From positions 1 through 62,467 of the forward strand of contig WGER01000072.1 of assembly GCA_015492645.1 (NCBI GenBank): a DNA stretch of 62,467 nucleotides, read 5' to 3'. The notes below the pieces were generated by a model. The model did no database searches, had not been told where the DNA came from, and was given only the letters and a program-made list of their open reading frames with translations. The position numbers were made by a program, and so were the translations under genes. Below, piece by piece: positions 1 through 62,467 of the stretch; position 1 is the stretch's first letter; each line of letters opens with the position of its first letter. This stretch comes from Nitrospirota bacterium. GTDB taxonomy: Bacteria; Nitrospirota; Thermodesulfovibrionia; Thermodesulfovibrionales; JdFR-85.

Positions 1-632
1 ACCTCACTTTGTTTTTCAAAAACCCTGAATGCCTTTTCTAAAATATCTTCTGTTATTTCTATGTTTTCTTTCTTTAGGGACCTTAAAATATCATCTATCT
101 TTGTTTTCTTCCCTTTTTCAGAATAGGAGACATTAAATACAGGAACTCCATCCTTTCTTTTTCCCTTAAACTCAAAAATTATCTCTCTCTTTTCATTTGC
201 CTTTTTATGCTGTAGGGTGGAGACATCAAAGAAAAATTTATATCCATCTATCTCAACCTCAAGATTCTTAAATAGTCTATCCGTTTTGACATAATAAAGC
301 ATGTGGGTTTTCCAGAATAAAATAACATCCTTATCATCGGTATAAACCTTTTCATAAACATTCTGATGTATAGGTGTATATCTAAAATAGATTGATCCGC
401 TTTCAGAAAAATACCGCTGAAAGAAGGTGTAGAGCTTATCAAAGAGTTCCTCTTTAAATTCAGGGAAAGGTTCTACCGCCTTTTCAATATCCTTTTGAAG
501 TTTAGGGAATACACCCTTTTCATAGTATCTGGATTTGATCCGCATTAAATTGATATAACCAGACTCACCTTCTACCCTTGCTCCTACAAATATATCTTTC
601 AGGGCATTGTAAAATTTTTGTTCTTTGGTCAT
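1..632 (-). CDS. Adenine-specific DNA methyltransferase (type III Mod-like), N-terminal part only
   Basis: The reading frame is open from an ATG at 632 down to the window edge, about 210 residues, so the C-terminal part lies outside. The N-terminus (MTKEQKFYNALKDIF, then ESGYINLMRIKSRYYEKG) resembles large site-specific adenine methyltransferases of the type III/Mod-like group, whose N-terminal helical domain precedes the catalytic part; this is recognition from memory. No DPPY or FxGxG motif lies in the visible part, so catalysis cannot be judged. An HTH gene ends 2 bases upstream on the same strand, so the two are probably co-transcribed. Possible role: restriction-modification or another defence system. 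A restriction subunit, if any, is outside the window. Confidence 0.6.
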   Translation of the reverse strand, partial: MTKEQKFYNALKDIFVGARVEGESGYINLMRIKSRYYEKGVFPKLQKDIEKAVEPFPEFKEELFDKLYTFFQRYFSESGSIYFRYTPIHQNVYEKVYTDDKDVILFWKTHMLYYVKTDRLFKNLEVEIDGYKFFFDVSTLQHKKANEKREIIFEFKGKRKDGVPVFNVSYSEKGKKTKIDDILRSLKKENIEITEDILEKAFRVFEKQSE

Positions 633-634
633 AA

Positions 635-838
635 CTACTCCTCTTTATTTAAATTCTCAAGGCTACCATCCTTAATCCATTTATCAATTACTTCTTTCTT
701 ATACCTCCATTGCCCAGCGATTTTAAAGGCGGGGATTTTTCCAGAACGAGAGAGTTTATAGATAGTGTGTTCATCCATCTGTAGATATTCAGCAACCTGC
801 TTGACTGTCATTATTTCCTTTTCTTTTTCCTTCTTCAT
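635..838 (-). CDS. Small excisionase/MerR-type helix-turn-helix protein
   Basis: A 67-residue protein. The core MTVKQVAEYLQMDEHTIYKL followed by GKIPAFKIAGQWRYKKEVID is the classic excisionase-family (HTH_17) winged helix, with the wing Trp-Arg before the last helix. A Lys/Glu-rich leader precedes it. The ATG at 838 has an AAGGAT Shine-Dalgarno and lies about 40 bases below a good -10 box; an internal ATG at residue 10 is the alternative. It sits directly upstream of the methyltransferase and may regulate it. Such proteins also act as recombination directionality factors, but no integrase is visible. Confidence 0.8.
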   Translation of the reverse strand: MKKEKEKEIMTVKQVAEYLQMDEHTIYKLSRSGKIPAFKIAGQWRYKKEVIDKWIKDGSLENLNKEE

Positions 839-876
839 TGCGATATCCTTTTTATCATAACATAAAATTTACCAGT

Positions 877-905
877 ATAATACAAAATAACACAGCAAGT
901 GTCAA
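877..905 (-). promoter_or_regulatory. Sigma-70 promoter for HTH-methyltransferase operon
   Basis: On the minus strand TTGACA (905-900) and TATTAT (882-877) are separated by 17 bases, a near-consensus housekeeping promoter. It lies about 40 bases upstream of the HTH start codon. Confidence 0.7.
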
Positions 906-1052
906 CCTTTTTCTAATTTTGGGTGGTGGGTGGGAATAGATTATACCTCTTTCCTGTTTTGACGAAGTCAAAACATAGGCTGACGAAAGCACTTGCCTCC
1001 AGAAGGCTTTATTAATCCGGCAAACTGAAAATGAAAAACACCATAAACATTA

Positions 1053-1150
1053 CTCTCTTTCCCTTGAGGGAGAGGGTGAGGGTGAATTATTGATTGAAAT
1101 TCAATAGGTGATTCCACTTCCCCTTCCCTCTCCCCAGAGGGGAGGGGGAT
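1053..1150. repeat. Two GGGAGAGGG-type palindromic intergenic repeats
   Basis: Two short pyrimidine/purine palindromes lie at 1053-1084 and 1118-1150. They belong to the same family as the units near 26.97 kb and 56.2-56.8 kb. The first is a shortened inverted version of the units flanking the DUF559 pseudogene. The 655 bases between 838 and 1493 hold no gene that I recognise: only the promoter above, these repeats, a hairpin and a longer repeat module. Confidence 0.7.
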
Positions 1151-1203
1151 GTTTAAGTCCTCGCCTTGTTGTATTTGACGGCCGGAGTAATAACTTGTTA
1201 ATT

Positions 1204-1224
1204 CCCCGTGGTCTTGCCACGGGG
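1204..1224. terminator. GC-rich hairpin between the two minus-strand operons
   Basis: Arms CCCCGTGG and CCACGGGG are perfectly paired around a 5-base loop. It lies about 270 bases beyond the stop of the sigma-54 activator on the minus strand. There is no clear T tract, so a terminator role is only a suggestion. Confidence 0.4.
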
Positions 1225-1314
1225 ATACAGTATAGAATTTGGACAGATGTGTATCAATATGCAGTCTGATATTATACTAAAACGGGTAGAATAACCCCAA
1301 ATTCTATGAATTGC

Positions 1315-1492
1315 TCCGTTTTACTGATAGAAATTGAGTTGCGGCGGAGGGCCTCCAAAAAACTCTGATTTTTCAGAGATCCCTGCCTCAAAACAGGATT
1401 TATGCGGCAGAAATTGTCAGGCGGGCAGTGCTGGTTCGGACAGAAAGAGGCAAAAGGCGATAGGCGATGGGCAATAGGCAATGCCGTCCGCC
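1315..1492. repeat. Dispersed intergenic repeat, copy A
   Basis: Bases 1326-1410 match, in the opposite orientation, the block at 27300-27400: GATAGAAAT, CTCTGATTTTTCAG, then CCTCAAAACAGGATTTATGC. Bases 1420-1492 are a GGCGGGC...GTCCGCC palindromic module whose reverse complement matches 35068-35128, including TGCCTATTGCCCAT and TCCGAACCA. The module ends exactly at the stop codon of the next gene. Confidence 0.7.
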
Positions 1493-2827
1493 TCATCCGA
1501 TACGGTATTTTTTTATCATCCTGTGGATAGTCCTTCTATGGATGCCTGCCAACTCAGCGGCCTTTGAGACATTGCCACCTGTTGAGGCGAGTAACTTTCT
1601 GAGATATCCACGCTCAAACTCCTCTCTCGCCCTTCTGAAGTCTGTAATCTCGCCTGTGGACCTTTCATTAATAATCTCTTCTGGAAGGTCAGAGGGGCTC
1701 AGTTGCCTGTCTTCACAGAGCAGGACCGCCCTTTCAATCACATTCTGTAACTGTCTTACATTACCTGGCCAGTGGTAATCCCTCAGTATCTGGAGCGCCT
1801 CTCTGGTTATCTCCTCTACAGGTCTGTTATACAGAAGGGAATACCTTTTCATGAAATATCTGGCCAGAAGGGGGATATCCTCCTTTCTCTCCCTCAATGG
1901 AGGTAGATGCAGATTGATGACATTCAATCTATAAAACAGGTCCTCCCTGAACCTGCCTTCTTTAATGAGATCCTGTATTGGCCTGTTTGTGGCTGAGACC
2001 ACCCTGATATTCAGTGGTATAAACCTGTTGCTACCAAGCCTTCTGACCTTTCTGTCCTGCAGAACCCTGAGGAGTTTCACCTGCATCCCCAGCGGTAGTT
2101 CTGCCACCTCATCAAGAAACACCGTACCACCAGAGGCTGCTTCAAGGAGACCCTGTCTGTCCTGAGTGGCACCTGTGAAGGCCCCCTTTTCATACCCGAA
2201 GAGTTCGCTCTCGAGGAGGTTGTCCGGTATAGCCCCGCAGTCCACCGGTACAAAAGGCCCTTCAGACCTTGGACTCCTCTGATGTATTATCCTTGCAACC
2301 AGTTCCTTCCCTGTACCACTTTCGCCAGTGATGAGCACGTTTGCTTCTGAACTGCTCAATCTGTCTATCATCTTGAGTATATCCTGCATAACAGGACTGC
2401 AGGTGATCATCTCCTGAGACTGCCATCCCAACTGCTCCTTCAGTATCCGGTTCTCCTCCTTCAGGGCCTTTTGCCTCAGTGCCCTTTCAATCACCAGTTC
2501 CAGTTGTTCTGCAGTAAAGGGCTTGGGCAAAACATCATGGGCACCCCTCCTCACCGCCTCCACGGCTGTGGGGATATCAGCATAGGCCGTTATTAATACG
2601 ACAGGAACATCAGGACAGAGTCGGTTTACCTCGGTTATAACATCAAATCCGTCTCTGACAGGCATCCTCAGGTCGGTCAGCACTATGTCAGGCTGAAGCA
2701 CCGGCAATTTCTCAACAGCACTCGCACTCTCAGACTCAGGGAGGCATTCATGCCCCATCCTTTTCAAGAGCCTCCGATAGTTCTCAAGCATCTGCAGATC
2801 GTCCTCAATCACCAGTACCCTTGCCAT
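1493..2827 (-). CDS. NtrC-family sigma-54-dependent response regulator
   Basis: This 444-residue protein has a receiver domain (about 1-120; acidic pocket EDD at 8-10, phospho-acceptor Asp52 in VLTDLRMP, KPF Lys), an AAA+ domain (about 140-380; Walker A GESGTGKE, sigma-54 contact loop GAFTGA, GTVFLDEVAELP) and a Fis-type helix-turn-helix at the end (NVSKAAELAGIHRRTIHRMI). It activates transcription with sigma-54 RNA polymerase after phosphorylation. It starts 1 base after the stop of the GAF kinase, its evident partner, and is the last gene of the corrinoid-protein operon. Its target promoter is not evident nearby. Confidence 0.95.
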   Translation of the reverse strand: MARVLVIEDDLQMLENYRRLLKRMGHECLPESESASAVEKLPVLQPDIVLTDLRMPVRDGFDVITEVNRLCPDVPVVLITAYADIPTAVEAVRRGAHDVLPKPFTAEQLELVIERALRQKALKEENRILKEQLGWQSQEMITCSPVMQDILKMIDRLSSSEANVLITGESGTGKELVARIIHQRSPRSEGPFVPVDCGAIPDNLLESELFGYEKGAFTGATQDRQGLLEAASGGTVFLDEVAELPLGMQVKLLRVLQDRKVRRLGSNRFIPLNIRVVSATNRPIQDLIKEGRFREDLFYRLNVINLHLPPLRERKEDIPLLARYFMKRYSLLYNRPVEEITREALQILRDYHWPGNVRQLQNVIERAVLLCEDRQLSPSDLPEEIINERSTGEITDFRRAREEFERGYLRKLLASTGGNVSKAAELAGIHRRTIHRMIKKYRIG

Positions 2828-2828
2828 G

Positions 2829-4151
2829 CTACTTCCCTTCTAAAGCATCCTTACAGGCAGGTAGCAGGAGCCTGAAGGTGGTGCCGATGTGGGGGGTGCT
2901 TTCAACCCTTATCTCTCCTCTGTGAGCCTTCACTATCCCATAGCATATACTCAGACCGAGCCCTGTCCCCTCACCCAGTGGCTTTGTGGTGAAGAAGGGA
3001 TCGAATATCCTGGGTAGATGTTCCTCTGGTATCCCGATGCCTTCATCTTTTACTGCCATCTCAATATAGCCGGCTCTTGCAGAGGGTGATGTGGAGATCC
3101 ATATCCTCCCTCCCTCGGGCATTGAATCTATTGCGTTAGAGAGGAGGTTTCTGAGCACCTGGCAAATCCTCTCTCTATCACAATAAAGGGTTGAGGCCCT
3201 TTCAGAAAACTCAGTTAGAACAGTACAACCCCTGGAAAGTAGTTCGTCCTTCAGAATATGCATTACATCATCCAGGATGTCCTTTATATTTACAACCTCA
3301 AATCTAACAGGATGGTGTCTGGAGAATACCAGGAGGTTCTGGACAACAGAGGAGACCCTTGATAGATTGGCATATATCACCTCAAGGTCCCTGATAAACC
3401 CTTCCGGTACTTCCATCTCCCCCGCCTCCATCCTGATGCACTCAATTCTGTTTAACACAACGCTGAGAGGGTTGTTGATTTCGTGACAGAGACCTGCAGC
3501 AAGTAGTCCGGTGGCAGCAAGTTTCTCTGACTGTACAAGCCTCTGTTGTGTCTCCTCCAGTTCATTAATCTTGCCCTGAAGCAACTCATTCAACCGTTTT
3601 ATCTTTCTGTAGGCCCTCTCGATCTCCTGTTTCTCCTTCTTGAGGTTCTCAAAGAGTCTCTCCCTGTGTATGGCGGAGGAAGTCTGACTGGCAATGGAGA
3701 GGAGGAGTTCTATACCCTCTTTGTCTGGAAGATCCCTCTCCTTAAAGGTGAGAGAGAGGACACCGTAGGTCTCCCTTGCAGAGACTATAGGTATACAGAT
3801 ATGGCTGTATAAAGGGGGCCTATGAGATGACCTGTTGGGGCAACCAGTCTCGTCGCATCCGATATAGGGGAGCCCGTCACGGAGGGCGAGACAATGCTCC
3901 ATGGAGTCGCTTTTGTGTATCTCCTCTAAGGGCCCCATCCCTGCAATAGCAGACAACCTCAAACTACCCATCTCATCCACCATGTAAACTGCGGAAAACT
4001 CGGGTCTGTAGAGTTCCTGGACCTCCCTCACCACAGTCTGTAGTGTGCCCTCAGTGTCAGCAGGTAGATACCCGATTATATTGCTCAATTTCAGCACCTT
4101 CCTCAGTGCCTTCTGACACCACTGAAGTTCGGTTTTCTGCTCACCGGACAT
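2829..4151 (-). CDS. Soluble GAF-domain sensor histidine kinase (NtrB-like)
   Basis: I chose the ATG at 4151 because an AGGAG lies about 7 bases before it and it overlaps the upstream gene by only 11 bases; the open frame extends to 4184. About 440 residues with no membrane segment. A GAF domain spans roughly 40-190 and includes a Cys-rich stretch (CDETGCPNRSS). A coiled coil follows, then a HisKA domain with the phospho-His in LCHEINNP, and a HATPase domain ([29 protein letters not shown]). It is a cytoplasmic sensor of an unknown signal. It lies between the MtaA-like gene and its response regulator, so the signal may concern corrinoid or one-carbon state (inference). Confidence 0.92.
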   Translation of the reverse strand: MSGEQKTELQWCQKALRKVLKLSNIIGYLPADTEGTLQTVVREVQELYRPEFSAVYMVDEMGSLRLSAIAGMGPLEEIHKSDSMEHCLALRDGLPYIGCDETGCPNRSSHRPPLYSHICIPIVSARETYGVLSLTFKERDLPDKEGIELLLSIASQTSSAIHRERLFENLKKEKQEIERAYRKIKRLNELLQGKINELEETQQRLVQSEKLAATGLLAAGLCHEINNPLSVVLNRIECIRMEAGEMEVPEGFIRDLEVIYANLSRVSSVVQNLLVFSRHHPVRFEVVNIKDILDDVMHILKDELLSRGCTVLTEFSERASTLYCDRERICQVLRNLLSNAIDSMPEGGRIWISTSPSARAGYIEMAVKDEGIGIPEEHLPRIFDPFFTTKPLGEGTGLGLSICYGIVKAHRGEIRVESTPHIGTTFRLLLPACKDALEGK

Positions 4152-5166
4152 GGTCTCTCCTGAACTCCTCTGATGCATCCACAAGGGCCCTTACACCATC
4201 AAGTGGTGCATCTACAGGCACCTCACAGCCCGTCCCGAGCAGGTAGCCCCTGCAGTCGGCCATCTCATGCAGACATTCTCTTGCCTTTTCCTTTATCTCA
4301 TCATAGGTAGATGAAATGAATACATAGGGCTTTATATTACCCGTCAGGGCCATCCCTTCAAGGAGACCATATGCCTCTGACAGGTTCACCTGATAGTCCA
4401 CCGTAACAAGATCAGCCCCGGTCAGTCTGTAATATGGAAGGATTCTCTTACAATTACCCGTGATGCTCAACCAGTTAAAAAGGGCACCTCTGTCTTTGAA
4501 TGTCTGAAAGAGTCTCTTGAGCCTTGGCAATTCCATCCTGACAAACACATCCTCTGGTACCACCACTGGGGATGCCATGGGATCAAAGAGTATGATACCG
4601 TGTGCCCCGGCCTGAATGACCGCCCTGCCAAACCTGCCTGCCACCTCTTCAGTCATGTCCAGCAGGGTCTCAACAGCCTCAGGTGCATCCACTATCTGGT
4701 AAAGTAGGGGCTCTATACCAAGCAATTGACCTGCTATTGTAAGGGGCCCCACTATACAGGCCACCACAGGGCATGTATCTGAAACCAGGTCCCTGAGCCG
4801 TTTTGAGGACTCGAGTATGACCGCCATTCTTCCGTCTCTGGTCACCTCGGGTATCCTGAGTCTGTCGGTCTCGCTGGCCTCCTTAATCGTTGCCTTCACT
4901 ACCGGATAGGCATCTCTTCTGTATATCACCTCAGCCCCCATCGCCTCTGCCTCCACCGTTAGGTCCACAAAGGCATAAACCACATCGTGTCCTATCAACT
5001 CTCTCGCCTCTATCTGACATTCCACTACCACCGATGGATCTGTAACATATTCATACAGGCTGTATCCTCTCAGTTTAGCGGTCACCCCGAAGACCTGGGG
5101 AATGACGGACACCCTATCCGTCTCCTCTCCTTTTAAGGATTTTATTACCCGTTCAAGTGAGTTCAT
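4141..5166 (-). CDS. Uroporphyrinogen decarboxylase/MtaA-like corrinoid methyltransferase homologue
   Basis: A 341-residue TIM-barrel protein of the UroD/MtaA/CmuA superfamily (MNSLERVIKSLKGEETDRV, GHDVVYAFVDLTVEAEAMGA, ALTGNIKP, GTGCEVPVDAPL). The frame allows a start 12 bases earlier at 5178; neither start has a strong ribosome site, and family members usually begin just before SLERV. In genuine methylcobamide:CoM methyltransferases zinc is held by His-x-Cys plus a distant Cys. Here the equivalent of HIC reads SIT (in NWLSITGNC), although the distant Cys (TGCEVP) remains. It overlaps the corrinoid-protein gene, so it probably works on that protein, but thiol methylation is doubtful. A haem-synthesis decarboxylase role is unlikely in this context. 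Confidence 0.82.
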   Translation of the reverse strand: MNSLERVIKSLKGEETDRVSVIPQVFGVTAKLRGYSLYEYVTDPSVVVECQIEARELIGHDVVYAFVDLTVEAEAMGAEVIYRRDAYPVVKATIKEASETDRLRIPEVTRDGRMAVILESSKRLRDLVSDTCPVVACIVGPLTIAGQLLGIEPLLYQIVDAPEAVETLLDMTEEVAGRFGRAVIQAGAHGIILFDPMASPVVVPEDVFVRMELPRLKRLFQTFKDRGALFNWLSITGNCKRILPYYRLTGADLVTVDYQVNLSEAYGLLEGMALTGNIKPYVFISSTYDEIKEKARECLHEMADCRGYLLGTGCEVPVDAPLDGVRALVDASEEFRRDHVR

Positions 5167-5812
5167 CCCTAATCCCATCCAGATATCTCAACAGATCAAA
5201 GGCATTGCCTGATACAAAGTCCACATTCAGATCCTCAGCAGAGGCCTGCTGTACTGCAGCACCACCCGCCACCACCCTTATATCCTCCCTCCCCTGCCTC
5301 TTCAGTATCTCCTTTATCTTTTTTATTGATGGAAGGGTCGGGGTAAGAAGACTGCTGACACCGATATAGCCGGCCTGATGCTTGATAGCCTCTGATACAA
5401 ACTCCTCCGGTGGCACATCCTTCCCTATATCTATCACTTTATAACCTGCTGAACGGAGCAGAATCTTAACCACATGTTTGCCCAGTTCATGGATATCACC
5501 CTCGATAGTGCCAAGGACAATCGTCTTTTCTGGCCTTGTCTCACCCGTCCTGGAAGGTGGCAGGTACCTGCATACCACATTATCCATCACGGCCATCATC
5601 GCCCTGCCGGCAAGCATGATCTCAAGGAGATTGAAATCCTCGTTGGTACATTTTGTATTGAGAGAATAGAGAGCAGAGGTTAGACCCTCCTGGATCAGCG
5701 TCTCAACAGTAAGGCCCTCTTTGAGAAGTTGCTCAGCGATCTGTACAGACCTCTGGGCCTCCCCTCCTATGATCGCCTCAATGAGTGTCTCTATTTTTGC
5801 ACCACGCCTCAA
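5153..5812 (-). CDS. Corrinoid (B12)-binding methyltransferase protein, MtaC/MtbC-like
   Basis: 219 residues. An N-terminal helical cap (about 1-85) is followed by a Rossmann B12-binding domain with the cobalt-ligating His in GDIHELGKHVV, then the GVSSLLTPTLPSIKKI and VVAGGAAV strands. This is the usual length of small corrinoid shuttle proteins that carry a methyl group between two methyltransferases. The start is a TTG; a TATAAT lies 7 bases before it on the minus strand, with only a poor -35. It overlaps the MtaA-like gene and heads an operon that continues into a two-component system. No substrate-specific (MtxB-type) methyltransferase is in the window. Confidence 0.88.
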   Translation of the reverse strand: MRRGAKIETLIEAIIGGEAQRSVQIAEQLLKEGLTVETLIQEGLTSALYSLNTKCTNEDFNLLEIMLAGRAMMAVMDNVVCRYLPPSRTGETRPEKTIVLGTIEGDIHELGKHVVKILLRSAGYKVIDIGKDVPPEEFVSEAIKHQAGYIGVSSLLTPTLPSIKKIKEILKRQGREDIRVVAGGAAVQQASAEDLNVDFVSGNAFDLLRYLDGIRDELT

Positions 5813-5865
5813 CTAAATTATTATATCACAACGACTCTCTGGCAGAAATTACCCGTATTAGATCC

Positions 5866-5990
5866 CTAAATTGGCGTTAGAATTTCAATCAAAACTCTGG
5901 AAGAGGGGATTGTAATAAATTCATCACATAAATCTGGTTTTGAGGCAATACAGGTGCCCTGATTTTACAGACAAAAATTTGATTTAACAA
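5866..5990. repeat. Dispersed intergenic repeat, copy B (degenerate)
   Basis: AGAATTTCAATCAAAACT followed by TGGAAG matches 27090-27115. CATAAATCTGGTTTTGAGGC and CCCTGATTTTACAG resemble 27307-27360. It fills most of the gap between the corrinoid operon and the heme sensor gene. Confidence 0.6.
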
Positions 5991-5997
5991 GTTTTCC

Positions 5998-7014
5998 TCA
6001 CCCTCCTGGTGGTGGTCTCACCCCTTCCAGTGTCTGGATTGCTATGGAGACCGAATTCGCAACAATCCTGAGAGCAGAGAGTTCCTCTACGGTGAAGTCC
6101 TTGGATGTAGAGACCCTGATGAAACCGGCCTCTGCATGTTCCACAACTATAGGCTCGCTATACTCTATCCCCTCCATTTTGCCTTCTGAGGCGACTGTAC
6201 TGTCTCGATACACAATGTCAGCCCCGTTCACATCAAAGAACCTCATTATAAAATCAACTGTCTTTCTGAATATCTCATCCGTTGAATTGGATCTGTTCAG
6301 CAGTAGAGACAACTCGGACACCTTATATAACCTGAAGTTTATCTTATAGATATTCCTCGCCATCTCATTGAAGGCCCTTGCAACCCTGCTCAACTCATCA
6401 TCTCCCTTAACTGCTATCCTGTACCTCAGATTACCTCTACCAAAATACTGCATTGCTGTATTCAACTTCTGGAGCCTTGAAAAGATGCCTTTCTGAAGGC
6501 ATACATAAACCATGATCATGAGACTTAGTAGCATCAAGAAGTTTATTCCAAGGGTGATACCGGTCTCTCTATACAACCTCTCCCTGTAGATGGTGGAATC
6601 GAATCCTATCCTGAGGTATCCTATCGGGTCAACACCACCATGGCACCTCTTACAAACAGTCCTTGATCTTATTGGTATGGTAAGCACTGTCTCTCTCTCA
6701 GTAACTCTATCGCCTCGTGCCTCAAATGTTGGGTCCATATCTCTGCCGAGTATCTGGATGCTCCTTACTGGAGGTGTCCCTGCTATCTCCTGCAGTGCCC
6801 TTGTCACCTCATCCACCCTCCCCTTCGCCATCGTCTGCTCAAGGATTGCATAAAGTGCGGAGGTGATAACCATGGTATTTCTCTTTTCGTCTTCGTAGAT
6901 ACTCCTCTTCAGGATTGCAAATTGCACATAAAATGAAATCGAGGTGATTAAGAGAATCCCACCAAATAGCACCACCAGAAGTTTTGCCCTTAAACCCTTC
7001 AGGTATCTCCTCAC
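5998..7014 (-). CDS. Membrane heme-c sensor with HAMP and GAF domains, no kinase
   Basis: 338 residues. One membrane segment lies near 13-32 and a second near 152-172, bounding a periplasmic domain that ends with a c-type heme motif (CKRCHGG) followed by GYLRIGFD, in the style of DUF3365/Tll0287-like heme sensor domains. A HAMP linker (about 172-225) and a GAF-like domain (about 235-330) follow. The protein stops there: no HisKA, HATPase, GGDEF or methyl-accepting region. It may be a redox or gas sensor acting on a partner protein, or a truncated kinase. Its layout echoes the heme kinase at 12.4 kb. It appears to stand alone between repeat copy B and miaA. Confidence 0.75.
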   Translation of the reverse strand: MRRYLKGLRAKLLVVLFGGILLITSISFYVQFAILKRSIYEDEKRNTMVITSALYAILEQTMAKGRVDEVTRALQEIAGTPPVRSIQILGRDMDPTFEARGDRVTERETVLTIPIRSRTVCKRCHGGVDPIGYLRIGFDSTIYRERLYRETGITLGINFLMLLSLMIMVYVCLQKGIFSRLQKLNTAMQYFGRGNLRYRIAVKGDDELSRVARAFNEMARNIYKINFRLYKVSELSLLLNRSNSTDEIFRKTVDFIMRFFDVNGADIVYRDSTVASEGKMEGIEYSEPIVVEHAEAGFIRVSTSKDFTVEELSALRIVANSVSIAIQTLEGVRPPPGG

Positions 7015-7217
7015 AGTATCTCCTTAAGTAAATTATTATAATTTTTAAATTTCAAAAAGCAGTAACAAAAGTTACAGAACTTTATGATGGATTGAGGTAA
7101 ATCTTGTACAACAGATCCCCGTTTTCAGGGCTGGGGCTCTTCAGAGGGAGGCAGATATGACATCAGCACAGGTATTGAGAGAGGGCCATAGAGATCTCTG
7201 GAAAGGATGCAGGCTTT

Positions 7218-8168
7218 TTAAGGAGGCTGTAATATCTCAGAAAGTTTAGTCTCCTTCCTGATTCTGTCCAGTATATCTTCTGGCTTGAGCAAGCCCGTGA
7301 TATCAACCCACTTGACATCTGGTTCTCTTTTAAACCATGTAAACTGCCTCTTTGCATACGCCTTTGTTGCCCTCTTCACAGTTCTGACCATTTCTTCAAA
7401 GTCCATCTCACCTCTCAGATACTGAACAACCTCCTTATATCCTATCGCCTGTAGCGCCACCTCTGATGGATTTTTCTTAAGGAGTTCCTTTACCTCCTCC
7501 ACCAATCCCATCCTGAACATCTCTTCAACCCTCTTTTCGATCATCCTGTAAAGTTCCCTCCTGTCACGGGTGAGCCCTATCTTGATGAATCGGTATGGAA
7601 GCGGCCTTGTAAGGCTCCTCTGGAGTTCTGAGAGAGGCCTTTTTGTCTTTATGATTACCTCAAGTGCCCTTATTATTCTCCTCAGGTCAGAAGGACTCAG
7701 TTCTGATGCCTTTTCAGGGTCGAGCCTCTTCAGTTCCTCATAGAGGCTTCCGGGAGACCTCTCCTCCATCTCCTTTAGAGTCCTTCTCAGTTCGGGGTCA
7801 GCATCCGGGGCCTCAAAGAGTCCCCTCGTCATCGCCTTTATATAAAGACCTGTGCCTCCCACAACGAGGGGTATTCTATTTCTCTTCATCAGATCTTCCA
7901 TGATCGGGGCCACCTCTTTGAGGTATCTGCCCACACTGTATCCCTCTGAAGGCTCTACCACATCTATCATGTGGTGTTTCACTTTTGATAACTGCTCTTT
8001 TGTGGGTTTGGCTGTTCCTATGTCCATTCCCCTGTAGATCTGCATGGAATCAGCACTGATGATCTCTGTCCGGAGGGCCTTTGCTAAGAGTATGGCAGTT
8101 TCTGTCTTTCCCACTCCAGTGGGGCCAAGGAGTACCAATACCCTGTCTTCTTTAAATCTTTTGGTCAT
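7218..8168 (-). CDS. miaA: tRNA dimethylallyltransferase
   Basis: 316 residues with P-loop [31 protein letters not shown] and GGTGLYIKA, all hallmarks of MiaA. The enzyme adds a dimethylallyl group to A37 of tRNAs that read UNN codons. Length is typical. A minus-strand promoter with a very short leader lies just upstream, and no Shine-Dalgarno is visible before the ATG. It is divergent from thrS. The 200 bases beyond its stop (7015-7217) hold nothing I recognise. Confidence 0.97.
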   Translation of the reverse strand: MTKRFKEDRVLVLLGPTGVGKTETAILLAKALRTEIISADSMQIYRGMDIGTAKPTKEQLSKVKHHMIDVVEPSEGYSVGRYLKEVAPIMEDLMKRNRIPLVVGGTGLYIKAMTRGLFEAPDADPELRRTLKEMEERSPGSLYEELKRLDPEKASELSPSDLRRIIRALEVIIKTKRPLSELQRSLTRPLPYRFIKIGLTRDRRELYRMIEKRVEEMFRMGLVEEVKELLKKNPSEVALQAIGYKEVVQYLRGEMDFEEMVRTVKRATKAYAKRQFTWFKREPDVKWVDITGLLKPEDILDRIRKETKLSEILQPP

Positions 8169-8184
8169 TAATCTTTATTTAAGG

Positions 8185-8212
8185 ATAATATACCTTCTGG
8201 TAATAAGGTCAA
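8185..8212 (-). promoter_or_regulatory. Sigma-70 promoter for miaA
   Basis: On the minus strand TTGACC (8212-8207) and TATTAT (8190-8185) are 16 bases apart. The -10 box lies 16 bases before the miaA ATG, implying a leader of roughly 10 bases. Confidence 0.6.
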
Positions 8213-8284
8213 ATATTCGGTTAGATCACAGATTTATCTCTTTTGACTAAAGTCTAACATCAATCCACGGGTGAGAAAGACCTG

Positions 8285-8314
8285 TTTACATCCCCTTTTT
8301 TATTGAGGTATAAT
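8285..8314 (+). promoter_or_regulatory. Sigma-70 promoter for the thrS-infC-rpmI-rplT-pheS operon
   Basis: TTTACA (8285-8290) and a perfect TATAAT (8309-8314) are 18 bases apart, about 35 bases upstream of the thrS ATG. No long leader, T-box or attenuator is present between them. Confidence 0.7.
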
Positions 8315-8348
8315 GAAATTTCAAAAATTTAGAGGAGGGCACCTGTAG

Positions 8349-10256
8349 ATGGTCAGGATAAAAGACGGTGAAAGGGTGGAAGAGGTCAACAGAGAAGAGG
8401 CCCTCAGAAGACTGCTCAGTGATGATGTTGTGGCTGTCAGGGTAAACGGCAAACTCGTTGACCTCAAAGAGGTCGCCTCTGTCGAGGATGGTGCCACTGT
8501 AGAGCCCGTAAGGGTGGATTCACCAGAAGGGCTCGAGATATACAGGCACAGCACATCCCATGTCATGGCCCATGCGGTAAAGGACCTCTTCCCAGAGGCA
8601 AAGGTCGCCATAGGCCCAGCAACAGAGGACGGTTTTTACTATGACTTTGACGTCCCGAGGCCCTTCAGCCCCGAGGACTTAGAGAATATAGAGAAGAGAA
8701 TGGAACAGATCATCGCAGCAGATACCCCCTTTGTACGGAAGGTGATGAAAAGGGATGAGGCGATAAGACTGTTCAGAGAAAAGGGAGAGGACTACAAGGT
8801 GGAGTTGCTTGAAGAGATAGAGGACGACACGGTCTCACTCTACCAGGAGGGAGATTTTATCGACCTGTGCAGGGGTCCACACCTGCCTTCTACAGGCCGC
8901 ATCAGGGCCTTTAAACTACTCAATGTAGCAGGGGCATACTGGAGGGGTGATGAGAGGAATAAGATGCTCCAGAGGATTTATGGTACCGCCTTCAGGACAG
9001 AAGAGGAACTACAGGAGTATCTGAAATTCCTTGAGGAGGTGAAGAGGAGAGACCACAGGAGGCTTGGCAGGGAACTGGACCTCTTCAGTATAAATGAAGA
9101 GATAGGCCCTGGTCTGGTATTGTGGCATCCCAATGGTGCGATTGTGAGGAAGTGTATTGAGGACTTCTGGCGGCAGGAGCACCTCAGGGCCGGATACAAG
9201 ATCCTCTACACTCCCCATATAGCAAAACTCGACCTCTGGCAGAAGAGTGGGCACTGGGACTTTTACAGGGACAACATGTACAGCCCCATGGAGGTTGAAG
9301 GGGCACAGTATGAGATCAAGCCAATGAACTGCCCTTTCCACATAGCAATCTATAAGTCCTCCCTCCACAGTTACAGAGAGATGCCCATAAGGTATGCTGA
9401 ACTCGGTACCGTTTATAGATATGAACGGTCAGGGGTCTTACACGGACTTCTCAGGGTGAGGGGATTCACACAGGACGACGCCCATATATTCTGCAGGGAA
9501 GACCAGATAGAGACAGAGGTGCTGCATGTACTGGACTTCACCCTATTTATTCTCAACACCTTCGGATTCAGGGAGTTCGAGGTATATCTCTCTACACGGC
9601 CAGAGAAGTATGTGGGTTCAGAGGAGAACTGGCAGAGGGCGACAGAGGCATTAAAGAAGGCACTCAGGGAAAAGGGCCTCCAGTATGAGATTGACCCGGG
9701 TGAAGGGGTCTTCTACGGACCAAAGATCGACATAAAGGTGAAGGACTCTCTTGGCAGGCCCTGGCAGTGCAGTACCATACAGGTGGACTTCAATATACCT
9801 GAGAGGTTTGATGTGACCTACAGGGGACAGGACGGCAGGGACCACAGGCCGATCATGATTCACAGGGCCCTGATGGGTTCCCTCGAGAGGTTCTTCGGGA
9901 TACTGATAGAACACTTTGCAGGGGCCTTTCCTCTATGGCTTGCCCCTCAACAGATCGCCCTGTTGACTGTGGCTGACAGACATATCCCATTTGCAGAGTC
10001 GCTGGCAAAGAAACTGGAAGAAGAGGATTTCAGAGTGGAGAGGGGCTTCGAGAACGAAAAGGTAGGGTACAAGGTCAGAGTAGCCACTGTAAGAAAAATA
10101 CCCTATTCGGTTATAATAGGTGACAGGGAATTAGACTCTCAGAAACTGGGGGTAAGAAGGAGAGACGGTACTCAGGGAGGCCCCTACAGCATTGAAGAAC
10201 TCATTGAGAGGTTAAAGAGGGAGAGGGAGACCAGGAGTCTGGAACCTTTAGTATAA
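8349..10256 (+). CDS. thrS: Threonyl-tRNA synthetase
   Basis: 635 residues, normal for bacterial ThrRS. Domains in order: TGS (about 1-62), editing domain with HSTSHVMAH, class II catalytic core with MNCPFHI and GVLHGLLRVRGFTQDDAHIF (zinc ligands Cys, His and His), motif 3 IMIHRALMGSLERF, and the anticodon-binding domain. It charges tRNA-Thr in the cytoplasm. The ATG follows a GAGGAGG at a rather long spacing. It leads the translation operon; infC follows 12 bases after the stop. Confidence 0.98.
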   Translation: MVRIKDGERVEEVNREEALRRLLSDDVVAVRVNGKLVDLKEVASVEDGATVEPVRVDSPEGLEIYRHSTSHVMAHAVKDLFPEAKVAIGPATEDGFYYDFDVPRPFSPEDLENIEKRMEQIIAADTPFVRKVMKRDEAIRLFREKGEDYKVELLEEIEDDTVSLYQEGDFIDLCRGPHLPSTGRIRAFKLLNVAGAYWRGDERNKMLQRIYGTAFRTEEELQEYLKFLEEVKRRDHRRLGRELDLFSINEEIGPGLVLWHPNGAIVRKCIEDFWRQEHLRAGYKILYTPHIAKLDLWQKSGHWDFYRDNMYSPMEVEGAQYEIKPMNCPFHIAIYKSSLHSYREMPIRYAELGTVYRYERSGVLHGLLRVRGFTQDDAHIFCREDQIETEVLHVLDFTLFILNTFGFREFEVYLSTRPEKYVGSEENWQRATEALKKALREKGLQYEIDPGEGVFYGPKIDIKVKDSLGRPWQCSTIQVDFNIPERFDVTYRGQDGRDHRPIMIHRALMGSLERFFGILIEHFAGAFPLWLAPQQIALLTVADRHIPFAESLAKKLEEEDFRVERGFENEKVGYKVRVATVRKIPYSVIIGDRELDSQKLGVRRRDGTQGGPYSIEELIERLKRERETRSLEPLV

Positions 10257-10268
10257 GGAGGTGGTGCT

Positions 10269-10769
10269 ATAGTACAGGATTACAGGGTAAATGAGCGTAT
10301 TCGTGCAAGGGAGGTCAGGCTTGTTGATGTGGACGGAAAACAGATAGGTATTGTACCCCTGCAGGAGGCCCTCAGGATCGCAGAGGACAGGGGGCTCGAC
10401 CTGGTGGAGGTGGCCCCAAATGCTAACCCACCAGTCTGCAGGATAATGGATTATGGGAAGTTCAAATATCAGCAGAGCAAAAAACAGAGCCACAAAAAGA
10501 CCATAGAGGTGAAAGAGGTGAAGGTGAGACCGAACATAGATGAACACGATCTGGAGTTGAAGATCCGAAACATAATAAGGTTTCTTGAGGATGGTAACAA
10601 GGCGAAGGTGAGTCTGTTCTTCAGAGGCAGAGAGATAGTGAGGCCTGAACTCGGCAAGAGGGTATTGGACAGGATTATCGAAAGACTCCAGGGCACATAC
10701 ACCATTGAGAGTCCACCCAAACTTCAGGGAAAGAGCATGACAATGGTTATATCACCAAAAAAGAAATAG
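10269..10769 (+). CDS. infC: Translation initiation factor IF-3, ATA start
   Basis: The first in-frame ATG/GTG would begin inside the N-terminal domain (GTG at 10329). Upstream in frame lies VQDYRVNERIRAREVRLVDVDG, the conserved IF3 N-terminus, beginning at an ATA codon at 10269 that follows AAGGAGG by 6 bases. I therefore place the start at ATA, giving 166 residues. infC is known for AUU or other non-standard starts, through which IF3 limits its own translation. Both IF3 domains are intact (GLDLVEVAPNA; VKVRPNIDEHDLELK; GREIVRPELG). It lies between thrS and rpmI as usual. Confidence 0.93.
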   Translation: MVQDYRVNERIRAREVRLVDVDGKQIGIVPLQEALRIAEDRGLDLVEVAPNANPPVCRIMDYGKFKYQQSKKQSHKKTIEVKEVKVRPNIDEHDLELKIRNIIRFLEDGNKAKVSLFFRGREIVRPELGKRVLDRIIERLQGTYTIESPPKLQGKSMTMVISPKKK

Positions 10770-10781
10770 GAGGTATCAGGT

Positions 10782-10979
10782 ATGCCCAAGTTGAAGACCC
10801 ATAGAGGTGCTGCAAAGAGGTTCAAGTTAACAGGCACGGGCAAGATAAAGAGATACAGGGCGAATAAGAGCCACCTGCTAACTGGTAAGCCCTCAAAGAG
10901 GACACGGAGGCTCAGGACCTCCACCTTGGTGGACAAATCAGATGCACCAAGGATAAAGAGACTCATACCATATGCATAA
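10782..10979 (+). CDS. rpmI: 50S ribosomal protein L35
   Basis: 65 residues: [20 protein letters not shown] at the start and [16 protein letters not shown] later, typical of L35. It binds 23S rRNA in the large subunit. It sits in the conserved order infC-rpmI-rplT with an AGGAGGTATCAGGT ribosome site. Confidence 0.97.
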
Positions 10980-10993
10980 GGAGGAGGAACCAG

Positions 10994-11353
10994 ATGCCAA
11001 GGACCAAGGGAGGCTACAAGACGAGAAGAAGGAGAAAGAAGATCCTCAAGATGGCCAAGGGCTATTATGGTGCCAGGAGTCGCTGTTACAAGGTTGCCAA
11101 ACAGGCTGTTGAACATGCCCTTCAGTACTCCTACAGGGACCGAAGGGCAAAGAAGAGGGAGTTCCGGAGGCTCTGGATTGTTAGGATCAATGCAGCAGCG
11201 AGACAGATGGGGCTCACCTACAGCCAGTTTATCAATGGCCTTAGAAAGGCTGGTATAGGTCTGGACAGAAAGGTCCTGGCCGACCTCGCCTACAATGACC
11301 CCGCAGCCTTTGAGCAGATAGCCACCAGGGTGAAAGAGGCCCTTGCTATCTAA
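10994..11353 (+). CDS. rplT: 50S ribosomal protein L20
   Basis: 119 residues beginning [20 protein letters not shown], with [13 protein letters not shown] and [15 protein letters not shown], all standard for L20. It binds 23S rRNA early in assembly and in several bacteria represses its own operon. The gene follows rpmI by 14 bases behind an AGGAGGAGG site and is 3 bases before pheS. Confidence 0.98.
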
Positions 11354-11356
11354 GAG

Positions 11357-12409
11357 ATGATCGATATTGACCGGATCAAAGAGGATTTTCTGAATCAGAA
11401 AGAAGGGGTTGATTCCCTTCCTGCCCTGAATAACCTGAAGGCAAGGTTTCTGGGCAGGAAGGGAATCATCACCGAACAACTGAAGAACCTTGGCAGTCTA
11501 CCAAAGGAGGAAAGACCCCTCTGGGGTAAGAGACTGAATGAGTTAAAGAGATTTATCGAGCAGGAGATAGAAGCACTTCGCGCCTCTATCATAAAGACAG
11601 AGGCAGAGGAGGCCCTCAGAAGGGAAAGAATCGATATAACCCTGCCGGGTGCCTTTGTGCCCCCTGGCAGACCACATCCAGTAACCCAGGTCTTAGATGA
11701 GATTGTAGAGATATTCAGGAGCATGGGGTTTGCCGTTGAAGAGGGTCCTGAGGTGGAACTGGATTACTACAACTTTGAGGCACTGAACATACCAAAGGAC
11801 CATCCTGCCAGGGACATGCAGGACACCTTTTACATAAAAACAGACAGAAATGCACCCCAGAGATCACACCCCATGGAGAGCGATGTGGTCCTCAGGACCC
11901 ACACATCTCCTGTACAGATAAGGGGAATGATGAAGAGAAAGCCGCCCTTCAGGTTTATTGCCCCGGGTAAGGTGTACCGCTGTGATGCCGACATATCCCA
12001 TACACCGATGTTTCACCAGGTGGAGGGTCTGATGGTGGGAGAGGATGTCACCTTTGCCCATTTGAAGGGTGTGCTGGAATACTTCATTAAAAGGCTCTTC
12101 GGAGAAGAGACCCCTGTGAGGTTCAGACCGAGTTACTTCCCCTTCACCGAGCCCTCGGCAGAGGTGGATATTGGGTGTATCATTTGCAGGGGCTCGGGAT
12201 GCAGAGTCTGCAAGGAAACAGGCTACCTTGAGGTCCTTGGTTCAGGTATGGTACACCCGAGGGTCTTTGAAGAAGTGGGGTATGACCCACAGAAGGTAAG
12301 GGGCTTTGCCTTTGGGATGGGTGTTGAGAGACTAACGATGCTCAGATATGGGATAGATGACATAAGGCTCTTCTTTGAGAATGACCTGAGGTTTCTCAGA
12401 CAGTTTTGA
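11357..12409 (+). CDS. pheS: Phenylalanyl-tRNA synthetase alpha subunit
   Basis: 350 residues: N-terminal coiled coil (to about 90), then the class II core with [31 protein letters not shown], a motif near [16 protein letters not shown], and [19 protein letters not shown]. It needs the beta subunit (PheT) to charge tRNA-Phe. pheT normally follows but is absent here: the stop TGA overlaps the ATG of a histidine kinase gene. The beta subunit must be encoded elsewhere in the genome. Confidence 0.97.
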
Positions 12410-14370
12410 TGCCTGAGATGAGGGTCCTGAGAGACCTCGGCCTTACCACCAAGTTCCTCCTCGGAGTAGGGATTATAATCATCCTCTTCTGGTGCCTCTT
12501 CAACATACTCATCTACACCAACCTGAAGGGCACAGTGATAGAACACACCTATGAAAAGACCGATATGCTCTTTACTGCTATAGAGGCAACCCAGAGGTAT
12601 GTCCGTGAGACCCTCAGGCCAAAACTCTTTCATGTCCTGCCTGAGGGAGAGTTTGTCCTCGAGGGGATGTCAGTCTCCTTTGTTACAAGAAACATAATGG
12701 AGAACTTCAAAGAGGACTTTCCGGAATTCCGATACCGGAGGGTCTCCATAAACCCGAGAAACCCGGCAAACAGGGCGACCTCTCTGGAAGAGAAGTATAT
12801 AAAACTGTTCAGAGAAAAGGGGTTGGAGAGATATCAGGAGATAGTGACCTTAGATGGCCAAAAGTACTACATCCAGGCAAGGCCGATAGTGCTCGAACAA
12901 CGGTGCATGCAGTGCCACGGCAGACCGGAGGATGCACCGAGAGAGATCATAGAAAAATACGGCACCAAGGGAGGTTTTTATGAAACCCCGGGAGAGGTGA
13001 TCGGGGTGGATTCAGTTGCGATCCCCCTTGAGGGGGCCTTCTCAAGAATAAGCCAGATTGTACTGTCCATATTTATGACCGGTCTTGTTGGTGTCTTCTT
13101 CCTCTTTATCACACTCAATTACTATATCAACAGGGTGGCGGTAAGACCTATAAAGAGGGTGAGCAGGTTCTTCAAGTCCGTGGTGGAGGGTGAGAAGGGA
13201 CTGAATGCGAGGTTTGAGGTGAGAACAAAGGATGAGATAGGTGAACTCGCAGAGGCCTTCAACCAGATGATGCGTTACCTGAGAGAGTCTCAGGAGAGGC
13301 TCAGGGTCTCTGAAACCAAGTACAGAAGAATATTTGAAGGCTCCAAGGATACAATAGTAGTTGCTGATTGCGATGGGTTCATTGAAGAGATAAATCCCTC
13401 AGGTCTTGAACTCTTTGGGTGTAAGAGTAAGGAGAGACTGGTACGGGAAAAGACCCTCTATGATCTCTTTGAGGACAGGAGGGCCTATTCTGAATTTGTG
13501 AACCAGATGAAGGTGAAGGGGTTTGTGAAGGACTATGAGACTACACTGGTCGGAGTTGACGACAGAAAGGTGGATGTCCTCATCACTGCCACCCTCAGGT
13601 ATGACGAGAAGGACCAGTTCTGTGGCTATGAGGCGATAATAAAGGATATCACAGGCTACAAACAACTGCAGAGGCAGATGGTAGAGGCAGAAAGACTCGC
13701 CTCACTCGGCCAACTGGCAGCAGGAGTTGCCCATGAGATAAACAATCCCCTCGGGATCATAATGGGTTACACAGGAATGCTCCTGTCTGAAGACGGCCTG
13801 CCCCAGGAATTGAAAGAGGACCTCCGTGCGGTATACAAGAATGCCGAGGCATGTAAGAGGATCGTAGAGGACCTCCTGAAGTTCTCACGCCAGAGCCCAT
13901 CAAGGCCAGAACCCACAGACCTGAATCAACTGGTGGAAGAGGTGATAACACTGCTGTTGTATCAGATAGAGGAAAAGGAGATCATCCTTGAAAAACGACT
14001 TGAGGATGTACCATCTGTAATGGTCGATCCTGACAAGATACGCCAGGTGATAATGAACATCCTACTGAACGCGATACAGGCGGTTCAGAGAAAGGGGATT
14101 GTAAGGATCAGGACCTGCTATGAACCTGAAGGAGAACAGGTCTGTCTGGAGGTCTCAGACACCGGTCACGGAATCCCTGAAGAACATCTCAGCCGAATAT
14201 TTGAGCCCTTCTTCACCACAAAACCGCCTGGAGAAGGCACTGGCCTTGGTCTCGCCATAAGTTATGGAATAGTGAAGGAGCACGGGGGACAGATAAGAGT
14301 GGACTCCTCGGTCGGGAGGGGGTCCACCTTCACTGTCTGTCTCCCTGTTGCACCGGGGCATACCCCGTAG
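12409..14370 (+). CDS. Membrane heme-c sensor histidine kinase (DUF3365-HAMP-PAS-HisKA-HATPase)
   Basis: 653 residues from the ATG that overlaps the pheS stop. Membrane segment near 12-35; periplasmic DUF3365-like domain with heme motif [14 protein letters not shown] near 165; second membrane segment near 222-244; HAMP; PAS domain (about 305-420); HisKA with [12 protein letters not shown]; HATPase with [20 protein letters not shown] and [13 protein letters not shown]. The periplasmic c-heme suggests sensing of redox state or a small gaseous ligand (inference). The response regulator follows 20 bases later. Transcription probably continues from the translation operon, because no promoter is evident between pheS and this gene. 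Confidence 0.93.
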
Positions 14371-14389
14371 GATGCTATAATACTATATT

Positions 14390-15793
14390 ATGGAAGGCAG
14401 GGTCCTTATAGTGGATGATAAAGAGGATATGCTCAGGTTACTGAGCAGGCTCCTGAACAGGCACCTCGACCTTGAGGTATTACAGGCAAAGAACGGCACA
14501 GAGGCTCTCCATATATTCACCAAGGACTCACCAGACTTGGTGGTGCTTGATATAAAGATGCCCGGCTCGGACGGGATGCAGGTCTTAAGGGAAATGCTGA
14601 ACAGGGACAGGGATGTCCCGGTAATAATCCTCACCGGTTACGGTACCGTGGAGATGGCAGTGGAGGCATTGAAGATAGGTGCCTATGACTTCTTTACAAA
14701 GCCTGTAAATAATGAACGCTTTATTTATACAGTCAAAAGGGCCCTTGACTACCGGAGACTCCTGGGCGAGAAGAGGCGGCTTGAAGAGGAGGTGAGACTC
14801 AGCACCCTCAGGAAGGAATTGATAGGGGAATCAGAGGCGATCAAGAGGGTACTGAGGGAAATCAGGGCCGTGGCTGATACAGACGAGACAGTCCTCATCT
14901 TGGGTGACACCGGCACCGGCAAGGAATTGGCTGCAAGGACCATCCACCGTCTGAGTCATAGACAGAAGGGACCTTTCATCACTGTAAACTGTCCTGCTGT
15001 GCCAGAGACCATACTTGAAAGTGAACTCTTCGGATATCGTAAAGGGGCCTTCACCTCTGCCACTCACGACAAAAAGGGGCTCATAGAGACCGCCCATGGC
15101 GGTACCCTCTTCCTTGACGAGATAGGGGACATACCCCCTTCTGTACAGACCAAACTCCTCAGGTTTCTACAGGACAAGGAGTTCAAGCCCCTGGGAGATA
15201 CAGAAACCATCAGGGTAGATGTGAGGGTTATAGCCTCCACAAACCAGGACCTGGAAAAGAAGATAAAGGATGGAACCTTTAGAGAGGATCTTTACTACAG
15301 GCTCAATGTGATAACGATCAGGATGCCATCACTGGAAGAAAGGAGGGAGGATATACCCCTTCTGGCTGAACATTTCCTGAGGGAGTTCTCCATACAGTAT
15401 GGAAGAGATATAGAGGGCTTCACAAGAGACGCCCTGCACTACCTGATGGAGAAACCCTGGAAGGGAAACGTGAGAGAACTGCAGAACCTGATTAAGAGGG
15501 CGGTCATCTTCTCTCAGGGAGGATTGATCAGCAGAAAGGACCTGGAGGTCCCTGATTCAAGGGAACCTCACATTGCAGCACCTGGTAGCCTTTTTACACT
15601 GGAGTACCGAAAGGCGAAAGAGAAACTCCTGCAGGACTTCACCACAGGTTATATAAGGAATCTACTGCAGAGGACAGGAGGCAATGTCACCAGGGCAGCC
15701 CAACTGGCCGGCCTCGAGAGACAGGCCCTTCAGCAGTTGATGAGGAAATACAACATCCAGTCCTCTGAGTTCAGGGATGCAATCTCTTCTTGA
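14390..15793 (+). CDS. NtrC-family sigma-54-dependent response regulator with GAFTSA loop
   Basis: 467 residues. Receiver domain (DDKED acidic pocket; phospho-Asp in VVLDIKMPGSDG), AAA+ domain (Walker A GDTGTGKE, GTLFLDEIGDIP) and C-terminal Fis-type helix-turn-helix (NVTRAAQLAGLERQALQQLM). The loop that contacts sigma-54, normally GAFTGA, reads GAFTSA. It pairs with the heme-c kinase directly upstream. An inverted repeat and a -24/-12 promoter follow its stop codon, so the putative sulfate-exporter operon is its likely target (inference). Confidence 0.94.
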   Translation: MEGRVLIVDDKEDMLRLLSRLLNRHLDLEVLQAKNGTEALHIFTKDSPDLVVLDIKMPGSDGMQVLREMLNRDRDVPVIILTGYGTVEMAVEALKIGAYDFFTKPVNNERFIYTVKRALDYRRLLGEKRRLEEEVRLSTLRKELIGESEAIKRVLREIRAVADTDETVLILGDTGTGKELAARTIHRLSHRQKGPFITVNCPAVPETILESELFGYRKGAFTSATHDKKGLIETAHGGTLFLDEIGDIPPSVQTKLLRFLQDKEFKPLGDTETIRVDVRVIASTNQDLEKKIKDGTFREDLYYRLNVITIRMPSLEERREDIPLLAEHFLREFSIQYGRDIEGFTRDALHYLMEKPWKGNVRELQNLIKRAVIFSQGGLISRKDLEVPDSREPHIAAPGSLFTLEYRKAKEKLLQDFTTGYIRNLLQRTGGNVTRAAQLAGLERQALQQLMRKYNIQSSEFRDAISS

Positions 15794-15798
15794 CAGTA

Positions 15799-15818
15799 GT
15801 GCAATAAAAATATTGCAC
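15799..15818. promoter_or_regulatory. Candidate activator site (GTGCAATA inverted repeat)
   Basis: GTGCAATA and TATTGCAC pair perfectly around AAAA. The site lies 60 bases upstream of the -24 box and only 5 bases after the stop of the sigma-54 activator, a suitable position for an enhancer. A single site was seen. A weak terminator is unlikely because the repeat is AT-rich. Confidence 0.5.
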
Positions 15819-15878
15819 CAGAAGGCCTTTCTTTCTTAAAACCTCCTGTAATTAAAGGATTTTCGGATTCCAGGAATC

Positions 15879-15894
15879 TGGCATCTCTATTGCT
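15879..15894 (+). promoter_or_regulatory. Sigma-54 (-24/-12) promoter
   Basis: TGGCA (15879-15883) and TTGCT (15890-15894) carry the invariant GG and GC exactly 10 bases apart. It is about 90 bases upstream of the first gene of the putative sulfate-exporter operon. Confidence 0.7.
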
Positions 15895-15981
15895 TATATC
15901 ATCGTTGAATTCCGTGGGGAAGGGGGTGAAATGTGAGATCTTCTGAGATCAAAACCAAATCCTGTCAAAGGAGGTGATTTT

Positions 15982-16170
15982 ATGGCAGAAGAGAAGGCAA
16001 CCGAGAGGAAAGAGACTCTTTCAGTTAGTGCCCTTGAGGCAGAGGATGTGATGGCAGGTGCTGAGGAGTGGGTTGGCACCGAGACATGGCTTGTGGTGGG
16101 CAGCCTAATTGCAGCGGTAATAGCCCTTGTTATTGGTCTTCTGGTAGTTCCCACCTCTGTACTTCACTGA
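15982..16170 (+). CDS. Small single-pass membrane protein
   Basis: 62 residues: a charged N-terminal half (MAEEKATERKETLSVSALEAEDVMAGAEEW) and one membrane helix (WLVVGSLIAAVIALVIGLLV) near the C-terminus. It has a strong AAAGGAGGTGA ribosome site. I do not recognise a family. It is the first gene after the sigma-54 promoter and stands 2 bases before the next gene, so it may be an accessory subunit of the transporter encoded downstream (inference). Confidence 0.75.
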   Translation: MAEEKATERKETLSVSALEAEDVMAGAEEWVGTETWLVVGSLIAAVIALVIGLLVVPTSVLH

Positions 16171-16172
16171 TC

Positions 16173-16424
16173 ATGAAGGCCATCAGACTCAACATATGGC
16201 ATGATGGGAGGCAGTGGGTTGCTTCAAATGACGATTTTACCTTTCGAGGGAACAGCCTGGACGAACTTGACCAGAATGTGAGGAGGTATGTACTGTCCAG
16301 AGAATCCCTCTCCAGAGGTGACACCTTCAGGGTCTATATGTACTTTGACAACAGGACTATCCCTGAGTGGATACGCCCATACGCACAGCACTATTTTGAC
16401 AGGATCCTTGAGATCAAAACTTAG
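16173..16424 (+). CDS. Small soluble protein, possibly DUF5395 family
   Basis: 83 residues from the ATG at 16173; the frame is open further upstream but overlaps the previous gene, so the internal start is preferred. The sequence has WHDGRQWVASNDDFTFRG, SLDELDQNVRR and DNRTIPEWIRPYAQHYFDR. I recall similar small proteins (DUF5395) beside putative sulfate permeases, but could not check this. No signal peptide or membrane segment. It lies 19 bases before the transporter gene. Confidence 0.7.
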   Translation: MKAIRLNIWHDGRQWVASNDDFTFRGNSLDELDQNVRRYVLSRESLSRGDTFRVYMYFDNRTIPEWIRPYAQHYFDRILEIKT

Positions 16425-16443
16425 AACAAGGGAGGTGCATTAA

Positions 16444-18039
16444 ATGGCACAATATCCTGAAAGACGATGGTACACGGGTATGCTAAGCACCGAGGATTGG
16501 TGGGCTGTCTGGATTGCCCTGTTTTTCTTCTTCCTGGGGCTCCTGAACGTCTTTGGTGTAGACCTGGTGGGATGGATGACCTATCCCACAAAGTGGGTCT
16601 TCAGCCCAGCAGAAGGTGGTAAGGGTGCGATAAGCCATGCCTTCTATGCCCTTGGTAAGAAGTACAGTGCCCATGCAAAGGACTTCTACAAGGGCCTCGG
16701 CTGGTGGAGTGTTATCTGGTCTTATGTGATCTTCGGGATAGCACTGACAATCGGTGCTGCCTTCATGAAGTGGGACGTAAAAAGGTATGCAATTGGGTTC
16801 ACCATCATCTACTTCCTCACCATCGCCTGCTGGTTTATCGGACATCACGCCTTTATCGCTGCCACAAAGGTGAACAGGCACAAATATGGACTTGACTTCT
16901 CACTGAATATGGGGGGTGGTGCCTCCTTCATAATCGCCCTGATTGTGGGATTGATAATCGGAAACTTCTTTAAGGGGGCGGCAAACTATCTGAGTGTGGC
17001 TGCAAAGCCAGAGTGGTACATAAAGACCGCCATCGTGACCCTCGGTGCAAAACTGGGCTACCTGCCGATAAAACTGGCTGGCATGTCCCAGAAACTCGGC
17101 AAAGAGGCAGCAGGGCTCACCTTTGACCTCTTTGTGGCAGGTGCTGCTGCGACCATTGTCGCCTACCTGGTATTCTGGCCTGGTGTGTACACCATTTCAA
17201 GAAAGATATTTAAACTGCCAAGGCAGACTGCTGCTACCCTCGCCTCAGGCATCTCCATATGCGGTGTCTCTGCTGCAGTGGCCACAGGTGCAGCGGTCAG
17301 GGCAAGGCCGGTTGTGGCCATTATGGTCTCTGCTCTGGTTGTGATCTGGGCAGTGATTGAGTTGATAATACTGCCCGGGTTCTTCACCTATGTATGGCCC
17401 GGCACAAAGGACCCCCTTGTGGCAGGTGCCTCCATGGGAATGGCGGTTAAGACAGACGGTGCAGACGCTGCTGCAGGAGAACTCCTGGATGAGTTTATGA
17501 GGACAAAGATAGAGATAGAGACAAACGGTGCCGTTAAGTGGCCTGAGGGTATCATAACCGCAAGTGCAGTTATGACAAAGGTCTGGATTGACATGTTCAT
17601 AGGCATCTGGGCATTCCTTCTTGCTGTAGTCTGGGTATATAAGTTTGAACGACGACCGGGGGAAAAGGTCCCTGCCTCTGAGATCTGGCACAGGTTCCCG
17701 AAGTTCGTCTTGGGTTACTTCTTCTGCTGGTTCTTCCTGCTTGCACTGTTCTTCGGACCCGGTCAGTCAGGTGCCCCTGAGGCTAAGGCATTTCTGAAGA
17801 ATGTAAAGTCAGGTATGGTGCCTGTTGAAAAAGGGATGAGGAAACTCTTCTTCATGCTCACCTTCATGAGCCTTGGTATAATCACTGACTTCAAGAAACT
17901 CCGCGAGGCCCAGTTCGGTAAGATGGTCTGGGTATACTTCGTCTCCCTGTTCTGCTTCGTTATTCCTGTGGCGATCCTGATTGGATACCTCTTCCATCAT
18001 GGTATGACCCCACCGAACATTGCTGAGTACGTGAAGTAA
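16444..18039 (+). CDS. Putative sulfate exporter family transporter (YeiH/UPF0324-like), long form
   Basis: 531 residues with roughly a dozen hydrophobic segments. The middle shows family signatures: AATLASGISICGVSAAVATG, ARPVVAIMVSALVV and ITASAVMTKVWIDMF. The family (PF03601) is named for putative sulfate export, but the substrate is rarely proven. It is longer than the approximately 350-residue YeiH, with an extra N-terminal block and a charged loop (DGADAAAGELLDEFMRTKIE). Start ATG with GGGAGGTGCATTAA. It is the central gene of an operon placed behind a sigma-54 promoter and next to a heme-sensing two-component system. Confidence 0.85.
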   Translation: MAQYPERRWYTGMLSTEDWWAVWIALFFFFLGLLNVFGVDLVGWMTYPTKWVFSPAEGGKGAISHAFYALGKKYSAHAKDFYKGLGWWSVIWSYVIFGIALTIGAAFMKWDVKRYAIGFTIIYFLTIACWFIGHHAFIAATKVNRHKYGLDFSLNMGGGASFIIALIVGLIIGNFFKGAANYLSVAAKPEWYIKTAIVTLGAKLGYLPIKLAGMSQKLGKEAAGLTFDLFVAGAAATIVAYLVFWPGVYTISRKIFKLPRQTAATLASGISICGVSAAVATGAAVRARPVVAIMVSALVVIWAVIELIILPGFFTYVWPGTKDPLVAGASMGMAVKTDGADAAAGELLDEFMRTKIEIETNGAVKWPEGIITASAVMTKVWIDMFIGIWAFLLAVVWVYKFERRPGEKVPASEIWHRFPKFVLGYFFCWFFLLALFFGPGQSGAPEAKAFLKNVKSGMVPVEKGMRKLFFMLTFMSLGIITDFKKLREAQFGKMVWVYFVSLFCFVIPVAILIGYLFHHGMTPPNIAEYVK

Positions 18040-18046
18040 AAAATGG

Positions 18047-18085
18047 TATAATGGGGTATGGGGGTGACCCCCATACCCCATTATA
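18047..18085. terminator. Perfect 18-bp hairpin between transporter and next gene
   Basis: Two 18-base arms (18047-18064 and 18068-18085) pair perfectly around TGA, with five terminal G-C pairs. It begins 8 bases after the transporter stop and ends beside the AAGGAGG of the following gene. No T tract follows, so it looks more like an RNA stability or processing element than a classic terminator. Confidence 0.6.
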
Positions 18086-18100
18086 AGGAGGTGATCACGA

Positions 18101-18286
18101 ATGTCTGAGGAGAAGAAACCGGAAATCACCGAGTCTACCGCAACCCAGTTTGTTATAGTGAGAGATAGGTCAGGCAAGGAGTTTGTCTGCAGGGTGAGTG
18201 ACCTCAAGGATCCCTCTCAGTTGACAGAGGAGGAGAAGAAGAGGTGTTATGAAAATGTCGAGGATGCATTAAAGGAGGCACCATAG
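18101..18286 (+). CDS. Small conserved-looking hypothetical protein
   Basis: 61 residues, acidic and Lys-rich, soluble: begins MSEEKKPEITESTATQFVIV and includes RDRSGKEFVCRVSDLKD and EEEKKRCYENVEDALKEAP. Two Cys residues, no CxxC pair. A strong AAGGAGGTGATCACGA ribosome site and placement between two hairpins support a real gene. I do not recognise the family. Probable accessory of the transporter operon. Confidence 0.65.
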   Translation: MSEEKKPEITESTATQFVIVRDRSGKEFVCRVSDLKDPSQLTEEEKKRCYENVEDALKEAP

Positions 18287-18289
18287 ACC

Positions 18290-18318
18290 CTCAGGAGAGG
18301 GGGTAACCCTCTCCTGAG
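18290..18318. terminator. 12-bp intercistronic hairpin
   Basis: CTCAGGAGAGGG (18290-18301) and CCCTCTCCTGAG (18307-18318) pair perfectly around 5 bases. It lies 3 bases after the stop of the 61-residue gene and 9 bases before the next ATG, the same arrangement as the hairpin at 18047. The T tract of a true terminator is missing. Confidence 0.55.
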
Positions 18319-18327
18319 TTATCTCCG

Positions 18328-18693
18328 ATGACTCCAGAGACCACATTATATCTGTTGGCTGCCCTTATAATACTCTATATGTATATGGTGAGAAAGAAGG
18401 GCCTCGATCAAGTAGGTCCTGATGCCTTTCCTGAACTTGAAAAGCCGATCTTTTTTGAGTTTAAAAGGCTACTGGATGATGCCTATGAGAGGATGCTCTA
18501 TCTGGTGGGTGCATTTGTTGTACTTGCAATCGCCAGTTACTTTGGGGTTCACCCACGGGCAAAACTGGTCTTCTTTGCTCTACTTGCGGTGGCCTTTATC
18601 TCGAACATCCCTCCCAGGAACCGGATATTCCGTTTCTTAGAGGCATTTAATCTTGATCCAAAGACACTCAAAAAGAGGGGTATAAGACTCTAA
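18328..18693 (+). CDS. Membrane protein of unknown function
   Basis: 121 residues with one membrane helix near the N-terminus (TTLYLLAALIILYMYMV) and two more hydrophobic segments near 54-70 and 74-92 (LYLVGAFVVLAIASYFG; AKLVFFALLAVAFIS). A basic C-terminal tail follows. Family not recognised. No clear Shine-Dalgarno because the hairpin occupies the upstream sequence, so translation may be coupled or start-site access controlled by that hairpin. Last gene of the transporter operon; it overlaps the convergent diguanylate cyclase gene by 4 bases. Confidence 0.65.
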   Translation: MTPETTLYLLAALIILYMYMVRKKGLDQVGPDAFPELEKPIFFEFKRLLDDAYERMLYLVGAFVVLAIASYFGVHPRAKLVFFALLAVAFISNIPPRNRIFRFLEAFNLDPKTLKKRGIRL

Positions 18694-19814
18694 AGCCTGT
18701 ACATATCTTCATACTCCTCTTCCCTGTATGTACAGATCCTGTTACGCCCGGTCCTCTTTGCGAGGTAGAGAGCCTTGTCTGCCCTGTCTATCAGTTCTTC
18801 CCTTGTCTCGGCATCCTCTGGAAATGTGGCGATCCCTATGCTTATTGTAACACCATGCCTTCCACCATCTGTCGGGATTTTCAGGCCCTCCACCTCTCTC
18901 CTTATCCTTTCAGCCACTGTCCTCGCACCTTCAATGTCTACACCCGGCAGTATCACTCCAAACTCCTCACCGCCGTATCTGCATGCGATGTCTATACTCC
19001 TCAAACACTGGCTCAGTATGCCACCGATCCTTCTCAGGATCTCATCTCCCATCAGATGCCCGAAGGTGTCGTTAAAATCCTTAAATCTGTCTATATCCAT
19101 CATCAGCAGACATAGTGGCTGACCAAACCTCCTGGCCCTGTCAATCTCCTCCTTCAGCCTCTCCTGGAATGTCCTGTGGTTCAGCAGACCTGTCAGACCA
19201 TCCCGTGATGCCATGTTCTTTACCTCCTCATAAAACCCCACCTTCTCCAGTGCAAGGGCTGCATGGAAGGCGAAGTTGAGCAGGAGGTCCTCATCATCAG
19301 CAGTAAAGGCCCCACCATTCTGTCTGTCTGCTGCTATAACCACACCCAGAGGCTTACCCCTCAGTAGTATTGGCACCATAAGCACACTCTTTATCTGCGG
19401 GTGCTCCTTCGGAAGGCATTTAAACCTGTCATGACTGTAGAGGTCATCAGTCCTGATAGTACAGAGATTGGAAAACACCTCCCTGACAGTACCGGTTAGT
19501 TCCGTCTTACACTGTCCTGTCGGCCCAAGGGATGAATAAAAGTCTCTCACTTTGCCTTCTTCAACCAGTATAATTGCAGACTTTTCCGCCTTCAGGAGTT
19601 CCTTAACCTTCTCCACCACTATGTCCAGCACCTCTTCCCTCTGAAGCGTTGAATTTAGGAGGGAGATGTATTCATTTATGATACTTACATCCCTGATCCT
19701 CTTGATGGACTGCTGGAGTTTCTTCCTCTCATTTACATATTTTCTGTAAAAGAGGTAAGTGCTCAGGAAGAGGGCCAGACACAAAATCAACAGAGGGATT
19801 TCGAGCACAGTCAT
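18690..19814 (-). CDS. Membrane-anchored GAF-GGDEF diguanylate cyclase
   Basis: 374 residues: membrane helix near 5-24, coiled linker, GAF domain (about 45-195), GGDEF domain (about 205-370) with DGLTGLLNHRTF, MDIDRFKDFND and the active-site loop GGEEF. An RSID motif five residues before GGEEF fits the product-inhibition (RxxD) site, so the enzyme should make cyclic di-GMP and be feedback-limited. The start overlaps the stop of the hydrolase gene (ATGA). Confidence 0.93.
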   Translation of the reverse strand: MTVLEIPLLILCLALFLSTYLFYRKYVNERKKLQQSIKRIRDVSIINEYISLLNSTLQREEVLDIVVEKVKELLKAEKSAIILVEEGKVRDFYSSLGPTGQCKTELTGTVREVFSNLCTIRTDDLYSHDRFKCLPKEHPQIKSVLMVPILLRGKPLGVVIAADRQNGGAFTADDEDLLLNFAFHAALALEKVGFYEEVKNMASRDGLTGLLNHRTFQERLKEEIDRARRFGQPLCLLMMDIDRFKDFNDTFGHLMGDEILRRIGGILSQCLRSIDIACRYGGEEFGVILPGVDIEGARTVAERIRREVEGLKIPTDGGRHGVTISIGIATFPEDAETREELIDRADKALYLAKRTGRNRICTYREEEYEDMYRL

Positions 19815-20698
19815 ACAACTTCCCCCAGAAACCTGAGGATGACCCCCCTCACATCGGGATGAAATGGCAGCGCTGCATGGTTTAAAGGAAAGTTGTAGTG
19901 CCTGTATGCTAAAGGGGCCTCAGAACTCTCTGCAGTAACAAGCCCATCTCCCCTACCCTGTTTTAACTCCTCAGGTAACAGTCTTTTAGGAATCAGCCTT
20001 CCTGCTATATCCGGGATAGAGAACATCTCTTTATATTTTTTGCAACTTTCATGCCATTTATAAAAGACCAGGAATGTGGGGTCTGTACCCCCTATGGAAA
20101 GGACCCTGCACCCCCTCAGTTCCTCACCATCCAGTGAGAGGAGGACAGGGCTGTCAGGCCTCAACTCCCTTATCGCCTTACTGCAGAGGAGGTCAACTGT
20201 AGAGCCAATCGCCTTCATCATAACACCTCTCTCCTTTGTCCTCTCCAGAAGGGGCCTGAGAACGCCGTTCAGGCCTCCAAGATAGGAGGCCACAGTGGCC
20301 ACCCTGGTTCCCCGATGTGGTGTCGCTATGCTGACAAAACCGAGACAGGGTATTGACATATTTTTCAACACGCCTCTGGCCACGATACCTCCCCTGCTGT
20401 GGGTTATAAAGACCACACCATCTCTCACCTCATCCAGGTACTCTCTCAGCAGGTCCGAGAGTTCATCCACCAGCACCTCTGTCTCAGCAGCAGGCCTCTT
20501 CTGTGAGTAAAGGAGCACAGAAAACCCCTCCTTTATCACATCATGATAGGTTGTGCAGAGGCTTAAATCATGTGGTGCAGAATGGACTATTCTTCCCTGG
20601 TAGTAAGAAAGATCCCTTTTGATCAAGAGAGTGGATAGTTTTGTCAGACCCCCCATAACAGCCACTTTATCAGGAGAGCGCCAGAACTCAAGGTTCAT
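19811..20698 (-). CDS. Alpha/beta hydrolase (lipase/esterase-like); true start lies upstream
   Basis: The ATG at 20698 gives 295 residues with the nucleophile elbow FITHSRGGIV and a likely His near PLNHAALPFHP. The same frame is open further upstream to a TGA at 20854-20852 and encodes GPLIVFVHGLG immediately before that ATG: the first core strand and oxyanion motif of alpha/beta hydrolases. The real protein must therefore start earlier, by about 20 residues or more. No ATG, GTG or TTG is there; a CTG overlapping the stop of the coiled-coil gene (about 20764) is the best candidate. The substrate is unknown; a lipid ester is plausible. Confidence 0.75.
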   Translation of the reverse strand: MNLEFWRSPDKVAVMGGLTKLSTLLIKRDLSYYQGRIVHSAPHDLSLCTTYHDVIKEGFSVLLYSQKRPAAETEVLVDELSDLLREYLDEVRDGVVFITHSRGGIVARGVLKNMSIPCLGFVSIATPHRGTRVATVASYLGGLNGVLRPLLERTKERGVMMKAIGSTVDLLCSKAIRELRPDSPVLLSLDGEELRGCRVLSIGGTDPTFLVFYKWHESCKKYKEMFSIPDIAGRLIPKRLLPEELKQGRGDGLVTAESSEAPLAYRHYNFPLNHAALPFHPDVRGVILRFLGEVV

Positions 20699-20760
20699 AC
20701 CAAGGCCGTGTACAAAGACGATTAAGGGACCTTTTCCCCTCCTGAAGAAGATCGGTTCTT

Positions 20761-20973
20761 TCAGTGGTTCTTCAATTTTCTCAATATCTCTGGAAACTGG
20801 CTCTTGAATTCCGGGAAGATTCTGCCCAGAAATAGTTTGATCCCCTTTAATTCAAGTTCCATATCCCTGTACTCAGAAAGGAGACCGTTCAACTTCTGGA
20901 GTTCCGTGGAGAGGGTTTCAACCTCCTTTTCAAGCAACCTTATTCTCTCCTGAAGTATCCTTTCCTCTTTCAT
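20761..20973 (-). CDS. Small coiled-coil protein
   Basis: 70 residues, almost wholly heptad-like (RILQERIRLLEKEVETLSTE, LQKLNGLLSEYRDMELELKG). Good ribosome site AAAGGAGAGATAG. It begins 14 bases after the small ribosomal protein gene and runs into the hydrolase frame, which is -1 relative to it. It may be a separate protein or, by frameshift, an N-terminal extension of the hydrolase. No family recognised. Confidence 0.6.
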   Translation of the reverse strand: MKEERILQERIRLLEKEVETLSTELQKLNGLLSEYRDMELELKGIKLFLGRIFPEFKSQFPEILRKLKNH

Positions 20974-20987
20974 CTATCTCTCCTTTT

Positions 20988-21074
20988 TTATCTCCTGTGT
21001 TTCATTCTTCTTCTCAGTTTTCTATGCTTATGTTTATTTATCTTTTTCTTTCGCCACTTCTTAACACTACCCAC
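20988..21074 (-). CDS. 28-residue bS22/mS38-like (AURKAIP1/COX24 domain) ribosomal protein
   Basis: A GTG start at 21074 behind GGAAAGGAGGTGAATAG encodes 28 residues beginning MGSVKKWRKKKINKHKHRKL and ending RRRMKHRR. This matches the short AURKAIP1/COX24-domain proteins known as bS22 in mycobacterial small subunits and mS38 in mitochondria (recognised from memory), which share GSV, KKxxKKxHRKLL and RRxxxRR features. It probably binds rRNA in the 30S subunit. A minus-strand promoter lies 50 bases upstream. It is the first gene of the coiled-coil/hydrolase/diguanylate cyclase set. Confidence 0.75.
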   Translation of the reverse strand: MGSVKKWRKKKINKHKHRKLRRRMKHRR

Positions 21075-21131
21075 CTATTCACCTCCTTTCCTTAAGATTT
21101 CATGGCTCAAAGAGCCCTTAGAGACTGTAAA

Positions 21132-21161
21132 AGTATAGCATCTGGTTTCTCTAAAAATCAA
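21132..21161 (-). promoter_or_regulatory. Sigma-70 promoter for the bS22-like operon
   Basis: On the minus strand TTGATT (21161-21156) and TATACT (21137-21132) are 18 bases apart. The leader of about 50 bases contains a small GGCTC/GAGCC hairpin (21104-21116). Confidence 0.55.
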
Positions 21162-21230
21162 ACAGAAAGCATTTCAATCCTCTATTATGTTATGATATTA
21201 ATTCATTGTACCACTGGAAGGAGGTGAGCC

Positions 21231-22382
21231 ATGCTGAAGGGAAACTACTTCTTTACCTCAGAGTCAGTCACAGAAGGGCATCCTGATAAGGTGGCAGACC
21301 AGATCTCAGATGCGATACTGGATGCAATCCTGAAGGAAGACCCTTACGGTAGAGTTGCCTGTGAGACGCTGGTCACCACAGGTCTTGCCTTTGTATCTGG
21401 TGAGATCACAACCAGTTGCTATGTCCCCATTGCAGACCTTGTGAGAGAGACGATTCGGGATGTGGGATATACAAGGGCAAAATATGGGTTTGACTATGAA
21501 ACCTGTGCGGTCATAACTGCTATAGATCGGCAATCAAGCGATATCGCTATGGGGGTTGACGTGGGTGGAGCAGGAGACCAGGGGCTCATGTTCGGGTTTG
21601 CCTGTGATGAGACCCCTGAACTGATGCCTATGCCTATCATGCTCGCACATAAACTGGCTCAGAGGCTTGCAGAGGTCCGAAAGAAGGACATCATAGGATA
21701 CCTCCGCCCTGACGGGAAGACGCAGGTAACCATCGAATACAGAGATGGACGGCCTTTCAGGGTCTCATCAATAGTCGTATCTGCTCAGCATAACCCGGAT
21801 GTTACCCTGAAGGAGATCAGAGAGGATATTATAGAGAAGGTTATAAAGCCGGTTGTACCGGCAGAGATGCTGGATGAAGAGAATGTGGTTTATCATATCA
21901 ATCCCACCGGCAGATTCGTAGTGGGTGGACCGATGGGTGACACCGGACTTACCGGCAGAAAGATAATAGTTGATACCTACGGAGGGGTGGCAAGACATGG
22001 TGGAGGATGCTTCTCCGGTAAGGATCCTACAAAGGTTGACCGATCTGGTGCCTATATGGCGAGGTATATTGCAAAAAACATAGTGGCAGCAGGACTGGCA
22101 AGTAGAGTAGAGGTCCAGATAGCCTATGCGATCGGTGTGCCGGAACCCGTATCAATCATGGTGGACTCTTTCGGGACAGAAAGGGTCCCAACTGACAGGA
22201 TTGTGGAGTTGATAAAGAGAAACTTTGATCTGACCCCTAAGGGCATAATCGATAAATTGAATCTGAGAAGACCCATATACAAGAAGACCGCTGTCTATGG
22301 TCACTTTGGCAGAAATGATGAGGACTTCACATGGGAGGCCACAGATATGGCAGATACCCTGAGAGAACAGGCCGGGATATAA
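21231..22382 (+). CDS. metK: S-adenosylmethionine synthetase
   Basis: 383 residues, normal length. Signatures: [39 protein letters not shown]-type [18 protein letters not shown] and [16 protein letters not shown]. It makes SAM from methionine and ATP in the cytoplasm. Ribosome site GGAAGGAGGTGAGCC. No SAM riboswitch is recognisable in the 155 bases upstream. It begins the metK-ahcY-rlmN group. Confidence 0.98.
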
Positions 22383-22392
22383 GGAGGAAGGT

Positions 22393-23646
22393 ATGAAGTA
22401 TGACATCAGGGACATCTCCCTCGCAAAGAAGGGGATGCTCAGGATCGAGTGGGCAGAGATGCAGATGCCTGTTTTGAGGATGATAAGAGAGGAGTTCAGC
22501 AAGGAAAGGCCGCTAAGGGGTGTGAGGATTGGGGCGTGTCTTCATGTTACAACCGAGACTGCCTGTCTCATACAGACCCTCAAGGCTGCAGGTGCAGAGG
22601 TTGCCCTATGTGCCTCAAATCCACTAAGCACCCAGGACGATGTGGCTGCTGCACTTGTAAGGTATATGAAGGTTCCCGTGTTCGCAGTGAAGGGTGAGAC
22701 CAGCAGGAGGTACTACCGGCACATCAATTCGGTACTCTCTATAAGACCACAGATAACAATGGACGATGGCGCTGATCTGGTCTCAACCTTACACAAAAAG
22801 GGCAGAGGCATAGAGGAGGTTGTGGGGGGGACAGAGGAGACAACAACAGGGGTGATAAGGCTCAGGGCCATGGCTGAGAAAGGGGTACTGAGGTATCCGA
22901 TTGTGGCGGTAAATGATGCCTACACCAAGTTCCTCTTTGACAACCGCTATGGTACAGGACAGAGCACCATAGACGGGATCCTCAGGGCCACCAACAGACT
23001 TATTGCAGGCTCCGTATTCGTTGTGTGTGGATATGGATGGTGTGGTAAGGGAGTGGCAATGAGGGCAAAGGGGATGGGAGCAAGGGTGGTGGTGACAGAG
23101 GTGGAGCCTCTAAGGGCACTGGAGGCCACCATGGATGGCTTTGAGGTAATGCCCATCAGGGAAGCATCAAAGATAGGCGATATCTTCGTAACAGTGACCG
23201 GCAATATAAATGTGATAGACAGGCACTGCTTCAGGGTTATGAAGGACGGTGCAATGGTGTGTAATTCAGGCCATTTTAATGTGGAGATAGACATTGATGC
23301 CTTAAAGACGATGTCAAACAAGGTCAGGAGAATAAGGGAATTTGTAGAGGAGTACACACTGAAGGATGGCAGGAGGATCTATCTCCTTGGAGAGGGGAGA
23401 CTCATAAACCTGGCTGCAGCAGAGGGTCATCCATCTCAGGTGATGGATATGAGTTTTGCCAACCAGGCACTGTCGGTCCTTTATCTGTTGAGGGAGGGGG
23501 AGAAACTGGAGAGAAAGGTCTACCCGGTACCCCGGGAAATTGACAGTACAATAGCATCCATGAAACTCCAGGCGATGGGCATCAGGATAGACACCCTTAC
23601 CAGACAGCAGAACCGCTATCTGAAGAGTTGGCAGATGGGCACCTGA
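22393..23646 (+). CDS. ahcY: Adenosylhomocysteinase
   Basis: 417 residues: [30 protein letters not shown]-type [29 protein letters not shown]-binding [21 protein letters not shown] and [10 protein letters not shown]. It cleaves S-adenosylhomocysteine to adenosine and homocysteine, clearing the by-product of SAM-dependent methylation. The C-terminal ending ([11 protein letters not shown]) differs from the KPDHYRY end common in other members. Ten bases separate it from metK. Confidence 0.96.
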
Positions 23647-23649
23647 GAG

Positions 23650-24693
23650 ATGATAAACCTGAAGGCCCTGAGGGAAGAGGAACTCCTCAGGTTTGTTCAG
23701 GAAAGAGGTCTCCCATCCTACAGGGCCAGACAACTCCTGCACTGGATATACAGAAGGGGTGCAGAGAGTCTGGACCAGATAACCGAACTGCCCATCAGCC
23801 TCCGTGAATCCCTCAGAAAGGACTCATACATCAGTAATCTCCAACCCCTCAAAAGGCTCACCTCCTCAGACGGAACCGAGAAGTTCCTCTTCGGTCTCGA
23901 AGATGGTGAAAGGATTGAGAGTGTCCTTATACCTGAGTCCCCAGAGGAAGGCAAGAGGATCACTCTCTGCGTTTCGTCCCAGGTAGGCTGTGCACTTGGA
24001 TGCGCCTTCTGTCTCACTGGTAGGATGGGGTTAAGGAGAAATCTGAAGGCCTATGAGATTGTTGATCAGTATATATCTGTAAGGAGGTTGAGCCAGCAGA
24101 AGATAACAAATATCGTGTTTATGGGCATGGGTGAACCCCTTATGAACCTCAAAGAGGTTGCAGAGGCGCTCAGAAGGATCACAAAACTGTTGGAGTTTTC
24201 ACCCAGGAGGATCACACTCTCCACCGCCGGGGTTGTGCCAGAACTGAGAAGGTTGAGAGATGAGAAACTGGGGATACCACCTGTTAAGATAGCCATATCC
24301 CTGAATGCCACAACCAATTCAGTCCGCAACCGTCTCATGCCAATAAACAGGAGATACCCCATAGAGGAACTTCTGCAGGCATGCAGAGACCTTCCCCTCA
24401 AGAAGAGAGAGAGGATCACCTTTGAGTATGTCCTTATAAAAGGGGTGAACGATTCTGATGAGGACGCCAGAAGGCTCGTCAGACTACTGATGGGGTTACC
24501 AGCCAAGGTTAACATCATCCCCTTTAATTCCTACAGTGGCTCTGAATTTGAGCCACCTGAGCAGGAACAGGTCTACAGATTTCAATCCATACTTCTTCAC
24601 GCTGGCATGACAGCCCCTGTCCGAAAGAGCAGGGGGGCAGATATCCTTGCTGCCTGTGGACAGTTACAGGCAGACTATCGTGTTACCAAATAA
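23650..24693 (+). CDS. rlmN: 23S rRNA/tRNA adenine-C2 methyltransferase
   Basis: 347 residues. Radical-SAM cluster motif CALGCAFCLTG, GMGEPLMN, ITLSTAGVVP and NAT/EYVLIKGVND blocks are typical of RlmN, which methylates C2 of A2503 in 23S rRNA and A37 in some tRNAs. The conserved Cys in AACGQL near the C-terminus is the resolving catalytic Cys of the family. It starts 3 bases after ahcY and completes a SAM-use and recycling group. Confidence 0.96.
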   Translation: MINLKALREEELLRFVQERGLPSYRARQLLHWIYRRGAESLDQITELPISLRESLRKDSYISNLQPLKRLTSSDGTEKFLFGLEDGERIESVLIPESPEEGKRITLCVSSQVGCALGCAFCLTGRMGLRRNLKAYEIVDQYISVRRLSQQKITNIVFMGMGEPLMNLKEVAEALRRITKLLEFSPRRITLSTAGVVPELRRLRDEKLGIPPVKIAISLNATTNSVRNRLMPINRRYPIEELLQACRDLPLKKRERITFEYVLIKGVNDSDEDARRLVRLLMGLPAKVNIIPFNSYSGSEFEPPEQEQVYRFQSILLHAGMTAPVRKSRGADILAACGQLQADYRVTK

Positions 24694-24780
24694 CTACCCT
24701 GAAGGTTACCATTGGTAACACAGGGAGAGGCTTCAACCAGTAACTGCTTGATTTCCTTACCTTTACAAGCACCCAACTTC

Positions 24781-24796
24781 TGGTACGTTTCTTGAA
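24781..24796 (+). promoter_or_regulatory. Weak sigma-54-like promoter before acs
   Basis: TGGTACG, four bases, then TTGAA resembles a -24/-12 promoter with correct spacing, but the -12 GC reads GA. It lies about 80 bases upstream of acs. Function is uncertain. Confidence 0.3.
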
Positions 24797-24874
24797 TACC
24801 CTTCTCCATCCTGCATGCCGTCTACAAGATATAGGGCCAATAGGGCCTTTGGAGAATTCTGAAAGGAGGTAGTC

Positions 24875-26851
24875 ATGGCCGAGAAGGGATTTGATGTACT
24901 GCTGGAGGAGAAGAGATCCTTTCCTCCTCCACCCGAGTTTTCGGAAAGGGCTCATATCAAGAGTATGAAGGAGTATGAACAACTCTACAGAAAGAGTATT
25001 GAAGACCCTGAGGGTTTCTGGGCCGATATGGCAAGGCAACACCTGCACTGGTACAGGGAGTGGGACAGGGTCCTTGAGTATGACTTTGAGAAACCCTATG
25101 TGAAGTGGTTTATCGGTGGCAAATTGAATGCCTCCTACAACTGTATCGACAGGCATCTGAATAATGCAAGGAAGAATAAGGCTGCCATCATCTGGGAGTC
25201 TGATGATGGTCATTACAAGACCTATACCTACCAGCAACTATTTACAGAGGTCAACCGTTTTGCCAATGTCCTGAAGAAGCATGGTATCAAGAAGGGAGAC
25301 AGGGTTACCATCTATCTGCCAATGATCCCCGAACTGCCGATTGCGATGCTTGCCTGTGCGAGGATCGGGGCGATCCATAGTGTTGTATTTGGTGGTTTTT
25401 CTGCAAAGTCCCTGAGGGAGAGGATAAACGACTGTGAGGCGAAGATGCTCATAACCGCTGATGAGGGTATTAGAGGCGGAAGAAAGGTACCCCTCAAGGC
25501 AAACTCCGATGAGGCCCTCCTTGAGTGTCCAACAATAGAGAAGGTGATAGTGGTGAAAAGGTCTGCCGGAGATGTAGATATTGAGCCGGGCAGAGATTTA
25601 TGGTGGCATGAAGAGATATGCAGAGAAGACATTGAGAACTACTGTGAGCCAGAGGTTATGGACGCAGAAGACCCCCTCTTTATTCTCTACACGTCAGGGT
25701 CTACCGGAAAACCCAAAGGCGTACTCCATACCACAGGGGGATACCTCCTCTATACCACCCTCACCTTCAAATGGATATTTGACTATCATGAGGAAGATAT
25801 ACACTTCTGTACTGCCGATATCGGCTGGATCACAGGTCACAGTTATATAGTCTATGGACCGCTGTGTGCTGGTGCCACCTCTCTGATGTTTGAGGGTATT
25901 CCGACCTATCCAAACCCGGGCAGGTATTGGGAGATCGTTGACAAACACAGGGCAAGCATACTCTATACTGCACCCACGGTTATAAGGGCCCTTATGAGAG
26001 AGGGTGAAGAATGGGTCTACAGGTATGACCTCTCCTCCCTGAGGTTGCTCGGCACTGTGGGTGAACCCATAAATCCAGAGGCCTGGATGTGGTATCACAC
26101 ACATGTTGGTAAAGGCAAACTCCCCATCGTTGATACCTGGTGGCAGACAGAGACAGGTGGAATCCTGATTACTCCACTACCGGGGGCAATGACCCTTAAA
26201 CCGGGCTCTGCCAACAGACCCTTCCCTGGGGTTGTTCCGAGAGTCCTTAAAGAGGATGGCACCCCTGCAGATGTGAATGAGGGAGGTTATCTCGTAATTG
26301 AAAAGCCCTGGCCCGGCATGTTGAGGGGAACCTACGGAGACCCTGAAAACAAGAGGGTAAAGGAGATATACTTCAGCAGGTTCCCTGGTAGATACTTTAC
26401 AGGAGACGGTGCAAGGGTGGATGAGGACGGTGACTTCTGGTTAATGGGAAGGATAGACGATGTCCTGAATGTATCCGGTCACAGGATTGGCACTGCTGAA
26501 CTGGAATCTGCCCTGGTGAGTCATGAGGCAGTTGCTGAAGCAGCCGTGGTGGGTTATCCCCATGAGGTGAAAGGTGAGGGGATATATGCCTATGTGGTAT
26601 TAAAGGACGGACATCATCCCTCCGAGGAATTGAGGAACATCCTTGCTGGCCATGTCCGCTCAGTCATTGGGCCTATAGCAAAGCCTGACAAGATCCAGTT
26701 TGCACCAGGACTTCCCAAGACACGCAGTGGAAAGATAATGCGGAGGATCCTCAGAAAGATAGCAAGGGGCGACATTGAGGACCTTGGGGATACCACAACC
26801 CTTGCAGACCCCTCTGTGGTGGATGTCCTTGTGAAGGAAAGGATAAATTAA
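24875..26851 (+). CDS. acs: Acetyl-CoA synthetase (AMP-forming)
   Basis: 658 residues, typical of Acs. Motifs: [20 protein letters not shown] (ATP/Pi loop), [41 protein letters not shown] and the C-terminal catalytic Lys in SGKIMRR, usually controlled by acetylation. It activates acetate to acetyl-CoA in the cytoplasm. Strong AAAGGAGGTAGTC site. It stands alone, followed by a hairpin and a repeat region. Confidence 0.98.
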
Positions 26852-26854
26852 CAT

Positions 26855-26877
26855 GGAGAGGGGCCCATCCCCTCTCC
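26855..26877 (+). terminator. Rho-independent-like terminator after acs
   Basis: GGAGAGGGG and CCCCTCTCC pair perfectly around CCCAT, 3 bases after the acs stop; a pyrimidine-rich tail follows. Confidence 0.65.
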
Positions 26878-26972
26878 TGTTCCTCTCCTCTGTCTTCTTC
26901 ACAAATCAATTTTAATCGTCCCAGATTATTAACCAGGCAACTAAAACAAAAAAACAACCCTAACAGGTGAAA

Positions 26973-27410
26973 CACCCTCTTCCTTTGAAGGAGAGGGATA
27001 TTTTCATCTATGATTTTGTGGGCCCTCCCTGCCGTAAAACCACCCATTTCTATTGTCAATTTTAGGGATACTCTCCTAAATTGCCGATAGAATTTCAATC
27101 AAAACTTTGGAAGGTGGCAGGGGGTCCCCACAAGATCAGAAGATCTTGTGGGGCAGAGGAACTCAGCCCAGGAAAATCCACGATTTTCCTGGGAACCCCT
27201 GCCGAAAAATCAGGATTTCAGCGACACCAAAAGTGCCGTGGCAAATCTAATGGCGTTTCACCCATTAGGTGAAAAAGGGTTGGAGTCTTTTGATTAAAAA
27301 TTGTCGCATAAATCCTGTTTTGAGGCTGGGATCCCTGAAAAATCAGAGATTTTTCAGGGCCGAGTTTCTGCCGCAAAAACAACTATTTCTATCGGCAAAT
27401 CCGGGGATGC
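26973..27410. repeat. Intergenic repeat cluster, copy C, with three 12-bp hairpins
   Basis: The 600 bases between acs and the TauE/SafE gene hold no gene. They contain a GGAGAGGG-type palindrome (26973-26999); a block shared with copy B (27083-27116); hairpins H1 (27126-27153), H2 (27167-27193) and H3 (27333-27359), each with 12-bp perfect arms; a block shared with copy D (27207-27290), which includes TTTCACC/GGTGAAA; and a block shared inversely with copy A (27300-27400). Confidence 0.75.
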
Positions 27411-27455
27411 TACGCATAACTGACCCGTACCAAACACTTTATGATATATTAATAA

Positions 27456-28376
27456 ATGGAATTTTTAAAAATAACCTTTCCTGTTGCTGGTATTGAGACA
27501 TACTGGTTTCTTCCTCCTCTGGTTGCGTTTCTTATATCCCTTTTTACATCCATGGCTGGCGTGTCAGGTGCCTTTCTCCTGATGCCCTTTCAGATGAGTG
27601 TACTGGGATTTACCTCACCATCGGTGAGTTCAACCAATTTTCTCTACAACCTGGTAGGTATACCAGGGGGTGTGTATAGATACATAAAAGAGAGGAGAAT
27701 GCTCTGGCCTCTCACGATCTGCATAATTGTCGGGACATTGCCTGGTGTCTTTTTTGGATATATCCTCAGGATCACCTATCTGCCTGACCCACGCAGGTTC
27801 AAGTTTTTTGTTGGGGTAGTTCTGCTCTATATCGGGTACAGGTTATACAGGGACATCAGAGAAAGACCTCTACAGACAGGAGGCGACAGCCCTCTGAGAG
27901 GGCGTAAATACCCGGATACAGTCTTTCGTATCTCCGAGGTGCGATACTCTCTAAGAAGGGTGAGTTTCCGATTCCTTGACAGAGATGCCTCCTTCAGTAC
28001 ACCTGTTGTGTTTGTACTGTCTCTGGTTGTAGGAGTGGTGGGAGGTATATATGGAATAGGTGGTGGTGCTATTATTGCCCCCTTTCTGGTCAGCATCATT
28101 AATCTACCCGTGTATGTGGTCTCAGGGGCCACCCTTATGGGCACCTTTATCACCTCTATCTCTGGTCTCCTCTTCTATACCCTCGTTCCACTGAAAGGTG
28201 GGATCACTGCCCCTCCCGACTGGCTCTTGGGGATACTCTTTGGTTCAGGGGGACTTGCAGGGATGTACACAGGTGCAAGACTCCAGAGGTACATGCCAGA
28301 AAGAACCATCAAAGTGATACTCACCATTGTGATACTCTTGGTGGCAGGCAAGTATATTCTGCAGTTCTTCAGATAG
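27456..28376 (+). CDS. TauE/SafE family anion permease
   Basis: 306 residues with about eight membrane helices and the duplicated glycine-rich family motif: MAGVSGAFLLMPF near 27-40 and VVGGIYGIGGGAIIAPFLVS in the second half. The family exports or imports sulfite, sulfoacetate and related anions; the substrate here is unknown. A charged loop (about 125-180) separates the halves. No Shine-Dalgarno precedes the ATG, while a TATATT lies 5 bases before it, so the mRNA may be leaderless or nearly so. Confidence 0.88.
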   Translation: MEFLKITFPVAGIETYWFLPPLVAFLISLFTSMAGVSGAFLLMPFQMSVLGFTSPSVSSTNFLYNLVGIPGGVYRYIKERRMLWPLTICIIVGTLPGVFFGYILRITYLPDPRRFKFFVGVVLLYIGYRLYRDIRERPLQTGGDSPLRGRKYPDTVFRISEVRYSLRRVSFRFLDRDASFSTPVVFVLSLVVGVVGGIYGIGGGAIIAPFLVSIINLPVYVVSGATLMGTFITSISGLLFYTLVPLKGGITAPPDWLLGILFGSGGLAGMYTGARLQRYMPERTIKVILTIVILLVAGKYILQFFR

Positions 28377-28404
28377 TACCCATTAATCCGAAGGATGGTT
28401 ACCT

Positions 28405-30273
28405 TTATACAGTTGCAGGCCTGTAGTACCCCTGAATCTCCTCATATACCTCAAAAATGAGTTTGAATGCCTCCTTGAGGGTCTTCTTTTCCAGAGGACT
28501 CAGTCTCTCCGGATTTATAAAAGAATCCACAGCATCTGACATCTCCTCTTTCTGTATCTGTTCATGTAAAAGGAGGGTAAACATATACTCAAGGGCAAAA
28601 CCAAGATCTGCGAAAATCTGCCTTCCTGTTAAAAGCCTCAGATCCTCGATCCTGGAAAAGGTGGATATACTCTTCAACCCCACCTCATAGGAGAAGATTC
28701 TCATTATATCAACCACGGGCCTGATACCCTTCTGATAGAGGTCAAACTGGTTTTTGTGTTCACCCCCTTTTTCAACTACAAATCTCTTGAAAAAACCCAG
28801 GGGTGGACGATTCTCCACCGTCTCTGATGCGAGATACCCGAGAAGGGTTGCACTTGTTGCCTTATTAAAGAGAGGTTCAAACAGACCCTGAAAGATCTCT
28901 TCATCCCCACTGAGATACCTGACATCAAAGATTTCAGGATGAACCCTGTAGCGGAATGGTGAAGATATCCACTTCTTTATTGCTACAGACCACTGCTGTC
29001 TGCATTTTACGAAATCCTCAGGGAGGATGTCCTTACCAGATATGCCAATCTGTCCAGAATATTCAGTCAGTATTGATGAGAGGTTTTTGAAGTAAGAGAT
29101 GGTTCTGTCAAGAAGCGGGACTTTATTGGTATCCTCCAGCACTACACCTAAAATAATGCGAGGGGCAAGGGTCATCTCACGCCTTGCCCCCTCGCCGAAG
29201 ATAATAAGGGTAAATGGAAGGGGAGAGGGGCCAATTCTCTTTTCTATAAGTTTGATCACCTTCTGGACCATCCTCTCATAAAATTCTGAGAGGAGTCCAA
29301 GTATGCTCTGGACCTTTAAACCCTCGATTAAAAACATCCTTAGACTTTGTAAAAGCCTTGAGCGAATCTCGAAGAGATCTTCTATCCTCTGGCTCTCCTC
29401 TATCTCCTTTACAAGGATCATGGGAGAAGAGCCCTGTAGAAGCATAAGGTCATGATGGGAGAGGACACCTTTAAGTCCCCCATTCTCAACCACTGCCAGA
29501 TGGTGTATATTGTATCTTATCATCTTTAAAAGGGCCTCAAAGGCAGGCTCAGCAGCATCTATCCTTATAAGAGGCGTACTCATGATGTATCTCAAGGGTT
29601 GATCGATCCCTCTACCTTTTGCTATCACCTTTTCACGGAGGTCTCTGTCTGTTACTATACCAACAGGAATACCTCCCTCCATGACCACAATAGAGCCAAT
29701 CCGCTCACGGGACATGATTTTTGAGGCATCAAATATTGAGGTCTCTGTATTCGCTGTTACTGGTGGCCTCCTTACCAGTTGTCCTGCTGTGGTTGTGATG
29801 AGATGATGACCCGATCTCTCTGAAAAGGGATGTCTCTTTCTGGTTTCTTCCCTTGTCTTGTCAATAAAATTGATAAAGAAAGACCTGTAGAAAAACTGAT
29901 TGATAACAGGATATCTCTGGAGGAGTTCCATAACCATATCTTTCGGGATTAGATAACACACCGTCTCCTCTACCGTCTGCACTGTGGCACGTGAGCGGTC
30001 AGAACTTACCAGAGAGATAAAACCGAAGAGTTCCCTCTCACTCCTGTAGTCAATGACTATCTCCTTAGAGTCCTGGTCTGTGACATATATCTTTACACCA
30101 CCCTTCTTTATTACTCTCAGGTGTTCAGCAGGTGGACCGTTCTGCACCAAGATCTTATATCCCTTTGGGTAATACTCCAGACTTATAACACCTGCCACCT
30201 TCTGTAGGTCTTCCTCCTGAAGGATGTCAAAGGGAGGCACTGTCTTCAGGTATGTCTTAAAGGATTCAATCAT
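28405..30273 (-). CDS. CRP-like/CBS/DUF294 putative signalling nucleotidyltransferase
   Basis: 622 residues. Order: cyclic-nucleotide-binding domain (about 15-125), CBS pair (about 170-285), DUF294 nucleotidyltransferase-like domain (about 310-450) and the DUF294 C-terminal helical domain (about 470-615). In the nucleotidyltransferase domain the usual G-S-x-G-R-x-E-x-T-L-x-x-D-Q-D appears as GEGARREMTLAPRII, so the catalytic Asp pair is absent. It probably works as a sensor or scaffold rather than an enzyme (inference). Single gene; an inverted repeat lies upstream at 30361. Confidence 0.85.
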   Translation of the reverse strand: MIESFKTYLKTVPPFDILQEEDLQKVAGVISLEYYPKGYKILVQNGPPAEHLRVIKKGGVKIYVTDQDSKEIVIDYRSERELFGFISLVSSDRSRATVQTVEETVCYLIPKDMVMELLQRYPVINQFFYRSFFINFIDKTREETRKRHPFSERSGHHLITTTAGQLVRRPPVTANTETSIFDASKIMSRERIGSIVVMEGGIPVGIVTDRDLREKVIAKGRGIDQPLRYIMSTPLIRIDAAEPAFEALLKMIRYNIHHLAVVENGGLKGVLSHHDLMLLQGSSPMILVKEIEESQRIEDLFEIRSRLLQSLRMFLIEGLKVQSILGLLSEFYERMVQKVIKLIEKRIGPSPLPFTLIIFGEGARREMTLAPRIILGVVLEDTNKVPLLDRTISYFKNLSSILTEYSGQIGISGKDILPEDFVKCRQQWSVAIKKWISSPFRYRVHPEIFDVRYLSGDEEIFQGLFEPLFNKATSATLLGYLASETVENRPPLGFFKRFVVEKGGEHKNQFDLYQKGIRPVVDIMRIFSYEVGLKSISTFSRIEDLRLLTGRQIFADLGFALEYMFTLLLHEQIQKEEMSDAVDSFINPERLSPLEKKTLKEAFKLIFEVYEEIQGYYRPATV

Positions 30274-30360
30274 TTACAATTTTTATAGCAATATTTATAC
30301 CAGAAAAAAGGATTGCTAAGAAAGGAGAATATGAAATAAAAGACCTGTATATGAAACCTT

Positions 30361-30383
30361 CTGTAACAGAGAATACGTTACAG
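30361..30383. promoter_or_regulatory. CTGTAAC inverted repeat (operator or weak terminator)
   Basis: CTGTAAC and GTTACAG flank 9 bases between the end of the response-regulator gene and the start of the CRP/CBS gene. A regulator site for the latter is possible. Confidence 0.3.
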
Positions 30384-30400
30384 AGGGTAACCATACAGGA

Positions 30401-31747
30401 TCAGGGTCTCTTTATACCCCATTTCTTTCTCTTCTCCCAGAGTGTCTTTCGTGTTATGCCCAGTCTCTCTGCGAGTTCCTGTTCATTGTAGATATGTTGG
30501 TACTTGAGGATGAAGGCCCTGGTGTATTCCTCGATGGAGAGCCCCTCATTCAGGCACTGTTCAAAGAAACTGTCAGTGCTTGTTAGATTCCTTGGCAGAT
30601 GAGATGGGAGTATAGTATCTGAATCAGCAAGGAGTACGGCTCTTTCTATCACATTCTTCAATTCCCTTACATTCCCGGGCCAACTGTAACTTATCAGAAT
30701 GGAGAGGGCCTCCTCCGAGACCTTATCTACTCTCTTGTTGAACTCCTGAGAATACCTCTTGAGGTAAAACTCCACGAGAGGTTTTATATCTTCCCTTCTT
30801 TCCCTGAGGGGAGGGATGTAAAAGGAAAGGACATTAACCCTGTAGTAAAGGTCTTCCCTGAACTCCCCTCTCCTCACAGAATCCAGGAGGTCCCTATTGG
30901 TTGCCACAACGAATCTGATGTCCACCCTCTTAGAGCGGGTACTGCCAACAGGCCTCACCTCCTGTTCCTCCAGGACCCTCAGTATCTTTGCCTGAAGCGC
31001 TGGCGACATATCGCCGATCTCGTCAAGGAAGACGGTCCCACCATCTGCCTCCTCCAGTAGTCCCTTCTTATTGGTGGTTGCCCCTGTAAAGGCCCCCTTG
31101 AGATGTCCGAAGAGTTCACTCTCAAGGAGGTGTTCAGGTATTGCAGAACAGTTTATGGGAATAAAAGGTGCATCCCTTCTCAGGCTACAGTCATGGATCG
31201 CCCTTGCAAGGAGTTCTTTGCCTGTACCGGTCTCACCGAGTAGAAGCACCGTGGAGTTTGTAGGTGCAACCCTCCTTATCTCCTCCAGGATACTCTTTAT
31301 AGCAGGACTCTCACCAATTATATGGGAAAGATCGTAGGTTCTTGTTATCTCTCTCTGCAGGACCCTCTTATGTCTCAGCAGGTCCTTCTGCCTGAGAGCG
31401 TTTCTGACAACCTGTTTTATCTCTTCGTGGATGATCGGTTTCATTATATAGTCGTAGGCACCTGCCCTGAGTGCCCTGACCGCTGTATCCACAGATGCAT
31501 AGGCTGTCATAAGGATAAAGACCTGTTCCGGATTGTTATTTTTCACCCTTTCAAGCATCTCAGTACCATCAATACCAGGAAGGATGATGTCTGCGATTAT
31601 CACATCAAAACTGTTCTCCTCAAGGAGTTTCAGTCCATCCTCTGCAGTAGCAGTGGCCTCCACATAATAACCCTCACGGGTAAAGACCCTCCTCAGGGAC
31701 TCTCTTAGGGTCTCTTCATCCTCTACTATTAGGATACTCCCGCTCAT
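30401..31747 (-). CDS. NtrC-family sigma-54 response regulator (CbrB-like position)
   Basis: 448 residues: receiver (VEDEE pocket; phospho-Asp in VIIADIILPGIDG), AAA+ (GETGTGKELLARAIH, GAFTGATTNKKG, GTVFLDEIGDMSP) and a C-terminal helix-turn-helix (LAERLGITRKTLWEKRKKWG). It starts 1 base after the stop of the transporter-kinase fusion, its evident partner. In Pseudomonas the equivalent arrangement CbrA-CbrB controls carbon/nitrogen balance; here the target is unknown. Confidence 0.94.
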   Translation of the reverse strand: MSGSILIVEDEETLRESLRRVFTREGYYVEATATAEDGLKLLEENSFDVIIADIILPGIDGTEMLERVKNNNPEQVFILMTAYASVDTAVRALRAGAYDYIMKPIIHEEIKQVVRNALRQKDLLRHKRVLQREITRTYDLSHIIGESPAIKSILEEIRRVAPTNSTVLLLGETGTGKELLARAIHDCSLRRDAPFIPINCSAIPEHLLESELFGHLKGAFTGATTNKKGLLEEADGGTVFLDEIGDMSPALQAKILRVLEEQEVRPVGSTRSKRVDIRFVVATNRDLLDSVRRGEFREDLYYRVNVLSFYIPPLRERREDIKPLVEFYLKRYSQEFNKRVDKVSEEALSILISYSWPGNVRELKNVIERAVLLADSDTILPSHLPRNLTSTDSFFEQCLNEGLSIEEYTRAFILKYQHIYNEQELAERLGITRKTLWEKRKKWGIKRP

Positions 31748-31748
31748 T

Positions 31749-34694
31749 CTACTCCCCTACCACAGGTATTCTGATATGAAATGTTGTGCCTCTGTTCTTT
31801 TCTGAGTCAATGGTTATACTACCACCATGGTCCTTAATTATACTGTAACATATACTCAGCCCAAGACCCGTACCCCTGAATGGTCCCTTTGTGGTGAAGA
31901 AGGGATCAAAGACCTTGTCCTTTATATCTTCTTCCATACCGTGGCCTGTATCAGAAAATACCATTTCCACAAATCCATTTTTCTCCTTTATAATTATATT
32001 GATTTTGCCACCCTCTGGCATTGCATCCCTTGCGTTAAGCATCAGGTTCAGAAAGACCTGTTGAATCTGGTCAGGGTCTATCTTGATCCGGGGGTCTCCA
32101 TCTATATCTGTATGTATCTCTATCTTTCTGAACTGCTTATCGTACCTGACGAGGTTGATGGTGTTGTTAAGGATATCCCTCAGATTTGTTGGGATCTTCT
32201 GGCGAGGGTAGAGCCTTGCAAACTCTCCGAGACTTTTTACTATCCTGGCAATCCTCTCGATGTGACGATTGATGGTGAGCAGGGAGTCTCTCACAAAGGG
32301 TGAGACATCCTCCTCCAAGAGTTCCTGCACAAGTGAAGATATCGATGCGAGGGGGTTACCAATCTCATGGGACACTCCCGCAGCAAGCCTGCCCACACTT
32401 GCATGCTTGGTGGCAATGAAGAGTTCCTCCTCAATCCTCTTCTTCTCTGTCACATCCTCAAACACAAGGACATATCCCCTCTGGGCACCCTTCAACCTGT
32501 TGAGATAGCCTTTCAGTATCATGGGCGGGTTGGCACCTCTTCTACAGGTAAATTCTCCTTCCCTGATCTCAGAGCCAAAGATGGGTGGCTCAAGACAGTT
32601 GAACAGTACAGATGCATCAGTGTGGAGGACCTCTGAACTCTCAACACCTATTATCTCCTGCATCTTCCTGTTCCAGTAGGTCACCCTCATCTTCTCATCA
32701 AGGGTGGCAACACCAAGGGGGATACTCTCTATGATGTTTTCACTGAATTCCTTGAGTTTGGCAAGTTCCTGATAGGCCCTTGCCAGTTCCTGCCTTGAGA
32801 GCCTGAGGCTTCTTGATATTTCCTTCAAGGAACTGGAAAACCTCTCTTTCTGTTCTGGCCTCAATGATATAACCTCCTTGAAGATCAGATCGCTGAGCGT
32901 AGGGCCAACTACACCGGAGAGTGTCCTCATCGCCTCCTGCCTGAGCATCTCGAGTCCTTCAGAGTCGATGCTTTCACGGCTATAGCCCTTAGTATTAAGG
33001 AACCTTTCGACCACAACAGATGCCTCTTCTGGGCCTATGTACTGAGTGAGAAGATCTTCTATCTCCTTCAGACTCATAAAGGCAAAACCGGGCGCCTGTG
33101 AGGGCACAAAGGAATCAACGTATAAAAATGCCTCCCTCGCCTCTTCTTCATTCTGTTTTGTAAAGAGGCTTATACCAATAAGAAACAGGAGATTAAAAAA
33201 GAGCCCCCAGAAGAGTGAATGGCTCCATCTATCAAGTCCATCAAGTCCGAACAGCCCTGTGGGGTTAAGGAGGTCAGAATGGAATACCTTCCCAAGCAAT
33301 CCGTCGATCTGAATAATACCCGCCCTTGTAAGTGCAGGTATCATAAGAGTATAGAGCCAGATTATAAAACCAGCAAGTATTCCCGCAAAGGCACCTTTTC
33401 TATTTGCCCCCTTCCAGTACATACCTATAAATGTTGCTGGGGCAAAGATGGTGACCGCCTCGAAGGACTTCAGCCCTATATCAACAAGGCTGTAAAATTC
33501 ACCTATGGAGACGGCAAATACATATCCCAGAAAGACAAGCCCTATTATTACGAGTCTCTTAATCGTGAGTATGAGGTGATGAAAACCCCTCACATGTTTG
33601 AACCTGAGCAACTGTGGCATCACAAGACTGTTCATCACCATTGTACTCAGCGCCAGTGATTCCACTATCACCATAGCAGTTGCAGCAGAAAAACCGCCAA
33701 TAAACACCAGGAGTGCAAGATAGGGATAGCCCTGTTCAAGTGGAAGTGTCAATACGAAGTAATCGGCACCAGAGGGGTCACCCTTTAATACTATACCTCC
33801 AAAGGCGATCGGAAGGACAAAGAGGTTTATAACAAGCAGGTACAGTGGGAACAACCACATCGCCTTTTTGATATGTTTTGCGGAGGAATTCTCCACAACA
33901 GCCACATGGAACTGTCTCGGCAGGAGCATAACGGCCATCATGGATAAAAAGGTGAGGGAGGTCCACTCGAAGTAACTCACCCTTGAGTCCTTACCCATCT
34001 TTGTGAGATAGGAATAGGGGGTGGAAGAGAGTCTTTCAAGTATGTCATCAAAACCGTCAAAGAAGACGAAGGTGACAAAGGCACCTGCTATCAGGAAGGC
34101 AAAGAGTTTGATCGCAGACTCAAAGGCTATGGCAAATATGAGACCTCCATGCCTCTCAGAGGCATCCAGCCTCCTTGCACCAAAAATTATTGCAAAGACA
34201 CCAAGCATAATTGTTATTATCCAGCCAGCAAAGTGGCTTCCTTGAGGCCTTCCAGTGAGGATTGAAAAGGTGGTCATGATAGCCTTCAACTGAAGTCCGA
34301 GATAGGGAGTGATACCAACCACTGCAACCACTGTTACAAGCGCCGATAGTGAAAGGGACCTCCCGTACCTAGTTGCGATGAAGTCAGATATGTTTGTGAT
34401 ACCATGTTCCTTGGCGATAAAGACCATCTTCCTGAGGATTATCCACCAGAGGATGGCAATCAGGGTGGGTCCAATATAAATGGTGAGGAACTTAAGACCC
34501 TCCTGTGCAGCCTTACCCACACTCCCGTAGAATGTCCATGATGTGCAATACACTGCAAGAGAAAGAGAATACACGTATGGGTTCGACACAATGCTCCGCC
34601 CCTTTTTCTCTCTCTCTTCAGCATAATAGGCGAGCCAGAAGAGAATCACAAGATATGTGAAAATAACCAGAAACAGTGTGAAAGGAGAAAACAA
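31749..34694 (-). CDS. SSS-family transporter fused to a sensor histidine kinase (CbrA-like)
   Basis: 981 residues. The first about 500 residues form a sodium/solute symporter (PutP-like) domain with about 13 membrane helices (IVSNPYVYSLSLAVYCTSWT, GITNISDFIATRYG). A linker (about 520-640), PAS domain (about 645-745), HisKA with VSHEIGNPLASI and HATPase with NLMLNARDAM and GTGLGLSICYS follow. It likely couples transport or binding of a solute to phosphorylation of the adjacent regulator. Architecture as in CbrA. The substrate cannot be told from sequence. Confidence 0.93.
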   Translation of the reverse strand: MFSPFTLFLVIFTYLVILFWLAYYAEEREKKGRSIVSNPYVYSLSLAVYCTSWTFYGSVGKAAQEGLKFLTIYIGPTLIAILWWIILRKMVFIAKEHGITNISDFIATRYGRSLSLSALVTVVAVVGITPYLGLQLKAIMTTFSILTGRPQGSHFAGWIITIMLGVFAIIFGARRLDASERHGGLIFAIAFESAIKLFAFLIAGAFVTFVFFDGFDDILERLSSTPYSYLTKMGKDSRVSYFEWTSLTFLSMMAVMLLPRQFHVAVVENSSAKHIKKAMWLFPLYLLVINLFVLPIAFGGIVLKGDPSGADYFVLTLPLEQGYPYLALLVFIGGFSAATAMVIVESLALSTMVMNSLVMPQLLRFKHVRGFHHLILTIKRLVIIGLVFLGYVFAVSIGEFYSLVDIGLKSFEAVTIFAPATFIGMYWKGANRKGAFAGILAGFIIWLYTLMIPALTRAGIIQIDGLLGKVFHSDLLNPTGLFGLDGLDRWSHSLFWGLFFNLLFLIGISLFTKQNEEEAREAFLYVDSFVPSQAPGFAFMSLKEIEDLLTQYIGPEEASVVVERFLNTKGYSRESIDSEGLEMLRQEAMRTLSGVVGPTLSDLIFKEVISLRPEQKERFSSSLKEISRSLRLSRQELARAYQELAKLKEFSENIIESIPLGVATLDEKMRVTYWNRKMQEIIGVESSEVLHTDASVLFNCLEPPIFGSEIREGEFTCRRGANPPMILKGYLNRLKGAQRGYVLVFEDVTEKKRIEEELFIATKHASVGRLAAGVSHEIGNPLASISSLVQELLEEDVSPFVRDSLLTINRHIERIARIVKSLGEFARLYPRQKIPTNLRDILNNTINLVRYDKQFRKIEIHTDIDGDPRIKIDPDQIQQVFLNLMLNARDAMPEGGKINIIIKEKNGFVEMVFSDTGHGMEEDIKDKVFDPFFTTKGPFRGTGLGLSICYSIIKDHGGSITIDSEKNRGTTFHIRIPVVGE

Positions 34695-34696
34695 TC

Positions 34697-34879
34697 TTAA
34701 CCTCCCCTTTCTTCATCATCTGTTTTTGGTGTAGTGGTCAAAAAGAACACTACACCAATGACAATAGCCCAGACTACAAAGAGATATCTATAGGGGCTTT
34801 CTTCGAATATGCTCAAAAAAGGCCAGTTAAAGAGGACCACAGACAGGAAGAAGATAAAAATCCACCTTTCCTTCTCCAT
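34697..34879 (-). CDS. Small membrane protein upstream of transporter-kinase (CbrX-like position)
   Basis: 60 residues from the ATG at 34879, preceded by CAGGGG; the frame also allows an ATG at 34894. Two membrane helices (WIFIFFLSVVLFNWPFLSIF; YLFVVWAIVIGVVFFLT) and a charged C-terminal tail. Two bases separate it from the kinase fusion, so translation is probably coupled, as for cbrX-cbrA in Pseudomonas. The analogy is by position only. Confidence 0.65.
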   Translation of the reverse strand: MEKERWIFIFFLSVVLFNWPFLSIFEESPYRYLFVVWAIVIGVVFFLTTTPKTDDEERGG

Positions 34880-34987
34880 TGAACCCCTGCTCATTATTAC
34901 TATTATGACAATAATGGTTCAGTAAAGACAAAGGGTACCTCAATTGTCGTTTGACTTTTCAGGCAATACTACAGGAACAGACAGAAG

Positions 34988-35165
34988 GTCTTCAAAAAAT
35001 CAGGATTTCAGCGACACCACAACTGCCGTGGCAAATGAAACCACCCATTGGGTAAAAAGGGGTTGAAGGAGGCGGGCAGTACTGCCTATTGCCCATTGTC
35101 TTCTCTGTCCGAACCATCGTTGCCCTCCTTGCAAAGACATGTTGCATAAATCCTGCGTACAGGTT
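34988..35165. repeat. Dispersed intergenic repeat, copy D
   Basis: AAAATCAGGATTTCAGCGAC then CACC matches 27206-27228; TGCCGTGGCAAAT and CACCCATT follow as in copy C. The palindromic module 35068-35128 matches copy A in reverse orientation. GTTGCATAAATCCTG near the end matches copies A and C. It occupies about half of the 366-base gap before zwf; the rest holds nothing certain beyond a lone TTGACA at 35207. Confidence 0.7.
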
Positions 35166-35260
35166 TTTTTACGCTTCCGAAGTGTAAGGATGCAGTTGGA
35201 AATTTTTTGACACTTTCTGATATAAAGAAAATTTTACTCTGGAGAGGTTAAAATAACCCT

Positions 35261-36772
35261 GTGAAGGTAAAGAAAAAGAAAGAGGTTGAAGAGGTTTGTC
35301 TCTTAGAGCCTGTGAAAGACCCCTTTGGCCTGGTTATATTCGGGGCCTCGGGTGATCTTACAAGGCAGAAACTGATTCCAGCCCTTTATAATCTCTACCA
35401 CAATCGCCTCCTTCCTGATAACTTTTTTATTGTCGGTGCAGCCCGGAGCAGGTTTACTGATAACGGATACCGCGATGTCCTGAAGGAGACCCTGAAGGGG
35501 AAAGACCTCTGGGATGAGTTCAGCAGGCATGTATTTTACACCCAGATAGAGTACTCAGATGCCTCGTCCTTTGTCTCCCTACAGAGGAGAATAAAGACCC
35601 TGGAGAGGAGGTTTGCAACGGAGGGTAACAGGTTGTTTTATCTCGCCGTGCCTCCACAGATTACAGCACAGATCGTGGAGATGCTCGGGGCAGGTGGCAT
35701 GAATAAGGTCAGGGGATGGAAGAGAATAGTCGTGGAAAAGCCCTTTGGCTGGGACCTGGCCTCTGCAAGGGACTTGAATGGGGTGCTCCACAGGTACTTC
35801 ACCGAGGATGAGATATTCAGGATTGACCACTACCTCGGAAAAGAGACAGTACAGGACATACTCCTTTTCAGGTTTGCAAACTCCATCTTTGAACCGATCT
35901 GGAACAGAAACTTTATAGATCATGTCCAGATTACAGCGGCAGAGACAGTTGGCGTTGGTAAAAGGGCTGGGTATTATGATAAGGCCGGTGTAATCAGGGA
36001 CATGTTTCAGAACCACATATTCCAACTGATGAGCCTCATAGCAATGGAGCCGCCAGCAGTATTTGATCCTGCCAGGATAAGGGAGGAGAAGGTGAAGGTC
36101 TTCCGATCAGTGAGGCAGATAACAAGGGCTGAGATACCCGAATATATCGTCTTCGGGCAGTACATTCAGGGAGAGGTGGATGGAACGGTGGTGCCTGGAT
36201 ACAGGGATGAGGAAGGGGTGAGAAAGGACTCCCATACCCCCACCTTTGCGGCAATGAAGATACATGTGGACAACTGGAGATGGCAGGGGGTCCCATTTTA
36301 TCTCCGCTCAGGCAAGAGGCTAAAAAGGAGGGTGACAGAGGTCTCCATACATTTCAAACCAGTTCCTCACTCCATCTTCCGACATCAACTGTCAGAAGAG
36401 ATAGCCCCAAATGTCCTTGTTTTCAGGATACAGCCTGATGAAGCGATTGAACTCTCCTTCCAGACAAAGATGCCTGGGACACGTCTCTGCTTCAGGGAGG
36501 TGAACATGAATTTCTCTTACAGACAGCAGGGGTTTTATCTGCCAGAGGCCTATGAGAGGGTCCTGATGGATTGTCTGAGGGGAGACCATCTCATCTTTGT
36601 GGGACAGGAAGGTGTGGAGAAGGCATGGGAGTTTTTCACCCCTGTGCTGGAATTTCTTGACAAGGGGAAAAAACTGATCTTCCATATCCATGACTATAGG
36701 GCGGGCACCTGGGGACCTCTGGAGGCCGAGGAGTTTATCAGGAGGGATGGCAGATACTGGTGGGTAAACTGA
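35261..36772 (+). CDS. zwf: Glucose-6-phosphate 1-dehydrogenase
   Basis: 503 residues from a GTG. NADP-binding VIFGASGDLTRQKLIPALYN, active site RIDHYLGKETVQDIL, and RAGYYDKAGVIRDMFQNH. It oxidises glucose-6-phosphate to the lactone, the first step of the oxidative pentose phosphate route and an NADPH source. The start has GGAGAGG about 14 bases away, an unusually long spacing. It overlaps pgl by 13 bases. No 6-phosphogluconate dehydrogenase is in the window. Confidence 0.97.
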   Translation: MKVKKKKEVEEVCLLEPVKDPFGLVIFGASGDLTRQKLIPALYNLYHNRLLPDNFFIVGAARSRFTDNGYRDVLKETLKGKDLWDEFSRHVFYTQIEYSDASSFVSLQRRIKTLERRFATEGNRLFYLAVPPQITAQIVEMLGAGGMNKVRGWKRIVVEKPFGWDLASARDLNGVLHRYFTEDEIFRIDHYLGKETVQDILLFRFANSIFEPIWNRNFIDHVQITAAETVGVGKRAGYYDKAGVIRDMFQNHIFQLMSLIAMEPPAVFDPARIREEKVKVFRSVRQITRAEIPEYIVFGQYIQGEVDGTVVPGYRDEEGVRKDSHTPTFAAMKIHVDNWRWQGVPFYLRSGKRLKRRVTEVSIHFKPVPHSIFRHQLSEEIAPNVLVFRIQPDEAIELSFQTKMPGTRLCFREVNMNFSYRQQGFYLPEAYERVLMDCLRGDHLIFVGQEGVEKAWEFFTPVLEFLDKGKKLIFHIHDYRAGTWGPLEAEEFIRRDGRYWWVN

Positions 36773-37470
36773 TCTGCTTTGAGGAGGAGGCGGATCTTGT
36801 GGAATACGCTGTCAAGAGAATAAGACAGCATATTCAGGAGGCGATGAATGAACACAGACCCTTCATGATCGCCTTTTGTGGTGGCAGGTCTCCGAAGGGC
36901 CTTCTAAGGGCCTTTTTCAGTCTCCGTCTGCCCTGGAGGGATGTTATAATACTGCAGACTGATGAGCGATATGTTCCCCCGAACGACAAACTCTCAAACC
37001 AGAGGATGGTCAGGTCGATTATAGAGACTCATGCCCCGGAGGCACTGGAGAGTTTCCTGCCAATGGATACAGGTCTTGAGATGGAAGAAGCAGCGCAGAG
37101 GTATGAGAAACTTCTCAGGGGACTCCTGCCTGAGGGAAAGGGGCCAGATGTGGTGGTCCTCGGGCTGGGAGATGACTGTCATGTGGCCTCACTGTTTCCA
37201 GGGTTTCACCATCTGAAAGAGGACAACAGATGGGTCTTACCTGTGGAGGGACCGGGGGTAGAGCCCCCCAGGATCACCCTGACACCAGAATTTATCAGAT
37301 CAGGCAGGTACATCCTTCTTCTGGTTATAGGCCGGCAGAAGAGGAGTGCCTACAGCAGGCTTGTCTCACAGAGTGCGGATGTCATGGATTGCCCTGGTAA
37401 ATTCCTTCTACACCTGCCCCAGACAGAGGTCTTACTGACGGCAGATGCCTGTAGCGATAGTAAAGAGTAA
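36760..37470 (+). CDS. pgl: 6-Phosphogluconolactonase
   Basis: 236 residues, GTG start inside the end of zwf. Motifs: AFCGGRSPKGLLRAF, QTDERYVPPNDKLSNQRMV and VVVLGLGDDCHVASLFPG, as in DevB-type lactonases. It hydrolyses 6-phosphogluconolactone, the product of the upstream enzyme. The family's usual GMGxDGHTASLFP reads GLGDDCHVASLFP, keeping the catalytic His. It overlaps the glycosyltransferase gene by 26 bases. Confidence 0.93.
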   Translation: MGKLICFEEEADLVEYAVKRIRQHIQEAMNEHRPFMIAFCGGRSPKGLLRAFFSLRLPWRDVIILQTDERYVPPNDKLSNQRMVRSIIETHAPEALESFLPMDTGLEMEEAAQRYEKLLRGLLPEGKGPDVVVLGLGDDCHVASLFPGFHHLKEDNRWVLPVEGPGVEPPRITLTPEFIRSGRYILLLVIGRQKRSAYSRLVSQSADVMDCPGKFLLHLPQTEVLLTADACSDSKE

Positions 37471-38557
37471 CTATACACCCTACGGGGGTGGAGAGAAGTA
37501 CACACAGAGGTTGATCGATGCCTTCATTGAGAGGGGATATGAGGTCCATCTGTTGACCGCCCATGAATGGCCTGTGAGAAGGAAGGGGCTCAGACTGATC
37601 AGGATGAAGATGGCGAGATGGAACAACCTGCTCAGGCTTATCACCTTCAATGCCTCTGTAAAGGAGTATCTCAGGAAGACCCCCTATGAACTCGTCCTCG
37701 GGATGGACAGGACAGAGGTGCAGACACATCTGAGGGCAGGGGGTGGCTCTCACAGGGCTTACCTGCAGAGACGCTCCGAAGAGGTGGGGCCTCTGAAGAG
37801 GCTATCTTTCTGGCTGAACCCCTTTCATCGGAAGATGCTGCAGATAGAGGTGAGGTCTCTGCGGTGGTCAGGCCTGAGGAGGGTGATCTGTAATTCCCAT
37901 ATGGTCTACAGGGAGTTCCTGAGTTATTATCCATGGGTCAAGGATAAACTGGCCGTCATACACAATGGAGTGGAATGGGAGGATATGGAGGCACCCTTTG
38001 AAGAGTCAGAAAGGGACAGACCCTCTCTCAGAAGGGCCATGTCACTTGACCCGGATGGCTTTTACTTCCTCTTTGTCGGCAGTGGATTTGAGAGGAAGGG
38101 GCTCTGGAAGGTCCTGAGTTCGTTGAGACAACTGCCCGAGGCAGGGTTGCTTGTTGTAGGTGGCGACAGGAGGCCTGAGAGGTATTTGAGAATGGCCCAG
38201 GAGATGGGCCTTTCAGACAGGGTCCGTTTCTATGGTCCGAGGTCGGATGTGATCCGGTTTTATCAGGTCTCTGATGCCTTTGTCCTTCCCACCATATACG
38301 ATCCCTTCTCAAATGCCACCCTGGAGGCCCTTGCAATGGGTCTCTATGTAATCACCACAGATGGGAATGGATGTGCAGAGGTGATAGGGGAGGGTGCTGG
38401 GGAGGTGGTTTCTGATACAGGGGAGTTGACAGAGGCGATGGCAAGGGCGATTAATGGAAACCATGACAGGAAGGCGATAAGGGAGTCTGTGAGGGAATAT
38501 GACTTCAGTAGAAAGTTGGGAGAACTGGTGGACCTCTGTGTGGGGGACATAACTTAG
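37445..38557 (+). CDS. Family 4 glycosyltransferase
   Basis: 370 residues with a GT-B fold: N-terminal YTPYGGGEKYTQRLIDAFIE, C-terminal GSGFERKGLWKVLSSLRQLP and the donor-site stretch PTIYDPFSNATLEALAMG (EX7E-like). It resembles WaaG-type lipopolysaccharide glucosyltransferases. It overlaps pgl, so the three genes zwf-pgl-GT form one unit. Acceptor unknown: cell-surface glycan or, given a nearby phosphoglycerate phosphatase, a compatible solute. Confidence 0.85.
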   Translation: MPVAIVKSNYTPYGGGEKYTQRLIDAFIERGYEVHLLTAHEWPVRRKGLRLIRMKMARWNNLLRLITFNASVKEYLRKTPYELVLGMDRTEVQTHLRAGGGSHRAYLQRRSEEVGPLKRLSFWLNPFHRKMLQIEVRSLRWSGLRRVICNSHMVYREFLSYYPWVKDKLAVIHNGVEWEDMEAPFEESERDRPSLRRAMSLDPDGFYFLFVGSGFERKGLWKVLSSLRQLPEAGLLVVGGDRRPERYLRMAQEMGLSDRVRFYGPRSDVIRFYQVSDAFVLPTIYDPFSNATLEALAMGLYVITTDGNGCAEVIGEGAGEVVSDTGELTEAMARAINGNHDRKAIRESVREYDFSRKLGELVDLCVGDIT

Positions 38558-39012
38558 CCATGTCCGGTCCAGACCCCCACAAACACAGCAAAGAGGCTTA
38601 TCCCCATCACAAACCAGTGAAAGGTGGTCAGGTTCCTGAAGACCTTCTCCGTGTCCTGCTGTGCCTTACCCTTAAATATCACCTTAAAGAGTCTGGCCTC
38701 AAACAGCAGTATCAGCAGATAAAGTAGCCAGACAAGGAGCATGACCGTTGGTCCCAGAGTTGCCTTAGTGAAGAGGAGGCCTGTCCTGCCGGTTATGCCA
38801 AGCAACGCAAAGCCTGTTACACCAACAAGGGCCACCATCGCCTTTGCTATCTTTGCAAACCTGTGTTCCACCCCCTGAAAGAAGAGGACCTTCTCTAAGG
38901 AGCCCTCCATCCTCATGATCATCGGAAACACCACCATCGTCACGAAGCAGACACCCCCTATCCATATCACCACACCCATGACATGCAATCCAAAGAGGAA
39001 ATTATAAAGCAT
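38554..39012 (-). CDS. CopD-like four-helix membrane protein
   Basis: 152 residues with four membrane helices. The first contains HVMGVVIWIGGVCFVTMVVFP and the last HWFVMGISLFAVFVGVW; His residues in helices 1, 2 and 4 could bind heme or copper, as in CopD/YncB-type proteins. It is convergent with the glycosyltransferase gene (4-base overlap). The function is not established. Confidence 0.65.
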   Translation of the reverse strand: MLYNFLFGLHVMGVVIWIGGVCFVTMVVFPMIMRMEGSLEKVLFFQGVEHRFAKIAKAMVALVGVTGFALLGITGRTGLLFTKATLGPTVMLLVWLLYLLILLFEARLFKVIFKGKAQQDTEKVFRNLTTFHWFVMGISLFAVFVGVWTGHG

Positions 39013-39078
39013 TCTACACCTCCCTCAGGGTTTAATAAAATTCTATAACTTTATCCCCTTAGCAAAATATGACGACGG

Positions 39079-39603
39079 TCATACCCCTCCGGTCTCGCTC
39101 AGCAGTCTTCTGCACCGCTGACAGAGCCTGTGACTCTTTCTGTCTGTGTCGATCAAACTGTTTGAGAAAGACATCACACACCCTGGATTGTTACAGTGGC
39201 CCAGACCGAAGGTGTGACCTATCTCATGTACAGCCTCCTTCTTGAGCCTTTCGAGAAAGAGCCCCCTGTTGGGAGGCAGTCCGTAAAACTCCTGTCTCAA
39301 CCGTGTGAGTGAGACTATCGCAACCCCTTTCGTTGGAGATGCCTCGCCAAATACGAAGTTCAGTCCAGGCACATAGAGGTCCACATCCACGATACCCAGT
39401 AGCCTTTCGCACTGAGATGGTCTCTTTATCTTCAGCAGGATGGAGGTGGAATGGTATTGATTCCTTTCAGGATCAAAGGCCTCCGATGGCAGAGGCTCTG
39501 GCCTCAGTTCTCTAACAGGTACACCAAAGACCTCTCTCAGTGTCTCTCCTGCTATTGCTATGGCATCTTCCTGTATCTCTCCTATGGGTAAGAGACAGAT
39601 CAT
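39079..39603 (-). CDS. Archaemetzincin-family zinc metalloprotease
   Basis: 174 residues. Active site HEIGHTFGLGHCNNPGCVMSFS is split here as HEIGHTFGLGH then CNNPGCVMSFS, the archaemetzincin form HExxHxxGxxHC, with a second CxxC near the end (LCQRCRR) that completes a structural zinc site. Substrates are unknown for the family, which is common in archaea and patchy in bacteria. It overlaps the phosphatase gene by 4 bases (ATGA). Confidence 0.92.
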   Translation of the reverse strand: MICLLPIGEIQEDAIAIAGETLREVFGVPVRELRPEPLPSEAFDPERNQYHSTSILLKIKRPSQCERLLGIVDVDLYVPGLNFVFGEASPTKGVAIVSLTRLRQEFYGLPPNRGLFLERLKKEAVHEIGHTFGLGHCNNPGCVMSFSNSLIDTDRKSHRLCQRCRRLLSETGGV

Positions 39604-40412
39604 TTGAGCCTGCCAAGAAGTGCGAGGACCACTCTGTTCCAGCCTTCAGGCCCGGGCCTGTCTGTTATTATAGCCCTCTGGATGCCCTTCAGAGAGGGAT
39701 CTATCTCACCCTCAGGGGGTGTAATTAACACAGGGTAATCCACTCTCTGTAGCATCTCAAGGTCATTGGCGCTGTCACCAAGCCCAATGGTTACTATCCC
39801 TGGGTAGAGCCTCCTGTAGAGACTCACCAGAATCTCCACAGCCCTGCCCTTGTCAGAGTTTCCCATGATGTGGTGTATCCTTCCCTTAGTATATCTGAGC
39901 CCCATGCCCTTGATCTCCTCTATTATTTCTCTCATCTGAGCAGGTTCCTCTACGATGAATGGTTCATCGAATTCTCTCATCTTGGCAAGTTTCGCCTCTT
40001 CAACACCGAGACCGGTTAACCGGGCCACCTCTTCAGGGCTCATATCAGAGAACCCCCTCACCCTGTAGCCCCTTTCCCTGAGTTGTCTTATCGCCTCTTT
40101 GAGGTTCTCATAGGTGGTGCCGAGCCTGATCAGCCAATATCCATCACATCTTTCATGAGAAACTTTAAGGACCTCTTCAGGGAAGTATCCATCTGGTATA
40201 AAGATGCCACCACCGTTTTCTGAGACAAAGGGATGGGTGTTTGATGTCGCCTCCCGGTATTTCTCAATCTCTGCCCTTGTCTTACTTGTACAGAATACAA
40301 GGGGTATCTGTCTCTTTTTTATCTCACCGAGGGCCTCCCTGGCAGACTCAAAGGAGTAATACCTGTCAAGGAGTGTCCCGTCCAGGTCTGTGAATATTAT
40401 TATCTTTTTCAT
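39600..40412 (-). CDS. Mannosyl-3-phosphoglycerate phosphatase-like HAD enzyme
   Basis: 270 residues of HAD subfamily IIB: DLDGTLLDRYYSFE, FCTSKTRAEIEKYRE, FVSENGGGIFIP, and GLGDSANDLEMLQ. These match MpgP/YedP proteins, which dephosphorylate mannosyl- or glucosyl-3-phosphoglycerate to the compatible solute. No MPG synthase is obvious in the window. It is placed between glycerate kinase and archaemetzincin with 4-base overlaps on both sides, so they form a tight operon. Confidence 0.87.
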   Translation of the reverse strand: MKKIIIFTDLDGTLLDRYYSFESAREALGEIKKRQIPLVFCTSKTRAEIEKYREATSNTHPFVSENGGGIFIPDGYFPEEVLKVSHERCDGYWLIRLGTTYENLKEAIRQLRERGYRVRGFSDMSPEEVARLTGLGVEEAKLAKMREFDEPFIVEEPAQMREIIEEIKGMGLRYTKGRIHHIMGNSDKGRAVEILVSLYRRLYPGIVTIGLGDSANDLEMLQRVDYPVLITPPEGEIDPSLKGIQRAIITDRPGPEGWNRVVLALLGRLK

Positions 40413-41704
40413 CGCACAATTACTATCTGGATATCCATTACATTGGTGCCTGTAGGGCCTGTGATGAGGAGGTCACCGGTCTGGCTGAAGAGGTGGTATG
40501 AGTCGTTGTTCCTGAGATAACTCAGGGGATCAAGACCTGCGAGTTCAGCCCTCCTTACGGTCTGACCATCCACCACGGCACCTGCTGCGTCAGTAGGGCC
40601 ATCGGTACCATCAGTGCCTGCTGAAAGGAGGGTGACACCTCCCAGCCCCTTGATCTCAATTGCGAATGAGAGGGCGAGTTCCATGTTTCTGCCGCCTTTG
40701 CCTGTACCTCTGACTGTGACTGTCGTCTCACCTCCTGAGATGAGACAGAAGGGACCCCCCTGAAGCCCCTTATACCTTTTTACCTCCGAGGCGAGCCATC
40801 TTCCTGCCTCCGAGGCCTCTCCTGAGACCTCCTCGGAGAGGATCACGGCCTTTAGACCTCTCCTCTCAGCCTCTTCCTTTACTGTCTTGAGCAGCAGTTT
40901 GTTACTGCCCACCACAATATTTTCAACATTCCGAAAGACAGGGTCACCAGGTTTGGGTGTCTCAGGGATCAAGCCCTCTTTGCCCATCTGTAATACTTCA
41001 ACAACCCTTTGAGGAGCCCTGTCCATGAGGCGGTATTTCAGAAGGACAGAAAGGGCATCTTCGTATCTGCTTGGATCAGGCACTGTAGGGCCTGACGCGA
41101 TTATATCCATCCTGTCTCCCATCACATCGGACAGTATGAGTGATACGAGGGTTGATGGATACAGCCTTTTTGCAAGCCTTCCTCCCTTCACCTTTGAGAG
41201 GTGTTTTCTCACCCTGTTCAATTCATATATATCAGCACCGGCCCTTAGTAGAAGGTCTGTAATCTCCTGTTTGTCTGGAAGATTGAGTTCATCCAGCGGG
41301 GAGACCAAGAGGGCTGAACCTCCCCCTGAGATGAGGCAGACAGTCAGGGTATCCGCTGAAGGATTAATCCCTTTAAGGACTGCTTCAGTCGCTCTTACGG
41401 AGTTTTCGTCAGGCACGGGATGGGCGGCCTCAAAGACCTCCAGTGTCTCTGAGTGAAACCCCTGACAGTGGCCATATTTGGTGATTACCCATCCTCTGTA
41501 GTTATATCCCTTCAAGATCTCCTCGGCAGATTCTGCCATCCTGCAGGCTGCCTTGCCAAATGCTATCAGTACGGTCTCTCTGAATCTGCCTGTCTGGAGC
41601 CTTTTGAGGATATGGTCTTTACCCCTTCTAACACATTCGTAGGGGTCAGCGGCCCTGAGTCCAACATAAAAGAGTTCTTGGAGGAGTTCCCTGTCATTTT
41701 GCAT
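40409..41704 (-). CDS. Glycerate 2-kinase (MOFRL/GckA type)
   Basis: I prefer the ATG at 41704, which overlaps the TetR stop by 11 bases; the open frame runs to 41752. About 431 residues: FGKAACRMAESAEEIL, CLISGGGSALLVSP, SGGETTVTVRGTGKGGRNME and SAGTDGTDGPTDAAGAVVDG, typical of the MOFRL glycerate kinases. It phosphorylates glycerate, usually to 2-phosphoglycerate. Together with the MpgP-like gene it suggests turnover of a glyceryl-glycoside or entry of glycerate into lower glycolysis (inference). Confidence 0.93.
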   Translation of the reverse strand: MQNDRELLQELFYVGLRAADPYECVRRGKDHILKRLQTGRFRETVLIAFGKAACRMAESAEEILKGYNYRGWVITKYGHCQGFHSETLEVFEAAHPVPDENSVRATEAVLKGINPSADTLTVCLISGGGSALLVSPLDELNLPDKQEITDLLLRAGADIYELNRVRKHLSKVKGGRLAKRLYPSTLVSLILSDVMGDRMDIIASGPTVPDPSRYEDALSVLLKYRLMDRAPQRVVEVLQMGKEGLIPETPKPGDPVFRNVENIVVGSNKLLLKTVKEEAERRGLKAVILSEEVSGEASEAGRWLASEVKRYKGLQGGPFCLISGGETTVTVRGTGKGGRNMELALSFAIEIKGLGGVTLLSAGTDGTDGPTDAAGAVVDGQTVRRAELAGLDPLSYLRNNDSYHLFSQTGDLLITGPTGTNVMDIQIVIVR

Positions 41705-42302
41705 GCCCGAGACCGCCTGTGAAGACATCAAAGATCTTCTCGGCCTGTTCAAGGGGAGGGAATTCTCCGTGAAGGACGGGTTCTTTTATCATACCTATCA
41801 GGATGTGAGCCGCCATTCTGGGGGATATATCTCCCCTCAACTCCCCTTTTTCAATGCCCTCCTGGATGATATTTGTTAATACCTCCTTTATGCTACAGTA
41901 CTGTTTATAACACTCCTCAAGTCTCTTATTATAAAGTGCAGATTCTTCAGACTGCAGTACTACAAGGGCCTCCCTGTGTTCCAGAAAGAAGAGGACCATC
42001 TTTTTTATAAACTGTTTCAGGTTCTCCAGAGGACTTTCATCCCTGAATTGATCTTTCAGTTCCCTCAGCAGGAGGTTCAGTCCCTCATGAAGCAGTGTCG
42101 CATAAAGGGCCTCCTTTGACGGAAAGTAGTAGTAAAGAGTACTCTTTGCCACACCGGCCCTCCGGGCGATCTCGTCCATTGTGACCTGATGATATGGTCT
42201 TCCCGAGAATATTTCCATCGCCACTCCGATAATCTTCTCTTTTCTCTGTGGGTCCCTCTTCACATCTGCTATTTTAACACACTGTTCTTTAGAGTAGTCC
42301 AT
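41694..42302 (-). CDS. TetR-family transcriptional repressor
   Basis: 202 residues. N-terminal helix-turn-helix at about 20-65 (MDEIARRAGVAKSTLYYYFP, SKEALYATLL), then an all-helical ligand-binding domain. First gene of the operon with glycerate kinase, phosphatase and metalloprotease, so it probably represses these genes and responds to a related small molecule (inference). Confidence 0.93.
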   Translation of the reverse strand: MDYSKEQCVKIADVKRDPQRKEKIIGVAMEIFSGRPYHQVTMDEIARRAGVAKSTLYYYFPSKEALYATLLHEGLNLLLRELKDQFRDESPLENLKQFIKKMVLFFLEHREALVVLQSEESALYNKRLEECYKQYCSIKEVLTNIIQEGIEKGELRGDISPRMAAHILIGMIKEPVLHGEFPPLEQAEKIFDVFTGGLGHAK

Positions 42303-42340
42303 ATAGCCAGCAGGATTTTCTTAAATGGCGGAGGTCACAT

Positions 42341-42509
42341 CTGTCCAAAATAGGATTGAGGCACAGGCGGTATGCCTAAAAACAGAGGTCAGAAGTCTGA
42401 AGTCAGAGGTCAGAAGACTAAGGAAAAAATCCGACTTCTGACCTCTGATATCCGACCTCTGCTATTCGGCACACCGCCTGTGTACACTATCGCAGGTTAT
42501 TTTGGACAG
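42341..42509. mobile_element. Palindromic MITE-like element, copy 1
   Basis: The ends CTGTCCAAAATA and TATTTTGGACAG are inverted copies. Moving inward, ACAGGCGGT/ACCGCCTGT and CAGAGGTC/GACCTCTG also pair, so the whole 169 bases form an imperfect long hairpin with a purine-rich tip. A near-identical copy lies at 62172-62336. There is no transposase inside. It fills half of the 327-base gap between the TetR and hslV genes. Confidence 0.75.
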
Positions 42510-42593
42510 CAGTGGGCGGAGGTGAACCACATAATCTCTGATTTTGTGGGTAACTCGCTGACCTCAGTCAAAGGACAATTTCGAGGAAAATCT

Positions 42594-42623
42594 TTGTATT
42601 ATAGTTCTCCTTTGCGTTATAAT
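42594..42623 (+). promoter_or_regulatory. Sigma-70 promoter directly before hslV (leaderless)
   Basis: TTGTAT (42594-42599) and TATAAT (42618-42623) are 18 bases apart. The -10 box ends 6 bases before the hslV ATG, so the expected transcription start is at or next to the A of that ATG. Confidence 0.55.
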
Positions 42624-42629
42624 TACTTT

Positions 42630-43160
42630 ATGTTTAAAGGCACCACCATCCTCTGTGTGAGAAGGGACAACAGGGTGGCGATTGCTGGAGATGGGCAGGT
42701 CACGCTCGGTAACACTGTGCTGAAGCACAATGCGAAAAAGATAAGGAAGATGTATGGTAACAGGGTGGTTGCCGGCTTTTCGGGTGCCACTGCAGATGCC
42801 CTGACACTTTTTGAGAAGTTTGAGGGCAAACTGGAGAGTTTTTCAGGTAACATTACAAGGGCCTCTGTGGAACTGGCGAAGGACTGGCGGACAGACAAGA
42901 TCCTGAGGAGGCTGGAGGCCCTCCTGCTTGTGGCAGACAGGGAGCATACCTTTATCATCTCAGGCACTGGAGATGTTATAGAGCCGGAGGGTGGTGTCGC
43001 AGCCATCGGCTCGGGAGGGCCCTTTGCACAGGCAGCAGCCCAGGCGCTCTATGAGAATACTGCCCTTACGGCTCGTGAGATAGTGTTAAAGGCGATGCAG
43101 ATAGCAGCAAATATATGTATCTATACAAATGATAAAATAGTACTGGAGGAGATAGAATGA
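42630..43160 (+). CDS. hslV: HslV protease subunit (ClpQ)
   Basis: 176 residues beginning [12 protein letters not shown]. The frame extends upstream through the MITE-like element but that part is not protein-like. The catalytic Thr follows a four-residue propeptide (TTILCVRR in the mature form), then [20 protein letters not shown] and ICIYTNDK. HslV forms a two-ring proteolytic core driven by HslU. No Shine-Dalgarno is visible. Overlaps hslU by 4 bases. Confidence 0.96.
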
Positions 43161-44566
43161 TTCCAAGACTCACAGACCAGACATATGAGGTGACCCGAGA
43201 GGGTCCAAAGGAGGAGTCCCTCAGGGCACTGGCTGAACTGACACCAAGGAAGATAGTCCAGGAACTTGACAAATACATAGTAGGCCAGCAAAAGGCGAAG
43301 AAGGCGGTTGCCATAGCCCTCAGGAACCGCTGGCGGAGACAACTGCTACCCCATGAGTTAAGAGATGAGGTCCTGCCCAAGAATATCATAATGATAGGAC
43401 CCACTGGTGTTGGTAAGACAGAGATTGCCAGGAGGCTTGCCAGACTTGCCAATGCCCCCTTTCTGAAGGTGGAGGCATCCAAATTTACAGAGGTCGGATA
43501 TGTGGGCAGGGATGTGGAGTCCATTATAAGGGATCTCACCGAGATAGCAGTAAATATGGTGAAAAGGGAGCACCAGGCTATGGTGCTTGAGAGGGCAAAG
43601 GCGTTGGCAGAGGAGCGGGTCCTTGATCTCCTTTTACCACCTCCCACAGGGTTCAGACCGCCCACTGAGGACGATGGGCAGAGGTATTCTGAGACGAGAG
43701 AGAAACTGAGAAGGCAGTTGAGGGATGGTAAGTTTGATGAGAGGTATGTGGAGATAGAGATCAAGGAGAAGGTGATGCCCTTCGGGATCATCTCAAATGT
43801 GAGTGGTCTTGAGGAACTGGAGATAAACCTGAAGGAGATGCTCGGGAGTTTCTTCCCTGAAAGACCAAAGCGGAAGAAGGTAAAGGTGAAGGAGGCCCTT
43901 GAACTGCTGGCCAAGGAGGAGGCAGAGAGGCTGATTGATATGGAGAGGGTGACAAAGGAGGCCATAAGGCGGACAGAACAGACAGGTATAGTATTCATAG
44001 ATGAGATTGACAAGATCGCATCCCGTGGTACAACACAGGGACCTGATGTCTCCAGAGAGGGTGTACAGAGGGACCTCCTCCCTATAGTGGAGGGGACAAC
44101 AGTGGCAACTAAGCATGGACCTGTCAAGACCGAGCATATCCTCTTCATTGCCGCAGGCGCCTTTCACGTGGCAAAGCCATCTGACCTGATTCCTGAACTG
44201 CAGGGTAGATTCCCCATCAGGGTAGAACTTGATCCCCTGGGTAAGGAGGACTTTGTGAGAATCCTCACAGAACCTGACAATGCCTTGGTGAAGCAGTACA
44301 CAGCACTCCTGGCCACTGAAGGGATCGAGATTCAGTTCACAGAGGATGCGATAGATGAAATCGCCTCTATTTCAGCACAGGTGAATGAGAGGACGGAAAA
44401 TATAGGGGCGAGGCGGTTACACACTGTCCTGGAGCGTCTACTTGAGGATGTATCCTTTGAGGCACCGGAGAGAAGGGGAGAGAAGATACGGATAGACAGG
44501 CAATATGTGAGAGAGAAACTCTCAGATATTGTGAAGGATGAAGACCTGAGCAGGTACATCCTGTAA
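43157..44566 (+). CDS. hslU: HslU ATPase (ClpY)
   Basis: 469 residues: [20 protein letters not shown], Walker [17 protein letters not shown]-domain (about 110-245), Walker [23 protein letters not shown], and an extreme C-terminal tail ending LSRYIL that docks into HslV. Unfoldase partner of HslV in the cytoplasm. The ATGA overlap with hslV indicates translational coupling. Confidence 0.98.
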
Positions 44567-44573
44567 GGACCTG

Positions 44574-45236
44574 ATGCACAGAATTGTCCTAAAGGTCGGC
44601 CTCTTTTGTTTGCTCCTGATCATCCTCTCCTCCTGCGGAGGTGGCAGATACACAAGACCTGAAGGCAGTACGATGGTGGCCTCATGGTATGGAGATGAGT
44701 TCCATGGAAGGCCAACTGCATCGGGAGAGATATTCAATATGTATGACTACACAGCGGCCCACAGGACACTTCCCTTTGGTACCAGGTTGAGACTCATAAA
44801 TCCCGAAAATGGCAGGTCAGTGGTGGTGAGGATAAATGACAGGGGGCCCTTTGTGAGGGGCAGGGATATTGACATCAGTTACGCTGCTGCCAGGAAACTC
44901 CGTATACTTCAGAAGGGCACGGCCACACTCTATGTCCAGTACCTCGGGCGCGACCCGACATATGTGAGAAAGGTGAGGTACTCCGATGCCAGAAGAGGGC
45001 CCTTCACGATACAGGTCGCCTCTTTCCAGGTGAAGGCCAATGCATTGAGGCTGAAACGGGTCCTTGAGGACCGTTACAGTGGGGTTTACATCCACAGGGT
45101 CTGGCTGAAAGGCAGTCTTTACTACAGGGTGAGGATCGGTAGATACCAGAGTCTTCAGGATGCACGAGAGGTGGCAGAGGCCCTCGCCTCAGAGGGGTAT
45201 GAGGTGATGGTCCTGACCTATGAGGAGGTCCTATGA
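44574..45236 (+). CDS. rlpA: RlpA-like septal lipoprotein with SPOR domain
   Basis: 220 residues. Lipoprotein signal with lipobox near LSSC (Cys22), double-psi beta-barrel domain (ASWYGDEFHGRPTASGEIFN, NDRGPFVRGRDIDIS) and a C-terminal SPOR domain (about 145-218; FTIQVASFQVKANALRLKR) that binds denuded septal peptidoglycan. RlpA is an outer-membrane lytic transglycosylase in some species. It starts 8 bases after hslU and overlaps the next gene by 4 bases. Confidence 0.92.
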   Translation: MHRIVLKVGLFCLLLIILSSCGGGRYTRPEGSTMVASWYGDEFHGRPTASGEIFNMYDYTAAHRTLPFGTRLRLINPENGRSVVVRINDRGPFVRGRDIDISYAAARKLRILQKGTATLYVQYLGRDPTYVRKVRYSDARRGPFTIQVASFQVKANALRLKRVLEDRYSGVYIHRVWLKGSLYYRVRIGRYQSLQDAREVAEALASEGYEVMVLTYEEVL

Positions 45237-45820
45237 AGGGGTTTGATGAGGTGGTGGGGTTTCACGGGCATGCCTGCCCAGGACTCGCCCTTGGTTACAT
45301 GGTGGCAAGATATGTTATGGAGGAATTCGGTGCAAGGGCAACAGATGAAGAACTGGTCGCCATTGTGGAGAACAACTCCTGCGCTGTGGATGCGATACAG
45401 GTGGTAACAGGCTGCACCTTCGGTAAGGGTAATCTCATCTTCATGGACTATGGTAAGCAGGTCTACACCTTTTTAAACAGGCCCACAGGGGATGCGATAA
45501 GGCTCTCCGTGATCTGGGAGGGGATACCAGAGAGTGCTGAGGAGAAACAGATGTGGCAGAGGTACATGAGTGGCGACCGATCAGAGGATGTCCTGAGGGT
45601 GGTTCACCAGAGGAAGGCAAAAAAGACGGAGGCGATCCTGAATGCCCCCTTTGATCAGATCTTCAGGGTCCAGAGGATGATACTTCAACCACCACCCCTT
45701 GCAGGGATATATCCATCTGTGAGGTGTGAGTCCTGCGGTGAGAAGGTGATGGAGACGAAGGCGAGGCTGAGGGAGGGGAAACTCCTCTGCATTCCCTGTG
45801 CCGAGGGGTATAGAAGATGA
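45233..45820 (+). CDS. FmdE-family metal-binding protein
   Basis: 195 residues. N-terminal FHGHACPGLALGYMV and CAVDAIQVVTGCTFGKGN are the FmdE (PF02663) signatures; the C-terminus has a zinc ribbon (CESCGEKV and CIPC). The domain was named after subunit E of formylmethanofuran dehydrogenase, but stand-alone bacterial members are not shown to have that role. No methanofuran genes are nearby. Overlaps rlpA and argB by 4 bases each. Confidence 0.88.
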   Translation: MKGFDEVVGFHGHACPGLALGYMVARYVMEEFGARATDEELVAIVENNSCAVDAIQVVTGCTFGKGNLIFMDYGKQVYTFLNRPTGDAIRLSVIWEGIPESAEEKQMWQRYMSGDRSEDVLRVVHQRKAKKTEAILNAPFDQIFRVQRMILQPPPLAGIYPSVRCESCGEKVMETKARLREGKLLCIPCAEGYRR

Positions 45821-46701
45821 GAGAGATTGTGCATAAGGCAGAGATATTGATAGAGGCACTCCCCTATATCAGGAGGTTTTACGGTAAGACATTCGTTGTC
45901 AAGTACGGAGGGGCTGCCCAGAAAGAAGAGGCCCTCAAGGACTCATTTGCACAGGATGTGGTCCTCCTCGAGTACATTGGCATAAAGGTGGTGGTGGTCC
46001 ATGGCGGCGGCCCCAGGGTCTCTGAGATGATGCAGAGACTGGGGAAGAGCCCGGTATTTGTAGAGGGGCACAGGGTCACTGATGAGGAGACTGTAAAGAT
46101 TGTTGAGATGGTCCTGGGAGGACTCGTAAACAAGGAGATCGTGGCCCTCATAAACAGGCACGGAGGCAGGGCTATAGGGCTTACAGGCAAGGACGGACTC
46201 CTTATCAAGGCAAGGAAGAAGGTCCTGAAGAAGAGGACACTTGAGGGAGAGGATATTGTGGATCTCGGTCTGGTAGGGGAGGTGGAGGAGGTGAATCCCG
46301 AGGTCCTGTTCAGTCTGGATGAGAAGGGTTTTATACCTGTGGTTGCCCCTGTTGGGGTGAGTCAGGATGGGCTCACCCTTAACATAAATGCCGACTATGT
46401 TGCATCCGGAATAGCCATGGCGACCGGTGCAGAGAAACTGATACTGCTTACTGATGTAGAAGGTGTAAAGGACGAAAGGGGTGAAGTGATATCGACTCTC
46501 AGGGCCTCAGAGGTGGAGACACTGATAAGGAAAGGGGTAATAAAGGGAGGAATGGTACCGAAGGTGGAAACAGCAGTTCAGGCGGTGAATGCTGGTGTGA
46601 GGAAGGCCCATATCATAGATGGAAGGGTACCCCATTGTCTGCTCCTTGAGATATTTACAGAGAGGGGTATCGGGACAGAGATAGTAAGGGATGAAGGATA
46701 G
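45817..46701 (+). CDS. argB: Acetylglutamate kinase
   Basis: 294 residues: KYGGAAQ, VVVHGGGPRVSEMMQRLG, FVEGHRVTDEETVKIVEMVL, NINADYVASGIA and LLTDVEGV. Second step of arginine synthesis. Length and the N-terminal helix suggest an arginine-inhibited hexameric form. Last gene of the hslVU operon; no other arg genes are in the window. Confidence 0.97.
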   Translation: MREIVHKAEILIEALPYIRRFYGKTFVVKYGGAAQKEEALKDSFAQDVVLLEYIGIKVVVVHGGGPRVSEMMQRLGKSPVFVEGHRVTDEETVKIVEMVLGGLVNKEIVALINRHGGRAIGLTGKDGLLIKARKKVLKKRTLEGEDIVDLGLVGEVEEVNPEVLFSLDEKGFIPVVAPVGVSQDGLTLNINADYVASGIAMATGAEKLILLTDVEGVKDERGEVISTLRASEVETLIRKGVIKGGMVPKVETAVQAVNAGVRKAHIIDGRVPHCLLLEIFTERGIGTEIVRDEG

Positions 46702-46787
46702 AATCACCTTGGGCGAGGAGATGCGATGACAAGAAAAGGGAAAAGTGTGAATCCTTCAGGCAGTAGAGAGAACTGACCTTAAAACCT

Positions 46788-46934
46788 ATGCTCTGGACCA
46801 CATTCCTATTAATAGGTGTTGTCTTTATTCTGGGTCTGGGTGCCTATCTCATCTATGTCTGGGCAGTTAAGTCAGGGCAGTATGATGACCCTGAGGGGCC
46901 AAAGTACAGGATGCTTGAGGACGATGAGGAATAG
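46788..46934 (+). CDS. ccoS: cbb3 oxidase maturation protein CcoS
   Basis: 48 residues: one membrane helix (TTFLLIGVVFILGLGAYLIYV) with the characteristic WAVKSGQYDDPEGPKYRML tail of CcoS, then LEDDEE. CcoS is needed to insert redox cofactors into cbb3 oxidase. It lies about 10 kb from the ccoNOQP genes and on the other strand. A clear Shine-Dalgarno is not seen. Its last ten residues resemble those of the CcoQ-like protein at 59.1 kb. Confidence 0.85.
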   Translation: MLWTTFLLIGVVFILGLGAYLIYVWAVKSGQYDDPEGPKYRMLEDDEE

Positions 46935-46954
46935 TTGACTGGAAGGGGTGGAAG

Positions 46955-47911
46955 ATGTCTATAAGAGAGGATCTGAAGAGGATAAGGTCTACTGCCACGG
47001 GCTTTATGGCCTCAAGGGTGCTGCTTACTGCAAACAACCTCGGGGTCTTTGACTCTCTCAGGAGGCCTCTCACACCTGCCCAACTGGCCCAGGAGAAGGG
47101 GATCACCAGAAGGGGTGCAGAGATACTGCTGGATGTCCTTGTGGCTATGGGGTTTCTCAGAAAGGAGGGGAATACCTACAGAAACACAACCCTGGCAGAC
47201 CGTTATCTCACCCAGGGCTCGAAATACTATCAGGGAGACCTTCTGCACCACTACGAGACCCTCTGGTGGAGGTGGTCTGACCTTGACAGAGTCTTAGAGA
47301 CGGGTATCCCCTCAGACAGGGAGTTCGATCTCGCCTCCTTTATAAGGGCCATGGACAACATCGCCAGATTCAAGGTGGAGGATGTCCTGAGATCAATTGA
47401 CCTGAATGGTGTAAAGAGGGTCCTTGACCTTGGAGGAGGCCCTGGCACATACTCTGTTGCCCTTGCCAGAAAGGGCCTCGAGGTGGTCCTTTTTGACAGA
47501 CCCGAGGTGATACCCCTTGCCCAGGAGAAGATCAGGGCAGAGGGGCTTGATGGAAAGATACAACTGAGAGGGGGCGACTTCCTCACTGATGACCTTGGCA
47601 GGGACTACGACATGGTGTTGCTGAGTCAGGTGCTCCATTCCTACTCAGAAGAGGACTGTCTGAGGATAATTGGAAGGACAAGGGATGCCCTCAGCACAGG
47701 CGGCTCTCTCGTCATACACGAGTTCTATCTCTCAGCAGACCGGACATCACCCCTTCAGGGTGCCCTCTTCAGCGTGAATATGCTTGTGAATACCCCTGGG
47801 GGGAGGAGTTACAGCCTTAAAGAGATGAGGGAGTTTCTGAAGAAGAGCGGGTTTAAGAAGACAATCACAAAGAGGCTTGAAGATACCGTTGTTCTGCAGG
47901 CACGGAGTTGA
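46955..47911 (+). CDS. SAM-dependent methyltransferase with N-terminal winged helix
   Basis: 318 residues. Dimerisation/winged-helix domain (about 10-90; AQLAQEKGITRRGAEILLDV), then a class I methyltransferase domain with VLDLGGGPGTYSVALARKG and LSQVLHSYSEEDC, as in O-methyltransferase family 2 (plant O-methyltransferase or hydroxyneurosporene type). The substrate is unknown. It lies 20 bases after ccoS and overlaps the DedA-like gene. Confidence 0.85.
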   Translation: MSIREDLKRIRSTATGFMASRVLLTANNLGVFDSLRRPLTPAQLAQEKGITRRGAEILLDVLVAMGFLRKEGNTYRNTTLADRYLTQGSKYYQGDLLHHYETLWWRWSDLDRVLETGIPSDREFDLASFIRAMDNIARFKVEDVLRSIDLNGVKRVLDLGGGPGTYSVALARKGLEVVLFDRPEVIPLAQEKIRAEGLDGKIQLRGGDFLTDDLGRDYDMVLLSQVLHSYSEEDCLRIIGRTRDALSTGGSLVIHEFYLSADRTSPLQGALFSVNMLVNTPGGRSYSLKEMREFLKKSGFKKTITKRLEDTVVLQARS

Positions 47912-48492
47912 GCAGATTTTCTGCACTACATAGATGGACAGTACAGTGGTCGGAAAGGCCACATGCCTCATGGGTCCTCTTCCTTCTCGCCTTTGCAGAG
48001 GCATCCTTCTTCCCAGTACCACCTGATCTGCTCCTTTTATTACTCTGTTTGTCTCTACCAGAGAGGTCCTTCCGGTACGCCTTGATATGTACTTCAGGCT
48101 CAGTGCTTGGAGGTGCCTTTGGATTCTTTATCGGGCTGAAATTCTGGTCCATTGCAGAAGGGATTCTGTACCGGTACATAGAACCTGCAACCTTCCAGCA
48201 GGTGAGAGAGTACTTTCTGCAGTATCAGGGCTGGGCAGTTGCTGTAGCGGGGTTCACTCCTATTCCATACAAGGTCTTCACCATAGCAGCCGGATTCTTC
48301 AGGGTGAACTTCTGGATCTTTCTCACAGCGTCACTGTTGAGCCGAGGAGCAAGGTTCTTTGCAGAGGCAGCAATACTCTACTTCTTCGGGCAGAGGGCGA
48401 AGGTATTTATCGAGAGATACTTTAACCTGGTGACCATTGCGGTGGTGCTAATCCTCCTCATTGGATATCTGCTTCTGAGATGGCTGAGGTAA
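47908..48492 (+). CDS. DedA/SNARE-associated (VTT domain) membrane protein, YqaA-like
   Basis: 194 residues, TTG start overlapping the previous stop. Membrane segments with FAEASFFPVPPDLLLLLLCL, GGAFGFFIGLKF, FTPIPYKVFTIAAGFFRVNF and a C-terminal helix: the VTT fold of DedA proteins, implicated in lipid scrambling and membrane homeostasis. It overlaps the next gene by 13 bases. Confidence 0.88.
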   Translation: MSRFSALHRWTVQWSERPHASWVLFLLAFAEASFFPVPPDLLLLLLCLSLPERSFRYALICTSGSVLGGAFGFFIGLKFWSIAEGILYRYIEPATFQQVREYFLQYQGWAVAVAGFTPIPYKVFTIAAGFFRVNFWIFLTASLLSRGARFFAEAAILYFFGQRAKVFIERYFNLVTIAVVLILLIGYLLLRWLR

Positions 48493-50309
48493 AACTCAAG
48501 AGAGTTTTTCACAGATTCTTTATCCTGGTGATAATAAATACCCTTATCACCTGTGCAATCCTGTACCCGCTCTTTACAGAAACTGTAAGGGGGCTGCCCT
48601 TAAAGGAGGTGCCGCTACAGATAATCCCCTATCTTTCACATTCCTTTATCCTGAACCTCCTGGTGGGTCTGCTGGGGCTTGTCTTTCTCAGGTCCCTTCT
48701 CTGGCCAATATCTATTATACTCTTCTTATTGCTTCAGGCCCTCCTTGTGGTGGATGTCAGGCTTTATACAATCTTTCACTATCATCTGAACTCCCTTGTC
48801 TTGAATGTGATAACCACAGAGGGTGTAACAGACTCTGTAAGGCTCGGCAAGGGCACCCTGGTAACCTTTGGTCTTATCTGCCTCGGGATATTTACGATTC
48901 AGTATATCACTGTCAGGGTGGAAAGGAGAATCCCCCTGAAGGGTATAGTGATACCCTTTCTGGTATTCATGCTCCTTGCACCTCTGGACAAAGGACTTTA
49001 CGCATGGGCTGACCTCAACAACTACACCCCTCTCACCAGGGTGAGGAGTATATACCCCCTTTACATACCCCTCACCATAAAGAGGTTTGCGGCAGATGTC
49101 CTGAAGATAAAAGTGAACAGGGAGGAGGGTCTGAACCTCTCACCCCCCGGCGGCCAGATATCCTACCCAAAGAGGCCCCTGGAGTTCTCCATGGGTGGTC
49201 AAAAATACAATATCGTGATCTTTGTGATGGACGGCCTCCGATACGACATGTTTGATCCTCAGGTGATGCCAAACCTCTGGAGGTTCTCTCAAAGATCCTT
49301 GGTATACAGGCAACACTACAGTTCTGGCAACGGGACCCGTTTCGGCATATTTGGTCTGATGTATGGGGTGGAGGGGACCTACTGGCACAGGTTTCTTGAG
49401 AACAGGCTCTCACCGGTACTTATAGATACACTCATGAGCCAGGGCTACCAGTTCAGGATACTCTCCAGCACAAGGCTCACCTTCCCTGAATTCAGAAAGA
49501 CCGTGTTTGTCAGGATACCCCAGTATATCAGGGACACCTTTGACACAGAAGACTCCACCGAGAGGGACAGGATCATAACAGAGGATTTTATCAGATTCAT
49601 CAGGGGCCGGGACAGGACCAGGCCGTTCTTCTCATTTGTCTTCTACAACTCCTCTCACCAGCCCTTTCAGTATCCGAAGGAGTTTGAGAGGTTCACTCCT
49701 GTCTCAGAGGGTGAGATCAACTATTTCAGGGATGTGACTAAGGAGAAGGTCCACCTGCTCAGGAACAGATACAAAAACTCCATCTACTATGAAGACCACC
49801 TCCTTGGCCTCGCCCTCAAGGCCCTGAGGGAGGAGGGACTGCTCAGGGATACCATAGTGGTGATTACCGGTGACCACGGCGAGGAATTCTACGAACAGGG
49901 CTATTTTGGCCATACCGCCTCCTTTAATGAGTACCAGATAAGGGTCCCCTTTGTGATGTACTATCCGGGCCAGGAACACAGGGTGGTCACCTCTCTCACC
50001 TCCCATCTTGACTTAGTACCAACACTGATGCAGGCCCTGGGGTGTACATCGCCTGTTGAGGACTACTCCCAGGGTTATAGTCTCCTGCAGCCACCTGAGA
50101 GGAGATTTGTCACCTCCTCTGGATGGTCCAGGGAGGCGATAATCACTCCCGAGCATGTGGTGGTATTTTCGATGCAGATGTACAGCATTGGACCTCCGGA
50201 GGTGAGGCGGAAAGACAACTATCAGTTAGTAGATGCGAGTGATGTGATGAGGAGATATAGCCCCTATATGGTCAAACTCCTTAGAGACCTGAGGGCATTC
50301 TATGAGTAG
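48480..50309 (+). CDS. YejM/PbgA-like inner-membrane sulfatase-superfamily protein
   Basis: 609 residues. About five N-terminal membrane helices (DUF3413-like, to about 165), then a periplasmic alkaline phosphatase/sulfatase-like domain with VIFVMDGLRYDMFD, SSGNGTRFGIFGLMYG and VVITGDHGEEFYEQGYFGH. In enterobacteria YejM controls lipopolysaccharide synthesis through LapB/LpxC. Whether this copy keeps enzymatic residues is uncertain. It overlaps the DedA-like gene and, convergently, trmFO by 10 bases. Confidence 0.87.
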   Translation: MAEVKLKRVFHRFFILVIINTLITCAILYPLFTETVRGLPLKEVPLQIIPYLSHSFILNLLVGLLGLVFLRSLLWPISIILFLLLQALLVVDVRLYTIFHYHLNSLVLNVITTEGVTDSVRLGKGTLVTFGLICLGIFTIQYITVRVERRIPLKGIVIPFLVFMLLAPLDKGLYAWADLNNYTPLTRVRSIYPLYIPLTIKRFAADVLKIKVNREEGLNLSPPGGQISYPKRPLEFSMGGQKYNIVIFVMDGLRYDMFDPQVMPNLWRFSQRSLVYRQHYSSGNGTRFGIFGLMYGVEGTYWHRFLENRLSPVLIDTLMSQGYQFRILSSTRLTFPEFRKTVFVRIPQYIRDTFDTEDSTERDRIITEDFIRFIRGRDRTRPFFSFVFYNSSHQPFQYPKEFERFTPVSEGEINYFRDVTKEKVHLLRNRYKNSIYYEDHLLGLALKALREEGLLRDTIVVITGDHGEEFYEQGYFGHTASFNEYQIRVPFVMYYPGQEHRVVTSLTSHLDLVPTLMQALGCTSPVEDYSQGYSLLQPPERRFVTSSGWSREAIITPEHVVVFSMQMYSIGPPEVRRKDNYQLVDASDVMRRYSPYMVKLLRDLRAFYE

Positions 50310-51616
50310 ACGAACTCCTGGAGGTATCTCTGCCATGCCTCAAGTGCCCTCCTTGCAAGGGCCTCTTTCTTCCGTCTCTTGTCCTTTATCCTCTCCCTCA
50401 GTGGCGGCAGCAATCCAAAATTTATATTGCTCGGCTGGAAACCCCTCTCAGGTGATTCCGTGACATATCTCAACAGGGCACCATGGGCGGTCTCTGGAGG
50501 TGGAGGAATAAACTCTTTCCCCATCAACCTCATATAAACGCTGAGGGCCGCAACAAGCCCCATTGCAGTTGACTCTATGTAACCCTCAACACCCGTTATC
50601 TGACCCGCAAGGTAGACACCATCCAGAGGTTTGAGGGATAGGTCCCTGTTAAGGAACCTTGGACCATTGATAAATGTGTTCCTGTGCATCGAGCCATACC
50701 TCAGGAACTCTGCCCTCTCAAGGCCTGGTATGAGCCTGAAGACCCTCTTCTGCTCTGGCCATCTAAGGCGTGTCTGAAACCCGACCAGATTGTATGCAGT
50801 CGCCTCTTTGTTTTCCACTCTCAACTGCACCACAGCGTATGGTTCCTTTCCTGTCCTCGGATCAATGAGTCCCACAGGCTTCATCGGGCCAAACCTGAGG
50901 GTGTCCTTCCCCCTCCTGGCCATCACTTCAATAGGCATACAGCCCTCAAAGACCCTCTCCTCTTCAAAGTCTCTCGGTGTAACTGTGTCGGCCTCTATTA
51001 AGGCCTGGTAGAACCGATCATACTCCTCCTTGTTAAGAGGGCAGTTCAGATAGTCATCTCCCCCCTTACCATACCTTGATGCCCTAAACACCTTTGAGTA
51101 GTCAATCGAGTCGGCATCAACAACAGGGGCTATAGCATCATAGAAGTAGAGATGCTCACTGCCAAGCACCCCTTTCAGTGCCTCTGAGAGGGCATCAGAG
51201 GTGAGAGGGCCTGTTGCGATGATGCAGGGAGGTGGTGGGATCTCCTTCACCTCTTCACGGATGATCTCCAGATTGGGGTTACCCTGAAGTTTGTCTGTGA
51301 TATACCTCGAGAAGACCTCCCTATCCACAGCAAGGGCACTGCCAGCAGGGACCTCTGCCCTCAGTGCGGCCTCCATCACAATGGAGCCGGCCATATGGAG
51401 TTCTGCCTTCAGGAGCCCTGCCCCTGTGGTTATCTCCTTTGAACGGAGGGAATTGGAACAGACCAGTTCAGCAAGATAACCTGTACGATGAGCAGGGGTG
51501 AGTCTGTGGGGTCGCATCTCAAAGAGCCTTACCCTCACACCCCTGTTCAGGAGTTGCCATGTGGCCTCAGAACCTGCGAGTCCCCCTCCTACAACAGTAA
51601 CAACCGTCTCAGACAA
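50300..51616 (-). CDS. trmFO: Folate-dependent tRNA m5U54 methyltransferase
   Basis: 438 residues: FAD motif VVGGGLAGSEATWQLLNRGV, ELVCSNSLRSKEI, CPLNKEEYDRFYQALIEADT, EGCMPIEVMARRG and GVEGYIESTAMGLVAAL. It uses methylene-tetrahydrofolate and FADH2 to make ribothymidine 54 in tRNA. It follows rpmA by 1 base, the place usually held by obgE in rplU-rpmA operons. Confidence 0.97.
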   Translation of the reverse strand: MSETVVTVVGGGLAGSEATWQLLNRGVRVRLFEMRPHRLTPAHRTGYLAELVCSNSLRSKEITTGAGLLKAELHMAGSIVMEAALRAEVPAGSALAVDREVFSRYITDKLQGNPNLEIIREEVKEIPPPPCIIATGPLTSDALSEALKGVLGSEHLYFYDAIAPVVDADSIDYSKVFRASRYGKGGDDYLNCPLNKEEYDRFYQALIEADTVTPRDFEEERVFEGCMPIEVMARRGKDTLRFGPMKPVGLIDPRTGKEPYAVVQLRVENKEATAYNLVGFQTRLRWPEQKRVFRLIPGLERAEFLRYGSMHRNTFINGPRFLNRDLSLKPLDGVYLAGQITGVEGYIESTAMGLVAALSVYMRLMGKEFIPPPPETAHGALLRYVTESPERGFQPSNINFGLLPPLRERIKDKRRKKEALARRALEAWQRYLQEFVYS

Positions 51617-51617
51617 T

Positions 51618-51878
51618 CTAACCTGTTACTGGGTAGACACTCACTTTCATTCTTCTCTTGTCTTTCCGCTCAAACCTCACGACACCATCAATGAGTGCAT
51701 AGAGGGTGTCGTCTCCCCCCCTGCCAACATTAAAACCAGGATGGAATTTCGTTCCCCTCTGCCTGACAATTATGTTACCGGCCCTTACAAACTGGCCACC
51801 AAACCTCTTTACACCGAGTCTCTTTGACTCGCTATCTCTACCGTTTCTTGAACTGCCAACGCCCTTTTTATGTGCCAT
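51618..51878 (-). CDS. rpmA: 50S ribosomal protein L27
   Basis: 86 residues: [40 protein letters not shown] and GTKFHPG, standard for L27. Its N-terminus reaches the peptidyl transferase centre and here begins directly with AHKKG, so no protease-cleaved extension of the Firmicute type. It follows rplU by 2 bases. Confidence 0.98.
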
Positions 51879-51880
51879 CC

Positions 51881-52198
51881 TTAACCTCCGTAATTGATGC
51901 TCTCTATCTTTAACTTTGTATAGTACTGCCTGTGCCCCTTAAGTTTCTTGTAACCCTTTCTCGGCTTCTTCTTAAATACCAGGACCTTCCTGTCCTTTGC
52001 TGTCTCTAAGACCTTTGCCTTTACAGTTACATTCTCCAGATAGGGGGTCCCCACCTCTACAGATCCATCCCTGTTCAGTAGAAGGACCTTTTTAAACTCA
52101 ACGGTATCGCCCTCAGAGGCATCTAACTTTTCTACCTTCAAGAGCATCCCCTCTGACACCCTGTACTGCTTTCCACCGGTTTCTATGACAGCATACAT
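51881..52198 (-). CDS. rplU: 50S ribosomal protein L21
   Basis: 105 residues: [40 protein letters not shown] and [11 protein letters not shown], typical of L21. It binds 23S rRNA domain VI. First gene of rplU-rpmA-trmFO, with AGGAGGTGTGGT as the ribosome site. Confidence 0.98.
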
Positions 52199-52299
52199 CT
52201 ACCACACCTCCTCATAATCTTAGATTTTTATTTTAAATAAACTCACCCCAAAAAAGTCAAATTTTCTGTCATTTCTATCGACAAAATAGCAAGGCCCTT

Positions 52300-54666
52300 T
52301 CATCTCACCCTCAAAGAATTTAAGACCACAAAGACGGAACTTATCACCATCAGTATGGCAGACACTATTGGATGAAGTTTGCCGGTAACAGCAAGAGGGA
52401 TGGTTACCATGTTATAGGTAAAGGCCCAGAGGAGGTTTTCTTTTATTATCCTTAACGTCTTTTTGCTAAGATTAAAAAGGTCAACGAGTAGGGAGACATC
52501 CTCTCTCAAGAGTGCCACCTCAGAGGCCTCCACTGCAAGGTCAGTGGCGTTGTGAGAGGCGATGCCCAGATGGGCCTCTTTGAGAGCAGGTCCGTCATTT
52601 ATGCCATCACCGACCATAATAACCCGTTTGTCTTTTAACATCAAGTTTCTTATATATTCTGCCTTATCAAAGGGTGTAAGGCCACCGTAAAACTCCTCTA
52701 TGGAAAGCCTTCGGGCAACCTCTCTTACGGTGTCTTCCCTGTCTCCACTCAGTATCACGGGCCTGAGCCCTTTCTTTTTAAAAAATTCCACAACCTCTGC
52801 GGCCCTCTCCTTTAAGGGTGCCTCTATAAAAAAGACCGCCTCCAATTGGCCATCCACTGCCATGTAAACGGCCATCTCATCAGGTTGAACTTCTAACTCT
52901 GGCAGGGTGATGCCCAGTTCCCTGAGGTAGGCACCACTGCCAAGGACAACATGATGTACCCCTGTCCTTCCCTTTACTCCCTTTCCTGGCTCAATCTCAA
53001 CGGTCTCAGCAGAAAATGCCTCTCTTTCACGGTAAAACACCCTCCTGAGAGGATGAAGGGTCTTTGATTCCAGTGCCCATGCCATATCAAGGAGTGTCTC
53101 CTCATCCAACTGTCCGTAAGTTACAACCCCCCTCAACCTGAGGGTGGTCTCTGTGAGGGTGCCTGTCTTGTCAAAACAGACCACATCTGAGGATGGCATC
53201 CTCTCAAAGGCAGAGGTATCCTTGACAACGATGCCCTTCTCTGATGAGTTTGTGGTTGCCTGAAGAAGTGCCAAGGGAGTTGCAAGCCCGAGGGCACAGG
53301 GACATGCTACCACCAGGACCGCCACAGCATTAAGCATGGCCTCCCTCGGCCCTGAAGAGATGGCCCAGTAAACACCTGCCACGATGGCAAGAAGGACTAC
53401 ACCCGTGACAAACACACCTGAGACCCTGTCAACCACCCTCTGCACAGGTGGTTTTCTTGCCTGTGCCTCCTGAACCGCCTTGACCACTGCCTTAAGGAGT
53501 GATTCAGAGGCCCTTTTCTTGACCCTTACCCTGATCTGAGGGCCGAGATTGATGGTCCCTGCGAAGACCTCATCCCCTCTCTGCTTTTTCACAGGCATTG
53601 CCTCTCCTGTAATAGGACTCTCGTCAAGTTCGGTGGCTTCATCCAGAAGTTCACCATCAAGGGGTAGTCTTTCTGAATGGAGGACCTCAATTACCTCTCC
53701 TACCTTTACATCTTCAACTGGTACCTCCTCTGTTGTGCCATCAGGTCTCAGGAGTTTTGCCTTCTGTGGGTAGACCTCCACGAACCTCAATAGTGCCTTG
53801 AGGGCCCTTACCCTCGCACTGGTTTCTATGTATCTACCAAGAAGCACAATGGTGACTATCATACAGGCAGAGTCAAAATAGACCTCTCCTCCTCTGAATA
53901 CCATTACAACGCTATAAAGATAGGCGGTCATACTTCCAAGGCCAACGAGGGTGTCCATTGAAGGGCTCAGGTTCTTGACAGACCGAACGAGTCCCTTTAA
54001 AAACCCATGCCCTGCGTAAAAGACCACAGGGGTTGCAAGGGCCCATGCTATTGCCTGAAATATCTTCTTGTATAAAGGGGAGATTCCCTGGAAGTATCCT
54101 GCATAAAGGGCCACTGAAATGAGCATCACCTGCATGGAAAAGAATGCCCCTGTGCCAAACCTTACGAGAAGGTCCCTTGCCTCGTGGATGGTGGCCTCAA
54201 GGACCCCTGCCTCAGTGGCAGGCAATGGCCTGTAACCAATCTTCAGGAAAGATTCCAGGACATCCCTGAGGGTTGTCTTTTCAGGGTCAAATACCACCCT
54301 TGCAGCATGGGTTCCGTAGTTTACCCTTACAGAGACCACCCCCTCCTGTCTCTTCAGAAATTTCTCTATCAACCATACACAGGAGGCACATCTGATGCCA
54401 CCTATGCTCAGGTCAAGGACCTCATAGTTGTCCTTTTTTACGATAGAGTCTCTGAATGCCTCAACACTTACCGGACCTGTCTCAACAGGCCCTGGTTTCC
54501 AGCCCTTTCGCTTTTCGTAGAACTCCTCAAGGTCCTCTGAGCGGAGTAGATGATATACATCCCTGCAGCCGTGACAGCAGAAGACCCTGCCTTCGGAGTC
54601 CTTAACTGTGCTGTCCTCTCTGACAGGCAGAAGACAATGACGGCATATTAACTTATCGCCTTCCAC
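52300..54666 (-). CDS. ccoI: Copper-translocating P1B-ATPase for cbb3 assembly
   Basis: 788 residues. N-terminal Cys-rich region (CRHCLLPV, CCHGCRDVYHLL), heavy-metal domain GGIRCASCVWLIEKF, membrane helices, CPC motif in VVACPCALGLATP, phosphorylation site DKTGTLTE and GDGINDGPALKEAHLG. The N-terminal zinc-ribbon-like part plus HMA is characteristic of FixI/CcoI. It supplies copper for the CcoN active site. It overlaps the TauE/SafE-like gene by 19 bases. Confidence 0.95.
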   Translation of the reverse strand: MEGDKLICRHCLLPVREDSTVKDSEGRVFCCHGCRDVYHLLRSEDLEEFYEKRKGWKPGPVETGPVSVEAFRDSIVKKDNYEVLDLSIGGIRCASCVWLIEKFLKRQEGVVSVRVNYGTHAARVVFDPEKTTLRDVLESFLKIGYRPLPATEAGVLEATIHEARDLLVRFGTGAFFSMQVMLISVALYAGYFQGISPLYKKIFQAIAWALATPVVFYAGHGFLKGLVRSVKNLSPSMDTLVGLGSMTAYLYSVVMVFRGGEVYFDSACMIVTIVLLGRYIETSARVRALKALLRFVEVYPQKAKLLRPDGTTEEVPVEDVKVGEVIEVLHSERLPLDGELLDEATELDESPITGEAMPVKKQRGDEVFAGTINLGPQIRVRVKKRASESLLKAVVKAVQEAQARKPPVQRVVDRVSGVFVTGVVLLAIVAGVYWAISSGPREAMLNAVAVLVVACPCALGLATPLALLQATTNSSEKGIVVKDTSAFERMPSSDVVCFDKTGTLTETTLRLRGVVTYGQLDEETLLDMAWALESKTLHPLRRVFYREREAFSAETVEIEPGKGVKGRTGVHHVVLGSGAYLRELGITLPELEVQPDEMAVYMAVDGQLEAVFFIEAPLKERAAEVVEFFKKKGLRPVILSGDREDTVREVARRLSIEEFYGGLTPFDKAEYIRNLMLKDKRVIMVGDGINDGPALKEAHLGIASHNATDLAVEASEVALLREDVSLLVDLFNLSKKTLRIIKENLLWAFTYNMVTIPLAVTGKLHPIVSAILMVISSVFVVLNSLRVR

Positions 54667-55313
54667 AGAAAAAGACCTCCCACCAGGAGCATCAAAAAAC
54701 CTGAAAGTTTATAAAAAAGGTTTCTGTAACGATGCCTGATGAGACCGCTGAAAAAACCCAGTAGGAACATCGCCAGAGAGGTACCAATGCCAAAAAGTGC
54801 CATCAAGATACCTCCATTAAGTCCAGCAGCAAAGGGATTTTTTAAGTCGGCCCCTGAACCTGCCGCCCCAAACAGGGCAGTATAGACAAGGCCACAGGGG
54901 AAGAACCCATTCACAAGGCCCAGAGGAAAGGGGCCCCTCTGGATAAAAGTCCTGACAACCTTTGCAGGCACTATCTGAGGGAACCATCGGGGGGTAGAAG
55001 GGAATATTATCCCTAAGGCCCCGAGGACCATGAGACTTCCAAGTAAGGCCATCACCGTTGACTGTAAACCATAAAGGCTCGAGACAATACCAGAGCCTGC
55101 AAAGGAGACAACAAGGCCGAGGAAAAAATAGGAAAACACCCGGCCAAGGTTGTACTGGAGTAGCGCCCATGGACCAGTAAGTCCCCCTGAGGTCCATGTC
55201 AGAACCAGTGGGCCACACATACCAAGGCAATGACCAAATCCCCCCAGAAGTCCCATGAGAAGATAACCGGGATAAAGAAGATTGGATGTTAATAAAAGAC
55301 CGTCAGAACTCAT
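54648..55313 (-). CDS. CcoI-linked TauE/SafE-like membrane protein (CcoH-neighbour type)
   Basis: 221 residues, about six membrane helices. The first has GFGHCLGMCGPLVL, a Cys-containing motif shared by the TauE/SafE-like (DsbD/UreH-type) proteins found next to ccoI, and NGFFPCGLVYTALFGAA later. It may help copper delivery or thiol transfer during oxidase assembly (inference). The ATG at 55313 is preferred over a TTG at 55316. Overlap with ccoI indicates coupled translation. Confidence 0.8.
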   Translation of the reverse strand: MSSDGLLLTSNLLYPGYLLMGLLGGFGHCLGMCGPLVLTWTSGGLTGPWALLQYNLGRVFSYFFLGLVVSFAGSGIVSSLYGLQSTVMALLGSLMVLGALGIIFPSTPRWFPQIVPAKVVRTFIQRGPFPLGLVNGFFPCGLVYTALFGAAGSGADLKNPFAAGLNGGILMALFGIGTSLAMFLLGFFSGLIRHRYRNLFYKLSGFLMLLVGGLFLWKAIS

Positions 55314-55316
55314 CAA

Positions 55317-55537
55317 TCATAGCAGGTTTCCAAGATTTTCTGCCCTTAAAGGAAAGTGTGATGAGATTAAGTCAAAATGTCTGTCAATGTGATATAGGGT
55401 AACACCGTGGTTAATATTATTACTCCATTAACTCCGACCTCATCATGAAGGATTGCGGTCTTAATCAGTTCCTTAAGTTTTTCGCTGCCATCCTTTCTGA
55501 AATAACTGATCCAGACCGAACTGTCTACAAGTATCAT
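55317..55537 (-). pseudogene. Truncated and frameshifted VapC PIN-domain toxin
   Basis: From the ATG at 55537 the frame reads MILVDSSVWISYFRK, a PIN-domain start, then LHDEVGVNG, and ends at 55367 after 56 residues. Another frame continues with TLYHIDRHFDLISSHFP and LRAENLGNLL to a stop at 55319-55317, which is the typical C-terminal end of a VapC. About 60 residues of the middle of the domain, with the second and third acidic residues, are missing. The toxin is therefore dead. Its start overlaps the antitoxin stop. Confidence 0.8.
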
Positions 55538-55737
55538 CCCTGTCCTCTCAACTTCAACAACTCATCAAGGGTGATGTCAATCTGAATCTTGCCCGCATGT
55601 TCTATTGCCCTCTCCCTACGCTTTTTCCTTATTATCTCTCTTAATGCTTCTTCAATCACCTCTCTTTTGGTCTTCTTACCTGTCAGGGCCTTTGCCTCCT
55701 TTATGAGGTTTTCGTCAATTGTAATAGTCATCCCCAT
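55534..55737 (-). CDS. VapB-type antitoxin
   Basis: 67 residues from the ATG at 55737, which has AAGGAGG 6 bases upstream; the frame extends to 55770. MTITIDENLIKEAKALTG and KKTKREVIEEALREIIRKKR form a ribbon-helix-helix DNA-binding domain; a C-terminal tail for toxin binding follows. Its toxin partner is a pseudogene, so it may persist as an unlinked repressor or be decaying. Confidence 0.85.
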   Translation of the reverse strand: MGMTITIDENLIKEAKALTGKKTKREVIEEALREIIRKKRRERAIEHAGKIQIDITLDELLKLRGQG

Positions 55738-55790
55738 AACGCACCTCCTTGAGGCATCTTTCTGAGACACATATATTATACATCACTAAT

Positions 55791-56180
55791 TTACCTTTTA
55801 ACATGAAAATCAAAACTCACAGGCCCGAAACCCTCTGCCCTGATCGTGGCCCTCCAGAGGGTGCTGCCGCTGGGACAGCGGACCACCACAGCGGTGCCCT
55901 CATATATCCCATCTGAGACCCTTCTGAGGACCGTTCTGTTTTGCCCCATATACATCCCTGGCATGGTTAGTTCCATCAGGAGTCTGTCTTTCTTCAGAGG
56001 TGGACTTATCCTGACCCTGAAGATGGTTCTCCTCATGGGCACAACTGGCCATGGCTCTGCCTCAAGGGCCACCCTGTAGTTTCTGTAGTGTTTAACAAGG
56101 GGCAGTTCTTCAAAGGGCCCTTCTTTTTTGGCGCACCCTGTAAGGCCAAATAAGATTATCAACAGGGCAGCAATTCTCAT
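55791..56180 (-). CDS. YtkA/FixH-like lipoprotein
   Basis: 129 residues. Lipoprotein signal with lipobox LTGC (Cys16), then a small beta-sandwich with RTIFRVRISPPLKK, MELTMPGMYMGQNRTVL and YEGTAVVVRCPSG. The MPGM-MGQN part is typical of YtkA-like domains found near copper-handling genes. Probably a periplasmic copper or oxidase assembly factor (inference from location between ccoG/fixH and ccoI). Confidence 0.75.
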   Translation of the reverse strand: MRIAALLIILFGLTGCAKKEGPFEELPLVKHYRNYRVALEAEPWPVVPMRRTIFRVRISPPLKKDRLLMELTMPGMYMGQNRTVLRRVSDGIYEGTAVVVRCPSGSTLWRATIRAEGFGPVSFDFHVKR

Positions 56181-56196
56181 CAGAGCAACTCTACTT

Positions 56197-56395
56197 TCAC
56201 CCTCACCCTATCCCTCTCCCTCAAGAGAGGGAAACTGAATGAAAATCTGTTACCCTCTCCTTAAAGGGAGAAGGAACTGAATAAAAAACCTCTCTTCATC
56301 CTCAATAGAGAGGGAAATGGTAAAAATCTCACTTTTCTTTACCTTTAAATCCTCCCTCTCCCCTCTGGGGAGAGGGTTGGGGTGAGGGGGATTCC
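56197..56395. repeat. Cluster of GGGAGAGGG palindromic repeats, right of DUF559 remnant
   Basis: At least four units: 56197-56231, 56252-56272, 56299-56315 and 56349-56393. The unit 56197-56225 is identical over 29 bases to 56730-56758. The last unit forms the C-terminal end of the DUF559 frame (reading SPSPQPSPQRGEGG). Confidence 0.75.
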
Positions 56396-56727
56396 AAGCA
56401 AGTTTTTCTTATCACTTCAAGCACACCTTTTAGATTAGTGAATACTTCATTATTCCAAAATCTTAAAACTTTAAAGCCAGCCCTTTGAAGAAACTCATCT
56501 CTTTCCCTGTCTCTTTGATTGTATGCATGTTGTCCACCATCAACCTCAACAATCACTGCCTTTTCAAGACAGACAAAATCTACAATGTATCTTCCGATAG
56601 GGTGCTGTCTTCTAAACTTTAAACCTTCAAATCTTCTCGCCCTAAGATGACTTCAGAGGAGCCTTTCTGCATCGGTCTGTTGTTTTCTTAGCCTTCTTGC
56701 TTTAGATATAGGATTATTTCTTTTCAT
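56329..56727 (-). pseudogene. DUF559 (Vsr-like) endonuclease-domain gene with internal stop
   Basis: From the ATG at 56727 the frame reads MKRNNPISKARRLRKQQTDA then ERLL, a TGA at 56655-56653, then SHLRARRFEGLKFRRQHPIG, RYIVDFVCLEKAVIVEVDGG and QH. The TGA stands where the family has Trp (ERLLWSHLR). The catalytic-type residues (Asp in YIVDF, Glu and Asp in VEVDGGQH) remain. TGA is an ordinary stop elsewhere here, so the gene is most simply inactive. The C-terminus runs into a palindromic repeat, and direct repeats flank the gene. Confidence 0.8.
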
Positions 56728-56729
56728 TC

Positions 56730-56771
56730 TCACCCTCACCCTATCCCTCTCCCTCAAGGGAGAGGGATTTT
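56730..56771. repeat. GGGAGAGGG palindromic repeat, left of DUF559 remnant
   Basis: TCACCCTCACCCTATCCCTC and the following TCCCTCAAG are identical to 56197-56225 and in the same orientation; a GGGAGAGGG completes the palindrome. It ends 20 bases from the FixH stop. Confidence 0.75.
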
Positions 56772-56792
56772 TTTCTAAGTGGGCCTCCCTGA

Positions 56793-57263
56793 CTAAAGGT
56801 CGGGCTTCTTAAAATTCCCCCTCTCACCCCGGTCCTCTCCCCATACCCTCTTAAACCATCTCCTTGTGGTCTTTATTTCCGAGGATGAAATCTCGAGATT
56901 AAACATGTAGTACCCACCACGGGGCAACTCTACCGAAGCCCTGTAGTGCCCGGGGGAGACCTCCTTCAGTGGGAACCTGAGGTCCCGTGATGAGTCGATC
57001 CTTCCCACCCTCAGGACCACAGCAGCACCCCTCAAAGGCCCCTCTTTTGTGTTTATCCAGACATCAAAGGGCTCTAAGGTCTCAGAGACCTTTATCTGAA
57101 GGCCAAGGGCATCCTCCTTCTTCAGGTTCTTAAAGTAATGTTCTGCCTTTTCTGAGTAGCCCTCCTCAACGAGCCCCTCGTAATGGGCCTTTGAGATATA
57201 GAGACTGTAACCGAGAAGGATCAGAAAGGCCATCCCTATTACTGGCACTAAGTATTTCGTCAT
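56793..57263 (-). CDS. ccoH: FixH/CcoH family oxidase assembly protein
   Basis: 156 residues: one N-terminal membrane helix (YLVPVIGMAFLILLGYSLYI), then a periplasmic domain with YFKNLKKEDALGLQIKVSET and GHYRASVELPRGGYYMFNLE. This is the FixH layout; FixH/CcoH supports assembly of cbb3 oxidase. The start overlaps the ccoG stop (ATGA). Confidence 0.85.
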   Translation of the reverse strand: MTKYLVPVIGMAFLILLGYSLYISKAHYEGLVEEGYSEKAEHYFKNLKKEDALGLQIKVSETLEPFDVWINTKEGPLRGAAVVLRVGRIDSSRDLRFPLKEVSPGHYRASVELPRGGYYMFNLEISSSEIKTTRRWFKRVWGEDRGERGNFKKPDL

Positions 57264-58378
57264 AGATAGCCTGCCCTCTGGCGTATCTGGTAATCTCCTG
57301 TCTTTATTATAATCAGAGGTGGCTCTGAATCTCTGCCCTCGGACTTGAGCATAAACTGACCCGTGAGGACCTCAAAGGGCTCCAGAACCACCCTCTTCTG
57401 GCCAATAAACCTGTATGGCCCTTCAACAGAGATTGCGACCTCTATCCTCTCTGGGAGGTTGTTCGTTATGGTGTAGGAGTAGACATTGACTAAAGGGCTT
57501 GACTGCTTCGTCTGTCTTTTTACCACCGCAGTAATTGGTGGCCTCAGGGCCACAGACAGAAGGGTAACAAACCCGAAGGCCACCACCACTGCCCCGAGCA
57601 CAATAGTTTTATCCCTCAGGATCCTCCCCCTGTATGAGATAAACTCCCTGGTGTCCTGTTTTGATGTCACCTCCTTACAGGCATCAATACAGGCCGTACA
57701 GGCAATGCACTGCCTCTGAAGTCCTTCTTTTATATCAATCTCCACTGGGCAGACCCTCTCACACCTGTGGCACATGAGACATGCCCTTTTGCCCTCAAAC
57801 TCCTCAGGCCTTCCCTGAAACACTATCACAAGGGTGTCCCTGTCAAAAAGGGCGGTCTGGAGCATACTGTAGGGACAGACATACTTACAGAACTTCCTCC
57901 CTGCAAAGGCCAGTTCCAGATATATCACAACCCACTGGACAACGAAAAACCCGGTAACTGTTGCAGAGTCAAAGACCCTCTGGAAAAACTCCCAGGGTGG
58001 GACAAAGTACCATATCAGTGAGGCAGACACAATAGCACTCAGAGGCAGTAGAACCAGTTTGGCCCCCCATGATCTGTTCTTCAGGAGCCACCCTCCGAAG
58101 TCCTCTGCCATATCAAGTAGCACTGTTTGTGGACATAGCCAGCCACACCAGAACCTGCCAAACACTGCAGTGGCCCAGACTATCAGGACGAGAAAGAATA
58201 GGCTTGCAACGAGGATAAAGTAAAACTCCGTGAGTCTGACTACAGAGCCAAAGAAATAGAGCGAAAGAGTTGGGATATCAAACCTGAGGGCACTCTGGCC
58301 ATTTACCCTCAAAAAGGGAAGCCCTAAGATGAGCACCGCCTCAGCCCATGCAACGAGTCTTCTGTATCTCTTCCACAA
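57260..58378 (-). CDS. ccoG: Cytochrome oxidase accessory protein CcoG (FixG/RdxA)
   Basis: 372 residues with five membrane segments. Motifs: GRFWCGWLCPQTVLLDM, KFCKYVCPYSM, and two ferredoxin-like clusters (CLMCHRCERVCP; CIACTACIDACKE), then a periplasmic C-terminal domain. CcoG reduces copper during assembly of the cbb3 active site in Rhodobacter. Upstream of it lies a 207-base gap with hairpins after ccoP. Confidence 0.96.
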   Translation of the reverse strand: MWKRYRRLVAWAEAVLILGLPFLRVNGQSALRFDIPTLSLYFFGSVVRLTEFYFILVASLFFLVLIVWATAVFGRFWCGWLCPQTVLLDMAEDFGGWLLKNRSWGAKLVLLPLSAIVSASLIWYFVPPWEFFQRVFDSATVTGFFVVQWVVIYLELAFAGRKFCKYVCPYSMLQTALFDRDTLVIVFQGRPEEFEGKRACLMCHRCERVCPVEIDIKEGLQRQCIACTACIDACKEVTSKQDTREFISYRGRILRDKTIVLGAVVVAFGFVTLLSVALRPPITAVVKRQTKQSSPLVNVYSYTITNNLPERIEVAISVEGPYRFIGQKRVVLEPFEVLTGQFMLKSEGRDSEPPLIIIKTGDYQIRQRAGYL

Positions 58379-58552
58379 TCTATCAACTCCTTAAGGTCGG
58401 ACAGGTTGAAATCGCTATACATTGTAAAACTCCTATTGGCATCAGAGCCAGAGAATCCCTTATACTGCATTCAAAAACTTCATAAACACATTTAGATTAT
58501 TAAATCAGGCCTCTGGTGATATGAGGCAGGCCCTAATTTAGGTGAAGAAGGC

Positions 58553-58569
58553 CCCACCCAATAGGTGGG
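58553..58569 (-). terminator. Hairpin after ccoP
   Basis: CCCACC and GGTGGG pair around 5 bases, 17 bases beyond the ccoP stop on the minus strand. It could end the ccoNOQP transcript; the T tract is weak. Confidence 0.4.
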
Positions 58570-58585
58570 ACCCTCTGAATAAAAC

Positions 58586-59083
58586 TTAATAGGGTCTTCC
58601 ATATTCCCTTACAGAATCCACATAGGCAAGAACCTTCCAGATCCTATCCCTGCCCAACTGGTCCAGAAATGGAGGCATTCCTCCACCACGGCCCTTTGCT
58701 ATGGACTCAAACTTCTTATCATCAGTCTCACCGTATTTGAGACGACCAGTTAGGTCAGGTCCAACCCCGCCCTTCAGGTTGTCACCGTGACACATTGAAC
58801 AGTAAGTGGCGTATATCACCTTTCCCTCTGCAATGGCCTTTTCGTTCTGCTCATAAGGATTTTCGTGAAGGGGTTTTTCTTCTTTTAAAATTTGTTTTTC
58901 CTTCGTCAACTCTGCCTCGAGTCTCTTGTAATAGGACCAGCCAGAAATCTGAGGGGTGTAGAACCAGATGTAGTAGAGGCCCCAGAGAATGAGTCCCACA
59001 AAGAGTATCATCCAGGCCTTTGGGATGGGGTTGTCTTTTTCAAGGTGCTCGGGTGAATCGTTTATTTCTCTTCTTTCTTCCAT
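58586..59083 (-). CDS. ccoP: CcoP-like subunit with a single heme-c domain
   Basis: 165 residues from the ATG at 59083, which has GGGAGGG upstream; the open frame runs to 59110. N-terminal NDSPEHLEKDNPIPKAW matches the CcoP leader, followed by a membrane helix (MILFVGLILWGLYYIWFY) and one cytochrome c domain (CSMCHGDN, GGMPPF). Canonical CcoP has two heme domains; the missing one appears to be at the end of the CcoO protein. Confidence 0.88.
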   Translation of the reverse strand: MEERREINDSPEHLEKDNPIPKAWMILFVGLILWGLYYIWFYTPQISGWSYYKRLEAELTKEKQILKEEKPLHENPYEQNEKAIAEGKVIYATYCSMCHGDNLKGGVGPDLTGRLKYGETDDKKFESIAKGRGGGMPPFLDQLGRDRIWKVLAYVDSVREYGRPY

Positions 59084-59084
59084 C

Positions 59085-59237
59085 TTAGCCCTCCCTTTCG
59101 TCGTCTTCAAGCATTCTGTATTTTGGTCTTTCTACCCTTTCCTTCCTTGAAGGCCAGTAATAATAGATGATAATCCCTGCAAAGAGCACCGTAAGTGTCA
59201 CTATGAAGATCAGATACAGCCATGCCTTCGGACTCAT
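59085..59237 (-). CDS. ccoQ: CcoQ-like small subunit
   Basis: 50 residues: one membrane helix (AWLYLIFIVTLTVLFAGIII) then YYYWPSRKERVERPKYRMLE and DDEREG. Position between ccoO and ccoP and the YYWPSRK boundary fit CcoQ. The start overlaps the ccoO stop (ATGA) and the stop lies 1 base before the ccoP ATG. Its tail PKYRMLEDDE is shared with the CcoS protein at 46.8 kb. Confidence 0.75.
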   Translation of the reverse strand: MSPKAWLYLIFIVTLTVLFAGIIIYYYWPSRKERVERPKYRMLEDDEREG

Positions 59238-60208
59238 ATCTTAAGACTCCTTATGTAGGCGATCACCTTCCAGATATCATCTTCACTGAGAATCTGTCCC
59301 CACGCAGGCATACCATTGGGACGCCCGTTTGAGATACTTATAAATACCTCTCTGTCTGACCATCCATACTTCCATTCATCATCGGTAAGATTGGGTCCAA
59401 TGGACCCCTTCGCGTCAGGACCATGGCAGGCTGAACACTTTTCCTGGAATATCTCTCTTCCCTGCTCTATCGCCTCGGGCATCCCTTCATAGGGGTTTTT
59501 CATCTCTTCAAATGTCTCCACTGCTGCGGCCTGGACAACACCCTTTTGGGTCTCCTTGTAGTCTCTGCCGATTTTCTGCAGGTATGCCACTATGGCATCC
59601 ATCTCCGTGAGTCTGTCCCTTAACTCAGGCGGTGTTATCTGGTCCCTTATTTTCTTGGCAGGATAGTCAGGAGAGGTGACCTTCCGTCTATATTCCTCAA
59701 TTTGACGCCTCACTTCTTCCTCGGTGTAGCCATAGCCAAGGACCTTTGTCTTTTTGTAGGAGAGAGAGGTATCCAGTGGCCTTTTAGCAAGCCAGCCGTA
59801 GGCGGGCATATTGGATTTTGCAAACATGCTCCTCGGGTCGTTCATATGCTTGTAGTGCCATGCATCAGGGTATTTGCCTCCAATCCTTGCAAGGTCTGGC
59901 CCCGTCCTTTTCGAGCCCCAGAGAAAGGGCCTGTCATAGGCGAACTCCTCTGGCTTGGAGTAGTCACCATAACGGGCCACCTCGGTGCGTATGGGCCTGA
60001 CGGTCTGTGTATGGCAGTTATTACAGCCCTCTCTTATGTAAATGTCCCTTCCTTCCAGTTCTATGGCAGTGTATGGTTTTACATACTCCTTCACCGGCTG
60101 GGTGGAAGGCATAAAAAGCGGGATTATTACAGTAACAAGCGTGCCTACAAGGACCACCACTGCTGCGGTTACAGCAAATGCTATTGGTCTCTGATAAATA
60201 CTCGCCAT
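59234..60208 (-). CDS. ccoO: CcoO fused to a C-terminal CcoP-type cytochrome c domain
   Basis: 324 residues. N-terminal membrane helix (about 10-32), CcoO domain with heme motif EGCNNCHTQTVRP and LARIGGKYPDAWHYKHMNDP, to about 220. Then FEEMKNPYEGMPEAIEQGRE and a second heme motif CSACHGPDAKGSIGPNLTD ending NGMPAWGQILSEDDIWKVIA. The second domain is of the type normally found in CcoP. Electron entry would thus have two hemes on CcoO and one on CcoP, instead of one and two. Confidence 0.9.
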   Translation of the reverse strand: MASIYQRPIAFAVTAAVVVLVGTLVTVIIPLFMPSTQPVKEYVKPYTAIELEGRDIYIREGCNNCHTQTVRPIRTEVARYGDYSKPEEFAYDRPFLWGSKRTGPDLARIGGKYPDAWHYKHMNDPRSMFAKSNMPAYGWLAKRPLDTSLSYKKTKVLGYGYTEEEVRRQIEEYRRKVTSPDYPAKKIRDQITPPELRDRLTEMDAIVAYLQKIGRDYKETQKGVVQAAAVETFEEMKNPYEGMPEAIEQGREIFQEKCSACHGPDAKGSIGPNLTDDEWKYGWSDREVFISISNGRPNGMPAWGQILSEDDIWKVIAYIRSLKI

Positions 60209-60218
60209 ACCTCACCTC

Positions 60219-61625
60219 CTATGCAGCCTGGGTGGCCACCTCAGTGGCCCCTTCTGTAGGTCTTTTCATGGTCATCAGTATGTTGTAGATAAAGATGAGG
60301 ATACCCACGAAGTAGATTAAACCTCCAAGGAACCTGATCTTCCAGTAGGGATAAAGGGCGGCAATGGAGTCAAGCACTGAGTAGGTGAGTGAACCATCAG
60401 GATTTGTTGCCTTCCACATGGCGCCCTGCTGTATCCCGCCAATCCACATCGTAACAGTATACACCAACTGACCGATCAGGACAATCCAGAAACTCACATT
60501 TGCCAGTTTAACGCTGTGTATCTCACGGCCGTAGAGTTTTGGAATCATGTAGTAAAATGATGCCGCAATGGTCATGGTAACCCAGCCCATCGTACCCATA
60601 TGGACATGGCCGATGACCCAGTCCGTGTAATGGAAAAAGGCGGTAAGGGTCCTCAGTGCCTGGGTTGGACCCTGTATGGTCTGGAGTCCATAGAATGTAA
60701 TCCCCATGATAAAGAACTTCGTCAGATAATTTGTCCTCATCATATCCCAGTTGCCCTGCATCGTCATGTAACCGTTTACCACAGAGCCCCATGAAGGTGC
60801 AATCAGAAAGATACTGAAGGCAAGCCCAACGGTCTGTATCCACTCAGGCAGGGGTGTAAGCATCAGGTGGTGGGCCCCTGTCCAGAGATATGCAAAGGCC
60901 AGGGACCAGAAGGATATTATTGAGAGTCTGTGACTGTAAATAGGGAGTCCTGTGGCCTTAGGCAGAAAGTAGTAGAACATCGCAAGAATGGGGAAGGTGA
61001 AGATGAATCCAACCACGTTATGTCCATACCACCACTGGATATTTGCATCATTTACACCTGAATATACGGTGTATGACTTTGTGAGACTTACCGGTATCTC
61101 AAGGTTATTCAGGATATACAGAATTGCCACAGCCACTGTCATGCCAAGGATATACCAGAGTGAGATATACATCTGTTTCTCCTGCCTCTTGATCAGGGTT
61201 CCAAAGACATTGATTGCAAATACCACCCACATAATTACCACACCCAGATCAAGGGGCCACTCCAGTTCTGCATACTCCTTTGAGGTGTTCATCCCTGCAA
61301 AAAGGCTGAGTGCTGCAAGGGCAATGGCCAGATTGAATAAAACAACATGGAATTTTGCGAGCCCAGGAAAGGCGAGAGGTGTTCTCGTAAGCCTCTGGAG
61401 CATGTAATAGGAGCAGGCAAAGATACCAGCAAGCCCAAAGCCAAGACCAAGTCCGTTTGTGTGAACTACTCTCAATCTGCCAAACGAGAGCCAGGGGGTC
61501 AGATTCAGTTTGGGATAGAACATCTCAACTGCAATCCACAACCCAACTAACAACCCGACCACGAGCCAGAAAAGGGCACTCACTGCAAAACCCTTTACAG
61601 CCCAATCATCATACTTGGTTTCCAT
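60219..61625 (-). CDS. ccoN: cbb3 cytochrome oxidase catalytic subunit I
   Basis: 468 residues, 12 membrane helices. Heme and copper ligands fall in RVVHTNGLGLGFG, WWYGHNVVGFIFT (Tyr-His active site), THHLM-type GAHHLM and HVHMGTMGWVTM. It reduces oxygen to water at very low oxygen levels and pumps protons. Ribosome site GTAGGAGGGGAGGG. First gene of ccoNOQP; a promoter and a leader hairpin lie upstream. Confidence 0.97.
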   Translation of the reverse strand: METKYDDWAVKGFAVSALFWLVVGLLVGLWIAVEMFYPKLNLTPWLSFGRLRVVHTNGLGLGFGLAGIFACSYYMLQRLTRTPLAFPGLAKFHVVLFNLAIALAALSLFAGMNTSKEYAELEWPLDLGVVIMWVVFAINVFGTLIKRQEKQMYISLWYILGMTVAVAILYILNNLEIPVSLTKSYTVYSGVNDANIQWWYGHNVVGFIFTFPILAMFYYFLPKATGLPIYSHRLSIISFWSLAFAYLWTGAHHLMLTPLPEWIQTVGLAFSIFLIAPSWGSVVNGYMTMQGNWDMMRTNYLTKFFIMGITFYGLQTIQGPTQALRTLTAFFHYTDWVIGHVHMGTMGWVTMTIAASFYYMIPKLYGREIHSVKLANVSFWIVLIGQLVYTVTMWIGGIQQGAMWKATNPDGSLTYSVLDSIAALYPYWKIRFLGGLIYFVGILIFIYNILMTMKRPTEGATEVATQAA

Positions 61626-61641
61626 CCCTCCCCTCCTACGG

Positions 61642-61668
61642 GAGAAAATCAGGCCTCCGAAGGAGGCA
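61642..61668 (-). promoter_or_regulatory. Leader hairpin of the ccoNOQP mRNA
   Basis: On the minus strand GCCTCC and GGAGGC pair around TTC, between the -10 box and the ribosome site. It may protect the 5' end. Confidence 0.4.
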
Positions 61669-61678
61669 ATCTGGATTA

Positions 61679-61708
61679 ATTTTATCCTATTTTTTTGGAA
61701 AAGGTCAA
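61679..61708 (-). promoter_or_regulatory. Sigma-70 promoter for ccoNOQP
   Basis: On the minus strand TTGACC (61708-61703) and TAAAAT (61684-61679) are 18 bases apart. No clear FNR-type TTGAT-N4-ATCAA box was found. Confidence 0.6.
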
Positions 61709-61783
61709 CCCTTCTTCAAAGTAATCCTGCAACTCCAAAACAACCCTGATTTTAAAATAAAAAGTTGTTTTTTATAATTTTGC

Positions 61784-61812
61784 TTGACTTTTGCCATGTT
61801 AAAGGGTATAAT
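61784..61812 (+). promoter_or_regulatory. Strong sigma-70 promoter of the cold-shock gene
   Basis: TTGACT (61784-61789) and a perfect TATAAT (61807-61812) are exactly 17 bases apart. The leader to the ATG is about 45 bases. Confidence 0.8.
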
Positions 61813-61863
61813 AAGGCTACCTGGATTTTTCAGGTGAAGCATCAGAAAGGAGGCATTAGCAGC

Positions 61864-62070
61864 ATGTCGTATGAAGGCAAGGTGAAGTGGTTCAACGAGA
61901 CGAAGGGTTATGGCTTCATCCAGAGGGATGACGGTCAGGACTTCTTCGTACACTACACTGCAATTCAGGGTAATGGTTTCAGGACCCTGAGCGAAGGTCA
62001 GAGGGTTTCTTTTGATGTGGTAGAGAGTGAGAAAGGACCGAAGGCTACCAATGTAGTGAAACTGGATTAG
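61864..62070 (+). CDS. Cold-shock domain protein (CspA family)
   Basis: 68 residues from the ATG at 61864, which follows AAAGGAGGCATTAGC; the frame is open further upstream but the preceding part is not part of the domain. [20 protein letters not shown] and [15 protein letters not shown] contain the RNP1 and RNP2 motifs (KGYGFIQ; DFFVHY). A single-stranded RNA/DNA-binding chaperone of the cytoplasm. Monocistronic, with its own promoter and a hairpin at the end. Confidence 0.97.
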
Positions 62071-62079
62071 GAACCTAAA

Positions 62080-62102
62080 TGGGCCTGCTTCTGGCAGGCC
62101 CA
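62080..62102 (+). terminator. Hairpin terminator after the cold-shock gene
   Basis: TGGGCCTGC and GCAGGCCCA pair perfectly around 5 bases, 9 bases after the stop. The following sequence is AT-rich but lacks a clean T run. Confidence 0.65.
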
Positions 62103-62171
62103 ATAAATACACACCTAAACAGGCCCTCCAGACTCAGTAACATCCGAATTCTAAATATGATTTTTATCACA

Positions 62172-62336
62172 TCTATCCAAAACAGGATTGAGGCACAGGT
62201 ATGCCTAAAAACAGAGGTCAGAAGTCTGAAGTCAGAGGTCAGAAGACTAAGGAAAAAATCCGATTCTGACCTCTGATATCCGACCTCTGCTATTCGGCAC
62301 ACCGCCTGTGTATACTATCGGAGGCTATTTTGATAA
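62172..62336. mobile_element. Palindromic MITE-like element, copy 2
   Basis: Nearly identical to 42341-42509 apart from a 3-base deletion (CACAGGTATGCC against CACAGGCGGTATGCC), one other single-base deletion and changes at the ends (CTATCCAAAA at the left, TATTTTGATA at the right). Both copies are preceded by TCACATCT. It lies directly upstream of an IS110-type transposase start. Confidence 0.75.
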
Positions 62337-62347
62337 CATGAAAAAGT

Positions 62348-62404
62348 TGTGTACCTCATAGTTAAGGTGGTATAACTTAAAAATACTTCATAAGGAGGTA
62401 CACA
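62348..62404 (+). promoter_or_regulatory. Inverted repeat that can hide the transposase ribosome site
   Basis: TGTGTACCTC (62348-62357) and GAGGTACACA (62395-62404) pair perfectly. The second arm covers most of the AAGGAGG Shine-Dalgarno of the transposase, so the mRNA could fold to limit translation. Confidence 0.55.
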
Positions 62405-62406
62405 GA

Positions 62407-62467
62407 ATGAAGTATATTGGGATTGACTATCACAAGAGATATTTGGTCAGCAGTGAATTTTTATAAT
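62407..62467 (+). pseudogene. IS110-type transposase, first codons only
   Basis: ATG at 62407 with AAGGAGG upstream encodes MKYIGIDYHKRYLVSSEFL then TAA. MKYIGIDYHKRY is the typical start of IS110/IS1111 DEDD transposases, with the first catalytic Asp in GIDYHK. The frame closes after 19 residues at the window edge, so it is either a truncated copy or an artefact of a sequence end inside a repeated element. Confidence 0.6.

Follow-up and report, generated by a model that had tools for sequence, protein, structure and literature searches.

The intergenic region considered here raises the question of why three perfect hairpins of one design, with different base pairs in the middle of their stems, should lie within 234 bp of one another between two genes, and whether they are the work of a structured RNA or of a mobile palindromic element, two of the three options proposed from the sequence alone, the third being a protein-binding array. 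The window (the whole stretch of DNA that was analysed, 62,467 nucleotides) is contig C72 of a 2.43-Mb genome in 91 contigs (G000).

Three hairpins of one design

The sequence-only reading placed the hairpins at 27126-27153 (H1), 27167-27193 (H2) and 27333-27359 (H3), each with perfect 12-bp arms, and all three are found at exactly these positions, with a loop of 4 nt in H1 and of 3 nt in H2 and H3. When the whole 62-kb window was simulated with a Markov-1 model, hairpins with perfect arms of at least 12 bp appeared in one of 20 simulations, against three real ones within 234 bp, a density far beyond chance. The stem design it described, CCC(C)-ATC paired with GAT-GGG(G) around altered middle base pairs, is real, as are the flanks: GGCAGGGG lies to the left of H1, CCCCTGCC to the right of H2 and CAGAGGAACTCAG between H1 and H2. 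These two hairpins form a head-to-head pair that holds CAGAGGAACTCAG in common, the two ends of CAGAGGAACTCAG being the two feet. The complete unit spans 36-38 bp and consists of a 12-bp stem (CCCNNNAAAATC / GATTTTNNNGGG) around 3-4 nt, bordered by asymmetric feet (5', CTCNG; 3', ACCCC). A covariance model gives the units of H1-H3 scores of 50.5-58 bits and, scanned across the 62-kb window, returns no fourth good copy.

Elsewhere in the window, a perfect hairpin with 18-bp arms and a 3-nt loop (TATAATGGGGTATGGGGG TGA CCCCCATACCCCATTATA) at 18047-18085 lies directly after a 531-aa membrane-protein ORF (end 18039) and directly before a small ORF, and one more 12-bp hairpin occupies 18290-18318.

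The host element

The hairpins sit within a larger element, whose surroundings and parts are as follows.

26852-27455, no strand: intergenic region holding the elements, from the ORF list
24875-26851, plus strand: upstream acetyl-CoA synthetase-like ORF, named from reading its translation
27456-28376, plus strand: downstream membrane-protein ORF, named from reading its translation
27074-27405, plus strand: MITE-like host element, 332 bp, with TIRs AAATTGCCGATAGA... and ...TATCGGCAAATC, 4 outer bases each
27201-27326, plus strand: core module, partly palindromic (CAGGATTTCAGCGACA ... TGTCGCATAAATCCTG), found in G001 and G003 without hairpin units
27029-27073, plus strand: what is left of the right arm of a neighbouring second element from this MITE family (CTGCCGTAAAACCACCCATTTCTATTGTCAATTTTAGGG, matching the right arm of other copies)

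The 431 bases around H1-H3 match about 40 other places in G000, several of them at contig ends, as is expected because repeats break assemblies. Terminal sequences common to the copies are CC(C)NAAATTGCCGTTAGA... and its inverse, and the TIR is found at 57 sites in the genome with at most 3 mismatches, against 0 for a reversed control. Exact 6-bp target duplications lie at a fixed offset, 4 bases outside the termini, in several copies, among them L009 (ACCGGA), L043 (TGAATT) and L057 (ATCATA); the signal at this offset, the best of many tried, has a z of about 4.7 relative to shuffled pairings. The duplication flanking the window copy itself is degraded to a match of 4 bases in 6 (ATACTC / ATGCTA). 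With its TIRs, target duplications, dispersed copies and no ORF, the host element is MITE-like. No TIR pair at transposon spacing, as for an autonomous partner, stood out among the TIR sites listed, and the parent transposase of the MITE was not found in the transposase search, which addressed the Y1 family.

The element is modular. The smallest copy (L053, about 89 bp) consists of the arms only and lacks the core module, while L051, L071 and L043 hold different interior modules between the same terminal repeats, one of which contains an additional long palindrome of AAGTCGGAAGTCAGA type. The window also has other partial copies of this MITE family, at 1357-1409, 5866-5884 and 34995-35068.

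Units as separate blocks within the element

Each hairpin belongs to a block that is present in some copies of the element and missing from others.

27119-27156, minus strand: hairpin unit 1 (holds H1), 38-bp insert at CT|GCC; covariance-model match 27119-27158 minus, 50.5 bits
27164-27200, plus strand: hairpin unit 2 (holds H2), 37-bp insert at CT|GCC; covariance-model match 27162-27200 plus, 58 bits
27327-27362, minus strand: hairpin unit 3 (holds H3), 36-bp insert at CT|GCC; covariance-model match 27326-27364 minus, 54.4 bits

The block of unit 1 is missing from L015, where the flanks are joined, the unit 2 junction is empty in L010, L014 and L021, and the copies on C77 and C41 lack exactly query positions 328-363, corresponding to 27327-27362 (unit 3). 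The near-identical copies L014 and L007 differ by a 37-bp and a 36-bp block, one per arm and each at CT|GCC, and the CT|GCC junction is likewise empty in L002, L003, L009, L010, L021, L028, L031 and L036. Empty arms mostly read ...CT|GCC...; where an arm is filled, its block starts with C(A/T/G)G-CCC and ends near CCCT. Between two close strains no orthologous empty site was obtained, which counts against a mobile unit; the clean empty sites are those of other MITE copies, and the coding cases described below are compared with distant homologues. In a DNA search of G001, a sister species of the same genus, the sole match was the gene downstream of the hairpin locus, whose upstream neighbour in G001 is a different one, so that no orthologous empty site was returned.

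Many copies have the same stem type at the same site of the MITE, with the AGG stem at site A and the TGA stem at site B, suggesting that most copies of the window type stem from a few insertions followed by spread of the MITE. The MITE would thereby have carried the units along during its own spread.

Units in frame inside genes

Single units without MITE arms occur inside genes and in other repeat families of other genomes. In Nitrospiraceae UBA665 (G219) most of the copies found sit in open, conserved genes. The UBA665 MutS contains exactly 12 extra residues (36 bp) compared with solved MutS proteins, placed between RIFT and the conserved GA(S/A)D, and the DNA of this unit reads ACCT|CTGCCCC...GGGGGCCCCT|GC, with the CT|GC junction that is seen in the MITE. 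Other in-frame hosts are RecJ, LigA, an AmiC-type amidase, an M16 peptidase, a CCA-adding/poly(A) polymerase-like gene and three MoeA-like genes; the MoeA-like gene of G000 (C27) holds two units, both within linkers whose length varies. Host ORFs read the units in different frames, and both unit orientations occur. Most weight falls on the internal cases (MutS, RecJ, LigA, M16), since the start codon is in doubt for some coding copies that lie close to the N-terminus.

The MoeA-like gene of G000 also reads CTGACTTCTGACTCC-like repeats in frame, and tandem repeats of this kind flank units at L035, L138, L139 and L150, in several genomes.

The commonest UBA665 subtype has zero stop codons in all six frames, and of 57 units 28% are free of stops in all six; palindrome-preserving shuffles give 12.6%, with a maximum of 22.8%. 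We considered six-frame openness as a designed feature and rejected it, the effect being mild and strongest in the UBA665 subtype.

Optional blocks, occurrence in both orientations, in-frame sites in unrelated genes and differences between sister species together describe the behaviour of mobile DNA, and support the mobile palindromic element that had been offered as one option from the sequence. H1-H3 are very probably mobile palindromic units of the REP kind nested in a MITE, a degree of confidence that applies to what the units are and excludes the route by which they move.

A possible enzyme and a possible route for the units

A narrower form of this reading, which does not exclude it, would make the units classical REPs moved by a RAYT (Y1) of the same genomes; size, copy number, asymmetric feet and CT junction all resemble those of REPs and one Y1 protein is present in G000, but the tags and the enzyme itself make this unlikely. 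None of 114 copies has GTAG on either side within 8 nt; CGTC occurs within 8 nt in 2 of 114, both on the 3' side, which does not make the units REPs of the CGTC type. The scan for a dedicated REP-like transposase that the sequence-only reading had suggested found none. The sole Y1 transposase-like protein of G000 (L039 916-1863, on C30; 315 aa) has KGYH in place of the expected HxH motif and a Bac_DnaA_C domain, which assigns it to a Y1 subclass reported without REPs nearby (PMC6006769). No unit-type hairpin lies near its gene, nor beside Y1 genes at any of the 30 loci checked in G000 and its relatives, and no Y1 match at E ≤ 0.001 was obtained in the carriers G002, G004, G009 and G219, all of them draft assemblies.

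We keep the broader reading, mobile units of the REP kind, and consider by analogy how they might move. TnpA-REP enzymes cut at a CT beside the hairpin, guided by the foot tetranucleotide (PMC8266576). The CT junction, the asymmetric feet and the size of the Nitrospirota units fit a single-strand route, and single-strand insertion after CT is our best guess at the likeliest one. We tentatively propose that the unit moves as a single-stranded DNA hairpin that is cut and joined 3' of CT, much as REP transposases act in vitro, and that the enzyme would be supplied in trans or would since have been lost; alternatively, hairpin-driven copying might dispense with a dedicated enzyme. Besides the enzyme that was looked for and not found, the mobile reading has against it that CT stands at -5,-4 in no more than half (57) of the 114 non-redundant copies and that the block length is variable (36-38 bp). 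It is conceivable, with the balance of our judgement somewhat on the other side, that a family of 36-bp, 12-codon palindromes spreads without a dedicated tyrosine transposase and enters housekeeping and DNA-repair genes of Nitrospirota in frame, adding 12-residue peptides to working proteins.

Insertion or deletion

The filled and empty arms could also be read in the opposite direction, with the units as parts of the MITE that were never mobile alone and the variants without them as products of slippage deletion across the palindrome. Palindromes are prone to precise deletion, and the recurrence of the same stem type at the same MITE site agrees with most copies being MITE amplification of a few events. 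Against this stand the lone units that lack MITE arms in genes and other repeat families of other genomes, the MutS unit, which the solved homologues lack, and the cores of G001 and G003, which are free of units; together they render deletion quite improbable as the general explanation.

Spread and covariation of the stems

The genome-wide covariance-model search proposed with the original observation recovered further copies with paired changes in G000. Its 113 matches there (2.43 Mb) include both strands of some hairpins and correspond to 50 or more separate places. In two species of the same family the number is about 100 (G006, 99; G011, 101) and G013 has 36, while 0 were found in the same-genus sister species G001 and 0 in several family members. 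A pattern that left the three middle pairs free matched 35 stretches of public genomes, mostly Nitrospirota, and in many of these stretches the free triplets are fully complementary.

Across 27 distinct units, 97.2% of cells are paired, and both-sided changes, which are concentrated at the three middle pairs, number 34, where shuffles give 8.9. Because pairing was among the criteria by which the units were collected, the percentage paired is inflated, and so, though less, is the number of both-sided changes. A G011 subtype shows a both-sided change beside the loop as well (AAGTC/GACTT). Hairpins of similar design (CCC...AAAATC NNN GATTTT...GGG) were also seen at several loci each in Oscillospiraceae and Sungiibacteriota (L075, L082, L083, L088; L076, L091, L097).

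It had been argued that compensatory change among the copies implies selection on pairing. Conservation of the pairing stands, but paired changes need not mean selection on RNA: pairs would also be maintained by re-copying one arm from the other, or by recognition of a DNA hairpin during mobility. For mobile units of the REP kind, pairing may have been kept because the folded DNA hairpin is the substrate of the mobility machinery, or of hairpin-templated repair, rather than through an RNA function. That the hairpins and the whole 332-bp element are a structured RNA (cis-regulator or sRNA) selected for pairing is highly improbable, for although the element folds to -144.8 kcal/mol, where shuffles reach -90.1 (z = -10.6), has covarying stems and sits between two co-directional genes, nested palindromes in general fold well and covary, so that this z is no evidence for RNA, while the blocks are optional insertions, lie in both orientations and are found inside unrelated ORFs too, an Rfam search gave only sub-threshold chance matches and the sister species G001 has no units.

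Comparison with known systems

Palindromes inserted in frame have been described chiefly in Rickettsia and in scattered species that carry REPs. The closest known kind is that of the REPs whose feet are GTAG or CGTC; the Nitrospirota family is distinct from these and nested in a MITE. The GTAG- and CGTC-tagged REP families have copies reported inside replication and repair genes (Di Nocera 2013, PMC3733652), to which the intragenic copies in MutS, RecJ and LigA correspond here. As in REPs, the units are palindromes within the 20-40-bp range, dispersed at about 100 copies per genome, with asymmetric unpaired feet and with head-to-head pairs, represented in the window by H1/H2. They differ in their feet (CTCNG/ACCCC, where most REPs have GTAG/CGTC), in that no associated Y1 gene was found, and in the nesting of the window copies in a TIR-type MITE.

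Rickettsia palindromic elements (RPE) lie in frame in many unrelated protein genes and leave the host ORF open (PMC10969869, PMC3733652), as do the units described here; published descriptions give RPE a length of about 150 bp and place them in Rickettsia, whereas the Nitrospirota units are 36-38 bp (12 codons when 36). The 332-bp element shares with MITEs such as RUP, NEMIS, ERIC and Nezha its TIRs, target duplications, absence of coding capacity and many dispersed copies, and differs from them in its modular interior, where as many as three palindromic units accompany a core.

A literature search with limited terms found no paper on such repeats in Nitrospirae. The units add a separate family from a different phylum, in which filled and empty sites are cleanly defined, MutS, RecJ and LigA carry copies in frame and no transposase is apparent. 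The units also explain contig breaks and odd 12-residue protein inserts in the genomes that carry them. The Nitrospirota family offers a tractable case in which to ask how REP-like DNA might move without a RAYT and whether proteins are changed by such insertions.
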